Of a DNA stretch of 43,763 bases, positions 1 through 43,763 are shown piece by piece (position 1 is the first letter of the stretch; each line of letters opens with the position of its first letter). The notes below the pieces were generated by a model. The model ran no database searches, had not been told where the DNA came from, and was given only the letters and a program-made list of their open reading frames with translations. Position numbers and translations under genes: made by a program. The stretch covers positions 1 to 43,763 of the forward strand of contig JAAYBL010000158.1 in the NCBI GenBank assembly GCA_012718945.1, written 5' to 3'. The stretch is from Bacteroidales bacterium (GTDB lineage Bacteria; Bacteroidota; Bacteroidia; Bacteroidales; UBA1402).

Positions 1-1301
1 CCGGCTTCCACGCAACCGCTGCAGCCCCCGTTACGGGCGTCTTCCAGGCTCTTCCCTTGGTTGAGTAGTTCCTGGATGATGGCGTCGGTGTTGAAGATGG
101 ACGGTTGTCCAAAACCGGTCTTGGTGATTTTGACGGCCCTGTCAATGAACGCGTCGGGATTCTTGTGACTGAGTTGTACCATGGAACTGGGTTGCAGGAG
201 GCGCATTTCCTCGATAACATCCAGCAGCAGAAAACTGACCTCGTTGACAGCATCTTCACCGTTTTCGGTCAGGCCGCCCAGGTTGATGAGGCAGAAGTCG
301 GTGTAGGTGTTGCTTTCCTGAGCCGTGACTCCCACCTTGGGCGGAGATGGGTGATTGTTGAACTTGATCCAGAAGGAATGAAGCAACTCGGTAGCCTCGT
401 CTTTGTTCAAGGTGCCTGCCTCTGTCTCAGCCTTGTAAAAGGGGAAGAGGTGTTGGTCGAGACGCCCTGGATTGAAGGAATCCCAGGGATTGAGTTCAGT
501 GACCACGCCCAGGTGGATAAACCAGTAGTGTTGCAACACTTCGTGGAAACTGCCAGGGGCGTGGGCGGGTACACGGCGGCAAACGGCTGCCATCTGTTTC
601 AGCTCAGCCTTTCGTTTGGCATCGGTTTCGGTTTCAGCCAGTTCATCCAGCTTGTCAGCATGTCGGTTGGCGTAGTGCATCATGGCATCGGCAACGATGA
701 ACATGGCGTCGAGTTCGGCTGTCTTGGCGGCCAGATCCGGGTCTTTGGGGTCGAGGCCCGCTTTGCTGGCTCTGATGTCGGCCTGGATTTCAAGCAAACC
801 TTTACGGAATAGTTTGTAGCCGGCTACCGTATGACCGGGTGCCCGCTGTTCCTGGAATTCGGTGAAAATGCCGGCGTCGTAGGCATCCAGCCAGGCTGGG
901 GTCATGCTGGCCATGACGCGTTCGCGGTTACTACGGCCTTTCCAGAAGGGGATGATGACGTGTTCGAAGTCGCTACGGGTTTGTTCATCCACCCTGAACC
1001 ACACTTTCTCGCGGCTGTTCAGGATATCGAGGTCCTTGAGGGAATGGACGTTAATCTCCGGGTAGGTGGGCGTGGCTTTGGGGGCTGGTCCACGTTCGCC
1101 GACGATGAGTTCACCGTCATTGATGCAGAGGGCTTTGTTGGCCAGCAGGAATTGGAACCATTTGGCCCGTTGAATGGGAACGGGGTCGTTGGCATCAACG
1201 TGGTGTTTGTAAAACTCGGTCAGCAACAGGCCACGTTCCGATGAGATGCGGTTGACGGCATTCAGGCTCTGTGCTCTGAGAGTTTGTATTCTGGGTGTCA
1301 T
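1..1301 (-). CDS. hypD: trans-4-hydroxy-L-proline dehydratase (glycyl radical enzyme), 5' part only
   Basis: Glycyl radical enzyme of the HypD type, which dehydrates trans-4-hydroxy-L-proline to 1-pyrroline-5-carboxylate in anaerobes. The gene reads leftward from ATG 1301 and leaves the window after codon 433, so the C-terminal glycyl-radical loop is not visible. Visible are an N-terminal NDGELIVGE stretch, FTEFQEQRAPGHTV around residues 145-160, WFIHLGVVTELNPWD with PGRLDQHL, and the active-site segment GGCSGCVE, with the thiyl-radical cysteine at C430 and the general base at E432. From memory this follows C. difficile HypD closely along its length and fits it better than pyruvate formate-lyase or the diol and choline lyases. 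The activase gene ends 62 bp upstream on the same strand, so the two are probably co-transcribed. One local difference is a second cysteine, C427, where I recall threonine in the clostridial enzyme. Family assignment is firm; the exact substrate is inferred. Confidence 0.85.
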   Translation of the reverse strand, partial: MTPRIQTLRAQSLNAVNRISSERGLLLTEFYKHHVDANDPVPIQRAKWFQFLLANKALCINDGELIVGERGPAPKATPTYPEINVHSLKDLDILNSREKVWFRVDEQTRSDFEHVIIPFWKGRSNRERVMASMTPAWLDAYDAGIFTEFQEQRAPGHTVAGYKLFRKGLLEIQADIRASKAGLDPKDPDLAAKTAELDAMFIVADAMMHYANRHADKLDELAETETDAKRKAELKQMAAVCRRVPAHAPGSFHEVLQHYWFIHLGVVTELNPWDSFNPGRLDQHLFPFYKAETEAGTLNKDEATELLHSFWIKFNNHPSPPKVGVTAQESNTYTDFCLINLGGLTENGEDAVNEVSFLLLDVIEEMRLLQPSSMVQLSHKNPDAFIDRAVKITKTGFGQPSIFNTDAIIQELLNQGKSLEDARNGGCSGCVEA

Positions 1302-1363
1302 AGGAGTAGGGTGTTGAAATGGGTTTGTTGGAACGGAATGGGTGTTGGATGGCTGTTTTGATA

Positions 1364-2161
1364 TCAGCCACCGATGGTGACGTCGTATCCGGCTTTTTCA
1401 AACCGTTGTTTGAGGGTTTCCAGACTGGATTTCTGCAGGGAGTTAACCCCTTTCAAGGCGTTTTCTTTATTGAAACGGATGTACTTGTGGGCGGCCGTGT
1501 TGTGATAGGGCAACAGGTCCACGCCTAGTGGTTTGTTGGGCAGGGTAGCCAGGAAGGCCAGGGTCTCGGTCAGGTTGGATTCGGTGTAGGTCATGTCGGG
1601 AATGAGGGGCAGCCTGATGCGCAAGTGAGCTCCCATGGCCGACAATCGGCGTAGATTATCCAGTATCAAGCGGTTGTTAGTGCCGGTGTAGTGTTTGTGG
1701 GCAACCGTATCCATGTGCTTGAGGTCGTAGAGAAAAAGATCGGTATGGGCGGCTACGGCTTCCAGGATAGACCAGGAAGCTTGGCCACAGGTGTCCACGG
1801 CCGTGTGGTAGCCTGCCTTATGGCAGGTTTCCAGCATGGCCAGCAAGAAGTCGGGTTGCAGTAAGGGTTCTCCTCCTGAGAAGGTAACCCCACCGCCTGA
1901 GGTGGTCATAAAGACGGCTTCCTTGTCGATTTCCTGCATCACTTCAGCCACCGATGCATGGTGCCCCACCGCTTCCTGGTCGGTAAAGGTGTGGCCGTCT
2001 ATGGTATAGGTTTTGGGCACGTGGATAATGTCCGGGCTGATGCTTTCCGGGTTGTGGCACCAGGCACAGTGCAAGGGGCAACCCTTGAAAAAGACCGTGG
2101 TTCGGATGCCTGGGCCGTCGTGTACGGCAAAACGTTTGATGTCGAAAATGAGACCTTGCAT
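1364..2161 (-). CDS. hypE: glycyl radical enzyme activase (radical SAM), HypD partner
   Basis: Radical SAM activating enzyme that would install the glycyl radical on the downstream dehydratase. The [4Fe-4S]/SAM motif CxxxCxxC is at C28, C32 and C35 (GCPLHCAWC), preceded by the activase signature HDGPGIRTTVFFKGC and followed by the SAM-binding FSGGEPLLQ. I chose ATG 2161 (MQGLIFDIKRF, 265 aa) because activases normally begin here; an in-frame ATG at 2194 would add eleven residues. The protein is of the short PFL-activase type: between the SAM cluster and VTFSGGE there are no cysteines at all, so the extra ferredoxin-like two-cluster insert found in many non-PFL activases is missing. It starts 23 bp after the S9 peptidase stop and ends 62 bp before the dehydratase, which indicates an operon. 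Confidence 0.85.
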   Translation of the reverse strand: MQGLIFDIKRFAVHDGPGIRTTVFFKGCPLHCAWCHNPESISPDIIHVPKTYTIDGHTFTDQEAVGHHASVAEVMQEIDKEAVFMTTSGGGVTFSGGEPLLQPDFLLAMLETCHKAGYHTAVDTCGQASWSILEAVAAHTDLFLYDLKHMDTVAHKHYTGTNNRLILDNLRRLSAMGAHLRIRLPLIPDMTYTESNLTETLAFLATLPNKPLGVDLLPYHNTAAHKYIRFNKENALKGVNSLQKSSLETLKQRFEKAGYDVTIGG

Positions 2162-2184
2162 GGAAGCTGACTTGAAAGATAGGG

Positions 2185-4431
2185 TTATTTCCAAGCTGGG
2201 GGTGTGACGCCCAGCAGGTGTTTGACAAAGAAATCGTAACGTTTGCGTTCGCCGTAGTTGCCGCCCATCGTATGGCCTACGCCAGGTAATACCACCAACT
2301 CAAAGTCCTTGTTGGCTTTGATCAACGCATCGACCACCTGCATGGTGGAGGCAGGATCGACGTTGTCGTCGAGTTCGCCGACTACGAGCATGAGGGGCGC
2401 CTGGAGCTTATGGGCATTGACCACGTTGGAGGCGCGTATGTAACTGCTGTCGATGGGGTAGCCCATCCATTGTTCGTTCCACCAGATCTTGTCCATGCGG
2501 TTGTCGTGGCAGCCGCAGGATGAGTAGGCAGCCTTGTAGAAGTCGCCGTGGTTAAGGACTGCTGTCATGGCTTCCTGTCCGCCAGCTGAGGCGCCGAAGA
2601 TGCCTACCTTGCTGATGTCCATGTAGGGGTATTTTTCAGCGGCGGCCTTGATCCACAGGATGCGGTCGGGGAAGCCGGCGTCTTGCAGGTTCTTGTAGCA
2701 GACACTTTCGAACGCTTTGGAACGGTAGGAGGTGGTCATACCATCCAATTGCACCACGATGAAGCCCAATTCGGCCAGGGGAGACATGTTCCAGTTGAAG
2801 GCACTGAACGTTTTGGGTACATAATGGCTGCCTGGGCCGGAGTAGATGTATTCGATGACGGGGTATTGCTTGTTCGGGTCAAAATTGGAGGGACGATAGA
2901 TCAGTCCCCAGATGTCGGTCTTGCCGTCACGGCCTTTGGCTACAAAGGTTTCAGGGGCTTTCCACCCTTTGGCCACCAAGGCGCTGATGTCGGCTTTTTC
3001 CAGGGGAAGTACGACTTTGCCATCTTTGGAGCTGCGCAGAACGGCCACGGGTGCCATGTCAGTCTTGGAATAGACGTCCACGAGGAATTTGCGGTCTTTG
3101 GAGAACGTGGCGGTGTGCATGCCTTCGGCCGGTGTCAGGCAGGTCAGTCCGCTCCCGTCCAGGTTGATGCGGTAGTAGCGAATCAGGTAGGGGTCTTCGT
3201 TGGGGTAGACACCATTGGCCGTAAACCAGATTTGACCGGCTTTTTCATCCAGGTAGAGGATGTCCCTGACATACCATTCGCCCTTGGTGATTTGCCGCTT
3301 TACCTGAGCTGTAGCCCTATCATAAAGGTAAAGGTGGTTCCAATTGTCCCGCTCGCTCATCCATACGATGTCTTTGCCGTTTTCCATATCGTAACGGTAC
3401 TGGCGGTTGTAGTTGACGTAGGTGTCGCTGGTTTCTTCGATGAGGCAGCGGACTTCTCCGGTCAGGGCTGAGGCTTCAAGTACCCGATAGACCTGGTGGC
3501 CGCGTTGGTTGTATTCGAAGGTGAAATGCTGGCTGTCTTTGTTCCAGCGCAGCTCCTTGAGTTCGTACTGCTGATTGAACAAGTCCATATCGGGAAGAAG
3601 GGCCTGACCGGTCTCAACATTGCAGACCCAGGGGCGTTGTACGTCTAGAGTGTCGCCAGGTTTAGTGTAGGGACGTTTGTGTAATTTGGGTTGCAATTGG
3701 TCTTTGGGAGAGGATTCCACAAAATGGATGTAGCGTTGTTCGGCTGATTGTACCTTCATGGTGAGCAGGTACTTGCTGTCTGGACTCCATTGGAGCCAGG
3801 CTGCGTAGTACAGCTTTTCACAGCCATCGGTGGTGAGGGCTTTTTCACTGCCATCGGCTTTGTTCTTGAGCCAAACATTACCGTCCTTGACATAGGCTTC
3901 CTTGGTACCATCGGGTGAGGCAATGGCCCAACCTGCCCGCATGGGGTCGCGTTCACCCCAGTAACGTTCTCCTCTGTAGCCGCGTCCATTGCGTTGACCC
4001 GGTTCCTTCGCTTGCTTAATCAGGGTGTTCGTTTTGGTGAGGAACAACCATCGGTTGTCTTCAGTCATAAAGGTGAGACTGTCTGCTTTGGTGTTGACCG
4101 TCAGAAAATTGAGTGAAAGATCCTTCTTGGTGACTTCCTTGCCCGTTTGTGCGGTCAGTGCCTTGAGCAGGGCGTTTTCATCAAAGAGGGGTTTACGACT
4201 ACGCTTGTCGGCATCGATCAGGATGTATTCCTTGCCTTCGGGTGCGTTGCGAATGTACCAGAAACGATGGGTGTCACCCAGCCAGTTGGGTTGGACGCCT
4301 GAGTAATAGACGGTTTGCTGATACAGGTTGTTCAATCCGTTGGCGCGTTCGTAATCGGCGGCTGTTCCTTGCGCTTTCAGGCAGGAACAACTCAAGGAGA
4401 ACAGGATGCAGGCAAGCAGAAAGTGTCTCAT
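2185..4431 (-). CDS. secreted S9-family prolyl oligopeptidase / dipeptidyl-peptidase-IV-like
   Basis: Serine peptidase of clan SC, family S9, 748 aa. A hydrophobic signal peptide (residues 1-20, ending near KAQG) points to export. An N-terminal beta-propeller (about 100-460) with WSPD-type blade repeats precedes the alpha/beta-hydrolase domain (about 540-748). The catalytic triad can be placed as S615 in GASAGG, D688 in GELDDNVDP and H720 in PGVGHTMGG, with spacing close to that of human DPP IV. The canonical DPP IV propeller sequence DWVYEEE, which binds the free amino terminus, is not visible, so strict X-Pro dipeptidyl specificity should not be assumed. It is the first gene of a probable operon with the activase and HypD, which suggests feeding proline- or hydroxyproline-containing peptides into the cell. 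A -7-like element lies about 200 bp upstream. Family certain; cleavage specificity inferred. Confidence 0.85.
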   Translation of the reverse strand: MRHFLLACILFSLSCSCLKAQGTAADYERANGLNNLYQQTVYYSGVQPNWLGDTHRFWYIRNAPEGKEYILIDADKRSRKPLFDENALLKALTAQTGKEVTKKDLSLNFLTVNTKADSLTFMTEDNRWLFLTKTNTLIKQAKEPGQRNGRGYRGERYWGERDPMRAGWAIASPDGTKEAYVKDGNVWLKNKADGSEKALTTDGCEKLYYAAWLQWSPDSKYLLTMKVQSAEQRYIHFVESSPKDQLQPKLHKRPYTKPGDTLDVQRPWVCNVETGQALLPDMDLFNQQYELKELRWNKDSQHFTFEYNQRGHQVYRVLEASALTGEVRCLIEETSDTYVNYNRQYRYDMENGKDIVWMSERDNWNHLYLYDRATAQVKRQITKGEWYVRDILYLDEKAGQIWFTANGVYPNEDPYLIRYYRINLDGSGLTCLTPAEGMHTATFSKDRKFLVDVYSKTDMAPVAVLRSSKDGKVVLPLEKADISALVAKGWKAPETFVAKGRDGKTDIWGLIYRPSNFDPNKQYPVIEYIYSGPGSHYVPKTFSAFNWNMSPLAELGFIVVQLDGMTTSYRSKAFESVCYKNLQDAGFPDRILWIKAAAEKYPYMDISKVGIFGASAGGQEAMTAVLNHGDFYKAAYSSCGCHDNRMDKIWWNEQWMGYPIDSSYIRASNVVNAHKLQAPLMLVVGELDDNVDPASTMQVVDALIKANKDFELVVLPGVGHTMGGNYGERKRYDFFVKHLLGVTPPAWK

Positions 4432-4635
4432 AGTGAATTGTTTAGTTGGTTATTAAGGTGCGTGTTGTCAGGATTGATGGCAACAGAACAGTCCAGGTGA
4501 CCGTTTGGACACCTGACAAAAGGGAAGAAGAAGGGATTAGATAATCCAGCACTCGTACAAACCCTTGCCGGATTTGTTCAGTGTATTGATACGTTGTCTG
4601 GATGATGCTCGCATGGGGTACGGCTTGTAACGCGG

Positions 4636-4643
4636 CAAAGATA
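4636..4643 (-). promoter_or_regulatory. -7-like promoter element for the S9 peptidase operon
   Basis: Minus-strand TATCTTTG followed by C matches the Bacteroidota TAnnTTTG consensus. Transcription would begin near 4630, giving an untranslated leader of about 200 nt before the peptidase ATG. No clear -33 TTG is seen, so the call rests on one element. Confidence 0.45.
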
Positions 4644-4696
4644 CAAAAGAATCTTAAACATACACGGTTATGCCCTATTCCGCTGTTTTTTTTTCG

Positions 4697-4704
4697 TACT
4701 TTTG
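4697..4704 (+). promoter_or_regulatory. -7-like promoter element for the SIMPL gene
   Basis: TACTTTTG matches TAnnTTTG and lies 64 bp before ATG 4769, just after a T-tract. No good -33 element is visible. Confidence 0.45.
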
Positions 4705-4768
4705 GATCATTGGCGTTGATGGCCTTCATTCCGGTCTGGCAGCGCTGTCATATTAACTGTATACATTA

Positions 4769-5488
4769 ATGGAAACACAAAGACAAAAGTACCAAGTGGC
4801 GTTCGCCGGCTTGTGCGTTGGATTGGGCCTGGTATTGCTGGGCTTGTTCATTAAAAGTGGCATTACCTCGTTTAAGGCCATGGATAGAATCGTGGCTGTT
4901 AAAGGTTTGTCCGAAAAAGAAGTGGTGGCCGACAGGGTCATCTGGCCATTGATGTATAAGGAGGTCGGTGACGACTTGCAGGCTGTCAATGCAGCCCTGG
5001 TGGCCAAAAACAAAGCTATTGTGGATTTCTTGAAGGCCAACGGGTTGACAGAGGATGAGATCACGCTTTCGGCACCTGAAATCATTGATATGGAGGCGGA
5101 GCGTTACGTGAGCCAAGGGGTACGTTACCGTTACAATGCAACGTCTGTTGTGACCGTTTTTTCCACGCAGGTAGATAAGGTGCGTTTGTTAATGCAGGAT
5201 CAGCGTGAACTACTGAATAAAGGTATAGCCTTGTCGGGTGACGATTACCGCTTTCAAAAACAGTTCTTGTTTACAGGGTTGAACACCATCAAGCCTGAAA
5301 TGATCGAGGAAGCGACCCAAAACGCTAGAGCGGCGGCTGAAAAATTTGCCAAGGATTCGAACAGTAAACTGGGAAAAATCCGCTCGGCCGATCAGGGCCA
5401 ATTCTCCATCAATGACAGGGATGCCAACACGCCCTACATCAAGACGGTACGGGTGGTGACCACCATTAATTATTTTCTGGAGGACTGA
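4769..5488 (+). CDS. SIMPL-domain (DUF541) membrane-anchored protein
   Basis: 239-residue protein of the SIMPL/DUF541 family. One N-terminal membrane segment (about residues 9-27, rich in G, L and V) would anchor it, leaving a periplasmic domain. The typical N-terminal strand of the family, VAVKGLSEKEVVADRVIW, sits at about residues 43-60, followed by the long helix VNAALVAKNKAIVDFLKANGL and a second half ending in a TTINYFLED strand. Family function is poorly defined: members are linked to the envelope and stress. It starts 64 bp after a -7-like element and ends 75 bp before the RND adaptor gene on the same strand, so it may be co-expressed with the pump, but the gap leaves that open. Domain assignment good; role unknown. 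Confidence 0.8.
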   Translation: METQRQKYQVAFAGLCVGLGLVLLGLFIKSGITSFKAMDRIVAVKGLSEKEVVADRVIWPLMYKEVGDDLQAVNAALVAKNKAIVDFLKANGLTEDEITLSAPEIIDMEAERYVSQGVRYRYNATSVVTVFSTQVDKVRLLMQDQRELLNKGIALSGDDYRFQKQFLFTGLNTIKPEMIEEATQNARAAAEKFAKDSNSKLGKIRSADQGQFSINDRDANTPYIKTVRVVTTINYFLED

Positions 5489-5563
5489 CCACTTTCGTTG
5501 TCTATTTTCCATTTTGATTAAACCCTGATGCTCCACAGCGGTCGAAGGGTAAGTTGTTATTCT

Positions 5564-6670
5564 ATGAAATCTACCATCAAATACCTCCTATACATCGGGG
5601 TGCCTTTGCTGTGTGCAGGGGCTGTTTTACTGTATAATAGTGTGTCGGGTAAAGATCCCATGAACACAACGGAACGTTCGTCCGAAATGGGACGTGCCGC
5701 TGGTAAAGGTGGTCCAGGTGGGCCGGGACAGCGTGCGCTGCCCGTATCCGGCCATGTGGTGGCCTATGAAACCGGCGAAAGTGGCCTTACACGCCTTGGT
5801 ACCCTGGTGGCAAATGAGAAGGTTCAGGTAATGAGTGAATTATCCGGCCGTGTCACGGCGGTGAATTTCAACGAAGGCCAGTTTATCCGCAAGGGCACTG
5901 TGCTTGTCAAGCTCAACGACGATGAATTGTTGACCCAGCTCACCAGGGCTGAATATCAGTATACCCTGTTGGAACAACGGCTTCGGCGACAAAAGATTTT
6001 ATTGGAAAAAGACGCAGTGAGTCGTGAAGACTACGACAAAGTGCAGACAGAATTCAACGTGTTGAAACAAGACATTGAGGAATTGAAGATTCGCATTGAC
6101 AAGATGAAGATCAAAGCGCCTTTCGACGGGGTGATCGGATTTCGCCAGGTTAGTGAAGGTGCTTTCCTGCAACCCGGTTCCAACATCGCCGATATGGTGG
6201 ATATGGCTAAATTGAAACTGGAATTCTCCATCCCTGAAAAATACATCGCCTCCAAGTTGGTCGGTACACAAGCGTCTTTTACGGTTGAAGGGGTGAGCCG
6301 TACATTTCAGGCTTCCATCTATGCCATGGATCCTCAGATTGATATTGCCACCCGAACCATCCTGCTCAGAGCACAGTTCGACAATAAAGAAGGCTTGCTT
6401 AAACCTGGTATGTCGGCCAGGGTCACCATCCAAACTGGTAGTAACCAGCGTAGCCTTTTTGTACCCAGTCAGGCTGTCGTGCCCGACGTAAACGGGCGTT
6501 TTGTCTGGCTCCTGAAAGGGGGCAAGGCCTTCCGTTCCTATGTGCAGACGGGCAACCGAACGACAGAGAAACTGGAGATTACAGCCGGTGTTGAGGTTGG
6601 TGATACCCTGCTGACAACGGGTATCATGCAGTTGAAAGAAGATATGCCGGTGATCATCAATAATTTATAA
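5564..6670 (+). CDS. RND efflux periplasmic adaptor subunit (membrane fusion protein)
   Basis: Adaptor (HlyD/AcrA family, 368 aa) linking the inner-membrane RND pump to the outer-membrane channel. An N-terminal hydrophobic segment (about 7-25) is a signal or anchor, followed by an unusual flexible linker GKGGPGGPGQR. The first lipoyl half-motif (NEKVQVMSELSGRVTAVNF) and the second (IKAPFDGVIGFRQVSEG) flank a helical hairpin around residues 125-180, as in AcrA. The beta-barrel and membrane-proximal domains follow (PGMSARVTIQTG). I start at ATG 5564 (MKSTIKYLL), which places the hydrophobic segment correctly; an upstream in-frame ATG at 5528 would add 12 residues without signal character. Only 5 bp separate it from the pump gene, so one operon is almost certain. 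Substrate cannot be told from sequence. Confidence 0.92.
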   Translation: MKSTIKYLLYIGVPLLCAGAVLLYNSVSGKDPMNTTERSSEMGRAAGKGGPGGPGQRALPVSGHVVAYETGESGLTRLGTLVANEKVQVMSELSGRVTAVNFNEGQFIRKGTVLVKLNDDELLTQLTRAEYQYTLLEQRLRRQKILLEKDAVSREDYDKVQTEFNVLKQDIEELKIRIDKMKIKAPFDGVIGFRQVSEGAFLQPGSNIADMVDMAKLKLEFSIPEKYIASKLVGTQASFTVEGVSRTFQASIYAMDPQIDIATRTILLRAQFDNKEGLLKPGMSARVTIQTGSNQRSLFVPSQAVVPDVNGRFVWLLKGGKAFRSYVQTGNRTTEKLEITAGVEVGDTLLTTGIMQLKEDMPVIINNL

Positions 6671-6675
6671 TCACG

Positions 6676-9600
6676 ATGAGTAGTCTTTCTTCCCTCACGA
6701 TCAATAGACCGGTGCTGGCGACCGTGTTGAGTCTGGTTATCGTGATTTTTGGTGCCATCGGTTATGCAGCGTTGGGCGTCAGGGACTACCCCAGTGTGGA
6801 CAATCCCATTATTTCGGTGCGAACCTCGTTTCCGGGTGCCAACGCGGATGTTATTGAAACACAAATTACTGAGCCCTTGGAAGCTGCGGTCAACGGGATA
6901 CCGGGCATCCGTTCCATCTCCAGCTCCAGCCGTGATGGCAGTAGTTTCATCAATGTGGAGTTTACGTTGGAAGTCGATCTTGAGACGGCTGCCAATGACG
7001 TGAGAGACAAGGTTTCAGGAGCCATGCGGCGTTTGCCTCAGGACGTGGATCCGCCTGTCGTGGAAAAGAATGATGCCGATGCGCAACCTATTTACAGCGT
7101 TACTTTACAAAGCGCCACCAGGGATATCATTGACCTGAGTGAATATGCTGAAGTCAATTTCAAGGAGCGGTTGCAAACCATCAGTGGAGTGAGTGCCGTG
7201 AACGTATGGGGTTCCAAGCGGTATTCCATCCGTTTGCGCATGGATCCCATGCTGCTGGCCGCCTATGCCTTGACGCCGCTTGATGTACGACAGGCAGTGA
7301 CCCGTGAAAACATCGAATTGCCGTCCGGTACGGTGGAGGGCTCCACCATGGAGTTGACCGTAAGGACCTTGGGCCGTCTTCGTACGGTGGAAGACTTCAA
7401 CCAACTCATCATCACCAGAAACGGGGAGCGGATCGTCCGTTTTTCCGATATTGGTGTGGCCGAAGTGGATGCCGAAAATACCCGCTCCATTTTGAAAAGG
7501 GACGGTATCCCTATGGTGGCTTGCGTGCTGGTGCCTCAACCAGGAGCCAACTACATTGATATTGTGGACGAGGCTGAAAAGGCGGTGGAGGAATTGAAAA
7601 AGAGCTTGCCTGCTGACATCGAAGTGGGTGTTGGATTTGACAACACCATTTTTATCCGTGAATCCATCGATGAGGTAAAAATGACCATTATCCAGGCTTT
7701 TATACTGGTTGTCTTGATCATCTTCCTTTTCCTGCGCAACTGGCGGACTACCTTGATTCCTATTCTGGCCATCCCCATCTCGTTGATCGGAGCCTTCTTT
7801 GTGATGTACCTGGCTGGCTTTACCATTAATATCCTCACATTGTTGGCGTTGGTATTGGCTATTGGGCTGGTGGTGGACGATGCCATCATTGTGATGGAAA
7901 ACATTTATACCCGCATTGAGAAGGGTGTGCCCCCCAAGGAAGCGGCCATCAAGGGATCCAAAGAAATCTTTTTTGCCATTATTGCTACGACCATTACCCT
8001 GGTGGCTGTCTTTTTCCCCATTATTTTCCTGGAAGGGGTGACGGGACGTTTGTTCAGGGAATTTTCCATCGTGATCGCTGGGGCCGTGGTCATTTCTGCG
8101 TTTGTCGCTCTTACGTTTACGCCCATGATTTCCAGTAAGATGCTGAAAGCCAGTGCCAGTCAAGGCTGGTTCTACCGTGTCACGGAGCCTTTCTTCGTGG
8201 GATTGAACAGGGTCTATCAAAGCAGTCTGGGGGCGTTTATGAAGCGCCGTTGGATAGCACCAGCTTTCCTTGTGGTGGCCTTTGGTGTGATTATTTACCT
8301 CTGGGCCAGGATACCATCGGAAATGGCTCCTCTGGAAGACCGTTCACAGATTACGGTGTCGAGTACAGGGCAGGAGGGTGCCACCTACGATTACATGTTG
8401 CGCTATTCGGATCAACTCTATGATTCATTGGTCAATAAGATACCTGAAAAGGACAAGTTTATGCAGATGGTGGGATTGGGATCGCGCAACCGTTCCAATT
8501 TCCAGATTTCCCTGCTGAGTCCCGACCAGCGAGAACGCTCGCAACAAGAAATTGCTGATGACATTACGCCGTTGGTTTCCACGTTTACAGGGGCAAAAAC
8601 CTTTGTCACGCAGCAACAAACGTTTGGTGGACGACGGGGAGGGATGCCGGTGCAATACGTTATCCAGGCCCGCAACCTTGACTCCTTGAAGTCTGCCTTG
8701 CCGGTCTTCATGGATGCTGTCTATAAAAGCCCCGTTTTTGCCAACGCGGATGAAAATCTCAAATTTACCAAGCCTGAATTGAGCGTGAGCATCAACAGGG
8801 AGAAGGCGTCCATGATGGGTGTCTCCATCCAGAACATCGCGCAAACCTTGCAGTTGACCATGAGTGAGCAACGCATCGGTTATTTTATTCGCAATGGTAA
8901 GCAATATCAGATATTGAGTCAGTTGGACGAGGGACAACGCAACCGTCCTGTCGATTTGGCGAATATTTATGTCAGAAGCGACGCCGGCAATCTGATCCAG
9001 CTGGACAACTTGATTACGATGGAGGAAAGCAGCATGCCCCCTCAACTCTATCGGTACAACCGCTTTGTATCAGCCACTGTATCGGCCTCCCTGGCCAAGG
9101 GGTATACGTTGGGACAAGGTATCACCGAAATGGATAAAATAGCCGATGAGGTGCTCGATCCTGACCATTATTCAACGACCCTGTCCGGTCAGTCCAAAGA
9201 TTTTGTGGAAAGCTCGTCAAGCTTGGTCTTTGCGTTTATGTTGGCGCTTGTCTTGATTTATCTGGTCTTGTCCGCTCAGTTTGAAAGTTTCAGGGATCCG
9301 CTCATCATCATGTTCACCGTACCGTTGGCTTTGTTTGGAGCGTTGTTGTCGATGAAAATGGCTGACCAAACCATGAATATTTTCAGTCAGATCGGCTTGA
9401 TCATGTTGATCGGTCTGGTGTCAAAGAATGGTATATTGATGGTGGAATTTGCCAACCAGCGAAAAATGGCTGGCCTCTCAAAAATGGACGCCATCCTGGA
9501 TTCGGCCAGTTCTCGTTTCAGGCCTATCCTGATGACGAGTTTGTCGACCATTCTGGGTATCTTGCCCATGGTTTTTGCCACTGGAGCCGGTGCTGAAAGC

Positions 9601-9792
9601 CGCGTATCCATGGGTGTGGCTGTGGCCGGAGGGCTGGTTTTTGCCACCTTCTTCACCTTGTACATCATTCCGGCCATGTACGCCTACATTTCATCGTCCA
9701 AGGTTCGCGTGTCGTTGGATGAAAATGCTGTTGACGAGCCTGGAAATAACCCGGCAGTCAATCGTCAATCAATTGTTGAATCACAGGAATGA
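6676..9792 (+). CDS. RND multidrug efflux transporter, HAE1/AcrB type
   Basis: Inner-membrane proton-driven pump subunit of the HAE1 family, 1038 aa, the usual full length. The first membrane helix is at residues 12-32, then a large periplasmic loop (PN1/PC1 porter domain), a helix bundle from about 338, a second periplasmic loop and a C-terminal bundle from about 855. The proton-relay acidic pair is D401/D402 (AIGLVVDDAIIVMEN) and the partner lysine is K917 (GLVSKNGILMVEF), equivalent to D407/D408 and K940 of AcrB, so it should be active. Adaptor gene 5 bp upstream; the outer-membrane channel gene overlaps its stop by 4 bp (ATGA), consistent with translational coupling. Likely exports hydrophobic toxins or drugs; the substrate range is not predictable. 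Confidence 0.96.
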   Translation: MSSLSSLTINRPVLATVLSLVIVIFGAIGYAALGVRDYPSVDNPIISVRTSFPGANADVIETQITEPLEAAVNGIPGIRSISSSSRDGSSFINVEFTLEVDLETAANDVRDKVSGAMRRLPQDVDPPVVEKNDADAQPIYSVTLQSATRDIIDLSEYAEVNFKERLQTISGVSAVNVWGSKRYSIRLRMDPMLLAAYALTPLDVRQAVTRENIELPSGTVEGSTMELTVRTLGRLRTVEDFNQLIITRNGERIVRFSDIGVAEVDAENTRSILKRDGIPMVACVLVPQPGANYIDIVDEAEKAVEELKKSLPADIEVGVGFDNTIFIRESIDEVKMTIIQAFILVVLIIFLFLRNWRTTLIPILAIPISLIGAFFVMYLAGFTINILTLLALVLAIGLVVDDAIIVMENIYTRIEKGVPPKEAAIKGSKEIFFAIIATTITLVAVFFPIIFLEGVTGRLFREFSIVIAGAVVISAFVALTFTPMISSKMLKASASQGWFYRVTEPFFVGLNRVYQSSLGAFMKRRWIAPAFLVVAFGVIIYLWARIPSEMAPLEDRSQITVSSTGQEGATYDYMLRYSDQLYDSLVNKIPEKDKFMQMVGLGSRNRSNFQISLLSPDQRERSQQEIADDITPLVSTFTGAKTFVTQQQTFGGRRGGMPVQYVIQARNLDSLKSALPVFMDAVYKSPVFANADENLKFTKPELSVSINREKASMMGVSIQNIAQTLQLTMSEQRIGYFIRNGKQYQILSQLDEGQRNRPVDLANIYVRSDAGNLIQLDNLITMEESSMPPQLYRYNRFVSATVSASLAKGYTLGQGITEMDKIADEVLDPDHYSTTLSGQSKDFVESSSSLVFAFMLALVLIYLVLSAQFESFRDPLIIMFTVPLALFGALLSMKMADQTMNIFSQIGLIMLIGLVSKNGILMVEFANQRKMAGLSKMDAILDSASSRFRPILMTSLSTILGILPMVFATGAGAESRVSMGVAVAGGLVFATFFTLYIIPAMYAYISSSKVRVSLDENAVDEPGNNPAVNRQSIVESQE

Positions 9793-11165
9793 GCATAATC
9801 AGTATGAATAATGGGATGAATCGTAAGGGTTTCGTGCTCTGCTTGTTTGTGACGATTCTATCACAAACAGGGGTGTTGGGCCAGACTGCCATTGCCAAAG
9901 ACTCTTTGCTGTCGTTGGAGGCTTGCATCAATATGGCGCTTGAGCGCAATCACTCGATGGTCATGGCATCCAATACCTTGAAAATGGCTGACAACAACGT
10001 GTCGGCTGCTCCCTTTTTGCCCACGGTGGACATCACTTCAGCCCAGACAGGGTCTAATCTGTCAACGTCGACCTACCAGGCTGACGGTGATTTGCTTGGA
10101 GGTCGTAGTCGTTCAAATGCCTGGCGTAACAGCCTGAATGTGAATTGGACGTTGTTTGATGGTCTGGCCATGTTTGCCACATCAGAAAAACAGCGGGTCT
10201 TACTGGAGCAAGGTCGGTATCAATACATGGCTGTGGCCGAAAATTTGGTAAAGGCCATTTCTGAACAGTACTACTACATCATCACATTACATAACCAGGT
10301 CAACCTGCTTCAAGAACTGGTGTCCATATCCCAGGAACGGTATCAACAGGCGTTGACACGCTACCGCATCGGGGCTGATTCTGGCTTGGAATACAAACAG
10401 GCTGGCATTTACTTGAACAGCGATTCATCTTCCTTGTTGTTGCAACGTGAGTTGCTCAAAAACGCCTACATCGAGCTGAATCGCCTGATGAATGTGCCGT
10501 TGACCAGCCATTACGTGATAGAAGATGCCATCATACCGGCGCCGACGTTGAATCTGGAGAATTTGATGGCTTCGGCCATGGAGCAGAATACATCGTTGTT
10601 GTCGATCGAAACGGGTGAACAGGTGGCGTTGTTGGATACCAAACTGGCTAAAGCTGAGCGTTTGCCTTTGTTGCGTGCCTCTGCGGGCTACGGGCTTAAT
10701 CTAAGCCAATCGCCTTACCTGCCTGCAAAGTACGATCAAAGCAATGGACTCAACGCTGGGCTGACGCTAACGGTGCCTTTGTTTAAGGGCTTTGAGGTAA
10801 ACCGCAAGGTAGCCAATGCCAAACTGGAAGCGGCCAATGCCAACCTGGAGTTGACATCGGCGCGTCAGCAGGTGGAAAGTGAATTGCTGCAGCTGTACAA
10901 CGTGTACATGAACAACCTGCGGATGATCGATTTTGAGGAGCAAAACCGGGATGCTGCCTCCATGAACCTGGAAGCCGCCATGGAAAAATACAGGCTGGGT
11001 TCGTTGGCCGGGATAGAGTTCAGAGATTATCAATTGTCCTATCTGAACGCTTCCGATAGAAAACTCAAAGCGTTGTATCAGACCAAGATATCTGAAATCA
11101 CATTGCGTTTGTTGGCCGGGGAATTATTTGCTCGGTCTACGCCACTCGATAAACCAGGGCGTTGA
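9789..11165 (+). CDS. TolC-family outer-membrane efflux channel (OMF)
   Basis: Third part of the tripartite pump: outer-membrane factor of 458 aa with a signal sequence ending around GVLGQ. Two homologous halves with long helices are visible (LSLEACINMALERNHSM near residue 40, LENLMASAMEQNTSLLSIE in the second half), the ALxxN-type repeat typical of TolC proteins, plus RYRIGADSGLEYKQA and KYRLGSLAGIEFRDYQ, which are the matched hairpin motifs. ATG 9789 overlaps the pump stop; alternative in-frame ATGs at 9804 and 9816 would shorten the signal peptide slightly. The last 29 bp overlap the 3' end of the oppositely oriented KAS III gene, so there is no room for an intrinsic terminator between them. 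Confidence 0.92.
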   Translation: MSIISMNNGMNRKGFVLCLFVTILSQTGVLGQTAIAKDSLLSLEACINMALERNHSMVMASNTLKMADNNVSAAPFLPTVDITSAQTGSNLSTSTYQADGDLLGGRSRSNAWRNSLNVNWTLFDGLAMFATSEKQRVLLEQGRYQYMAVAENLVKAISEQYYYIITLHNQVNLLQELVSISQERYQQALTRYRIGADSGLEYKQAGIYLNSDSSSLLLQRELLKNAYIELNRLMNVPLTSHYVIEDAIIPAPTLNLENLMASAMEQNTSLLSIETGEQVALLDTKLAKAERLPLLRASAGYGLNLSQSPYLPAKYDQSNGLNAGLTLTVPLFKGFEVNRKVANAKLEAANANLELTSARQQVESELLQLYNVYMNNLRMIDFEEQNRDAASMNLEAAMEKYRLGSLAGIEFRDYQLSYLNASDRKLKALYQTKISEITLRLLAGELFARSTPLDKPGR

Positions 11166-12219
11166 TGCTCATGCCGGCGCCTACTGACGTAAACAGGAGG
11201 GTGTCGCCTTGGTGGATTGTCTGGCCTTCCAGTTTGTTTTTTTGTAGTAAGTCGTAGAGCGTTGGCAGGGTGGCAACGGATGAGTTGCCCAGGTCTGCAA
11301 TGGTCATGGGCATGAGGTCTGCCGGTATTTCCTTCTCTCCATACAAGCGGAACAATCGTTTCAGGATGGCTTCGTCCATCTTGCCGTTGGCCTGGTGTAT
11401 CAGGACTTTTTGAATGTCTTTCAGGCAAATGCCTGCTTTATCCAGACAGGATTTGACGGCCAATGGCACATTCTCCAAGGCGTATTGGTAGAGTTTTCGC
11501 CCGTTCATTTTCAAGAAGTGATTGCCTTCTGCCCCGTAGTCGGGTTTGTAGGATCGTCCCATCCGCAGCATGTTGCTGTAGTGAAGGGAGTCTGATTGTG
11601 CCTTGTGAGCCAGGATGCCAATGGGCGTGGAACTGGTTTTGGCTTCCAGAATCACGGCGCCGGCTCCATCGGCGTAAATCATGCTGTCTCTGTCGTGAGG
11701 GTCGCTGACCCTGGACAGTACTTCTGCACCAATGACCATAATCCGGTTGGCGTCGCCCGATCGCAGGTAATAATCGGCTTGTATCATGGCCTGCAGCCAT
11801 CCGGGACAACCAAAAGCGATGTCGTAGGCCACGGTGTCGGGATTGTTGATGCCCAGTTTCTGTTTAACCTTGGCGGCCAGACAGGGAACGTACTCGGATT
11901 TGCCTACTTTGGGGCTTGTGTCTCCAAAGTTGTGTGCAACGATCAGGTAGTCAAGGGTTTCTGGATCAGTGTTTGAGGACTCCAGAGCGCTTTTGGCAGC
12001 CAGGGCTGCGATGTCTGAGGTGGTCAGGTCGTCTGGCACATATTTTCGCTGGGAAATCGTGGTGATTTCCTTGAACTTTTCTATGATGTCATGGGTGGGA
12101 CTCGCTAAACGTTGGCCTTCGTTATCGTAAAACTCTCTGTTCAAAAAGGCCTGATTGGGGACGTTGACAGGGGGAATGTAACTGCCGCTGGCTGTGATTA
12201 CACTGTATCGCTTTTCCAT
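11137..12219 (-). CDS. 3-oxoacyl-ACP synthase III (FabH-like thiolase fold)
   Basis: KAS III family condensing enzyme, 360 aa from ATG 12219 (MEKRYSVITASGSYIP). The Cys-His-Asn triad is present: C138 in AFGCPGW, H275 in IHQANGK and N312 in LGNSSVAT, so decarboxylative Claisen condensation is possible. DGAGAVILEA and VGAGMSINALVY are typical thiolase-fold strands. The N-terminus is longer than in E. coli FabH (FLNREFYDNEGQ insertion near residue 30), a subtype common in Bacteroidota that may take unusual starters rather than initiate bulk fatty-acid synthesis. It stands alone, without acpP, fabD or plsX next to it. It overlaps the efflux channel gene tail to tail by 29 bp. An upstream in-frame ATG (12270) is less likely because the conserved KAS III start lies at 12219. 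Confidence 0.85.
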   Translation of the reverse strand: MEKRYSVITASGSYIPPVNVPNQAFLNREFYDNEGQRLASPTHDIIEKFKEITTISQRKYVPDDLTTSDIAALAAKSALESSNTDPETLDYLIVAHNFGDTSPKVGKSEYVPCLAAKVKQKLGINNPDTVAYDIAFGCPGWLQAMIQADYYLRSGDANRIMVIGAEVLSRVSDPHDRDSMIYADGAGAVILEAKTSSTPIGILAHKAQSDSLHYSNMLRMGRSYKPDYGAEGNHFLKMNGRKLYQYALENVPLAVKSCLDKAGICLKDIQKVLIHQANGKMDEAILKRLFRLYGEKEIPADLMPMTIADLGNSSVATLPTLYDLLQKNKLEGQTIHQGDTLLFTSVGAGMSINALVYRVA

Positions 12220-12311
12220 GTGAGTAGATGTATTTTTCACAAAGAAAGCGAGCTTGCGACAGCTCTGCAACTCAAAGGGTCTGATGGGCGTCAGAGGGGG
12301 CGAAACCAGCC

Positions 12312-12346
12312 TTTTAGGGGTGAAATATCCTTTTTTAGGGGTGAAA
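12312..12346. repeat. direct repeat pair, 21-bp period (candidate operator)
   Basis: TTTTAGGGGTGAAA occurs at 12312-12325 and again, identically, at 12333-12346. The repeat period is 21 bp, two turns of the helix. The pair lies in the gap between the DUF4197 stop and the KAS III start, about 95-130 bp upstream of the latter. On the transcribed strand the unit reads TTTCACCCCTAAAA. The spacing suggests side-by-side protein binding on one face of DNA; no regulator is identified. Confidence 0.55.
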
Positions 12347-12351
12347 ATGTA

Positions 12352-13119
12352 TCAATCTAGTTTTGCAAAAACCTGCTTCAGGATGAGGGTTACCCGTGCT
12401 GCCACATTCGTTCGGATGTTGGCCTCTTCCTGACCCACCTTGAGGAATAAACCATCGAGGGCTTTGTTGGTGGCGTAGGTGCTGAGGTCGGTGGTGACCG
12501 GCGTCAAACCATAGACCTTTCCGGCCGTTGAATTGGCCACTTTGTTGAAGGCAGTGGTCAGACTGTTCCAGGCGGTGTTGGCGGAGATGCCACCCACCAG
12601 GTCCTTGTCGAGCGACGACGTCATGATGGGCTTGTAGGCGGTGACCAGTTGAGCACTGGTGTTGGTTTTCAGGTATTGGGTGGCGGCTGTCTGCTGACCG
12701 AATAAGATGGCTGTGGCGTCCTGGAAGGTCATTTTTTTGATGGCGCCGATGAAGATGGGGGCCGCACTGGCTGCTGCATCTTCGGCAGCCCGGTTTAGTC
12801 TCAAAACTACATCGTCAATCAGGGCTTCTCCGCCAGGTATTAACTTGATGTTGTCCGTGATGATGGCGGCTTCGGCCGGTAACAAGATTTTGAGCAAGGC
12901 ATCCCCGGCATAACCATCGGGCTGATTGACCCGTTTGACCGTGTTTGTAATGCCAACGGTCAAGGCTTCTTTCAACCCTTCCGTATCACTGTAGACGACC
13001 TTGCCTTGACTGGTATTGGGTATACCTGTTGTGGCCAATTGCTGCAAGATTTCGCAACTGCTGAAAAGTGCAACGCTTGTGAGTAAGCAAGCACCAACAA
13101 AGAACCGGGTTGTTTTCAT
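12352..13119 (-). CDS. DUF4197 lipoprotein
   Basis: 255-aa predicted lipoprotein: the N-terminal hydrophobic segment ends in a lipobox LFSSC with C22 as the likely lipidated residue. The mature part is helical and matches DUF4197, with QGKVVYSDTEGLKEALTVGITNTVK near the start, the LPxEAxxI segment (LLPAEAAIITDNIKLIPGG) and the conserved C-terminal KALDGLFLKVGQEEANIR. The function of this family is unknown; it is periplasmic or outer-membrane associated. It is a single gene, bounded upstream by the uracil permease terminator and downstream by the 21-bp-period repeats. Confidence 0.82.
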   Translation of the reverse strand: MKTTRFFVGACLLTSVALFSSCEILQQLATTGIPNTSQGKVVYSDTEGLKEALTVGITNTVKRVNQPDGYAGDALLKILLPAEAAIITDNIKLIPGGEALIDDVVLRLNRAAEDAAASAAPIFIGAIKKMTFQDATAILFGQQTAATQYLKTNTSAQLVTAYKPIMTSSLDKDLVGGISANTAWNSLTTAFNKVANSTAGKVYGLTPVTTDLSTYATNKALDGLFLKVGQEEANIRTNVAARVTLILKQVFAKLD

Positions 13120-13145
13120 GTTGTTGAGTTGAAGTGTATAAACGA

Positions 13146-13187
13146 GAAAGGGGTGGTAACCTTCCGAAATAGGATACCACCCCTTTC
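13146..13187 (-). terminator. hairpin terminator after uraA
   Basis: Perfect 13-bp inverted repeat GAAAGGGGTGGTA / TACCACCCCTTTC (arms 13146-13158 and 13175-13187, 16-nt loop), starting 12 bp after the uracil permease stop. The U-tract is poor, so strength is uncertain. Confidence 0.7.
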
Positions 13188-13198
13188 ATTGAAGGTTA

Positions 13199-14452
13199 TT
13201 AATCATTCATCCAACCGAGCTTTTTAAAGCCCCAGAAGAGGAGGGAGAGCACAATGCCAACAACGGCTGCGAAGGCCATCCCTTTCAACTGTACAGAACC
13301 TAACATGATGCTGGCACCGCTGATACCAATCACGAAGGTGATGGCGCCAAGTACCATGTTGCTGTTTTTGCTGAAATCGACTTTTTGTTCAACGAAGATA
13401 CGCAATCCCTGGACAGCAATCACACCGTACAACAAAATTGTGATACCACCCATGACGGCCACGGGAATGCTGGAGATGGCTGCGGCAATTTTGCCGATAC
13501 AGGAGAAAATCATGGCCAAGATAGCAGCCCCTCTGATGATCCAAACGGAATAGACTCTGGTGATGGCCATAACGCCGATGTTTTCACCATAGGTGGTATT
13601 GGGGGGTGAACCGGTAAAACCTGAAATGACATTGCTAATACCATCACCTAACAGTGAGCGGTGCAACCCTGGTTTGTCCATGAGGTCTTCTCCTGTCACC
13701 TTACTGGTTACGATCAAGTGGCTGATGTGTTCGGCAAGCACGACCAGGCAGGCTGGTGCGATGATCAGTATGGATGTGGTATCGTACACGGGTGCCTGGA
13801 ATTTGGGCAGGGCAAACCAGGCTGCATTACTGATGGCGGCAGTGTCTACCATACCCATGCACAAGGCCAGGATATAACCAGCTACGACAGCTATCAGGAT
13901 AGGGATGACTTGTAGGAAGCCCTTGAACACGACGGTTCCGATGATGCCAACGGCCAAGGTGAACATGGATACCAGCAGGACATTCTTGTCAGTGGCTTCT
14001 CCAGCTAGTAATCCGGCCTGGTCTGCGGCTACAGGAGCTAATTCCAGTCCGATGATGGCAACGACGGCACCCATGACGGCTGGCGGCATGACGACATCAA
14101 TCCAACGGATGCCCCACTTGTAGACCACCCAGGATATGAGGATGAAAAAGAGTCCGAAAAAGATAAAGCCGGCCTGTGCATGGGCAAAGCCTCCGTGCTG
14201 GGTCATGATGAGCATGACGGGGGCGATGAACGCAAAGCTGGACCCCAGGTAGGCGGGGATTCCACCTTTGGTTACCCAACTGTAGATTAATGTTCCGATA
14301 CCGTTCATCAACAGGGCGATGGCCGGATTGATACCCAGTAATATGGGCACCAGGATGGTGGCACCGAACATGGCAGTAAGGTGCTGGAGACTAAGAGGTA
14401 GGCTTTGTAAAAGTGGTAGCTTTTCGTGAATGCCAACGGTTCGTCGTTTCAT
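13199..14452 (-). CDS. uraA: uracil permease (NCS2 nucleobase:H+ symporter)
   Basis: 417-aa integral membrane protein of the NCS2 (nucleobase/ascorbate transporter) family with about 14 hydrophobic segments. It opens with KLPLLQSLPLSLQHLTAMFGATILVPILLG, the UraA signature. TM3 carries GGIPAYLGSSFAFIAP; the later NTTYGENIGVMAITRVYS is the characteristic conserved stretch containing the substrate-contacting glutamate. The family member UraA imports uracil with a proton. The start codon overlaps the rmuC stop by 4 bp (ATGA), so it is read from the rmuC transcript and is probably translationally coupled. A hairpin terminator follows directly. Purine specificity cannot be fully excluded, but the sequence is of the UraA type. 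Confidence 0.92.
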   Translation of the reverse strand: MKRRTVGIHEKLPLLQSLPLSLQHLTAMFGATILVPILLGINPAIALLMNGIGTLIYSWVTKGGIPAYLGSSFAFIAPVMLIMTQHGGFAHAQAGFIFFGLFFILISWVVYKWGIRWIDVVMPPAVMGAVVAIIGLELAPVAADQAGLLAGEATDKNVLLVSMFTLAVGIIGTVVFKGFLQVIPILIAVVAGYILALCMGMVDTAAISNAAWFALPKFQAPVYDTTSILIIAPACLVVLAEHISHLIVTSKVTGEDLMDKPGLHRSLLGDGISNVISGFTGSPPNTTYGENIGVMAITRVYSVWIIRGAAILAMIFSCIGKIAAAISSIPVAVMGGITILLYGVIAVQGLRIFVEQKVDFSKNSNMVLGAITFVIGISGASIMLGSVQLKGMAFAAVVGIVLSLLFWGFKKLGWMND

Positions 14453-15849
14453 GAGTCGATTTGATTAGTGTTAGAGTTAGTTTGGTGAGGATCTATAAAG
14501 CGATTTGGTATGGTTTTGGAGGGTGACAAGCCCAGCTTCCTGAGTTGTTCCACGCGTCTGACCAGGTTGCCCGGTCCGGCCGTCAGTTGGCCATAGGCAT
14601 CGTTGTATACCTTTTGAGCGGCGTTAATCTCCTGGCCTATCTTTTCGAAATTGGTGGCAAAGCCCACGAACTTTTCATAAAGCAGGGTCGCTTGTTTGAC
14701 GATGGTTTGGATGTTGCGCACCTGGAATTCGCGTTTCCATAGATCCATGGCCATGCGCAAGGCGGCAATCAAGTTGGTGGGACTCATCATGACCACCTTT
14801 TTGTGGTAGGCGTATTCCCAAAGAGTAGGGTCGGCTTGAAGTGCCAGGTTGTAGGAAGGTTCGTTGGGTATAAACATCATGACAAACTCCAGGGCTTTGA
14901 CATCGTAACCGGCGTAATCCTTTTTGTTCAATTCGTCGATGTGGTTTTTGACTGAACGCAGGTGCTCCTTGCGGAAGGCCTCTTTTTCCTTGGGGTCGTC
15001 TGTGGCTACGTATTGGCTATAGGCTGTAAGGGAAACCTTGGCATCGATGATGACGTCACGCTCTCCTGGATAATGAACCACGACATCGGGGCGCATGGTT
15101 TTGCCCGTGGCTTGATTGGAGGTCAGGTCTCCTTCGTCTTCCCTGAGTGAGGTTTGAATCACGTATTCCACCCCTTCTCTCAAACCGGAGGCCTCCAGGA
15201 TGTTTTCCAAAATCATCTCGCCCCAGTCGCCCTGCATTTTGTTGTCGCCTTTCAAGGCTTGGGTCAGGTTGTTTGCTTCATCACTGATGCGACGGTTTAG
15301 CTCCATCAGGTTGGCGATTTCCTTGGTCAGTGAGAATCGCTCCCGCGCTTCTTTGTCATACGCCTCAGTCACTTTCTCCTTGAATTCTTTCAAGTTGTTG
15401 GTCAAGGGGTTCAACAGGGTGTCCAGGCGTTCGCCGCTGAGTTCGTTGAACCGTTTGGTCTTTTCATCGAAAATGCGGTTGGCAACGTTTTGGAATTCCA
15501 GGGTGAATTTTTCACGCAAGGCATCAAATTCCTTGTGCTGGGAGGCTAATTTATCTTGCAGGTTTCTGTTTTCGGCTTCTAAAAACAAGGCTCGACGGGT
15601 GGCGTCATTGAGTTGTGCCTGGTTGTTGTTGAAGGTTTGTTTGAGGGTGCTGAATTCTTGTTTGAGATTTTCAAGAAGGGCTTTGGTGTGAGCCGATTCT
15701 GATTCAGCGGTCGAAAGGAGTTTGGTTAATTCGAGCAAGGTGGCGTTGCTTCGGTTTTTTTGCCTGTCTTTACCCAATAACCATCCCAGAGCGCCTCCCA
15801 ATAGGCCTCCTGCGAGAAAGCCTAGGATGATGAAAAGTGTGTCTGGCAT
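14449..15849 (-). CDS. rmuC: RmuC-family DNA recombination protein
   Basis: 466-aa RmuC family protein. An N-terminal membrane helix (residues 3-25, GFLAGGLLGGALGWLLG) is followed by a long coiled coil (about 30-170, rich in E, K, L and Q), then the nuclease-like RmuC domain (about 190-430) with GDWGEMILENILEASGLREG, PDVVVHYPGERDVIIDAKVSL and FVMMFIPNEPSYN. The PD...DAK pattern resembles a PD-(D/E)xK nuclease core. RmuC limits inversion at short repeats in E. coli. I chose ATG 15849 (MPDTLF), which puts the membrane helix at the terminus; the longer frame to 15906 is upstream of the predicted transcription start. It heads the two-gene rmuC-uraA operon and has the best promoter match in this window. 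Confidence 0.92.
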   Translation of the reverse strand: MPDTLFIILGFLAGGLLGGALGWLLGKDRQKNRSNATLLELTKLLSTAESESAHTKALLENLKQEFSTLKQTFNNNQAQLNDATRRALFLEAENRNLQDKLASQHKEFDALREKFTLEFQNVANRIFDEKTKRFNELSGERLDTLLNPLTNNLKEFKEKVTEAYDKEARERFSLTKEIANLMELNRRISDEANNLTQALKGDNKMQGDWGEMILENILEASGLREGVEYVIQTSLREDEGDLTSNQATGKTMRPDVVVHYPGERDVIIDAKVSLTAYSQYVATDDPKEKEAFRKEHLRSVKNHIDELNKKDYAGYDVKALEFVMMFIPNEPSYNLALQADPTLWEYAYHKKVVMMSPTNLIAALRMAMDLWKREFQVRNIQTIVKQATLLYEKFVGFATNFEKIGQEINAAQKVYNDAYGQLTAGPGNLVRRVEQLRKLGLSPSKTIPNRFIDPHQTNSNTNQIDS

Positions 15850-15871
15850 GGTGTAGATTCGTTTATCGTGG

Positions 15872-15902
15872 CAAAAGTACATTTTTTTGAATTCACAACC
15901 AA
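15872..15902 (-). promoter_or_regulatory. rmuC-uraA promoter (-33 TTG and -7 TACTTTTG)
   Basis: On the minus strand TTG (15902-15900), 20 bp, then TACTTTTG (15879-15872), which fits the Bacteroidota sigma-ABfr consensus in both elements and spacing. Transcription would start near 15866, 17 nt before the chosen rmuC ATG. Confidence 0.7.
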
Positions 15903-16927
15903 CCATGTTGACGATACCATGCCAGTGTTTTTATCCATCCTGTACGTAGATCGGTGGGGGGGGTGTAACCCACCGCTTCTTGCAGTGCGGTGATGTTGCA
16001 GGACCAGTTTCTGGCGGCCATAATTCGGTACTTATCCTGGTTGATTAACACCGACTTGCCACTGAGGCGCCCCAGGCCTTCGCCCAAGGCGGCGACTACC
16101 CTGGCCAGGCTGAGGGGTATCCTGACTTTTAGTACCCGATGTTTGTGAAACAAGTCCTGTAAAAGGTCTACATAATCCCTGTCTTCGACGATGGCAGGGT
16201 GGGCGACCAACCAGGTTTTGCCAGAAACGGCTGATGTCAATGCCAACCAACAAAGTTCAACCAGGTCTTCAACGTATAGAAAGCTTAGCCGTTGAGGGGT
16301 CAGGCCCAACGTTGGAGCCAAACCTGACTTCACCAGCTTGGCCATGGCCAGGTAATCTTTGTCGCCGGGTCCGTAAATGCCGGTGGGGCGCAGGATGAGC
16401 CAAGGTAGTCCTTTGATGGTCTTCAAACCTTCCTCGGCGGCGAGTTTGCTCCGCCCGTAGGCTGACACTGGCTGCGGTGGACTGTTGAGCGTGATGGGGT
16501 TGAGGGGATCGTCGTCACCGGGGCCGATAGCTTCCAGGCTGCTCATGAACAGGAACTTGTCTGGCGCTTTGCCGGTGTCCATCAAGGCCTGGGCCAGGTT
16601 GAGGGTGTAGGTGGTGTTGACCAATGCGTAGTCAGATGGATTGACACTGCGGGTGAGACCGGCGCAATGAATCACGTACTGCCAGCGTGGCGCCTGGGCG
16701 ATTTGTTCCTGCAGGTGCTCTGGGTGCTCATAGTCCAGGTGAATAAGATGCAGGTTGGATGGCTTTGTTGACGAATCCGATCGGTTATTGTCTGGCAGGC
16801 TGCTGCGGCGGGTGCCTGCCCACACTGTCCAACCCTGCTCTAGAGCGCTTTCTACCAAACGGCCTCCTACAAACCCTCCGGCTCCCGTAATCAAGATGGT
16901 TGGCGTGGTTGGTTGCTGAGTAGGCAT
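15893..16927 (-). CDS. NAD-dependent epimerase/dehydratase (extended SDR)
   Basis: 344-aa extended short-chain dehydrogenase. The Rossmann motif TGAGGFVGG is at residues 14-22 and the catalytic YxxxK is Y157/K161 (AYGRSKLAAEEG), preceded by FMSSLEAIGPG, which carries the active-site serine. RPTGIYGPGD follows at about residue 180, typical of nucleotide-sugar epimerases and 3-beta-HSD-like proteins. Start ATG 16927 (MPTQQPTT) gives the normal distance to the glycine motif; the longer open frame to 17041 crosses the predicted promoter and is rejected. It is read divergently from the GH43-like gene and ends 43 bp before the rmuC ATG. The substrate is unknown; an NDP-sugar or a lipid-linked hydroxyketone are both possible. 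Confidence 0.85.
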   Translation of the reverse strand: MPTQQPTTPTILITGAGGFVGGRLVESALEQGWTVWAGTRRSSLPDNNRSDSSTKPSNLHLIHLDYEHPEHLQEQIAQAPRWQYVIHCAGLTRSVNPSDYALVNTTYTLNLAQALMDTGKAPDKFLFMSSLEAIGPGDDDPLNPITLNSPPQPVSAYGRSKLAAEEGLKTIKGLPWLILRPTGIYGPGDKDYLAMAKLVKSGLAPTLGLTPQRLSFLYVEDLVELCWLALTSAVSGKTWLVAHPAIVEDRDYVDLLQDLFHKHRVLKVRIPLSLARVVAALGEGLGRLSGKSVLINQDKYRIMAARNWSCNITALQEAVGYTPPTDLRTGWIKTLAWYRQHGWL

Positions 16928-16953
16928 GGTAGAGGAACTTATGGACTTGGATC

Positions 16954-16961
16954 CAAAAGTA
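16954..16961 (-). promoter_or_regulatory. -7-like promoter element for the epimerase gene
   Basis: Minus-strand TACTTTTG, 27 bp before ATG 16927. No -33 TTG at proper distance. It sits back to back with the element of the divergent GH43-like gene. Confidence 0.5.
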
Positions 16962-16996
16962 CACAAAAAGCCCCTAAAAATTAGGTGGCAAATCGC

Positions 16997-17004
16997 TATA
17001 TTTG
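16997..17004 (+). promoter_or_regulatory. -7-like promoter element for the GH43-like gene
   Basis: TATATTTG, predicted start of transcription near 17011. This makes ATG 17036 the more natural start than ATG 17012, which would leave no leader. Confidence 0.5.
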
Positions 17005-17035
17005 TGCTGTTATGCAAAGACAAGTCACATCCAAA

Positions 17036-18061
17036 ATGCACCGTTGTCTGCTCGTATTGGCAGGCTGCCTGGTGTTTACGCTGCCCATTATCGCTCAGTC
17101 AGTTGAGGTTGGCAAACAGTCAAAAACGACAATCAAAAAACAACAAGCCAAAAAGACCAAACAAGGTTGGTTGGCGCCTAAACCCCTGTTCGTGGACCCC
17201 ATCTATGACGGAGCCGCCGATCCTGTGGTCATTTGGAACCGAACAGCCAAACGTTGGTACATGCTTTATACCAACCGCAGGGCCACCGCTCAAGGCTTGG
17301 AAGGTGTTGCCTGGGTTCACGGCACCCGCATTGGCGTGGCTGTCTCAGACGATGGGGCCAATTGGACCTATTTGGATACCTGTGACATCGATTATCGACC
17401 TACGGAAGGGTATACTCACTGGGCGCCCGATGTGGTGTACCACAAAGGGCTGTATCATATGTACCTGACCTATGTGCCTGGCGTGTTCACCGATTGGCGC
17501 CACCCCAGAGATATTATCCATCTTACCAGTGACGATTTGCTGCACTGGCGGTATGAATCAACCCTCAAGTTGGCTTCCGATCGGGTTATTGATGCCTCTG
17601 TCTTTCGTTTGCCTGATGGTAACTGGCGTATGTATTACAACAACGAAAGGGCTGGCAAATCCATGTATTATGCGGACAGTCCAGATCTCTACAACTGGAC
17701 AGACAGCGGACGCAGGGTTGTGGGCGACAAAGGTGGCGAAGGGGCCAAGGTGTTTCGCTGGCAAGGAACGAACTGGATGCTGGTGGACAATTGGGACGGC
17801 CTCGGCGTATACCGCTCGGACGACCTGGTGAACTGGGTCCGTCAGCCGGAAAACATTCTCAGGGAGCCGGGTAAGGGGCAGGATGATGGGGCTAAGGGCC
17901 AACACTGCGACGTTGTGGTCAGTGGTAAGCGGGCCTTTGTGTATTATTTCGTGCATCAGACACCCAAGATCACCAGGTTGCAGGTGGCTGAGTTGAAACT
18001 GGTAGACGGCAAGATCGTTTGTGACAGGGACAGCCCCTGCTACGTTAAACTCAAACGGTAA
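17036..18061 (+). CDS. secreted GH43-like five-bladed beta-propeller glycosidase
   Basis: 341-aa exported protein: signal peptide at residues 1-21 (ending LPIIAQS), a basic linker rich in K and Q (about 24-43), then a five-bladed propeller. Blade repeats are visible as paired motifs: ADPVVIWNRTAKRWYMLYT, HWAPDVVYHKGLYHMYLTY, IDASVFRLPDGNWRMYYN, EGAKVFRWQGTNWMLV and VVVSGKRAFVYYF. Candidate catalytic residues by analogy with clan GH-F are D62, D186 and E235, with D132 also conserved. The fold class is clear, but GH43, GH117 and related propeller families are hard to separate by eye and the substrate is unknown; arabinose- or galactose-containing glycans are typical. The umuD gene starts only 8 bp after its stop, an odd neighbour for a glycosidase. 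An in-frame ATG lies at 17012. Confidence 0.72.
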   Translation: MHRCLLVLAGCLVFTLPIIAQSVEVGKQSKTTIKKQQAKKTKQGWLAPKPLFVDPIYDGAADPVVIWNRTAKRWYMLYTNRRATAQGLEGVAWVHGTRIGVAVSDDGANWTYLDTCDIDYRPTEGYTHWAPDVVYHKGLYHMYLTYVPGVFTDWRHPRDIIHLTSDDLLHWRYESTLKLASDRVIDASVFRLPDGNWRMYYNNERAGKSMYYADSPDLYNWTDSGRRVVGDKGGEGAKVFRWQGTNWMLVDNWDGLGVYRSDDLVNWVRQPENILREPGKGQDDGAKGQHCDVVVSGKRAFVYYFVHQTPKITRLQVAELKLVDGKIVCDRDSPCYVKLKR

Positions 18062-18069
18062 GTTTGTAG

Positions 18070-18543
18070 ATGAATAAACGGATAAAGTTGCCTGCGCTTG
18101 ACCTCTTCAAGGCTGATGTGGAGAGCGAACAGGCGTTGCCTATGGTGGAAGGGGGCATTGCTGCCGGCTTCCCCAGTCCGGCGCAGGATTACATCGACCT
18201 CAGTCTGGACTTGAACAAAACCTTGATTGAGAACCCCTCCAGTACGTTTTTTGGACGAGTGAGGGGTACTTCTATGGTGGATGCGGGTATTGAAGATGGT
18301 GATTTGCTCGTCATCGATAAATCCCTGGAACCCAAAGATGGTGATACCGTGGTCTGTTTTCTTGATGGAGAATTTACCCTCAAGTATATTCAGATTGAGA
18401 AGGAGGTCGTGTACCTTGTGCCAGCCAATCCCGCCTTTAAACCTATACGGGTCACAGAAGCCAACCATTTTTGCATTTGGGGGGTGGTGACCTATTCCAT
18501 CAAGGATCATCACCATCATCGTAGACGTAGTGCTATCAGGTAA
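18070..18543 (+). CDS. umuD: UmuD-like S24 peptidase, translesion polymerase subunit
   Basis: 157-aa S24 family protein. The self-cleavage site is AAG (A32-G33) in IAAGFPSPAQDYIDLSLDLN, which aligns with the CGFPSPA site of E. coli UmuD; the catalytic Ser/Lys dyad is S68 (RGTSMVDAG) and K105 (EFTLKYI). After RecA-stimulated cleavage the product UmuD' partners UmuC as Pol V. It lacks a LexA-type DNA-binding domain. The C-terminus has a natural run of four histidines followed by three arginines (KDHHHHRRR), an unusual tail. It begins 8 bp after the GH43-like stop and ends 12 bp before the SRAP gene; umuC is 2.1 kb downstream on the same strand. I see no clear SOS box. Confidence 0.92.
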   Translation: MNKRIKLPALDLFKADVESEQALPMVEGGIAAGFPSPAQDYIDLSLDLNKTLIENPSSTFFGRVRGTSMVDAGIEDGDLLVIDKSLEPKDGDTVVCFLDGEFTLKYIQIEKEVVYLVPANPAFKPIRVTEANHFCIWGVVTYSIKDHHHHRRRSAIR

Positions 18544-18555
18544 TCATACAGTCTT

Positions 18556-19182
18556 ATGTGCTTCTTTTCCCGCCTTACCCTGTCGGTTTCTGAACTGAAA
18601 CGTCATTACCAGGCCGATCCCTTGGAGATGGATGATTTTGAGCCGACCGAACGGTTCAACGGATTTGCTCATCCGCTTACGCCGGTGATTGCCAACGACA
18701 AACCCGACAAGATTCGTCTCTTTGGTTGGGGACTGATGCCGGCCTGGGCTTCAGACGAATCCTTCAGGAAGAATACCCTGAACGCCCGATTGGAAACCCT
18801 GTACGAAAAGCCCTCGTTTAAACCCTATGTGGCCAATCGGTGTTTGGTGCTGGCCAATGGCTTTTATGAATGGCAATGGTTGGACCCAAAGGGAAAGCAA
18901 AAGCAGGGGTACCTGATTACATTGCCCGATGAACAACCCTTTGCTTTCGCCGGCTTGTGGAATGTATGGAAACAACCGGGTACGGGTTTGTTGGTGCCGA
19001 CCTATACCATTATCACCAGACCGGCCAATGAACTCATGGCTACCATCCACAACTCCAAGCAACGAATGCCCTACATTCTCAAACCGGGCGATGAAAAAGC
19101 CTGGTTGGAAGGAGCCCCACCTAAGGAACCGGCTGAAATACTCGTGGCTACGCCGGTGAATGGGCCCTCATCCCTTGGATAG
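18556..19182 (+). CDS. yedK: SOS response-associated peptidase (SRAP), YedK/HMCES family
   Basis: 208-aa SRAP protein that shields abasic sites in single-stranded DNA by forming a thiazolidine crosslink through its N-terminal cysteine. All key residues are present: C2 after Met removal (MCFFSRL), N76 (NARLET), E105 (GFYEW) and H165 (IHNSKQRMP). RLFGWGLMPAW and the C-terminal PVN are family-typical. It follows umuD by 12 bp, so both are probably read from one message, which fits an SOS role alongside UmuD and UmuC. Its final 35 bp overlap the 3' end of the inverted heme-oxygenase-like gene. Confidence 0.95.
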   Translation: MCFFSRLTLSVSELKRHYQADPLEMDDFEPTERFNGFAHPLTPVIANDKPDKIRLFGWGLMPAWASDESFRKNTLNARLETLYEKPSFKPYVANRCLVLANGFYEWQWLDPKGKQKQGYLITLPDEQPFAFAGLWNVWKQPGTGLLVPTYTIITRPANELMATIHNSKQRMPYILKPGDEKAWLEGAPPKEPAEILVATPVNGPSSLG

Positions 19183-20485
19183 GCGCTGACTTTCTATGTG
19201 ATTCGAGCATCTCATACGTGGCTTCTACCGCGGCTATCCACGTAGGAGGAAAGAGGGATTCGTCGGTCAGCCATGCCTTCATGGCGCTTCTCGATACTTG
19301 TTGTCCAAGAGTAGCATCGGCCAATGAGCTGGCTATCAGGCTGCCCATATGCAAGGCTAATTGCAGGAGATGCCTGTTGGTCACGTTGTTTTTTTGCAAT
19401 TGGGTTTCAAACATTCGATCAGCCTCGATGAAGGTGCTCTGGTCGAAAATGCCCAATCGGTCACTTTTCAAGATTTTGGCAATCTCGAGAAGGTGTTTGT
19501 ACCGGGGTTTGTTGTGTGGTGAACGTTGGCCCAACTCGTGGTGGAGGGTGTGAAGCTGCATTTCGATGATGATAGAGGGCATGCCTCTGATGGAGAGAAA
19601 ATTGGATAGCCAGCGTGCTTGATTAGCGGCTATCTCCAGGGGAATTTCACTGAGCCCGATTAGCCAGGCAGCGTCACTGATGGCAAAACGCCGTCCCCGC
19701 TCTCCAAAACGTTCTTCAAAAAAAGGGTAATGGTTCCAGCAAGCCAGGCCTGCCTTTATGGCGGCCTCGATTTCGTGGGGGTCGGTGGTGATGGGTAAAT
19801 GACCCGCTTCGGGGTTCAAGGATGTAATGTGAATGCCCATGCTGGCCTCGTCTATGGGGTAAAGTGCTCCATAAAAGGCGGTCAATCCTTTAAAGGCTTC
19901 TTCTGCCCCTTCGATAACGGCTTCCTTGGCTGCATCGTCGGGTAGTTTACTATCGAGTAACTGGAGGTAATTCATCCAGAAGTCCCTGAAATTGTAGCCA
20001 AAAGAAGAAAAATAACGGATGCCGGTTTCTCCGCTCAAGCCCAGGGAGATGGTGACGTGTCTCTTCAGGATGCTTCCTACGTTGAGGGCACCGTCCAATG
20101 CATAGAGATAGCCCAGTAGGGTGTAGGGCCTACTGACACTGTGTACTAGAATGGTATCTGCCATGCCCAAGGCCTGACCGACGGCTGGCAGGATGTCGGG
20201 GGTGTGGCAACCATCCAATGCTTCAAGGTCGGCCAGCAACAGCGGTAGCTTACGCAAGTAGTTGTTCAGGTAGGGTTTAAGGATGAGTCCATCCTGACCC
20301 AGCAGTTGTTGTTCCAATGCTCCATATACGATGGCCATTCCTTTGAGATACCCAACGTAGGCTATCTTGGGTAGATCGTTTTGGAGTAGGGCTTTGATGT
20401 ACGGTAAGTTTTGCGTTTCCCGATGAATATCGCTTATTCGTTGTTTTATTTCGGCACGAAATCCTGTTGCTTGTGTGTTTTCCAT
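19148..20485 (-). CDS. heme-oxygenase-like (BphO type) two-domain protein
   Basis: 445-aa protein. Residues about 10-215 look like a bacteriophytochrome-type heme oxygenase: a candidate proximal heme ligand H21 in RISDIHRETQNLPYIKALL, then LGYLYALDGALNVGSILKRH (about 124-143) and GIRYFSSFGYNFRDFW (about 155-170), which parallel the LYVLEGS..GG..RH and FF..YG segments of BphO and PigA. Residues about 216-445 form a second helical domain I do not recognise, with NHYPFFEERFGERGRRFAISD, PSIIIEMQLHTLHHELGQ and a conserved-looking RHLLQLALHMGSLIASSLAD. Single-domain heme oxygenases are about 200 aa, so this is twice normal size. Start ATG 20485 (MENTQATGF); a longer frame to 20566 overlaps the -7 element. 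It is inverted inside the umuD-SRAP/umuC interval. Heme breakdown and iron release are inferred only. Confidence 0.65.
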   Translation of the reverse strand: MENTQATGFRAEIKQRISDIHRETQNLPYIKALLQNDLPKIAYVGYLKGMAIVYGALEQQLLGQDGLILKPYLNNYLRKLPLLLADLEALDGCHTPDILPAVGQALGMADTILVHSVSRPYTLLGYLYALDGALNVGSILKRHVTISLGLSGETGIRYFSSFGYNFRDFWMNYLQLLDSKLPDDAAKEAVIEGAEEAFKGLTAFYGALYPIDEASMGIHITSLNPEAGHLPITTDPHEIEAAIKAGLACWNHYPFFEERFGERGRRFAISDAAWLIGLSEIPLEIAANQARWLSNFLSIRGMPSIIIEMQLHTLHHELGQRSPHNKPRYKHLLEIAKILKSDRLGIFDQSTFIEADRMFETQLQKNNVTNRHLLQLALHMGSLIASSLADATLGQQVSRSAMKAWLTDESLFPPTWIAAVEATYEMLESHRKSAPIQGMRAHSPA

Positions 20486-20563
20486 GCTTGTCAGTTTGTG
20501 TTGAGACTGCAGATGGAGTGGTAATCTGCTTGAAATACAGGAGAAAAGGAGTTGTTGCGCCTT

Positions 20564-20571
20564 CAAATGTA
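20564..20571 (-). promoter_or_regulatory. -7-like promoter element for the heme-oxygenase-like gene
   Basis: Minus-strand TACATTTG; a TTTG (20599-20596) lies 24 bp upstream, a little far for -33. Transcription near 20558 favours ATG 20485 as start. Confidence 0.45.
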
Positions 20572-20640
20572 CGAATTAATCCGATGGTTTGGAAACAAAA
20601 GAGACACCCTTTTTTTTATGGTGAAAAGTATTTATTGGTG

Positions 20641-20648
20641 TATCTTTG
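20641..20648 (+). promoter_or_regulatory. -7-like promoter element for umuC
   Basis: TATCTTTG, 30 bp before ATG 20679. It gives umuC its own promoter, separate from umuD. The 70 bp between this and the divergent element show no palindrome I would call a LexA box. Confidence 0.5.
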
Positions 20649-20678
20649 AAGGATGCCCCTCTGAATCCATTTGCTGCC

Positions 20679-21944
20679 ATGTTTGCCCTGGTTGACTGCA
20701 ATAATTTTTACGCTTCCTGTGAACGGGTGTTCAACCCTTCGCTGCAAAACGTGCCCATCGTCGTGCTCTCCAACAACGATGGCTGTGTGGTGGCTCGATC
20801 GCAGGAGGCCAAGAATCTGGGTATACCCATGGGGGTGCCGGCTTTTCAGATCAAGGATATGATTGAAGAAAAGGGGGTGGCTGTTTTTTCTTCCAACTAC
20901 TCACTGTACGGGGATATGTCTAATCGGGTAATGAAGACCCTGGCCGGTTTTGCTGCCCAATTGGAGGTTTATTCCATTGATGAGGCTTTCCTCGATTTCA
21001 GGGGGTATGATTATACTGATCTGTCCGTTTATGGACGCACCATCGTCAATACAGTGCGTAAGAATACGGGGATACCGGTGAGTATGGGGGTGGCTCCAAC
21101 AAAGACCCTTGCGAAAGTGGCCAACAAATACGCCAAGAAGTTCAAGGGCTACAAGGGTGTTTGCATCATTGATACGGAAGAAAAGCGGATCAAGGCACTT
21201 AAGGGTATGGCTGTCGGGGATGTCTGGGGTATCGGTCGCCGATATACAGCTTTCCTGCAAAACCAGGGCATACTTACGGCCTATGATTTTTCCCAGTGCT
21301 CAAGGAGTTGGGTTCGCCGCCATATGACAGTGGTTGGGGAGCGGATGTGGGCAGAATTGAATGGGGAGCCCTGTCTGGAGTTGGAACACACTGCGGCCGC
21401 CAAGCAGCAGATTTGCACCTCACGTAGTTTTGGTAACCGACTCACCCGGTTTGAGGATGTGTTTGAGGCTGTGTCGAACTTTGCAGCTTCCTGCGCGGCT
21501 AAACTGCGGAAGCAGCACTCCTGCGCTACTGGAATGCTGGTCTTTGTGATGACCAATCCCTTTAGTGAGCGTGATGCTCAGTATGTGAACAGTCGTCAGT
21601 TGAAACTGCCTTTGCCGACGGCTTGCACGACCGAGCTTATTGAATATGCCAAGTTGCTGCTCCAGGATCTTTTCAGAGAAGGCTACCGGTATAAGAAGGC
21701 CGGTGTGATCATCACCGACATTGTGCCCGACACTCCTCTACAGAGCGATCTGTTCGATACAGTGGACAGGGGCAGGCAGCGACGTCTGCTGGAGGCGGTA
21801 GACAAACTCAACGACAGCATGGGGACTTATAAAGTGAGGGTGGCCGCTCAGGGTTATGGCAAGACCTGGAAACTCAAAAACGAGCGGCTGTCGCCTTGTT
21901 ACACCACCAAACTGGATGATTTGATCACAATCAAGACGACGTAG
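20679..21944 (+). CDS. umuC: UmuC-like Y-family DNA polymerase (Pol V catalytic subunit)
   Basis: 421-aa Y-family translesion polymerase. It starts with the universal [18 protein letters not shown], with metal ligands D6, D101 and E102 ([10 protein letters not shown]). [22 protein letters not shown] is the palm/fingers motif, [10 protein letters not shown] the HhH thumb, and the little-finger domain follows ([16 protein letters not shown]). Near residue 358 QSDLF fits the beta-clamp-binding QxxLF pattern. ATG 20679 is chosen because family members begin here; a TTG at 20646 lies inside the promoter element. The UmuD partner is encoded 2.1 kb upstream with SRAP and an inverted gene between. 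Error-prone bypass of lesions after SOS induction is the expected role. Confidence 0.95.
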
Positions 21945-22011
21945 TTACCTTTGATGCCTCTTGTAACACGGTATTCATGGGTTTGACATACAATCAGCCG
22001 TTTTTTTTTGG

Positions 22012-22019
22012 TACTTTTG
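22012..22019 (+). promoter_or_regulatory. -7-like promoter element for the DUF456-mgsA pair
   Basis: TACTTTTG following a T-tract, 16 bp before ATG 22036. A TTTG at 21982-21985 is 26 bp upstream, too far to be confident about -33. Confidence 0.45.
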
Positions 22020-22035
22020 TCATAATCGATCAATC

Positions 22036-22515
22036 ATGGATATTCTGATCATAATCCTGGGTGCATTGATGGTGCTGGTGGGAATAGCCGGTTCTGTCTT
22101 GCCCGTCCTTCCCGGTTTGCCCGTCAGTTGGCTGGGGCTGCTCTTGCTCAAATTCACCGAGCGGGCTGCCGATGAGTTGTCCTGGAGTACCGTGTTGTGG
22201 ACAGGCTTGTTTATGCTCGTGGTGTCCCTCCTGGATAGCATATTACCCGTATGGGGTACCAAAAAGCTTGGCGGTGGCCGTCGGGTTGTCGTGGGTGCGA
22301 GCCTGGGTTTGTTGTTCGGTTTTTTTGCCGGTTTGCCCGGTATCCTCCTGGGCCCCTTTGTGGGGGCTTTCCTGGGTGGTTTGACCGAGGGTCATTCCTT
22401 CTGGCTGTCGATACGGCAGGCTATGGGGGCTTTCCTGGGCTTTTTTGCCGGTATTTTTTTAAAACTGGTCTGCGGTGGGGTGATTGCCTGGTGTTTTGTG
22501 GCTGCCCTGTTGTAG
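22036..22515 (+). CDS. DUF456 integral membrane protein
   Basis: 159-aa membrane protein of the DUF456 family with four or five hydrophobic segments. The family pattern is clear: an N-terminal GALMVLVGIAGSVLPVLPGLPVSWLGLLLL, a central LLDSILPVWGTKKLGGGRRVVVGASLGLLFG and glycine-rich GLPGILLGPFVGAFLGGL helices. The function of DUF456 is unknown; the small, glycine-zipper-like helices suggest oligomers. It is followed after 21 bp by methylglyoxal synthase on the same strand, so the two are probably co-transcribed. Confidence 0.85.
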   Translation: MDILIIILGALMVLVGIAGSVLPVLPGLPVSWLGLLLLKFTERAADELSWSTVLWTGLFMLVVSLLDSILPVWGTKKLGGGRRVVVGASLGLLFGFFAGLPGILLGPFVGAFLGGLTEGHSFWLSIRQAMGAFLGFFAGIFLKLVCGGVIAWCFVAALL

Positions 22516-22536
22516 ACTGTAATTTATGTAGAACGA

Positions 22537-22980
22537 ATGAAACAATTAACCATTGCATTGGTGGCACATGACCACCGTAAAGCCGACTTGGTGGAGTGGG
22601 CTATTTTTAACGCCGAATTTCTGTCGCAGCACCGTCTGGTGTGTACAGGCACAACCGGCAGCCTTGTTCGGGAAGCATTTGAAAAGAAAGGCATCAAGGC
22701 TGATGTGACTTGCATGAACTCAGGGCCGTTGGGCGGTGATGCTGAGATTGCTGCCTTGGTGGTACGCAAACAAGTGGACCTGGCTGTTTTTCTGATTGAT
22801 GACTTGAACGCTCAACCGCATGAAGCCGATATTCAGATGTTGCTGCGCCAATGCCGTATCCACAATGTGCCCATTGCTTGCAACCGTTACAGTGCTGATT
22901 TGATGATTACAAGCAGCCTGTGGGAAAAGGCGGGATACACACCCACCGAGCCCAAATACATCAAATACAAACGGAAATAA
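22537..22980 (+). CDS. mgsA: methylglyoxal synthase
   Basis: 147-aa enzyme converting dihydroxyacetone phosphate to methylglyoxal and phosphate, a bypass of lower glycolysis when sugar phosphates accumulate. Typical MgsA motifs: VAHDHRKADLVEW at residues 9-21, phosphate-binding TGTTGS (37-42), NSGPLGGDAEI with the catalytic base D68, and DDLNAQPHEADI with H95 and D98. These align with D71, H98 and D101 of the E. coli enzyme at a constant offset of three. It ends 11 bp before the stop of the convergent nitrilase gene, with no clear terminator in between. Confidence 0.95.
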   Translation: MKQLTIALVAHDHRKADLVEWAIFNAEFLSQHRLVCTGTTGSLVREAFEKKGIKADVTCMNSGPLGGDAEIAALVVRKQVDLAVFLIDDLNAQPHEADIQMLLRQCRIHNVPIACNRYSADLMITSSLWEKAGYTPTEPKYIKYKRK

Positions 22981-22991
22981 AGCCGTTCAGC

Positions 22992-23768
22992 TTAGCTTAT
23001 CTGAAAGCGGTCTGCGTCCATCCAGACAGGAAATTTCTGTCTGAATTGGCGTAGGCTTTCCAAATCGATGTCCACCGTTTCCACCTGTACCTGCTCAGGG
23101 TTGATGTTGGTCAGAATGGTGCCATAGGCATTAATCAAGCAGGAATCACCGGTGTAGTTCAGGCCTTTGCCATCGGTGCCCACGCGGTTGACTCCGCAGA
23201 CGTAACTCATGTTTTCCAAGGCTCTGGCTGTCAATAGGCTGCTCCAGACATGCCGTCTTGGTGCAGGCCAGTTGGCACAAACCAGGAGTAGGTCGTACCC
23301 GTTGTCGATGTTGCGGCACCAGACGGGAAAACGCAAGTCGTAACAGATCAACAGGCGGATGTTCCAACCCTGATAGGTGATGATGGTTCTGTCATCGCCA
23401 GGCAGGAAGTGCGCCGGCTCTTCGCCCATCCGGAAAAGGTGGCGTTTGTTGCTGAAGTCACGTTGGCCGTCGGGGTGTAGAAAGAAGCCTCGGTTGAAAG
23501 CGCTTTGGCCATCTGAAGACAAACCCATGAAACTGCCTGCAATGGCCATGCCGTAAGTGGTGGCCATGCGGCTCAATGCAGTCATACTCATACCTTCATC
23601 CGACTCAGCCAGGTTGGCTGTTTTTAAACTGAAACCGGTGGTGCACAATTCGGGCAATACGGCCAGGTCGGTTTTTCCGGCTAATCCGGCCAACAGGCTG
23701 TCGTAATACATTAGATTGGCCTCAGGGTGTTCCCAGGTGATGTCGTTTTGGATCAAGGTGACTCTCAT
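22992..23768 (-). CDS. nitrilase-superfamily omega-amidase (YafV type)
   Basis: 258-aa C-N hydrolase with the full Glu-Lys-Cys triad: E40 (AVLPELCTTGF), K108 (FSNKRHLFRMGEE) and C142 (LLICYDLRFPVW). The short length, the KRHLFRMGEE stretch and the CYDLRFPVWCRN motif are those of omega-amidases (YafV/Nit2), which deaminate alpha-ketoglutaramate or alpha-ketosuccinamate formed by glutamine- and asparagine-dependent transaminases. It is followed on the same strand by nothing in the operon and preceded, 11 bp upstream, by the acyltransferase gene, so those two are likely one transcript. Confidence 0.85.
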   Translation of the reverse strand: MRVTLIQNDITWEHPEANLMYYDSLLAGLAGKTDLAVLPELCTTGFSLKTANLAESDEGMSMTALSRMATTYGMAIAGSFMGLSSDGQSAFNRGFFLHPDGQRDFSNKRHLFRMGEEPAHFLPGDDRTIITYQGWNIRLLICYDLRFPVWCRNIDNGYDLLLVCANWPAPRRHVWSSLLTARALENMSYVCGVNRVGTDGKGLNYTGDSCLINAYGTILTNINPEQVQVETVDIDLESLRQFRQKFPVWMDADRFQIS

Positions 23769-23779
23769 GGTGACAGGTC

Positions 23780-24331
23780 TTAATTTCCTATGCTGAAATT
23801 TTCCGGGTGTTTGGCAACTACGTCCTTGTAGTGGTTCATGACGGCTTTCATGTCTGCTTGCTCATCGCCAGTGGGGGTAAATTCGGCCGAGAGGCTCATG
23901 TGCTTTTTGCCATAGTCGATGATGACCAGAATGATGGGTACCTGGGCCTTGATGGCTATGTGGTAGAAGCCGCGCTTCCAGCGTGGATTGCGTTTGCGGG
24001 TGCCTTCGGGGGTGATGGCGATGTTGAAAACCTCCCGTTGCTTGTACATGTCGGCAATATGGTCGGTAAAATGACTGGCCTTACTACGGTCGACGGGGAT
24101 GCCGCCCAGTTTTTTCAATACGTAACCGAAAATGGGGACTTTCAGCCATTCCTGTTTGATGGCGAAATTAGCGTTGCGCCCCATGGCTGTATAGCCCAAC
24201 TTGCCCCATACGAAATCCCAGTTGCTGGTGTGCGGTGCCACGACCAGAACGCATTTTTTGTAATCGGGTGTTTGGACACTGTAGGTCCAGCCGCAGACCT
24301 TAAGAATGAACCGGGCAAATCCTTGCATCAT
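23780..24331 (-). CDS. PlsC-like lysophospholipid acyltransferase
   Basis: 183-aa acyltransferase of the LPLAT superfamily. The catalytic HxxxxD motif is HTSNWD (H34, D39), and the acceptor-binding motif PEGTRKR lies about 95 residues later; GGIPVDRSK is the third block. The protein is shorter than E. coli PlsC (245 aa) and lacks a clear N-terminal membrane helix pair, so it may act on a different acceptor such as an ornithine or glyco-lipid. Starts ATG ATG (24331 or 24328). A -7 element lies 20 bp upstream. The nitrilase gene begins 11 bp after its stop. Confidence 0.82.
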   Translation of the reverse strand: MMQGFARFILKVCGWTYSVQTPDYKKCVLVVAPHTSNWDFVWGKLGYTAMGRNANFAIKQEWLKVPIFGYVLKKLGGIPVDRSKASHFTDHIADMYKQREVFNIAITPEGTRKRNPRWKRGFYHIAIKAQVPIILVIIDYGKKHMSLSAEFTPTGDEQADMKAVMNHYKDVVAKHPENFSIGN

Positions 24332-24350
24332 GAGAAAGGTGTTTAGGCTG

Positions 24351-24358
24351 CAAAGATA
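24351..24358 (-). promoter_or_regulatory. -7-like promoter element for the acyltransferase-nitrilase pair
   Basis: Minus-strand TATCTTTG followed by C, 20 bp from the ATG; no -33 TTG at the right spacing. Confidence 0.5.
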
Positions 24359-24459
24359 GCGTATTTGCGCGAGTTTGGATGTGACTTTTTGATTTTTGAA
24401 AACAGGCCTTTCCCGCTAAGAATGTGAACGAAAGGTCTGGACAATTGGAAAAAAAATCC

Positions 24460-24467
24460 TATCTTTG
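24460..24467 (+). promoter_or_regulatory. -7-like promoter element for glycogen synthase
   Basis: TATCTTTG followed by CAG, 34 bp before ATG 24502, a strong -7 match; the only TTG nearby (24445-24447) is too close to be a -33 element. Confidence 0.6.
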
Positions 24468-24501
24468 CAGTCTTGGTTTTTACGATAAAGAAGATTGATT
24501 G

Positions 24502-26202
24502 ATGCCAAAAAAACAATGGGTACCCGATTGGCTCTTTGAGTCTAGTTGGGAGGTTTGCAATAAGGTGGGCGGTATTTACACTGTGCTATCCACCAGGGCT
24601 GAGACCTTGCAACGCTTGTACCCGGATGCCATTCTTTTCATTGGTCCTGATTTGGCAGGTAAAACAGCTCAACCCGATTTCAGGGAACTTCCCGGTTTGT
24701 TGACCGGTTGGAAGGCTAAGGCGGCCGAAGAGGGTTTGCCCATTCGAATAGGTCGTTGGGATGTGCCTGGACAGCCCCTGGTCGTGCTGGTCAATTTTGA
24801 CCACGTGTATGCCCGACGCAATGCCATTTTTACCGATATGTGGACCTGGTTTGGGGTAGATTCCCTACCAGCTTACGGTGATTACGATGAGTCTTGTATG
24901 TTTGCCTGGGCTTGTGGGGAGGTCATTGCCAGTTTTATTCGCTATCAACAGCTGGAAGATAAACAGTTGATTGCTCATTTCAACGAATGGACTACTGGTA
25001 TGGGACTGCTCTACTGCAAGCATTTCCTGCCCAAGGTGGCTACGGTCTTTACAACACATGCGACCTCCATAGGTCGTTCCATCTGTGGCAATAATTTGCC
25101 ATTATATGATTTTCTGTCAGATTATCAGGGCGATAGGATGGCCAGGCAATTGAATATGATCTCCAAACACTCGCTGGAGAAAATATCGGCGGCTCAAGCC
25201 GACTGTTTTACGACAGTCAGCGACATTACTGCCAAAGAATGTGCCTGCCTGCTTGAATGTGAGCCCGATGTGGTCACCCCCAACGGTTTCGAGCCTTCCT
25301 TTGTAAAACAAGGCAGGGCGGCTTCCAGGGCCAGGAACCTAAGCCGTCGTCAGTTGCTCAAGGTGGCTGGCGCTGTGTTTGGCTATGAGTTGCCTGAGGA
25401 TACGTTGTTTGTGGGGATTAGCGGTCGTTATGAATACCGTAACAAAGGCCTGGACGTTTTTGTGGACAGCCTTTACCAACTCAGACACCAACGTGCCTTG
25501 CAAAAGGATATTGTCGGCGTGATTATGGTGCCGGCCGATGTGAGCGCTCCCCGTCAGGAAGTGATTGACCGATTGGCTGCCCTGCAAGCGGACGATCAAC
25601 AACCGGCCGATGGTGAGCGGACATCCGGTCCTATCTATTATCCTTTTCTGACCCATTGGTTGCACCAGGTCGATACTGACCGCTTGGTGTCCATGATCCG
25701 TTACCGGGGCTTTGGCAACGGCAAGGATGAGCGGGTTAAACTTTTATTCGTGCCCTGTTACCTTGATGGCAACGATGGCATTTTCAACCTCGACTATTAC
25801 GCCCTGCTGCCGGGCTTTGATTTGACGGTTTTCCCCTCATACTACGAGCCTTGGGGATACACGCCGCTTGAAAGCATCGCCTTCTCTGTGCCAACGATTA
25901 CGACCAATCTGGCCGGCTTTGGTGCCTGGGTCAAGAGTCAGGGCGATGTGGAAGGCTTATCAGACGGGGTAGCGGTGGTGCATCGCTCAGACCACAATTA
26001 CGCCGAGGTTATGAAAGAAATTTCCCTGCTTTTGTTTGATTTTGCTGGCAAGAGCAAGGCGGAACGTAAACTCATAGCAGGTCGCGCTGCAGCATTGGCT
26101 GCCAAAGCTCAGTGGACCCAATTTATAGACGCCTATCAGGAGGCCTATGCAAAAGCGTTGCAGGTAGCCGATGAGAGGCAAAGAAAGATTCAAAGTGTAT
26201 AA
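24502..26202 (+). CDS. glycogen synthase, GT3 type
   Basis: 566-aa glycosyltransferase that extends alpha-1,4-glucan. It belongs to the eukaryote-like GT3 family used by Bacteroidota rather than to bacterial GlgA (GT5): it opens with LFESSWEVCNKVGGIYTVLS, the GT3 donor-loop signature, and has HFNEWTTGMGLLY, TTHATSIGRS and the C-terminal YYEPWGYTPLESIAFSVPTITTN, with the paired catalytic glutamates of the ExxxxxxxE retaining motif. The middle insertion (about 375-410) matches the GT3 lineage. ATG 24502 is used; a TTG three bases earlier is unnecessary. Glucan phosphorylase follows after 73 bp, so synthesis and mobilisation genes are adjacent. Confidence 0.93.
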   Translation: MPKKQWVPDWLFESSWEVCNKVGGIYTVLSTRAETLQRLYPDAILFIGPDLAGKTAQPDFRELPGLLTGWKAKAAEEGLPIRIGRWDVPGQPLVVLVNFDHVYARRNAIFTDMWTWFGVDSLPAYGDYDESCMFAWACGEVIASFIRYQQLEDKQLIAHFNEWTTGMGLLYCKHFLPKVATVFTTHATSIGRSICGNNLPLYDFLSDYQGDRMARQLNMISKHSLEKISAAQADCFTTVSDITAKECACLLECEPDVVTPNGFEPSFVKQGRAASRARNLSRRQLLKVAGAVFGYELPEDTLFVGISGRYEYRNKGLDVFVDSLYQLRHQRALQKDIVGVIMVPADVSAPRQEVIDRLAALQADDQQPADGERTSGPIYYPFLTHWLHQVDTDRLVSMIRYRGFGNGKDERVKLLFVPCYLDGNDGIFNLDYYALLPGFDLTVFPSYYEPWGYTPLESIAFSVPTITTNLAGFGAWVKSQGDVEGLSDGVAVVHRSDHNYAEVMKEISLLLFDFAGKSKAERKLIAGRAAALAAKAQWTQFIDAYQEAYAKALQVADERQRKIQSV

Positions 26203-26275
26203 ACCATTTCACTGGTTGCGCTGTTATCACTTATGTGATCAGTCTTGCGCCATTAACGTTTAATCAACTACATCA

Positions 26276-28837
26276 ATGAGAGTTACTGCTGCTCCTATCA
26301 ACCCGACCGAATGGAACAAGGTAGTCGTCAAATCGACCCTGCCTGCTGAATTGGAACGTTTGAAGGAAATCGCCTATAATATCTGGTGGACCTGGAATTA
26401 CGAGGCCCTGAATTTGTTCAAGGATATCGATGCTGATGCCTGGATAGCCTGTCACAAGAATCCGGTTGCCTTGCTGGAAACGTTGTCTTATCAACAATTG
26501 GAATCATTGGTGGCTGATCCGTCGTTTATGAGCCGGGTAGACGCCGTTTATGCTGCCTTCAAAACGTATATGAGCCAGCCTGTCGATGCTAATAAGCCTT
26601 CTGTGGCCTATTTTAGCATGGAATACGGGTTGACCGATGTATTAAAAATCTATTCAGGTGGTCTGGGAGTTTTGGCCGGGGACTATTTGAAGGAAGCGTC
26701 CGATTGTCGTTTTGATATGGTGGCTGTCGGTTTTCTGTATAGAAACGGTTATTTCACCCAAACGTTGGCCATGGATGGTCAACAGATTGCTGTATACGAA
26801 CCCCAGAATTTTGACAGTCTTCCGTTGGAACAGCTGAAGCAGCCTGATGGCTCTCCGTTTGTGTTGGAAGTGGCTTTTCCTGGCTATACTGTGTGTAGCT
26901 ATGTTTGGCGCGCCAATGTGGGTCGTGTGCCTTTGCTTTTGTTGGATACCGATCATCCCTGCAACAGCGAGTATGACAGGCAAATTTCGGCCCAGCTTTA
27001 TGGAGGCGATTGGGAGAACCGACTCAAACAGGAATACCTGTTGGGTATAGGTGGAATCCAGTTGCTCAATAAACTGGGTATCAAGAAACAAGTTTACCAT
27101 TGCAACGAGGGACATGCTGCGCTGATCAATGCTCAACGAATAGCTGATCTGGTCAGTGAAGAAAAACTGACGTTCCCGGTGGCCCTGGAAGTGGTGCGCT
27201 CGTCATCCCTGTACACCGTTCACACGCCGGTACCTGCCGGTCACGACCAGTTTGAGGAAGGCTTGTTTGCCAAATATATGACAGCTTTTGCTCCCAGGAT
27301 GGACTTGACCTGGAATGAATTGATGGACCTGGGGCGTGAGAATCCAGGTACTCCGGGTGAGAAGTTCTCCATGAGTGTTTTTGCCTGCAATACGTGTCAG
27401 GAAGTCAACGGTGTCAGTTGGTTGCACGGTAAAGTGTCCAGAGAAATGTTTGCACCTATTTGGAAGGGTTATTTCCCTGAAGAGCTGCATGTTGGGTATG
27501 TCACCAATGGTGTCCACATGGCTACCTGGACGGCTTCGGAATGGCAGAAACTGTATACTGAAACGTTTGGTCCGGAATGGCTCAATGATTTGTCCAACCC
27601 TAAACTGTGGGAAAAGATCTACAACGTCAGGGACGAAGAGGTGTGGGAAACCCACCAGGTGCTCAAGCGTAAGTTGATTGAATACATCAAGGGCAAATAC
27701 CAGAAAAACTGGCTTAAGAACCAGGGTGATCCCAGCAGGGTGGTGACGGTGCTTGAAAGCATTAATCCCAACGCGCTCATCATTGGATTCGGTCGCCGTT
27801 TTGCGACCTATAAGAGGGCTCACTTGCTCTTTTCCAACCTGGATCGACTCAGGGCTATTGTAAACAATCCCAGTCGTCCTGTGCAGTTTGTCTATACCGG
27901 CAAAGCGCACCCTGCCGATGGTGGTGGTCAAGGCTTGATCAAACGTATTGTTGAAATCTCTAAATTACCTGAATTCCAGGGTAAAATCATTTTCCTGGAA
28001 AATTATGATATGGGTTTGGCCAGACGTTTGGTAACGGGTGTTGATATTTGGTTGAACACGCCCACCAGACCGTTGGAGGCCTCAGGTACCTCTGGCCAAA
28101 AGGCCGAAATGAACGGCGTGCTCAATTTCTCAGTACTCGATGGCTGGTGGCTGGAAGGGTATGTGAAGGGGGCTGGCTGGGCATTGACCGAGAAACGTAC
28201 CTATGACAACCAGGAATACCAGGATCAGCTGGATGCTGCGACCATCTACAGTATGCTGGAGAATGAAATCATTCCGCTGTATTTTGCGAAAAACAGTAAG
28301 GACTATTCCAGTGAATGGGTGATGTTTATCAAAAATTCCATCGCTAAGATTGCCCCTCATTTCACCACCAAACGCATGATTGACGATTACCGGGATCGTT
28401 TCTATGTTAAACTGGCTACCCGGTCGGCGCAACTGGCTGATGCTAATTATGCTAAAGCTAAAGAACTGGCAGCCTGGAAAGCTGAGATCAAGGATGCTTG
28501 GGATGATGTGCAGGTGGAAGTGATCAATATGCCCGATTTTTCTGTCAAACCAGCCGAGGTAGGCAACGTTTTCGATTTGGAAGTGAAGCTGACCAATACG
28601 GGATCGTTGACTAGTTTTGGCGTGGAATTGGTGATTCATAACATTGTTGAAGACAACGCACAAGAGATAAAGTCTGTTGAATTTGAGCAAGTTAAGATTG
28701 AACCCGATGCCTTGTTCTATCGTCTGCCTTACAAAGCAACAAGAGCCGGTTCCTTCTCATATGCCTTGCGTATATTCCCCAAACACGCTGATTTGCCACA
28801 CCGCCAGGATCTTTGCCTGGTCAAGTGGTTTTATTAA
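26276..28837 (+). CDS. glgP: alpha-glucan (glycogen) phosphorylase with DUF3417 domain
   Basis: 853-aa GT35 phosphorylase releasing glucose-1-phosphate from storage glucan. The N-terminus carries the DUF3417 helical domain (LKEIAYNIWWTWNYEALNLFKDID, residues 25-50) seen in short, non-allosteric alpha-glucan phosphorylases. YFSMEYGLTDVLKIYSGGLGVLAGDYLK is the GT35 entry motif; HCNEGHAAL and RRFATYKRAHLL follow. The pyridoxal-phosphate lysine is K609 in EASGTSGQKAEMNG. A C-terminal beta domain of about 100 residues completes it. It is read in the same direction as glycogen synthase after 73 bp that contain two small inverted repeats (26202-26217 and 26226-26239). A good terminator follows. Confidence 0.95.
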   Translation: MRVTAAPINPTEWNKVVVKSTLPAELERLKEIAYNIWWTWNYEALNLFKDIDADAWIACHKNPVALLETLSYQQLESLVADPSFMSRVDAVYAAFKTYMSQPVDANKPSVAYFSMEYGLTDVLKIYSGGLGVLAGDYLKEASDCRFDMVAVGFLYRNGYFTQTLAMDGQQIAVYEPQNFDSLPLEQLKQPDGSPFVLEVAFPGYTVCSYVWRANVGRVPLLLLDTDHPCNSEYDRQISAQLYGGDWENRLKQEYLLGIGGIQLLNKLGIKKQVYHCNEGHAALINAQRIADLVSEEKLTFPVALEVVRSSSLYTVHTPVPAGHDQFEEGLFAKYMTAFAPRMDLTWNELMDLGRENPGTPGEKFSMSVFACNTCQEVNGVSWLHGKVSREMFAPIWKGYFPEELHVGYVTNGVHMATWTASEWQKLYTETFGPEWLNDLSNPKLWEKIYNVRDEEVWETHQVLKRKLIEYIKGKYQKNWLKNQGDPSRVVTVLESINPNALIIGFGRRFATYKRAHLLFSNLDRLRAIVNNPSRPVQFVYTGKAHPADGGGQGLIKRIVEISKLPEFQGKIIFLENYDMGLARRLVTGVDIWLNTPTRPLEASGTSGQKAEMNGVLNFSVLDGWWLEGYVKGAGWALTEKRTYDNQEYQDQLDAATIYSMLENEIIPLYFAKNSKDYSSEWVMFIKNSIAKIAPHFTTKRMIDDYRDRFYVKLATRSAQLADANYAKAKELAAWKAEIKDAWDDVQVEVINMPDFSVKPAEVGNVFDLEVKLTNTGSLTSFGVELVIHNIVEDNAQEIKSVEFEQVKIEPDALFYRLPYKATRAGSFSYALRIFPKHADLPHRQDLCLVKWFY

Positions 28838-28862
28838 GCGACGATCTAAATTAAATACCTCG

Positions 28863-28904
28863 AGGCACCTTGAAAGCATTGGCTTTTGGGGTGCCTTATT
28901 TTTA
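28863..28904 (+). terminator. intrinsic terminator after glgP
   Basis: AGGCACC (28863-28869) pairs with GGTGCCT (28890-28896), followed by TATTTTTATT. The stem is 7 bp with a 20-nt loop, 25 bp downstream of the stop codon. Confidence 0.75.
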
Positions 28905-29016
28905 TTATGAAAAATTAGGAATATTCCACAAAATTTAATATATTTTGCACCGAAAACCGCACGGTTCGTAACCGGAAGACTTCGTACGTTCTTTTATTCA
29001 ATTAATACCTTGAACT

Positions 29017-31338
29017 ATGAAAGCCATCACTGTTTTTGTGTTGAGTACACTGGCTGTTACGCTGGTGTGCTGCGGTCCCAAGGGCCCCAAAATGGCTCAG
29101 TGCACTCCCAAGAAAATGGCCAGTACCTTGACGGTAGAAGAGAAGGTCAGTTTGCTGGTCGGTTCGAACCTTGATGAGACGATGGGCGATAGCCTGCCCT
29201 GGAAACGGGCAGATTTGATTATCCCCGGCGCTGCTGGAACAACCTGTCCAGTGCCACGGATGGAAATCCCTGCTATCGTGCTGGCAGACGGCCCTGCAGG
29301 ATTGCGTATTTCTCCTTCCAGGTCTGGAGATACGGCCAGCTATTTTGGTACAGCCTTCCCCTCTGCTACACTGCTTGCCTCAACGTGGGATGATGCTTTG
29401 GTTGAAGAAGTTGGGGCGGCTATTGGCAATGAAGTGCTGGAATACGGAGTCGATGTGTTGTTGGCTCCCGGTTTGAACCTGCATAGGAATCCCTTGTGCG
29501 GCAGGAATTTCGAGTATTATTCTGAAGATCCCGTTCTGGCGGGAAAATCGGCAGCCGCTTATGTGAGAGGTGTACAAACGAATGGGGTAGGTGCGACAAT
29601 CAAGCATTTTGCAGCCAACAATCAGGAAACCAATCGTCATAACAACGATGCCAGGATATCCGCCAGAGCCTTGCGTGAACTGTATCTGAAGGCGTTTGAA
29701 ATCGCTGTGAAAGAAGGCCAACCCTGGGCTGTGATGTCTTCATACAATAAAATAAACGGTGTATACACGTCAGAAAGTAATGTGTTGCTGACCGATCTGC
29801 TCAGAAAGGAATGGGATTACAAGGGCCTTGTCATGACTGATTGGGATGGTGGCAAAGATCCCGTGGCTCAGATAAAAGCTGGAAATGATTTGTTGATGCC
29901 GGGTAGGGACTGGCAATACGAAGCCCTGATGACCGCCATTAAGGACAGCGTTTTGTCGATGACTGATGTGAACACTTCGGTGGAAAGGGTGTTGTGCATG
30001 ATTCAACACACCCCCAAAGGGAAAGAATATGAACCAACCAATGCCCCTGACCTGAATGCGCACGCTGCCTTAAGCCGTAGGGCTGCCGCCGATGGCATGG
30101 TCTTGTTGGAAAACAAAAGCGTCCTGCCATTACGTGAGAGCCAGCGTAGCGTGGCTGTTTTTGGGGTCACTTCCTACGACATGATTGTTGGTGGTACGGG
30201 TAGTGGCGATGTGAACAAGGCCTATTCTATCTCCTTGCCGGATGCCCTCACTAAGGCTGGTTTGGTTGTGCTTGAATCTGTCAAGACGCCATATCTGGAG
30301 TACATGGAGAAAGCCATGTCCAAAATCAAGCCGCCCGCATTCAACCTGGCGCCTAAACAGCGTGTGCCTGAATGGTTGCCACCGACAAAATTACTACGTA
30401 AGGCGGCTTCTATGACCGATGTGGGCATTATAACACTTGGACGGACGTCGGGTGAGTTTGCCGATAGGAAGGTCGATAATGATTTCAACCTGACAACACA
30501 AGAGCAAACGCTTATTAAGGTTGTTTGCGAGACTTTCAAGGAAGCCGGTAAACCCGTTATCGTTATTCTGAACGTGGGTGGTGTCATTGAAACAGCCTCC
30601 TGGAAAGCGTTGCCCGATGCTATCCTGCTGGCCTGGTTGCCTGGTCAGGAGGCCGGAAACGCCGTGGTTGACGTGCTGAAGGGTAAGGTCAATCCTTCTG
30701 GTAAACTACCGGAGACCTTCCCCATGTCGTATGCTGACGTCCCTACTTCAGGTAACTTCCCGGATGGTCTCGCATCGACATCTGCCAAAGGCCCTCAGAA
30801 GAACACCGATTTTACCCTGTATGAAGAAAACATCTACATGGGCTATCGCTACTACAACACCTTTAACAAGCCTGTTTCTTACCCGTTCGGCCATGGCCTG
30901 TCGTACACCACATTTAAATATGAGACGCCCACGGTGATTCCCAAGAAGGGTGGTTACCTGGTCAAGGTGCGTGTTAGCAATGTGGGTCAACGCGAAGGTA
31001 GGGAAGTGGTCCAGCTGTATGTTTCTGCTCCCAGCAAGAGTGGTGTAGAGAAACCCCTCAGGGAGTTGAAAGCATACAAGAAAACAGCGATGTTGATGCC
31101 TGGTGAAAGGGAATTGTTGGTATTCCAGATTCCGGCTCAGGATCTGGCATATTACGATGAATCGACTCAGTCCTGGACATTGGACAAGGGGGTATATTCC
31201 TTTGAAGTGGCGGCTTCATCCAGGGATGTACACGCCAGTGCGCTGGTAGACATCAAACACAAGGCCTGGAAAACGAGCGCCAAATTACCGATTCCAGATC
31301 CACCTTTAACGGTAATGTCCTTGCCGGCAACCCGTTAA
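29017..31338 (+). CDS. GH3 beta-glucosidase-type glycoside hydrolase (exported)
   Basis: 773-aa GH3 enzyme. The N-terminal hydrophobic segment (1-18) ends in LVCCG, a possible lipobox with C18 or C19, so it may be a lipoprotein. The TIM-barrel domain shows IVLADGPAGLR, GRNFEYYSEDP, IKHFAANNQETNR and the nucleophile D275 in GLVMTDWDGG. The alpha/beta sandwich domain follows (ADGMVLLENKSVLPL, then LAWLPGQEAGNAVVDVL) and a C-terminal fibronectin-III domain (GHGLSYTTFKYE, VSNVGQREGREVVQLYV), so it is complete with all three GH3 domains. It stands alone between two terminators. Likely removes terminal beta-glucose or xylose from plant oligosaccharides; specificity is inferred from the family only. 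Confidence 0.93.
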   Translation: MKAITVFVLSTLAVTLVCCGPKGPKMAQCTPKKMASTLTVEEKVSLLVGSNLDETMGDSLPWKRADLIIPGAAGTTCPVPRMEIPAIVLADGPAGLRISPSRSGDTASYFGTAFPSATLLASTWDDALVEEVGAAIGNEVLEYGVDVLLAPGLNLHRNPLCGRNFEYYSEDPVLAGKSAAAYVRGVQTNGVGATIKHFAANNQETNRHNNDARISARALRELYLKAFEIAVKEGQPWAVMSSYNKINGVYTSESNVLLTDLLRKEWDYKGLVMTDWDGGKDPVAQIKAGNDLLMPGRDWQYEALMTAIKDSVLSMTDVNTSVERVLCMIQHTPKGKEYEPTNAPDLNAHAALSRRAAADGMVLLENKSVLPLRESQRSVAVFGVTSYDMIVGGTGSGDVNKAYSISLPDALTKAGLVVLESVKTPYLEYMEKAMSKIKPPAFNLAPKQRVPEWLPPTKLLRKAASMTDVGIITLGRTSGEFADRKVDNDFNLTTQEQTLIKVVCETFKEAGKPVIVILNVGGVIETASWKALPDAILLAWLPGQEAGNAVVDVLKGKVNPSGKLPETFPMSYADVPTSGNFPDGLASTSAKGPQKNTDFTLYEENIYMGYRYYNTFNKPVSYPFGHGLSYTTFKYETPTVIPKKGGYLVKVRVSNVGQREGREVVQLYVSAPSKSGVEKPLRELKAYKKTAMLMPGERELLVFQIPAQDLAYYDESTQSWTLDKGVYSFEVAASSRDVHASALVDIKHKAWKTSAKLPIPDPPLTVMSLPATR

Positions 31339-31360
31339 TGGTTCATAAGTGAGTAAAAAA

Positions 31361-31396
31361 GTAGCCCGTCATACCTTAAAGTCTATGACGGGCTAC
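31361..31396. terminator. bidirectional hairpin terminator between GH3 and nhaD
   Basis: Perfect 13-bp inverted repeat GTAGCCCGTCATA / TATGACGGGCTAC (31361-31373, 31384-31396) with a 10-nt loop. On the minus strand it is followed by a run of six T, a textbook terminator for nhaD; on the plus strand it lies 22 bp after the GH3 stop and can also end that transcript. Confidence 0.85.
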
Positions 31397-31422
31397 GTTA
31401 TTGATGACAGGTCAGTAGGAGG

Positions 31423-32784
31423 CTACGGTAGTTGTGGTGCAGGGAAAAGGTAGGTCATTTGCAGGATATAGACTCCGGCACCGGCCAGGTAACCAATCAA
31501 GGCTACCCAGGAGATTTTTTTCAGGTACCAAATGAAATTGATTTTCTCCAATCCCATGACGACCACACCGGCGGCAGAGCCAATAATGAGGATGCTGCCA
31601 CCCACACCGGCGCAGTAGGCCAGGAAGATCCAGAAGATGCCGTCCTGGGCGAAGTAGAGGGAGCTGGGGTCGATGGTGTACATACCCATGGCTCCAGCCA
31701 CCAGGGGGACGTTGTCAATTACAGACGACAACAGACCGATGATGATGTTGATAACGTAGTAGTTGCCCACCTCCTTGTCAAGTAAGTCGGAGAAGCCCTT
31801 AAGGATGCCTACTTCCTGCAACACAGCCACAGCCATCAGAATTCCCAGGAAGAAGAGAATGGTGGAGGTGTCTATGCGTGTGAGGATGTGTGTGATACGG
31901 GCCTTGCGACTTTCGTCAACATTGCTCTTGCGTTTGTAAAGGATTTCGGTGACAATCCACAGAATGCTCAGGCCAAACAAGACACCAATGAACGGTGGCA
32001 AGTGGGTGATGGTTTTGAACACAGGTACGAATATGAGAGATCCAACGCCCAGGAAAAACAGCAGGTAACGTTCCTTCTGGCTGATGATACCGGCTGCCGG
32101 GTGTGTATGGCCAGCCAAATCTTCGCTGTTCATTTTTTTCGTTTCGCCCTTGAGGCTCAAGGAAATCAGGAATGTAGGAATGAGGGTTGAGATAATAGCA
32201 GGCAGGAACAGTTCTGGGATAATTCCACCTGTGGTGACGTTGCCGTTAATCCAAAGCATGATGGTGGTGACGTCTCCGATGGGGGAGAAGGCGCCGCCGC
32301 TGTTGGCTGCAATAATGATGATGCTGGCAAAGAGCAACCGGTCTTTTTTCTCGCTAAGCAGTTTGCGCAGTAACATGGTCATGACAATGGCGGTGGTCAT
32401 GTTGTCGAGGATGGCCGACATAAAAAAGGTAACAATGGCCAGAATCCAGAGTAACTTGCGTTTGTTGCGGGTGGTTATGTGGCGCGTGATGATGCTGAAA
32501 CCGCCGTGGACATCGACCAGTTCAACAATGGTCATGGCTCCCAACAGGAAAAAGAGAATTTCGGAAATGTCCCCCAAATGCTCTATGAGTCGTTGGTCGG
32601 TAACGATGTGACGTACTTCATCCACGGACATGCCGGGGAATAAAACGGGGGCGTAAAATATGTAAGCGACCCAAAGTACCACCGACAGCAATAGGGCTGT
32701 GGCGGCTTTGTTCACTTTCAGGGGGTGTTCCATGGCTATGCAGACATAGCCTATGAGGAACGCGGCAATAATGAATCCTATCAT
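31423..32784 (-). CDS. nhaD: Na+/H+ antiporter NhaD
   Basis: 453-aa member of the NhaD family in the IT (ion transporter) superfamily. About 11-12 hydrophobic segments, beginning MIGFIIAAFLIGYVCIAMEHPLKVNKAATALL, which is characteristic. Conserved NhaD blocks: EILFFLLGAMTIVELVDVHGGF, FFMSAILDNMTTAIVMTMLLRKL, IIIIAANSGGAFSPIGDVTTIMLWI and IDNVPLVAGAMGMY. These carry polar residues within helices needed for cation passage. It would extrude sodium in exchange for protons, keeping a sodium gradient that Bacteroidota use for respiration and transport. Single gene with its own promoter and terminator. Confidence 0.94.
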   Translation of the reverse strand: MIGFIIAAFLIGYVCIAMEHPLKVNKAATALLLSVVLWVAYIFYAPVLFPGMSVDEVRHIVTDQRLIEHLGDISEILFFLLGAMTIVELVDVHGGFSIITRHITTRNKRKLLWILAIVTFFMSAILDNMTTAIVMTMLLRKLLSEKKDRLLFASIIIIAANSGGAFSPIGDVTTIMLWINGNVTTGGIIPELFLPAIISTLIPTFLISLSLKGETKKMNSEDLAGHTHPAAGIISQKERYLLFFLGVGSLIFVPVFKTITHLPPFIGVLFGLSILWIVTEILYKRKSNVDESRKARITHILTRIDTSTILFFLGILMAVAVLQEVGILKGFSDLLDKEVGNYYVINIIIGLLSSVIDNVPLVAGAMGMYTIDPSSLYFAQDGIFWIFLAYCAGVGGSILIIGSAAGVVVMGLEKINFIWYLKKISWVALIGYLAGAGVYILQMTYLFPAPQLP

Positions 32785-32808
32785 GGTATAAGGTTTTTAT
32801 GAAGTCGC

Positions 32809-32816
32809 CAAAGTTA
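32809..32816 (-). promoter_or_regulatory. -7-like promoter element for nhaD
   Basis: Minus-strand TAACTTTG, 24 bp before the nhaD ATG. No -33 TTG is visible. Confidence 0.45.
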
Positions 32817-32907
32817 CACTAACTAATGTAATAATATGCATTTTGTTCCTGCAAAAAAGTGGCTTTTTTGTTTTGGGGCGGAGTCGGGTACTGGAGACAA
32901 TACCCAG

Positions 32908-32973
32908 CCCCGTCAGGGGAGCGGCCTCGAAGAGAATAATAGAAAAGACCGACCCCGCAAGGGGAGCGGTCTT
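32908..32973 (-). repeat. REP-like pair of palindromes, one acting as terminator
   Basis: Two related units 45 bp apart. The first has CCCC GTCA GGGG (32908-32919) followed by AGCGGCCTCGAAG; the second has CCCC GCAA GGGG (32953-32964) followed by AGCGGTCTTGAAG. The second is enclosed by AAGACCG (32945-32951) and CGGTCTT (32967-32973), giving a long stem with a 1/2-nt internal bulge and a tetraloop. On the minus strand this ends in TCTTTTCT and follows the esterase stop by about 40 bp, so it likely terminates that gene. Confidence 0.65.
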
Positions 32974-33013
32974 GAAGGAGGAAAAGAAGAATTTGACTCT
33001 GTAAAGAAAGCGG

Positions 33014-33928
33014 TCAATCCAGGAAGTGGCGTTGCTGGAGCCAATCCATGAAGGCACCCTTCCAGGCCTCGTGGTACCTGAAGGAAGGACGGAAGCCCCA
33101 GCCATGACCACCCTCAGGATAAATGTGCATGGAAGCAGGAACCCCCTTGGCTTTTAAAGCCCGGTAAAAACTGATGCTGTTTTCAGGAACGACCCCCTTG
33201 TCATCGTCACTGAGCAAGAGCAAGGTGGGAGGCGTCTGTTCCGTAACACGCGTTTCGTTGGAATAGAAGGCAACAGAGTCCGGATTTGTTTTGGCGGTAC
33301 CCAGCAGGTTTTCCTTGGAGCCACGATGGGTGACGTTGTCCAGCATGGAGATGACAGGGTAGAACAGAACCATGAAATCGGGGCGGTTGGCCGGACTGGT
33401 AAAGTGGGTGCCAGCTGTTGAGGCCAGGTGTCCACCAGCCGAGAAGCCGCAAATACCTATTCTGTCGGGTTTGATATTCATGTCACTAGCCTGACTGCGA
33501 ACCAGTTCAATAGCCCTGAGGGCGTCTTTTCCTGGTATGAAAGCATGGCCGTTGGGCAATCTGTATTTGAGTAGGAAGGCAGATATACCGTTGTCGGCCA
33601 GCCAGTTGGCTATCTGAGTACCTTCATGCTCTGCGGCTTGTCTGGAGTAGCCACCACCAGGACAGACCACCACGGCTGCACCTGTGTTGTTGCCTTTGGC
33701 AGGGTAAAAGGTCATGGACGGAACGGTGACGTTTTCTATGCGGGTGGGTTGATTGATTTCGGGTGCTGTAATGCCATTGCTTTCGGGTACACCGCCTGGC
33801 CACAACAATTGTATCGAGACAGCAGTCACGGTGCCTTGGGCGTTTAGGGGTGTTGACAGGTTGCAGGTGAGGGTGTACAGGAGAGCGAAGGCGCTTAGGC
33901 CGACTTGGTTGATGTGCCTGGTTTTCAT
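33014..33928 (-). CDS. secreted alpha/beta hydrolase, acetyl-xylan-esterase-like
   Basis: 304-aa esterase with a signal peptide (about 1-31, ending PLNAQG). The alpha/beta-hydrolase fold of the BD-FAE/CE-type group is shown by the oxyanion-hole motif CPGGGYSRQAAEHEG (89-103), the nucleophile S163 in GFSAGGHLAS, an aspartate at 242/243 (LSDDDKGVVPENS) and H275 (PEGGHGWGF). LWPGGVPESNG near the mature N-terminus is common in Bacteroidota polysaccharide-esterase proteins. It probably removes acetyl or feruloyl groups from plant xylan or pectin side chains outside the cytoplasm. It has a good promoter upstream and a REP-like terminator downstream; no partner genes on its strand. Confidence 0.85.
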   Translation of the reverse strand: MKTRHINQVGLSAFALLYTLTCNLSTPLNAQGTVTAVSIQLLWPGGVPESNGITAPEINQPTRIENVTVPSMTFYPAKGNNTGAAVVVCPGGGYSRQAAEHEGTQIANWLADNGISAFLLKYRLPNGHAFIPGKDALRAIELVRSQASDMNIKPDRIGICGFSAGGHLASTAGTHFTSPANRPDFMVLFYPVISMLDNVTHRGSKENLLGTAKTNPDSVAFYSNETRVTEQTPPTLLLLSDDDKGVVPENSISFYRALKAKGVPASMHIYPEGGHGWGFRPSFRYHEAWKGAFMDWLQQRHFLD

Positions 33929-34010
33929 GCGTATCTACGGTTTCGTTGAATTGGTTGCTTGAGAGTTATGGCTGTTGAGTTGTCGCTCAGCCACGACTAT
34001 CAAAGATACA

Positions 34011-34041
34011 AACTTTTTAAAAATACGACCATTTCTTTCAA
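34011..34041 (-). promoter_or_regulatory. promoter of the esterase gene (-33 TTG and -7 TATCTTTG)
   Basis: Minus-strand TTG (34041-34039), 20 bp, TATCTTTG (34018-34011): full match to the Bacteroidota consensus and spacing. The leader would be about 78 nt. Confidence 0.65.
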
Positions 34042-34068
34042 GGGCCGTGTTTTTGGCATCATTTTGGC

Positions 34069-34076
34069 TATTTTTG
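34069..34076 (+). promoter_or_regulatory. -7-like promoter element for the deoxysugar cluster
   Basis: TATTTTTG, 34 bp before the mutarotase ATG 34111, divergent from the esterase promoter. No well-spaced -33 element. Confidence 0.4.
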
Positions 34077-34110
34077 CGGGCACAACCTTTTTTTGAAAAA
34101 ACACCGGCCT

Positions 34111-34434
34111 ATGAAACGATACGGCAGCCTTATAAAACTAAAGCCTGAACAACAGGCTGAATACCTGTCACTGCATGCAGCAGTGTGGCCTGGCGTATTG
34201 GCCATGATTAAAGCCTGTAACATCAGAAACTACAGTATCTTTCTCAAAGACGGCGTTTTGTTCAGTTATTTTGAATACATCGGTACGGACTATGAGGCCG
34301 ACATGGCCAAGATGGCGGCCGATCCGGAGACGCAGCGTTGGTGGGCCGTGTGCAAACCTTGTCAGGAGCCCTTGGAAACCCGACAGCCCGGTGAATGGTG
34401 GGCCGATATGGCCGAAGTGTTTCATGTAGATTGA
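34111..34434 (+). CDS. L-rhamnose mutarotase family protein (RhaM)
   Basis: 107-aa ferredoxin-like-fold aldose epimerase of the RhaM family, interconverting anomers of a 6-deoxy-L-sugar. Residues known in E. coli RhaM are conserved: Y18 and H22 (EYLSLHAAVWP) and the tryptophan pair W77/W78 (TQRWWAV), with the C-terminal MAEVFHVD. Start ATG 34111 (MKRYGSLIKL) follows the family; a TTG 18 bp upstream is unnecessary. It is the first gene of the cluster, 8 bp ahead of the FucP-like symporter. Given its neighbours its substrate is more likely L-fucose than L-rhamnose; no rhamnose isomerase or kinase is in view. Confidence 0.9.
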   Translation: MKRYGSLIKLKPEQQAEYLSLHAAVWPGVLAMIKACNIRNYSIFLKDGVLFSYFEYIGTDYEADMAKMAADPETQRWWAVCKPCQEPLETRQPGEWWADMAEVFHVD

Positions 34435-34442
34435 ATCCCATC

Positions 34443-35669
34443 ATGTCGACTCCCCTGCTACGCACATCTTCAGGTAAATCTTTCCTGATACCTTTTTTGT
34501 TGATCTCCAGCCTCTACTTGTTGTGGGGCTGTGCCCATGGTTTGCTGGATGTGCTCAACAAACATTTCCAGGGCTTTTTCGATATGTCTAAGGCTGAATC
34601 GGGCTTTGTGCAGTTTTCGACCTACCTGGCTTATTTCATCATGGCCATACCGGCCGGTTTCTTGATGCGCAGGGTGGGGTATAAGCGGGGACTGTTCACG
34701 GGATTGCTGTTGTTTGCCCTGGGAGCCTTTGCTTTTGTGCCGGCTGCGTTTGCCCACTCACCCATACCGTTTCTACTCGCGCTGTTTGTGCTGGCTTGCG
34801 GGTTGTGCATCATTGAAACGGGTGCTCATCCTTACGCCACTGTCATGGGACCGGCAGATACCGCTGCGCAGCGTATCAATGTGGCCGCAGCCTTCAACGG
34901 GGTAGGCTGGATTGTAGGCCCTTTGATTGGGGGAACCCTTATTTTTGGGGCTGATCCCGGTGATGCCATGGCTACGGCCAGGCCGTATGTCCTTGTGGGC
35001 GGCGTGGTGATGCTGGTCGCCTTGGTGCTGGCCTTTATCAAGCTGCCGGAGATTGTGCCTGAGGTTCCAACGACAGCAAAAGCTTCAACACAAGCTCAAG
35101 ATCGTCCTTTGTGGAAACACGGGGCCTTTGTCGGTGCTGTCGTCGCTCAGTTTTGCTATGTGGCAGCCCAAACGGGTATTTTCAGCTTCTTCATTAATTA
35201 TGTGATGGAGTTGTTCCCCGATTTGACCAGTTTACAAGCGTCCAGGCTGTTGAGTATGGGCGGGATGGGTCTGTTCTTTATCGGCCGGTTGAGCAGTAGT
35301 TTCTTTATGCGTTGGATGAAGCCAGCCAACCTTCTGGCACTTTTTGCCGGGCTTTCTGTTGTGTGCATGTTGCTGGTCATCGCTTCCTGGGGGATGGTCT
35401 CTTTCATCGCTTTGGCCGCATCCTTCTTCTTTATGTCTATGATGTTTCCTACTATATTTGCCCTGGGAGTCAGTGGTTTGGGTGAAAAGACCAAACAGGC
35501 ATCTTCCTACATCGTCATGGGCGTGGGTGGTGGAGCTGTGGCACCCTTGTTGATGGGGTGGCTGGGTGAAACCATCATGGCCATTGGTTTTATCGTACCG
35601 TTGGTTTGTTTCTTGGTCATATGGGTATATGGCTGGCGACAACGAGCCCCAAAAAATCCAACAGTATGA
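34443..35669 (+). CDS. MFS sugar:H+ symporter, FucP-like (first copy)
   Basis: 408-aa major facilitator transporter of the FucP family (FHS), 12 hydrophobic segments. D36 (LLWGCAHGLLDVLNKHF) and E125 (CIIETGAHPY) occupy the positions of D46 and E135 that couple proton and sugar in E. coli FucP. AQFCYVAAQTGIFSFFINYVME and MMFPTIFALGVSGLGEKTKQASS are FHS signatures. Start ATG 34443 (MSTPLLR); a longer frame would overlap the mutarotase. The stop overlaps the next ATG by 4 bp. Its first helix differs from the second FucP-like protein of the cluster (WGCAHGLLD against WGIANNMTD), so they may take different sugars. Confidence 0.9.
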   Translation: MSTPLLRTSSGKSFLIPFLLISSLYLLWGCAHGLLDVLNKHFQGFFDMSKAESGFVQFSTYLAYFIMAIPAGFLMRRVGYKRGLFTGLLLFALGAFAFVPAAFAHSPIPFLLALFVLACGLCIIETGAHPYATVMGPADTAAQRINVAAAFNGVGWIVGPLIGGTLIFGADPGDAMATARPYVLVGGVVMLVALVLAFIKLPEIVPEVPTTAKASTQAQDRPLWKHGAFVGAVVAQFCYVAAQTGIFSFFINYVMELFPDLTSLQASRLLSMGGMGLFFIGRLSSSFFMRWMKPANLLALFAGLSVVCMLLVIASWGMVSFIALAASFFFMSMMFPTIFALGVSGLGEKTKQASSYIVMGVGGGAVAPLLMGWLGETIMAIGFIVPLVCFLVIWVYGWRQRAPKNPTV

Positions 35670-36013
35670 AAGAAGCGTTGCACGAACGATTGGTGTGGGA
35701 GGGGCGTACCGTTGAAAAGATGGTCGTGTTGTATTGCAAATACCACCACCAGGAAAGGACTTTTACCTCAGAATATGGCCAAAAGCCTCTCTGTGCCGAC
35801 TGTCATGCCTTACTGACTTATGCCCTGAAACGCATCGAGGCCTGTCGTTACGGTGCCAACAAACCGACTTGTGCCAACTGTACGACCCATTGTTACAAAC
35901 CAGTCATGCGTGAATCCATCCGTCAGGTGATGCGTTATGCTGGCCCTCGCATGCTTTTGTATCACCCTTTGGCCGCACTCAAACACACCTGGTTATCGTG
36001 GACGCGCAAATAA
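35666..36013 (+). CDS. ygbA: YgbA-family (nitrous-oxide-stimulated promoter) cysteine-rich protein
   Basis: 115-aa small cytosolic protein of the YgbA family. Cysteines and histidines are arranged as metal-ligand-like pairs: C24 and H27 (YCKYHH), C43/C46 (CADC), C60 and C69/C72/C76 (CRYGANKPTCANCTTHCY), then the family's C-terminal RESIRQVMRYAGPRMLLYHP. E. coli ygbA is induced by nitric oxide through NsrR and aids recovery from nitrosative stress; the biochemical role is unclear. Its ATG overlaps the symporter stop (ATGA), so it is translated from the sugar-cluster message. Its presence inside a deoxysugar operon is unexpected. Confidence 0.88.
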   Translation: MKEALHERLVWEGRTVEKMVVLYCKYHHQERTFTSEYGQKPLCADCHALLTYALKRIEACRYGANKPTCANCTTHCYKPVMRESIRQVMRYAGPRMLLYHPLAALKHTWLSWTRK

Positions 36014-36027
36014 TTCACCCTACAAAT

Positions 36028-37044
36028 ATGAAGGCCTGGAAAAAGGCTGTATTGCAGTCGCCCAAACGATTGGCGTTGCCCATCATGACACATCCTGGTA
36101 TCGAGCATCTCGGTTATACCGTACTGGATGCAGTGCAGAGGGCTGATGTACAGGCTGAAGCGATGATTTGGCTGAATAATCACTACGACACTGTGGCGGC
36201 AACGGCTATGATGGATTTAACAGTGGAAGCCGAAGCGTTTGGTTGCAGTATTGAATTTCAGTTACACGATATGCCTCACATCAAGGGGCGTTTATTGGAC
36301 GGACCCTCGGCCGTGGAGGCCCTTGTATTACCATCCTTGACAGCAGGGCGTCTGCCCGTTTACCTGGAGGCTAACGACAGGGCGGTAAAAGCATTGAGTC
36401 CCAAGCCCGTTTTTGGTGGGATGATAGGACCTTTCTCTCTGGCAGGACGTCTATACGACCTGAGTGAGTTGATGATGGCCTGTTATATGGATCCGACGAC
36501 GGTACACTGTCTGTTGGATCGTTGCACCACCTTCCTCCTGGAATATGCCAGGGCGATGAAAAATCAGGGTTGCAGTGGTGTTGTCATGGCCGAACCGGCT
36601 GCCGGTTTGTTGTCGAACGAAGACTGTCTGGTGTTTTCATCAACCTATGTGCGGAAGGTGGTCGAAGCGTTACAAGATGACCATTTTCTTGTTGTGCTCC
36701 ACAATTGCGGTAATACAGGCCAATGTACGGAAGCTATGTTGGATACTGGGACTGGAGCTTTCCATTTTGGAAACGCCATCAATATGGTTGACACCCTGGA
36801 ATTTTGTCCGGATGATGTCCTGGTTATGGGCAACCTCGATCCGGTGGGTGTTTTCAAGCAGGGTAGTCCTGCTTCCGTCAAGGAAGCCACCCGGACCCTG
36901 CTGAATCAAACGGCGGCTTACCCTCATTTTATTCTGTCATCAGGTTGCGACATGCCGCCCCATGTGCCTTTGGCCAACCTTGATGCTTTTTTTGAGAGTC
37001 TGGATACGTTTAACCGTGACAAAAATGTTGAAGAACATGTTTGA
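36028..37044 (+). CDS. uroporphyrinogen-decarboxylase-like methyltransferase (MtaA/CmuA group)
   Basis: 338-aa TIM-barrel protein of the UroD superfamily. Zinc-ligand positions of corrinoid-dependent methyltransferases of the MtaA/CmuA type are present: H225 and C227 (LHNCGNTG) and C307 (SSGCDMPPHVP). FGGMIGPFSLAGRLYD, MAEPAAGLLS and MGNLDPVGVFKQG are group motifs. True heme-pathway UroD lacks this His-Cys-Cys set. Such proteins move methyl groups between a corrinoid protein and a thiol. No corrinoid protein is in view, so the partner is unknown. Start ATG 36028 (MKAWKKAV) is chosen; a GTG at 35998 would overlap ygbA by 16 bp. The gene is followed by the fucI promoter, which begins inside its last codons. 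Confidence 0.82.
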   Translation: MKAWKKAVLQSPKRLALPIMTHPGIEHLGYTVLDAVQRADVQAEAMIWLNNHYDTVAATAMMDLTVEAEAFGCSIEFQLHDMPHIKGRLLDGPSAVEALVLPSLTAGRLPVYLEANDRAVKALSPKPVFGGMIGPFSLAGRLYDLSELMMACYMDPTTVHCLLDRCTTFLLEYARAMKNQGCSGVVMAEPAAGLLSNEDCLVFSSTYVRKVVEALQDDHFLVVLHNCGNTGQCTEAMLDTGTGAFHFGNAINMVDTLEFCPDDVLVMGNLDPVGVFKQGSPASVKEATRTLLNQTAAYPHFILSSGCDMPPHVPLANLDAFFESLDTFNRDKNVEEHV

Positions 37045-37069
37045 AGGGTTGGAAAATGGTGTACCTTTG
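37040..37069 (+). promoter_or_regulatory. fucI promoter (TTTG, 18 bp, TACCTTTG)
   Basis: TTTG at 37040-37043 and TACCTTTG at 37062-37069, spacing 18 bp, slightly below the usual 19-21. It overlaps the end of the UroD-like gene and would start transcription near 37076, so fucI and downstream genes can be controlled apart from the first half of the cluster. Confidence 0.6.
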
Positions 37070-37076
37070 TGTTATG

Positions 37077-37096
37077 TTCAGCACAGTTCAGCACAG
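37077..37096 (+). repeat. perfect tandem 10-bp repeat at the fucI start site (candidate operator)
   Basis: TTCAGCACAG is repeated exactly twice in direct contact, immediately after the predicted transcription start (about +1 to +20). A 10-bp period is one helical turn, suited to two adjacent protein contacts on the same face. The rest of the 105-bp gap shows no other structure. Confidence 0.6.
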
Positions 37097-37149
37097 GTTA
37101 GTTCTATGTCTGAAACTCTAAACGATATGAATAACACAACATACTCATT

Positions 37150-38922
37150 ATGAAACAGTATCCAAAAGTAGGGATTCGTCCCATCATCGACGGTCGCCAA
37201 GGTGGCGTTCGGGAGAGTCTGGAAGATCAGACCATGAACATGGCCAAGGCCGCAGCTCAACTCATCTCCTCACGTTTACGTTATCCGGACGGCTCACCAG
37301 TGACCTGTGTGATTGCTGACTCGACCATAGGCCGTGTGCCCGAAGCGGCAGCCTGTGCTGAAAAATTTGAACGGGAAGGTGTAGGCCTCACACTTTCTGT
37401 CACACCCTGCTGGTGTTACGGAACGGAAACCCTTGACATGCACCCCTTCTATCCCAAAGCCATTTGGGGCTTCAATGGTACGGAACGTCCTGGTGCCGTA
37501 TACCTGGCCGCTGCTTTGGCCGGTCATGCTCAAAAAGGTTTTCCGGCTTTCGGTATTTACGGACAGCATGTACAGGATAGTACAGACACCAGCATACCGG
37601 CCGATGTGGAAGCCAAGATCCTGCGTTTTGTCAAGGCAGGCCTGGCTGTTGCCATGATGCGAGGTAAGTCGTATTTGGGCATCGGTGGTCAGTGCATGGG
37701 TATAGCCGGTTCCGTCGTGGACCACGATTTTTTCCAGGACTACCTGGGTATCCGGGTGGAAGGTGTTGATGAGGTGGAAATCCTCCGACGCATTGAAAAA
37801 GGTATTTACGATAAGACTGAATTTGAAAAAGCCATGGCCTGGACAACGCAGTATTGCAAGGTCAATGAAGGAATTGATTACAACAGCCCCGAAAAAGTCA
37901 GTTCCAGGGAACAAAAAGACAAGGACTGGGAATTTGTTGTCAAGATGACATTGATCATCAGGGATTTGATGAAGGGTAATCCTGTCTTGAAGGATATGGG
38001 TTTCAAGGAAGAAGCCTTGGGACACAATGCCATCGCCGCCGGTTTCCAAGGCCAGCGTCAATGGACCGATTTTCTACCCAATGGGGACTTTAGTGAGGCC
38101 ATACTCTGTTCCTCCTTCGATTGGAATGGATTACGTGAAGCCTTTGTGTTGGCCACGGAAAACGACTCCCTCAACGGGGTTTCCATGTTGTTTGGCCACC
38201 TGTTGACCAACACCGCCTCCATCTTCTCTGATGTCAGAACATTCTGGAGCCCTGAAGCCGTGAAACGTGTCACCGGCTACGACATGGAGGGGCATGCTGC
38301 CAATGGTATCATCCATCTCATCAATTCTGGCGCTACTTGCCTGGATGCTACCGGTAAACAACGCGATGCCAAGGGTCAACCGGTGATGAAACCATTCTGG
38401 GATATCACTGAAGCTGATATGCAGGCATGCCTGGAAGCAACCACCTGGTATCCTGCTGACCAAGGGTATTTCAGGGGAGGCGGTTTTTCCTCCAACTTTC
38501 TTTCTGAAGGGGGTATGCCCGTGACGATGTTCCGCCTCAACCGCATTAAAGGCATGGGCCCAGTGCTTCAAATTGCTGAAGGATGGACGGTTACCTTGCC
38601 CGATCATGTACATGAAATCATCAATAAACGTACAGACAAGACTTGGCCTACGACCTGGTTTGCTCCCAGGTTGAATGAGAGCCCTGCTTTCAAGGATGTG
38701 TACAGTGTGATGAACAACTGGGGTGCCAACCACGGTGCCATCAGCTTCGGTCATATTGGCGCTGACTTGATTACGCTTGCTTCTATCCTGCGCATCCCTG
38801 TCTGCATGCACAACGTGCCTGCCGATACGATCTTCAGACCGGCGGTTTGGTCAGCCTTTGGCATGGATGCAGAGGGTGCTGATTACAGGGCTTGCCAACA
38901 GTTTGGTCCTATATATGGGTAA
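37150..38922 (+). CDS. fucI: L-fucose isomerase
   Basis: 590-aa enzyme converting L-fucose to L-fuculose (family members also act on D-arabinose), Mn2+ dependent. It follows E. coli FucI closely in length, and the metal ligands fall at the same residue numbers: E337 (ATENDSLNG), D361 ([12 protein letters not shown]) and H528 (WGANHGA). The N-terminal [20 protein letters not shown] and C-terminal [19 protein letters not shown] are diagnostic. It has its own promoter with a tandem repeat just downstream, and is followed after 60 bp by the aldo/keto reductase. No fuculokinase or fuculose-phosphate aldolase is present in the window, so the rest of the usual pathway must be elsewhere or replaced. 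Confidence 0.97.
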
Positions 38923-38982
38923 ATCCTTTTGATACGACGTTTAACAACCCATTATAATTAACTTCTCAAGCATTACCTTACC

Positions 38983-40005
38983 ATGACATCACCCCTTCCT
39001 GTTAATCCAGCCCTTGTACCCTTGGTCGCCTGTCAGCATGGCGCCACTATACCCGTTGTGGGGCTTGGTACTTTTGGCTCAGATAATTACACGCCCGATC
39101 AGGTCGCCTCTGCAGTAGACCAGGCTATTCGTCTAGGATACAGACACATCGATTGTGCCGCCGTATACGGCAATGAAAAGGAAATCGGATGTGTGCTGAA
39201 AAGGCTGTTTGAGGAAGGTGTGGTCAAACGGGAGGACCTATGGATCACCTCGAAGGTTTGGAACAACAAGCATGGAGCCGTCAGGGAAGCCTGTTTGGAA
39301 TCCCTGGCCAACCTTGGTTTGAGCTATCTCGATCTTTACCTGGTACACTGGCCGTTTCCCAATCACCATGAAAAAGGGGTTACGGTCGATTCCAGGGATC
39401 CCCACGCTGTGCCTTACGTCCACGCCCGTTACCTCAAGACCTGGGCGGCCATGGAAGCGTTGGTGGATGACGGTCTGGTACGTCACATTGGTACCTCTAA
39501 TATGACCAAGGCCAAAATGCAGTTGCTGCTCAAGGATTGCCGCATCAGGCCAATTGTCAATGAAATGGAGATGCATCCCCACTTTCAACAGCCTGAGTTG
39601 TTTGCTTATCTGACGGGAGAGGGTATCAAGGCCATCGGTTTTTGCCCCATCGGCTCGCCAGGCAGGCCTGAACGCGACAAAACCCCTGAGGATACGGTTC
39701 CCATCGAGGATCCCGTCATCGTGGCCATTGCTCAGGCACATGGGGTGCATCCTGCCGTTATCTGTGTGAAATGGGCAGCCCAGAATGGTCAAATTCCCAT
39801 CCCTTTTTCCGTGAAACCGGAAAAATTTATGGCTAACTTGCGTTGTGTTACGGAAGATCCGTTGACACCAGCCGAAATGGCTGCTATCAAACAGCTTGAC
39901 AAGGGCAACCGCTTTATCAAGGGGCAGGTATTCCTGTGGTCTGAGGCCAAGGATTGGCATGATCTCTGGGATGAAGATGGCCGGATTGCCGGTTACGAAC
40001 GTTGA
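38983..40005 (+). CDS. aldo/keto reductase
   Basis: 340-aa NADPH-type aldo/keto reductase with the complete catalytic tetrad D57 and Y62 (RHIDCAAVYGNE), K91 (WITSKVWN) and H122 (YLVHWPF). GLGTFG (residues 27-32) opens the barrel; the C-terminal cofactor loop (IPIPFSVKPEKFMANL) replaces the common IPKS of the family with IPFS, so coenzyme preference is not certain. In L-fucose degradation an aldehyde reductase takes lactaldehyde to 1,2-propanediol, a plausible job here; direct reduction of fucose or fuculose to a polyol is an alternative. It lies 60 bp after fucI and 39 bp before the zinc dehydrogenase, in one transcript by spacing. Confidence 0.9.
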   Translation: MTSPLPVNPALVPLVACQHGATIPVVGLGTFGSDNYTPDQVASAVDQAIRLGYRHIDCAAVYGNEKEIGCVLKRLFEEGVVKREDLWITSKVWNNKHGAVREACLESLANLGLSYLDLYLVHWPFPNHHEKGVTVDSRDPHAVPYVHARYLKTWAAMEALVDDGLVRHIGTSNMTKAKMQLLLKDCRIRPIVNEMEMHPHFQQPELFAYLTGEGIKAIGFCPIGSPGRPERDKTPEDTVPIEDPVIVAIAQAHGVHPAVICVKWAAQNGQIPIPFSVKPEKFMANLRCVTEDPLTPAEMAAIKQLDKGNRFIKGQVFLWSEAKDWHDLWDEDGRIAGYER

Positions 40006-40044
40006 ATCTCCTTATTATACACACTTTATAAATCGATTTGAAAT

Positions 40045-41106
40045 ATGTCAACAATGAAAGCCGCCTATTTGCCGGGCGATAGCACCGTCGTACTCAAAGA
40101 CGTGAAAATTCCTGAACCCGGACATGGTGAAGTGTTGATCCGCATGAAGGCTTCCACCATCTGTGGCAGTGATATCAGGGCCATCTACCACGAACATGTG
40201 GGTAAAGGTCCGGAAGGATACCAGGATAAAATTTGTGGTCACGAACCCAGTGGCCAGATTGTCAAATGTGGCCCTGGCCTGCGCCGTTTCAAGGAAGGTG
40301 ACAGGGTTGTGGTGTACCACATCTCCGGATGCGGTGTCTGCAACGATTGCCGCCGCGGGTACATGATCAGTTGCACCAGCCCATACAGAGCCGCCTATGG
40401 TTGGCAGCGTGACGGTGGTATGGCCGACTACCTTTTGGCTGAGGAAAAAGACCTGGTACTCTTGCCCGACAGCTTGTCATACGCCGATGGCGCTCAGATA
40501 GCCTGTGGTTTTGGCACGGTCTACGAAGGGTTGGAAAAGATCGGCATTTGCGGTAATGACGCCGTGCTGGTGGTTGGCTTAGGCCCTGTCGGATTGGCTG
40601 CCGCCATGTTGGCCAAGGCCATGGGCGCTCAGAAAGTCATTGGGGTGGATACCGTTAAGGAACGTATGCAAATAGCCTTGGACAAAGGCCTTTGTGACCA
40701 TGTTTTCCCGTCTGATGAAAAGGCCTTGGAAGCCATCAAAGCCGTGACCGGTGGTCAAGGTGTGGAACGCTCCGTGGATTGCTCAGGCAATGTACACGGC
40801 CGTAGTCTGGCCATCAAGGCTGCCCGGAAATGGGGTAAGATCGTCTTTATTGGCGAAGGGGGTACCTGTACCTTCAATCCCAGTCCCGATATCATCCACG
40901 ATCAGAAAACCATCTACGGTTCATGGGTGACCAACATCTGGCGCATGGAAGAGTTGGTGGAACGTATCGAACGTTGGGGTATACACCCTGAAGATCTTAT
41001 CACTCATCGTTTTACGTTGGATAAGGCATCAGATGGTTTCGCCCTCATGGCCGAAGGCAAGTGTGGCAAAGTAGCCATCGTATTCGACGAGGAAGTGAAG
41101 GGATAA
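40045..41106 (+). CDS. zinc-dependent medium-chain alcohol dehydrogenase
   Basis: 353-aa medium-chain dehydrogenase. Catalytic zinc ligands C40 (TICGSD) and H66/E67 (GHEPSG); all four structural-zinc cysteines C96, C99, C102 and C110 (CGVCNDCRRGYMISC); Rossmann motif GLGPVG at about residue 174, followed by an acidic VDT loop that favours NAD over NADP. The type resembles sorbitol and threonine dehydrogenases acting on polyols. With fucI and the aldo/keto reductase upstream it may oxidise a deoxysugar, a fucitol or propanediol. Two in-frame starts (ATG 40045, ATG 40054) are possible. It ends 40 bp before the RbsD/FucU-like gene. Confidence 0.92.
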   Translation: MSTMKAAYLPGDSTVVLKDVKIPEPGHGEVLIRMKASTICGSDIRAIYHEHVGKGPEGYQDKICGHEPSGQIVKCGPGLRRFKEGDRVVVYHISGCGVCNDCRRGYMISCTSPYRAAYGWQRDGGMADYLLAEEKDLVLLPDSLSYADGAQIACGFGTVYEGLEKIGICGNDAVLVVGLGPVGLAAAMLAKAMGAQKVIGVDTVKERMQIALDKGLCDHVFPSDEKALEAIKAVTGGQGVERSVDCSGNVHGRSLAIKAARKWGKIVFIGEGGTCTFNPSPDIIHDQKTIYGSWVTNIWRMEELVERIERWGIHPEDLITHRFTLDKASDGFALMAEGKCGKVAIVFDEEVKG

Positions 41107-41146
41107 TCAAAAAAATATCCCATCTTTGTCGGAAATTAAGCTGATC

Positions 41147-41614
41147 ATGAGCTGGAAAAGTCAATTAAAAGAAGCCTTGCCTCTGTTGGGACACCGTAAT
41201 TGGGTCCTGGTAGTGGACAAGGCTTACCCTTTGCAAAGTGCCCAGGGTATCACCACCATTTATACCAACGAGCGTCTGCTTTATGTGCTCAAGTACCTGT
41301 TGAAACGGATGCGCCGGGAACAACACGTCAAACCTATCGTGTACAACGACAAGGAACTGCTTTTCATGCGCGACGACCTGTGTGAAGGCATCGACTCCTT
41401 CAAATCGGAGTTGACGCGTTTATTGTCCAAGTCTGATGTCCAGGTGCTGCCGCATGATCAGATATTCAGCAAGTTGGAAGAGGCGTCGGCTCATTTCAAT
41501 GTGCTGGTGCTCAAGTCTGATTGCCTGATGCCCTACACGTCGGTTTTTCTCGAACTTGATTGCGGCTACTGGCCTGCATACAAGGAAAAGTCGCTGAGGG
41601 AGCGCATTTCCTGA
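41147..41614 (+). CDS. RbsD/FucU-like sugar mutarotase homologue
   Basis: 155-aa protein that I place, with caution, in the RbsD/FucU family of pyranase/mutarotases. Support: LLGHRNWVLVVDKAYPLQ near residues 14-31 parallels the LGHGD..V(I)AD..YP opening of FucU/RbsD with H16 and D24; LPHDQIF gives H103; and the C-terminal PYTSVFLELDCGYW resembles the final strand. The rest (LLKRMRREQHVKPIVYNDKELL) is less typical, so the assignment is partly from context. Start ATG 41147; the TTG at 41126 is less likely. If correct, the cluster encodes two sugar mutarotases of unrelated folds (this one and RhaM). Confidence 0.55.
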   Translation: MSWKSQLKEALPLLGHRNWVLVVDKAYPLQSAQGITTIYTNERLLYVLKYLLKRMRREQHVKPIVYNDKELLFMRDDLCEGIDSFKSELTRLLSKSDVQVLPHDQIFSKLEEASAHFNVLVLKSDCLMPYTSVFLELDCGYWPAYKEKSLRERIS

Positions 41615-41684
41615 GTCATTGATTTCTATAGGCCGGTGCAGCCTGCAATGCCCAACAATCTTATCTTCTTACCACGAAAACACC

Positions 41685-42959
41685 ATGTCCCAATCGTCTG
41701 CTTCCTCGTTTCTTAAACTGAACGGAAAAAGCATGCTGGTGCCCTTTATTTTGGTTACCAGCCTGTTCTTTTTCTGGGGTATAGCCAACAATATGACTGA
41801 TACCTTGTTGGCTGCCTTCAAGCGTATCATGAGCATGAACGATGTGCAAACGTCGTTGATTCAGTTGTCATTCTATGGTTCTTATTTCTGTTTTGCCCTG
41901 CCGGCAGCCCTTTTCATCAAACGCTTTTCCTACAAGTCGGGTGTCCTGTTGGGTTTGGCATTGTATACCGCAGGGACCATGCTGTTCTATCCGGCCAGTC
42001 AGGCAGCTAGCTATACCTACTATCTGATTGCCATTTATGTTTTGGCTGGAGGGTGCTCCATCCTTGAGACCACAGCCAATCCTTACATTTTGAGCATGGG
42101 CTCTCCGGAGACGGCCACCCGTCGGCTCAACCTGGCTCAGGCCTTCAATCCCTTTGGTTCCATTACGGGCATCCTGCTCAGTCAATACTTTATCCTGGGT
42201 GCGCTCAATAGGGCCGGTGCCGAGGAACGTGAACTCATGTCTGATGCTCAATTGGCTGCCATTCAGGGTAGTGAATTGAACGCTGTGACTTTCACCTACA
42301 TGGGCGTGGGTTTTGTACTGCTCGTTATCCTGATGTTTATGGTGTTCACCAAGATGCCCAATAATTCTGACGGGGATAAAAGCTTACGCGTGGGAGCTAC
42401 CTTCAAACGCTTGTTTAAAAACAAATTGTACACGTGGGGCGTTGTGGCACAGTTCTTCTATGTGGGTGCCCAAATCGGTGTCTGGTCGTTTACCATCCGC
42501 ATTGTGATGAATACCCTGGGTTGCACCGAACAATCGGCCGCTTCCATTTACCTGACCTCGATTATCTGTTTCAGTATCTCCCGCTTCATTTTCACGTGGT
42601 TGATGCGTTATGTCAAAGCGTCCCGCCTGTTGATTGTCGCATCGTTGGGTGCTATGGCTTGCACAGTCTGTGTCGTGTTTGGCAGTGGTATGGCCTTGGT
42701 CGTTTTCCTAATCGGGATATCTGTCTTTATGTCCCTTATGTTCCCGACGATTTACGGCTTTGCGCTGGATGGCTTGGGTGAAGATGCCAAGATAGGGGCG
42801 TCTGGTTTGATTATGGCGATTTTAGGTGGTGCTTTGCTGACTCCCCTACAGGGTGCTGTCTCAGATAAGTTTGGCATTAACCTGGCATTCATTGTACCAT
42901 TGCTCTGCTTTGTGGTTGTCTTTGTGTACGCGAGGATGGCGAAGCGGGCTGGTCAGTAA
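41685..42959 (+). CDS. fucP: L-fucose:H+ symporter, FucP-like (second copy)
   Basis: 424-aa MFS transporter of the FucP family, closer to E. coli FucP than the first copy: FFFWGIANNMTDTLL holds D39 (E. coli D46) and SILETTANPYILSMG holds E128 (E. coli E135), and RRLNLAQAFNPFGSITGILLSQ matches the FucP helix-5 motif. Twelve hydrophobic segments; a loop of about 30 residues between helices 5 and 7 (RAGAEERELMSDAQLAAIQGSELN) is typical of FucP. Start ATG 41685 (MSQSSASS); the frame opens earlier at 41619 but without a start the family would use. Probably the main L-fucose importer. A strong terminator follows 75 bp downstream. Confidence 0.93.
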   Translation: MSQSSASSFLKLNGKSMLVPFILVTSLFFFWGIANNMTDTLLAAFKRIMSMNDVQTSLIQLSFYGSYFCFALPAALFIKRFSYKSGVLLGLALYTAGTMLFYPASQAASYTYYLIAIYVLAGGCSILETTANPYILSMGSPETATRRLNLAQAFNPFGSITGILLSQYFILGALNRAGAEERELMSDAQLAAIQGSELNAVTFTYMGVGFVLLVILMFMVFTKMPNNSDGDKSLRVGATFKRLFKNKLYTWGVVAQFFYVGAQIGVWSFTIRIVMNTLGCTEQSAASIYLTSIICFSISRFIFTWLMRYVKASRLLIVASLGAMACTVCVVFGSGMALVVFLIGISVFMSLMFPTIYGFALDGLGEDAKIGASGLIMAILGGALLTPLQGAVSDKFGINLAFIVPLLCFVVVFVYARMAKRAGQ

Positions 42960-43034
42960 GGGTATTCAGATGGCCGCATGGCGTTTGTTGTGTGGCGTTT
43001 GACCTACGATACTACCTTAAGTGACGGTTTTTTA

Positions 43035-43079
43035 GAAGGTGTAAGAGGCATTTTTTTGTATCTTGCACCTTCATTTTTT
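43035..43079 (+). terminator. intrinsic terminator between fucP and the GH35 gene
   Basis: GAAGGTGTAAGA (43035-43046) pairs with TCTTGCACCTTC (43061-43072), 12 bp with one G-U pair, followed by ATTTTTTT. The tail ends 28 bp before the GH35 ATG, so it isolates that gene, or it may act as an attenuator for it. Confidence 0.8.
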
Positions 43080-43106
43080 TATACACCGTTATTCAAACCA
43101 AACACT

Positions 43107-43763
43107 ATGAAACGATGGCTTCTGATCCTCCTGATGGGTGGATTTATGGCAACCAACAGTCTTTATGCTGCCGATAACACGGTAAGCACTCAGCCAGGCT
43201 CCTTTAAGGCTGGCGACAAAACCTTTCTGCTCAACGATAAACCTTTTCTGGTGAAAGCAGCTGAGTTGCATTACCCACGTATTCCCAAAGAATACTGGGA
43301 TCATCGGCTGAAAATGGTCAAGGCCTTGGGAATGAATACCGTCTGTATGTATGTGTTTTGGAACTACCATGAACAACAGCCCGGTGTGTACGATTTTGAA
43401 GGCCAGAAAGACATTGCCGCCTTTGTGCGTCTGGCTCAGGAAAACGGCTTGTATGTCATTGTACGTCCTGGTCCCTACGTCTGCGCGGAGTGGGAGATGG
43501 GTGGCCTGCCCTGGTGGTTGCTCAAGGATAAAAGCATGGATCTGAGAACCGACCATCCCTATTTCATGGAACGTACCCGCCTGTTTATGATGGAAGTGGG
43601 CAAACAACTGGCCGACTTGCAAATCACCAGGGGGGGAAACATCCTCATGGTACAGGTAGAAAACGAATACGGCTCGTACGGTATCAACAAACCGTATGTT
43701 GCCAAAATCAGGGACATCGTCAGGGAAGCCGGTTTTACGGAAGTGCCCCTGTTCCAATGTGAC
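43107..43763 (+). CDS. GH35 beta-galactosidase, 5' part only
   Basis: First 219 residues of a secreted GH35 beta-galactosidase, cut by the window end. Signal peptide about 1-21 (MKRWLLILLMGGF, ending LYAAD). The TIM barrel begins with FKAGDKTFLLNDKPFLVKAAELHYPRIP; GPYVCAEWEMGGLPWWLL and the acid/base E187 in VQVENEYGSYG are diagnostic of GH35. The nucleophile glutamate lies past the window. It follows the L-fucose cluster after a terminator, so it is a separate unit, though galactose and fucose often occur together in host and algal glycans, which makes the neighbourhood sensible. Start ATG 43107 gives a normal signal peptide. Confidence 0.93.
   Translation, partial: MKRWLLILLMGGFMATNSLYAADNTVSTQPGSFKAGDKTFLLNDKPFLVKAAELHYPRIPKEYWDHRLKMVKALGMNTVCMYVFWNYHEQQPGVYDFEGQKDIAAFVRLAQENGLYVIVRPGPYVCAEWEMGGLPWWLLKDKSMDLRTDHPYFMERTRLFMMEVGKQLADLQITRGGNILMVQVENEYGSYGINKPYVAKIRDIVREAGFTEVPLFQCD

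What the first reader, a model, noticed from the sequence alone, without database searches (positions are those of the whole stretch)
19148..20485. Two-domain BphO-like heme oxygenase with an unassigned C-terminal half
Residues about 10-215 show heme-oxygenase motifs, but the protein continues for some 230 residues of an unrecognised helical domain with conserved-looking His-rich stretches (HTLHHELGQ). It could be a heme-iron sensor, a fused partner enzyme, or a new member of the heme-oxygenase-like fold with other chemistry.
Basis: partly seen in the sequence, partly recalled or inferred. Interest (0 to 1): 0.55.

Follow-up and report, generated by a model that had tools for sequence, protein, structure and literature searches.

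The report
Pigment-making enzyme fused to light-sensor globin
A bacterial gene joins an enzyme of the kind that turns heme into a green pigment (biliverdin) to a globin of the kind that holds such pigments, and comparison with relatives suggests that the protein makes its own pigment for a vitamin-B12-based light-sensing system.

Summary
The ORF is real: minus strand, 20485-19148, 445 aa. Residues 9-199 are a heme oxygenase (HO; PF01126, 65.6 bits). The 'unassigned' half is not an enzyme. It is a phycobiliprotein-like globin of the photoglobin/BBAG (bilin-binding globin) lineage: AlphaFold pLDDT 91.4, best structural matches phycobilisome subunits and smURFP (Z 12.7, 12.2), profile match to photoglobins 91.9% (shuffles at most 0.9%). 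Its invariant Asp271 and Trp292 align with positions that I infer to be the biliverdin-contact residues of photocobilin SasPcob. HTLHHELGQ is not conserved. The same HO-globin fusion occurs in 35 of 51 globin-bearing loci across many phyla. In 28 of 31 assemblies with the fusion a CarH-type B12-binding protein (Wx9EH) is encoded, beside the fusion in 15; its closest solved relatives are photocobilins. This genome holds that protein too, overlapping a histidine kinase gene on another contig, and no phytochrome. Best reading: a split photocobilin whose globin carries its own biliverdin-making enzyme. Bilin binding, catalysis and partner contact are inferred. Against: two odd residues in this copy's HO distal helix; B12-kinase pairs also occur without the fusion. 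I found no description of the fusion in print; the photoglobin paper was not readable here.

The parts
19148..20485 (-). HO-globin gene, 445 aa, ATG start at 20485, stop 19150-19148
   Evidence: full-length relatives start near the same Met
19847..20470 (-). N-terminal heme-oxygenase domain (residues 6-213)
   Evidence: PF01126 65.6 bits, residues 9-199; VIA Z 24.0, rmsd 2.2, 204 aligned to rat HO-1 1dvg_A
20423..20425 (-). His21, aligned with the proximal heme ligand of heme oxygenases
   Evidence: His in 30 of 33 rows (2 gaps, 1 Arg); aligned; the role of the ligand is recalled
20075..20092 (-). distal-helix stretch G132-A-L-N-V-G137, which departs from the family (G-T/S-T-L-G-N)
   Evidence: Val136 in 1 of 33 rows (Gly in 32); Ala133 in 3 of 33
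19460..19789 (-). phycobiliprotein-like globin core (residues 233-342)
   Evidence: AlphaFold pLDDT 91.4; VIA matches 9wg7_S2 Z 12.7, 7uqa_A Z 12.2 over model residues 16-129; hhalign 91.9% to photoglobins
19673..19702 (-). signature E262-R-G-R-R-F-A-I-S-D271; Asp271 aligns with the Asp of the photoglobin C-x-E-D motif and, by inference, with SasPcob Asp270
   Evidence: note that this signature was part of the search pattern
19610..19612 (-). Trp292, aligns with photoglobin Trp (by inference SasPcob Trp296)
   Evidence: 45 of 45 in A3, not part of the search pattern; aligned
19577..19588 (-). R300-G-M-P303, at the place of photoglobin RGVP
   Evidence: Gly and Pro 45 of 45, Arg 42 of 45; not part of the search pattern
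19187..19450 (-). C-terminal helical extension (residues 346-433), no fold assigned
   Evidence: helices; conserved Asp390 and Trp405 (45 of 45); not covered by most matches
20486..20645 (.). 160-bp divergent gap between the HO-globin start and the UmuC-family gene

Best explanation
The gene encodes a self-charging bilin protein. The N-terminal BphO-like HO domain opens heme to biliverdin (inferred). The C-terminal phycobiliprotein-like globin holds the biliverdin without a Cys link, with Asp271 at the pyrrole rings and Trp292 near ring D and the corrin edge (inferred by alignment to photocobilin SasPcob). The globin docks on a separate CarH-type adenosylcobalamin domain (CBD) encoded elsewhere in the genome (contig C266), so that HO-globin plus B12 protein form a split photocobilin, and the histidine kinase whose gene overlaps that of the CBD supplies the output (inferred from gene linkage in relatives). 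Shown here: both domain assignments, conservation, and the genomic linkage. Not shown: bilin, heme or B12 binding, catalysis, contacts, light response. My probabilities: globin of the bilin-binding lineage 0.85; binds biliverdin 0.65; works with the B12-kinase pair 0.5.
For: HO half. Globin half: AlphaFold pLDDT 91.4, pTM 0.87; best VIA matches are phycobilisome subunit 9wg7_S2 (Z 12.7, rmsd 2.3, 109 aligned), smURFP 7uqa_A (Z 12.2, rmsd 3.0, 114), 7eyd_V9 (Z 10.8), smURFP mutant with biliverdin 6fzn_A (Z 10.5), above heme globins at Z up to 7.7. Profile-profile match to 8 photoglobin domains 91.9%, E 6.8e-7; 40 column shuffles at most 0.9%, reversed 0.1%. Linkage: strong CBD (over 150 bits) in the same held stretch for 17 of 35 HO-globin loci, all on the same strand; 14 of the 17 other genomes searched hold it elsewhere, so 28 of 31 distinct assemblies; 7 of 59 relatives without HO-globin have it. 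Of 58 immediate neighbour genes, 13 are histidine kinases, 11 B12-binding, 11 carry receivers. CBD partners: best solved relatives are photocobilins 8j2x, 8j2w (E 1.4e-41, 1.5e-41) before MetH (about 1e-17) and CarH (1e-13); Wx9EH in 17 of 17. In this genome the CBD and kinase genes overlap on C266; the kinase's first 160 residues match the kinase between CBD and HO-globin in L082 at E 1.6e-19.
Against: P0001 itself has Val at the Gly143 position (only one of 33) and Ala at the Asp140 position, so its HO domain may be impaired. In this genome the HO-globin gene is not beside the CBD-kinase pair. CBD-kinase pairs exist without HO-globin in relatives, including G002 of the same genus. Three HO-globin assemblies (L031, L032, L071) lack a strong CBD, as do all 7 actinobacterial genomes searched that hold the globin with another N-terminus. 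Foldseek alone gave no globin-half match at E<=0.001, and Z near 12-13 is the stated grey zone for helical folds. The photoglobin profile is shallow (Neff 2.8). The invariance of Asp271 is partly built in by the search pattern. BBAG-2 proteins studied by Rockwell et al. bound biliverdin but were photoinert (PMC10151467, section 9). No bilin reductase and no phytochrome were found in this genome.
Confidence: 0.6

Rival explanations
1. Biliverdin store or carrier without photosensing: the HO domain breaks down heme for iron or CO, and the globin binds the product to stop inhibition or toxicity. The B12-kinase linkage would be incidental.
For: BBAG-2 holoproteins were photoinert with biliverdin and the functions of BBAGs are stated to be not yet known (PMC10151467). 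18 of 35 HO-globin loci have no strong CBD in the held stretch.
Against: 28 of 31 assemblies hold the photocobilin-type CBD; histidine kinases and receivers dominate the immediate neighbours. 5 of 16 globin-only loci sit with the CBD and lack HO in the same gene.
Confidence: 0.2
2. In this particular genome the HO domain has lost catalysis and serves as a heme- or bilin-binding scaffold, so the globin takes up biliverdin from elsewhere or is a relic.
For: Val136 and Ala133 in the distal helix; long branch of P0001 (1.3).
Against: Frame intact, His21 kept, HO profile 65.6 bits over a cut-off of 23, 317 of 445 residues with pLDDT of 90 or more. With no second HO in the genome as held, a bilin-using globin would have no internal source.
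Confidence: 0.2
3. Heme-based sensor: the C-terminal globin binds heme and the HO domain senses heme or iron.
For: Heme globins appear in Foldseek (prob up to 0.57) and VIA (Z up to 7.7).
Against: Phycobiliproteins and smURFP score clearly higher (Z 10.5-12.7). The His positions of HTLHHELGQ are not conserved, and no His is listed among the invariant columns of the globin core.
Confidence: 0.05

Closest known systems
BBAG-2 / Myxococcales bilin-binding globins (Rockwell, Martin, Lagarias 2023, PMC10151467; sections 7, 8, 9, 12 read)
   Same: Phycobiliprotein-like globin linked to a B12-binding protein and to HO in the genome; biliverdin is the bilin bound there; conserved R-G-M-x motif
   Different: There the HO is a separate gene; they report a Cys-bearing RGMC motif, here RGMP; the bilin reductase that goes with BBAG-2 is absent here. 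No BBAG-2 sequence could be obtained for a tree.
Photocobilins / photoglobins (Zhang et al. 2024, PMC10979010, passages; Schneider et al. 2022, recalled, not held)
   Same: Bilin-binding globin without Cys, working with a CarH-type AdoCbl domain; the CBD partner here is closest to photocobilin CBDs among solved structures
   Different: CBD and globin are one chain there; here the globin is fused to HO and the CBD is a separate gene
BphO (bacteriophytochrome-linked heme oxygenase; e.g. Deinococcus deserti, L126)
   Same: HO profile, proximal His, YVLEGS-type distal motif in the family
   Different: Stand-alone enzyme serving a phytochrome; here fused to a globin, with no phytochrome over cut-off in the genome
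CarH
   Same: Wx9EH and ExHx2G motifs in the partner CBD (motifs as given in PMC9304148 and PMC8156234, passages)
   Different: CarH is a DNA-binding repressor; the partner here has no DNA-binding domain match in Pfam and its gene overlaps a histidine kinase gene

Membership tests
Heme oxygenase (PF01126, BphO-like) | Pfam profile over the curated cut-off | tested here: met
   65.6 bits against 23
Heme oxygenase (PF01126, BphO-like) | HO fold | tested here: met
   Z 24.0 to 1dvg_A, rmsd 2.2, 204 aligned
Heme oxygenase (PF01126, BphO-like) | Proximal His | tested here: met
   His21; 30 of 33 rows, 2 gaps, 1 Arg
Heme oxygenase (PF01126, BphO-like) | Distal helix with the two glycines (Gly139, Gly143 of human HO-1, numbering recalled) | tested here: inconclusive
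   Gly132 kept; Val136 in place of the second Gly in P0001, Gly in 32 of 33; Gly137 follows and could compensate
Heme oxygenase (PF01126, BphO-like) | Conversion of heme to biliverdin | not testable with these tools
   needs an enzyme assay
Photoglobin / BBAG bilin-binding globin lineage | Phycobiliprotein-like globin fold | tested here: met
   Z is in the stated grey zone, carried by the profile match
Photoglobin / BBAG bilin-binding globin lineage | Sequence-profile relationship | tested here: met
   hhalign 91.9% to 8 photoglobins, 85.1% to 4 of them, 31.2% to the other 4 alone
Photoglobin / BBAG bilin-binding globin lineage | Asp contacting the bilin pyrroles | tested here: met
   Asp271 aligned; also kept in 3 of 3 Myxococcota globins found without the pattern
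Photoglobin / BBAG bilin-binding globin lineage | Bilin binding | not testable with these tools
   needs spectra
BBAG-2 in the narrow sense | RGMC motif with Cys | tested here: not met
   RGMP; Pro in 45 of 45
BBAG-2 in the narrow sense | Pre-2 bilin reductase (FDBR) in the genome | tested here: not met
   no PF05996 match at E<=1 in G000
Photocobilin | B12-binding domain and globin in one chain | tested here: not met
   no B12-binding domain in P0001; the CBD is a separate gene on C266
CarH-type light-sensing CBD (the partner on C266) | Wx9EH plus ExHx2G B12 motif | tested here: met

The most novel reading that the evidence does not exclude
A split, self-charging and oxygen-gated photoreceptor: the HO domain makes biliverdin from heme and O2 and passes it inside the same chain to the globin, which docks on AdoCbl-CBD and sets the kinase. 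The system would then report light only when oxygen and heme are present, a photo-oxidative-stress AND gate, in mostly heterotrophic and partly anaerobic lineages, and the fusion would be a living link between bilin making and bilin holding in the lineage that gave rise to phycobiliproteins.
Probability: 0.25. Interest if true: 0.85.

Novelty: new variant of a known kind. Interest (0 to 1): 0.6.

Why it matters
Bilin-binding globins are proposed as the source of phycobiliproteins, and Rockwell et al. state that the functions of extant BBAGs are not yet known (PMC10151467). A fusion of the pigment-making enzyme to the pigment-holding globin ties the two in one chain in many phyla, predicts the chromophore (biliverdin), a partner (AdoCbl-CBD) and an output (histidine kinase), and so makes the function of this globin lineage directly testable. 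A protein that charges itself with biliverdin beside a B12 light switch would also interest optogenetics.

Tried and rejected
Rejected: C half as a second enzyme or second HO domain (no HO match in residues 216-445). Phytochrome partner: PHY 12.1 bits against a cut-off of 27, with a stop inside. Bilin reductase in the genome: none. Foreign base composition: gene GC 0.507, window 0.506. Sequence relatives of the whole protein on plasmids: none; in viral contigs: none; pattern in viral contigs: none. Pfam scan of all 45 C-domains found no shared family. The profile of 45 C-domains finds no PDB chain better than E 1.5, so the photocobilin chains are not hit directly by HMMER; only profile-profile comparison reaches photoglobins.

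Led nowhere: obtaining BBAG-2 with RGMC. 12 of 377 Myxococcota genomes have a bilin reductase match at E<=1e-5, but none of the 18 stretches around these matches (up to about 6 kb each side, some cut by contig ends) holds a globin by the 45-row profile. The C-domain search of Myxococcota found 4 of 282 genomes. Schneider et al. 2022 (photoglobin) is not held, so I cannot say whether it shows an HO-globin fusion; searches for such a fusion in print.

Limits of counts: the globin set was found by the pattern ERGxxFxxSDxAWL, so invariance of those letters is by construction. Of 55 stretches, 52 encode the pattern in frame (3 do not: L062, L067, L081) and 51 of these 52 are globins (L079 is not). 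A1 uses 32 of the 35 HO-globin loci (L037, L059, L074 are cut off and left out). A3 uses 44 of 51 globins (left out: L029, L037, L047, L050, L059, L069, L074). The globin-only class of 16 includes L029, L044 and L046, which run into an end of the held stretch. The tree left out L069. One search covered 26 genomes; L059 was not given separately because its assembly prefix is that of L041 and L055, and L034 was not given. Assemblies were told apart by accession prefix. In the hhalign controls the HO blocks from column 250 on contain the C-domain itself and were disregarded. The control compares different taxa, so the contrast 28 of 31 against 7 of 59 is confounded by phylogeny. The 58 neighbours were mechanically chosen ORFs, 1 or 2 per locus.

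Recalled, not from a call: human HO-1 residue numbers and roles; the search motif, which is present in P0001 but was chosen partly from memory of the family; general HO chemistry.

Full report
What is there. Window 20485..19148 on the minus strand is an intact ORF of 445 codons; the plus strand is closed. An upstream TTG start at 20566 exists, but relatives begin near the ATG at 20485. The gene converges on and overlaps the SRAP gene by 35 bp, and diverges from a UmuC-family gene across 160 bp (families). Its GC is that of the window (0.507 and 0.506).

N-terminal half. PF01126 matches residues 9-199 with 65.6 bits, the only HO match in this genome. AlphaFold with 33 rows gives pLDDT 89.6, pTM 0.85, and residues 6-213 superpose on heme oxygenases (1dvg_A Z 24.0, rmsd 2.2, 204 aligned; Foldseek best 5kzl E 5.1e-5). 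His21 sits at the proximal ligand position (30 of 33 rows, 2 gaps, 1 Arg). The family's distal motif, YVLEG(S/T)TLGN, is like YVLEGSTLGGQ in a Deinococcus deserti HO whose gene directly precedes a kinase gene with a bacteriophytochrome-like start (that kinase was judged by eye, not scanned). P0001 departs: Ala133 (3 of 33 rows) and Val136 (1 of 33; Gly in 32).

C-terminal half: finding its family. No Pfam, NCBIfam or PDB sequence match. Of the genomes searched around its own place in the tree, none but its own holds the C half (60, 395 and 295 genomes). A pattern for ERGxxFxxSDxAWL in one genome per species gave 55 stretches, of which 51 encode real relatives: 35 have HO plus this domain, 16 the domain alone or with another N-terminus. 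Hosts include Geobacteraceae and other Thermodesulfobacteriota, Holophagaceae, Verrucomicrobia, Methylococcaceae, Competibacteraceae, Nitrospiraceae, Omnitrophica and Actinomycetota. P0001 pairs with a Desulfosoma MAG protein (support 97/89) on a long branch.

C-terminal half: what it is. The domain alone with 45 rows models at pLDDT 91.4, pTM 0.87. Foldseek finds nothing at E<=0.001, though hemoglobins appear at probability up to 0.57. The VIA second look puts bilin proteins first: phycobilisome subunit 9wg7_S2 Z 12.7 (rmsd 2.3, 109 aligned), smURFP 7uqa_A Z 12.2 (3.0, 114), 7eyd_V9 Z 10.8 (2.7, 108), a near-infrared designed protein 8j98 Z 10.7, smURFP mutant with biliverdin 6fzn_A Z 10.5, then a non-globin at 8.2 and globins at 7.7 and below. 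For helical models Z under about 13 can be a common arrangement, so fold alone is not proof. Profile-profile comparison adds the needed weight: 31.2% against four Streptomyces photocobilin-type globins, 85.1% against four Azospirillum and Skermanella photoglobins, 91.9% (E 6.8e-7) against all eight, with 40 column shuffles at most 0.9% and the reversed alignment 0.1%. In these alignments Asp271 meets the Asp of the photoglobin C-x-E-D or T-x-E-D motif and Trp292 its Trp. In SasPcob (8j2w) that Asp and Trp are 26 residues apart, as are Asp270 and Trp296, which the paper names as biliverdin contacts (PMC10979010, passages); the identification is by this spacing and offset, hence inferred. The Cys position is Ala or Thr in 42 of 45, so any bilin would be non-covalent there, as in photocobilins. 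Asp271 invariance is in part built in by the search; Trp292 and R-G-x-P are not, and 3 of 3 Myxococcota globins found by profile keep Asp, Trp and RG(M/I)P. Residues 346-433 form further conserved helices without an assigned fold.

Neighbours. In relatives the gene sits with a small B12-binding protein and histidine kinases. Counting strong CBD matches (over 150 bits), 17 of 35 HO-globin loci have one in the held stretch, all on the same strand; 5 of 16 globin-only loci also. Of 17 genomes of the remaining HO-globin loci, 14 hold a strong CBD elsewhere (174.7 bits or more), while L031, L032 and L071 do not; nor do L042, L083 or the 7 actinobacterial genomes. By assembly that is 28 of 31. In 60 relatives of G000 a strong CBD occurs in 8 including G000, that is 7 of the 59 without HO-globin; two of these (L107, L108) have a kinase close to that of G000 beside it (293 and 316 bits). 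So the B12-kinase pair is wider than the fusion. Among 58 immediate neighbours 13 are HisKA kinases, 11 B12-binding, 11 receivers. The CBDs carry Wx9EH in 17 of 17 and ExHx2(G/A), the motifs that contact the Ado group and give the lower axial ligand in CarH (PMC9304148 and PMC8156234, passages). Their closest solved relatives are the photocobilins 8j2x and 8j2w (E 1.4e-41, 1.5e-41) and 8j2y (9.4e-29), ahead of methionine synthase (about 1e-17) and CarH (1e-13).

This genome. G000 encodes the CBD (249 aa) and a HisKA/HATPase kinase (391 aa) as overlapping genes on contig C266. The kinase's first 160 residues, outside the kinase core, match those of the kinase lying between CBD and HO-globin in L082 (E 1.6e-19) and, more weakly, of L054, L057 and L048. 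No phytochrome or bilin reductase was found; the genome is estimated 89.8% complete, so absences are soft.

How it most likely works. Heme is opened to biliverdin by the HO domain and held by the globin of the same chain; the loaded globin docks on the AdoCbl-CBD and sets the kinase. This is by analogy with photocobilins, where biliverdin and AdoCbl lie edge to edge and light on AdoCbl breaks the dimer (PMC10979010, passages). Each functional step is inferred. The two distal-helix changes in P0001 leave open that this copy is a poor HO.

What is known and new. BBAG-2 globins with B12 proteins and HO as separate genes, and CBD-globin photocobilins, are known (PMC10151467 sections 7, 8, 9, 12; PMC10979010 passages). 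I found no HO-globin fusion in the main text of PMC10151467 by term search ('fused' occurs 0 times and the 2 'fusion' hits are an intein construct and globin-B12) or by searches; the photoglobin paper and supplements were not readable. I file it as a new variant of the bilin-binding globin lineage, not as BBAG-2 in the narrow sense and not as a photocobilin.

Noticed in passing
window 14449-21944: The HO-globin gene lies among DNA-repair genes: RmuC, S24/UmuD-like, SRAP and UmuC-family. If the system senses light, repair genes would be plausible targets; in G002 of the same genus the UmuC gene has other neighbours.
   Followed up: partly
L107, L108, L109, L110: Bacteroidota-side relatives encode the CarH-type B12 protein followed by a histidine kinase without any HO-globin found in the genome: possible stand-alone B12 light switches.
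   Followed up: partly
L029, L033, L034, L045, L050, L061, L068: Actinobacterial proteins join the same globin to a different N-terminal stretch of about 100 residues with no Pfam match in the one scanned (L033) and no strong B12 partner in the 7 actinobacterial genomes searched.
   Followed up: no
L057 (6159-7298 minus), L058 (1968-3035 plus), L064 (4898-5983 minus): Several B12-binding partners carry an extra N-terminal stretch of some 120-190 residues that could be another globin (by eye).
   Followed up: no
L112 4254-6445: A Myxococcota copy has its HO half split over two open frames, so it may be broken by a frameshift or a sequencing error.
   Followed up: no
window 35998-37041: URO-D family protein (188.7 bits); may be a tetrapyrrole enzyme or a corrinoid methyltransferase.
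   Followed up: no
window 19450-19187 (residues 346-433): Conserved helical extension behind the globin core with invariant Asp390 and Trp405 and no fold assigned.
   Followed up: no
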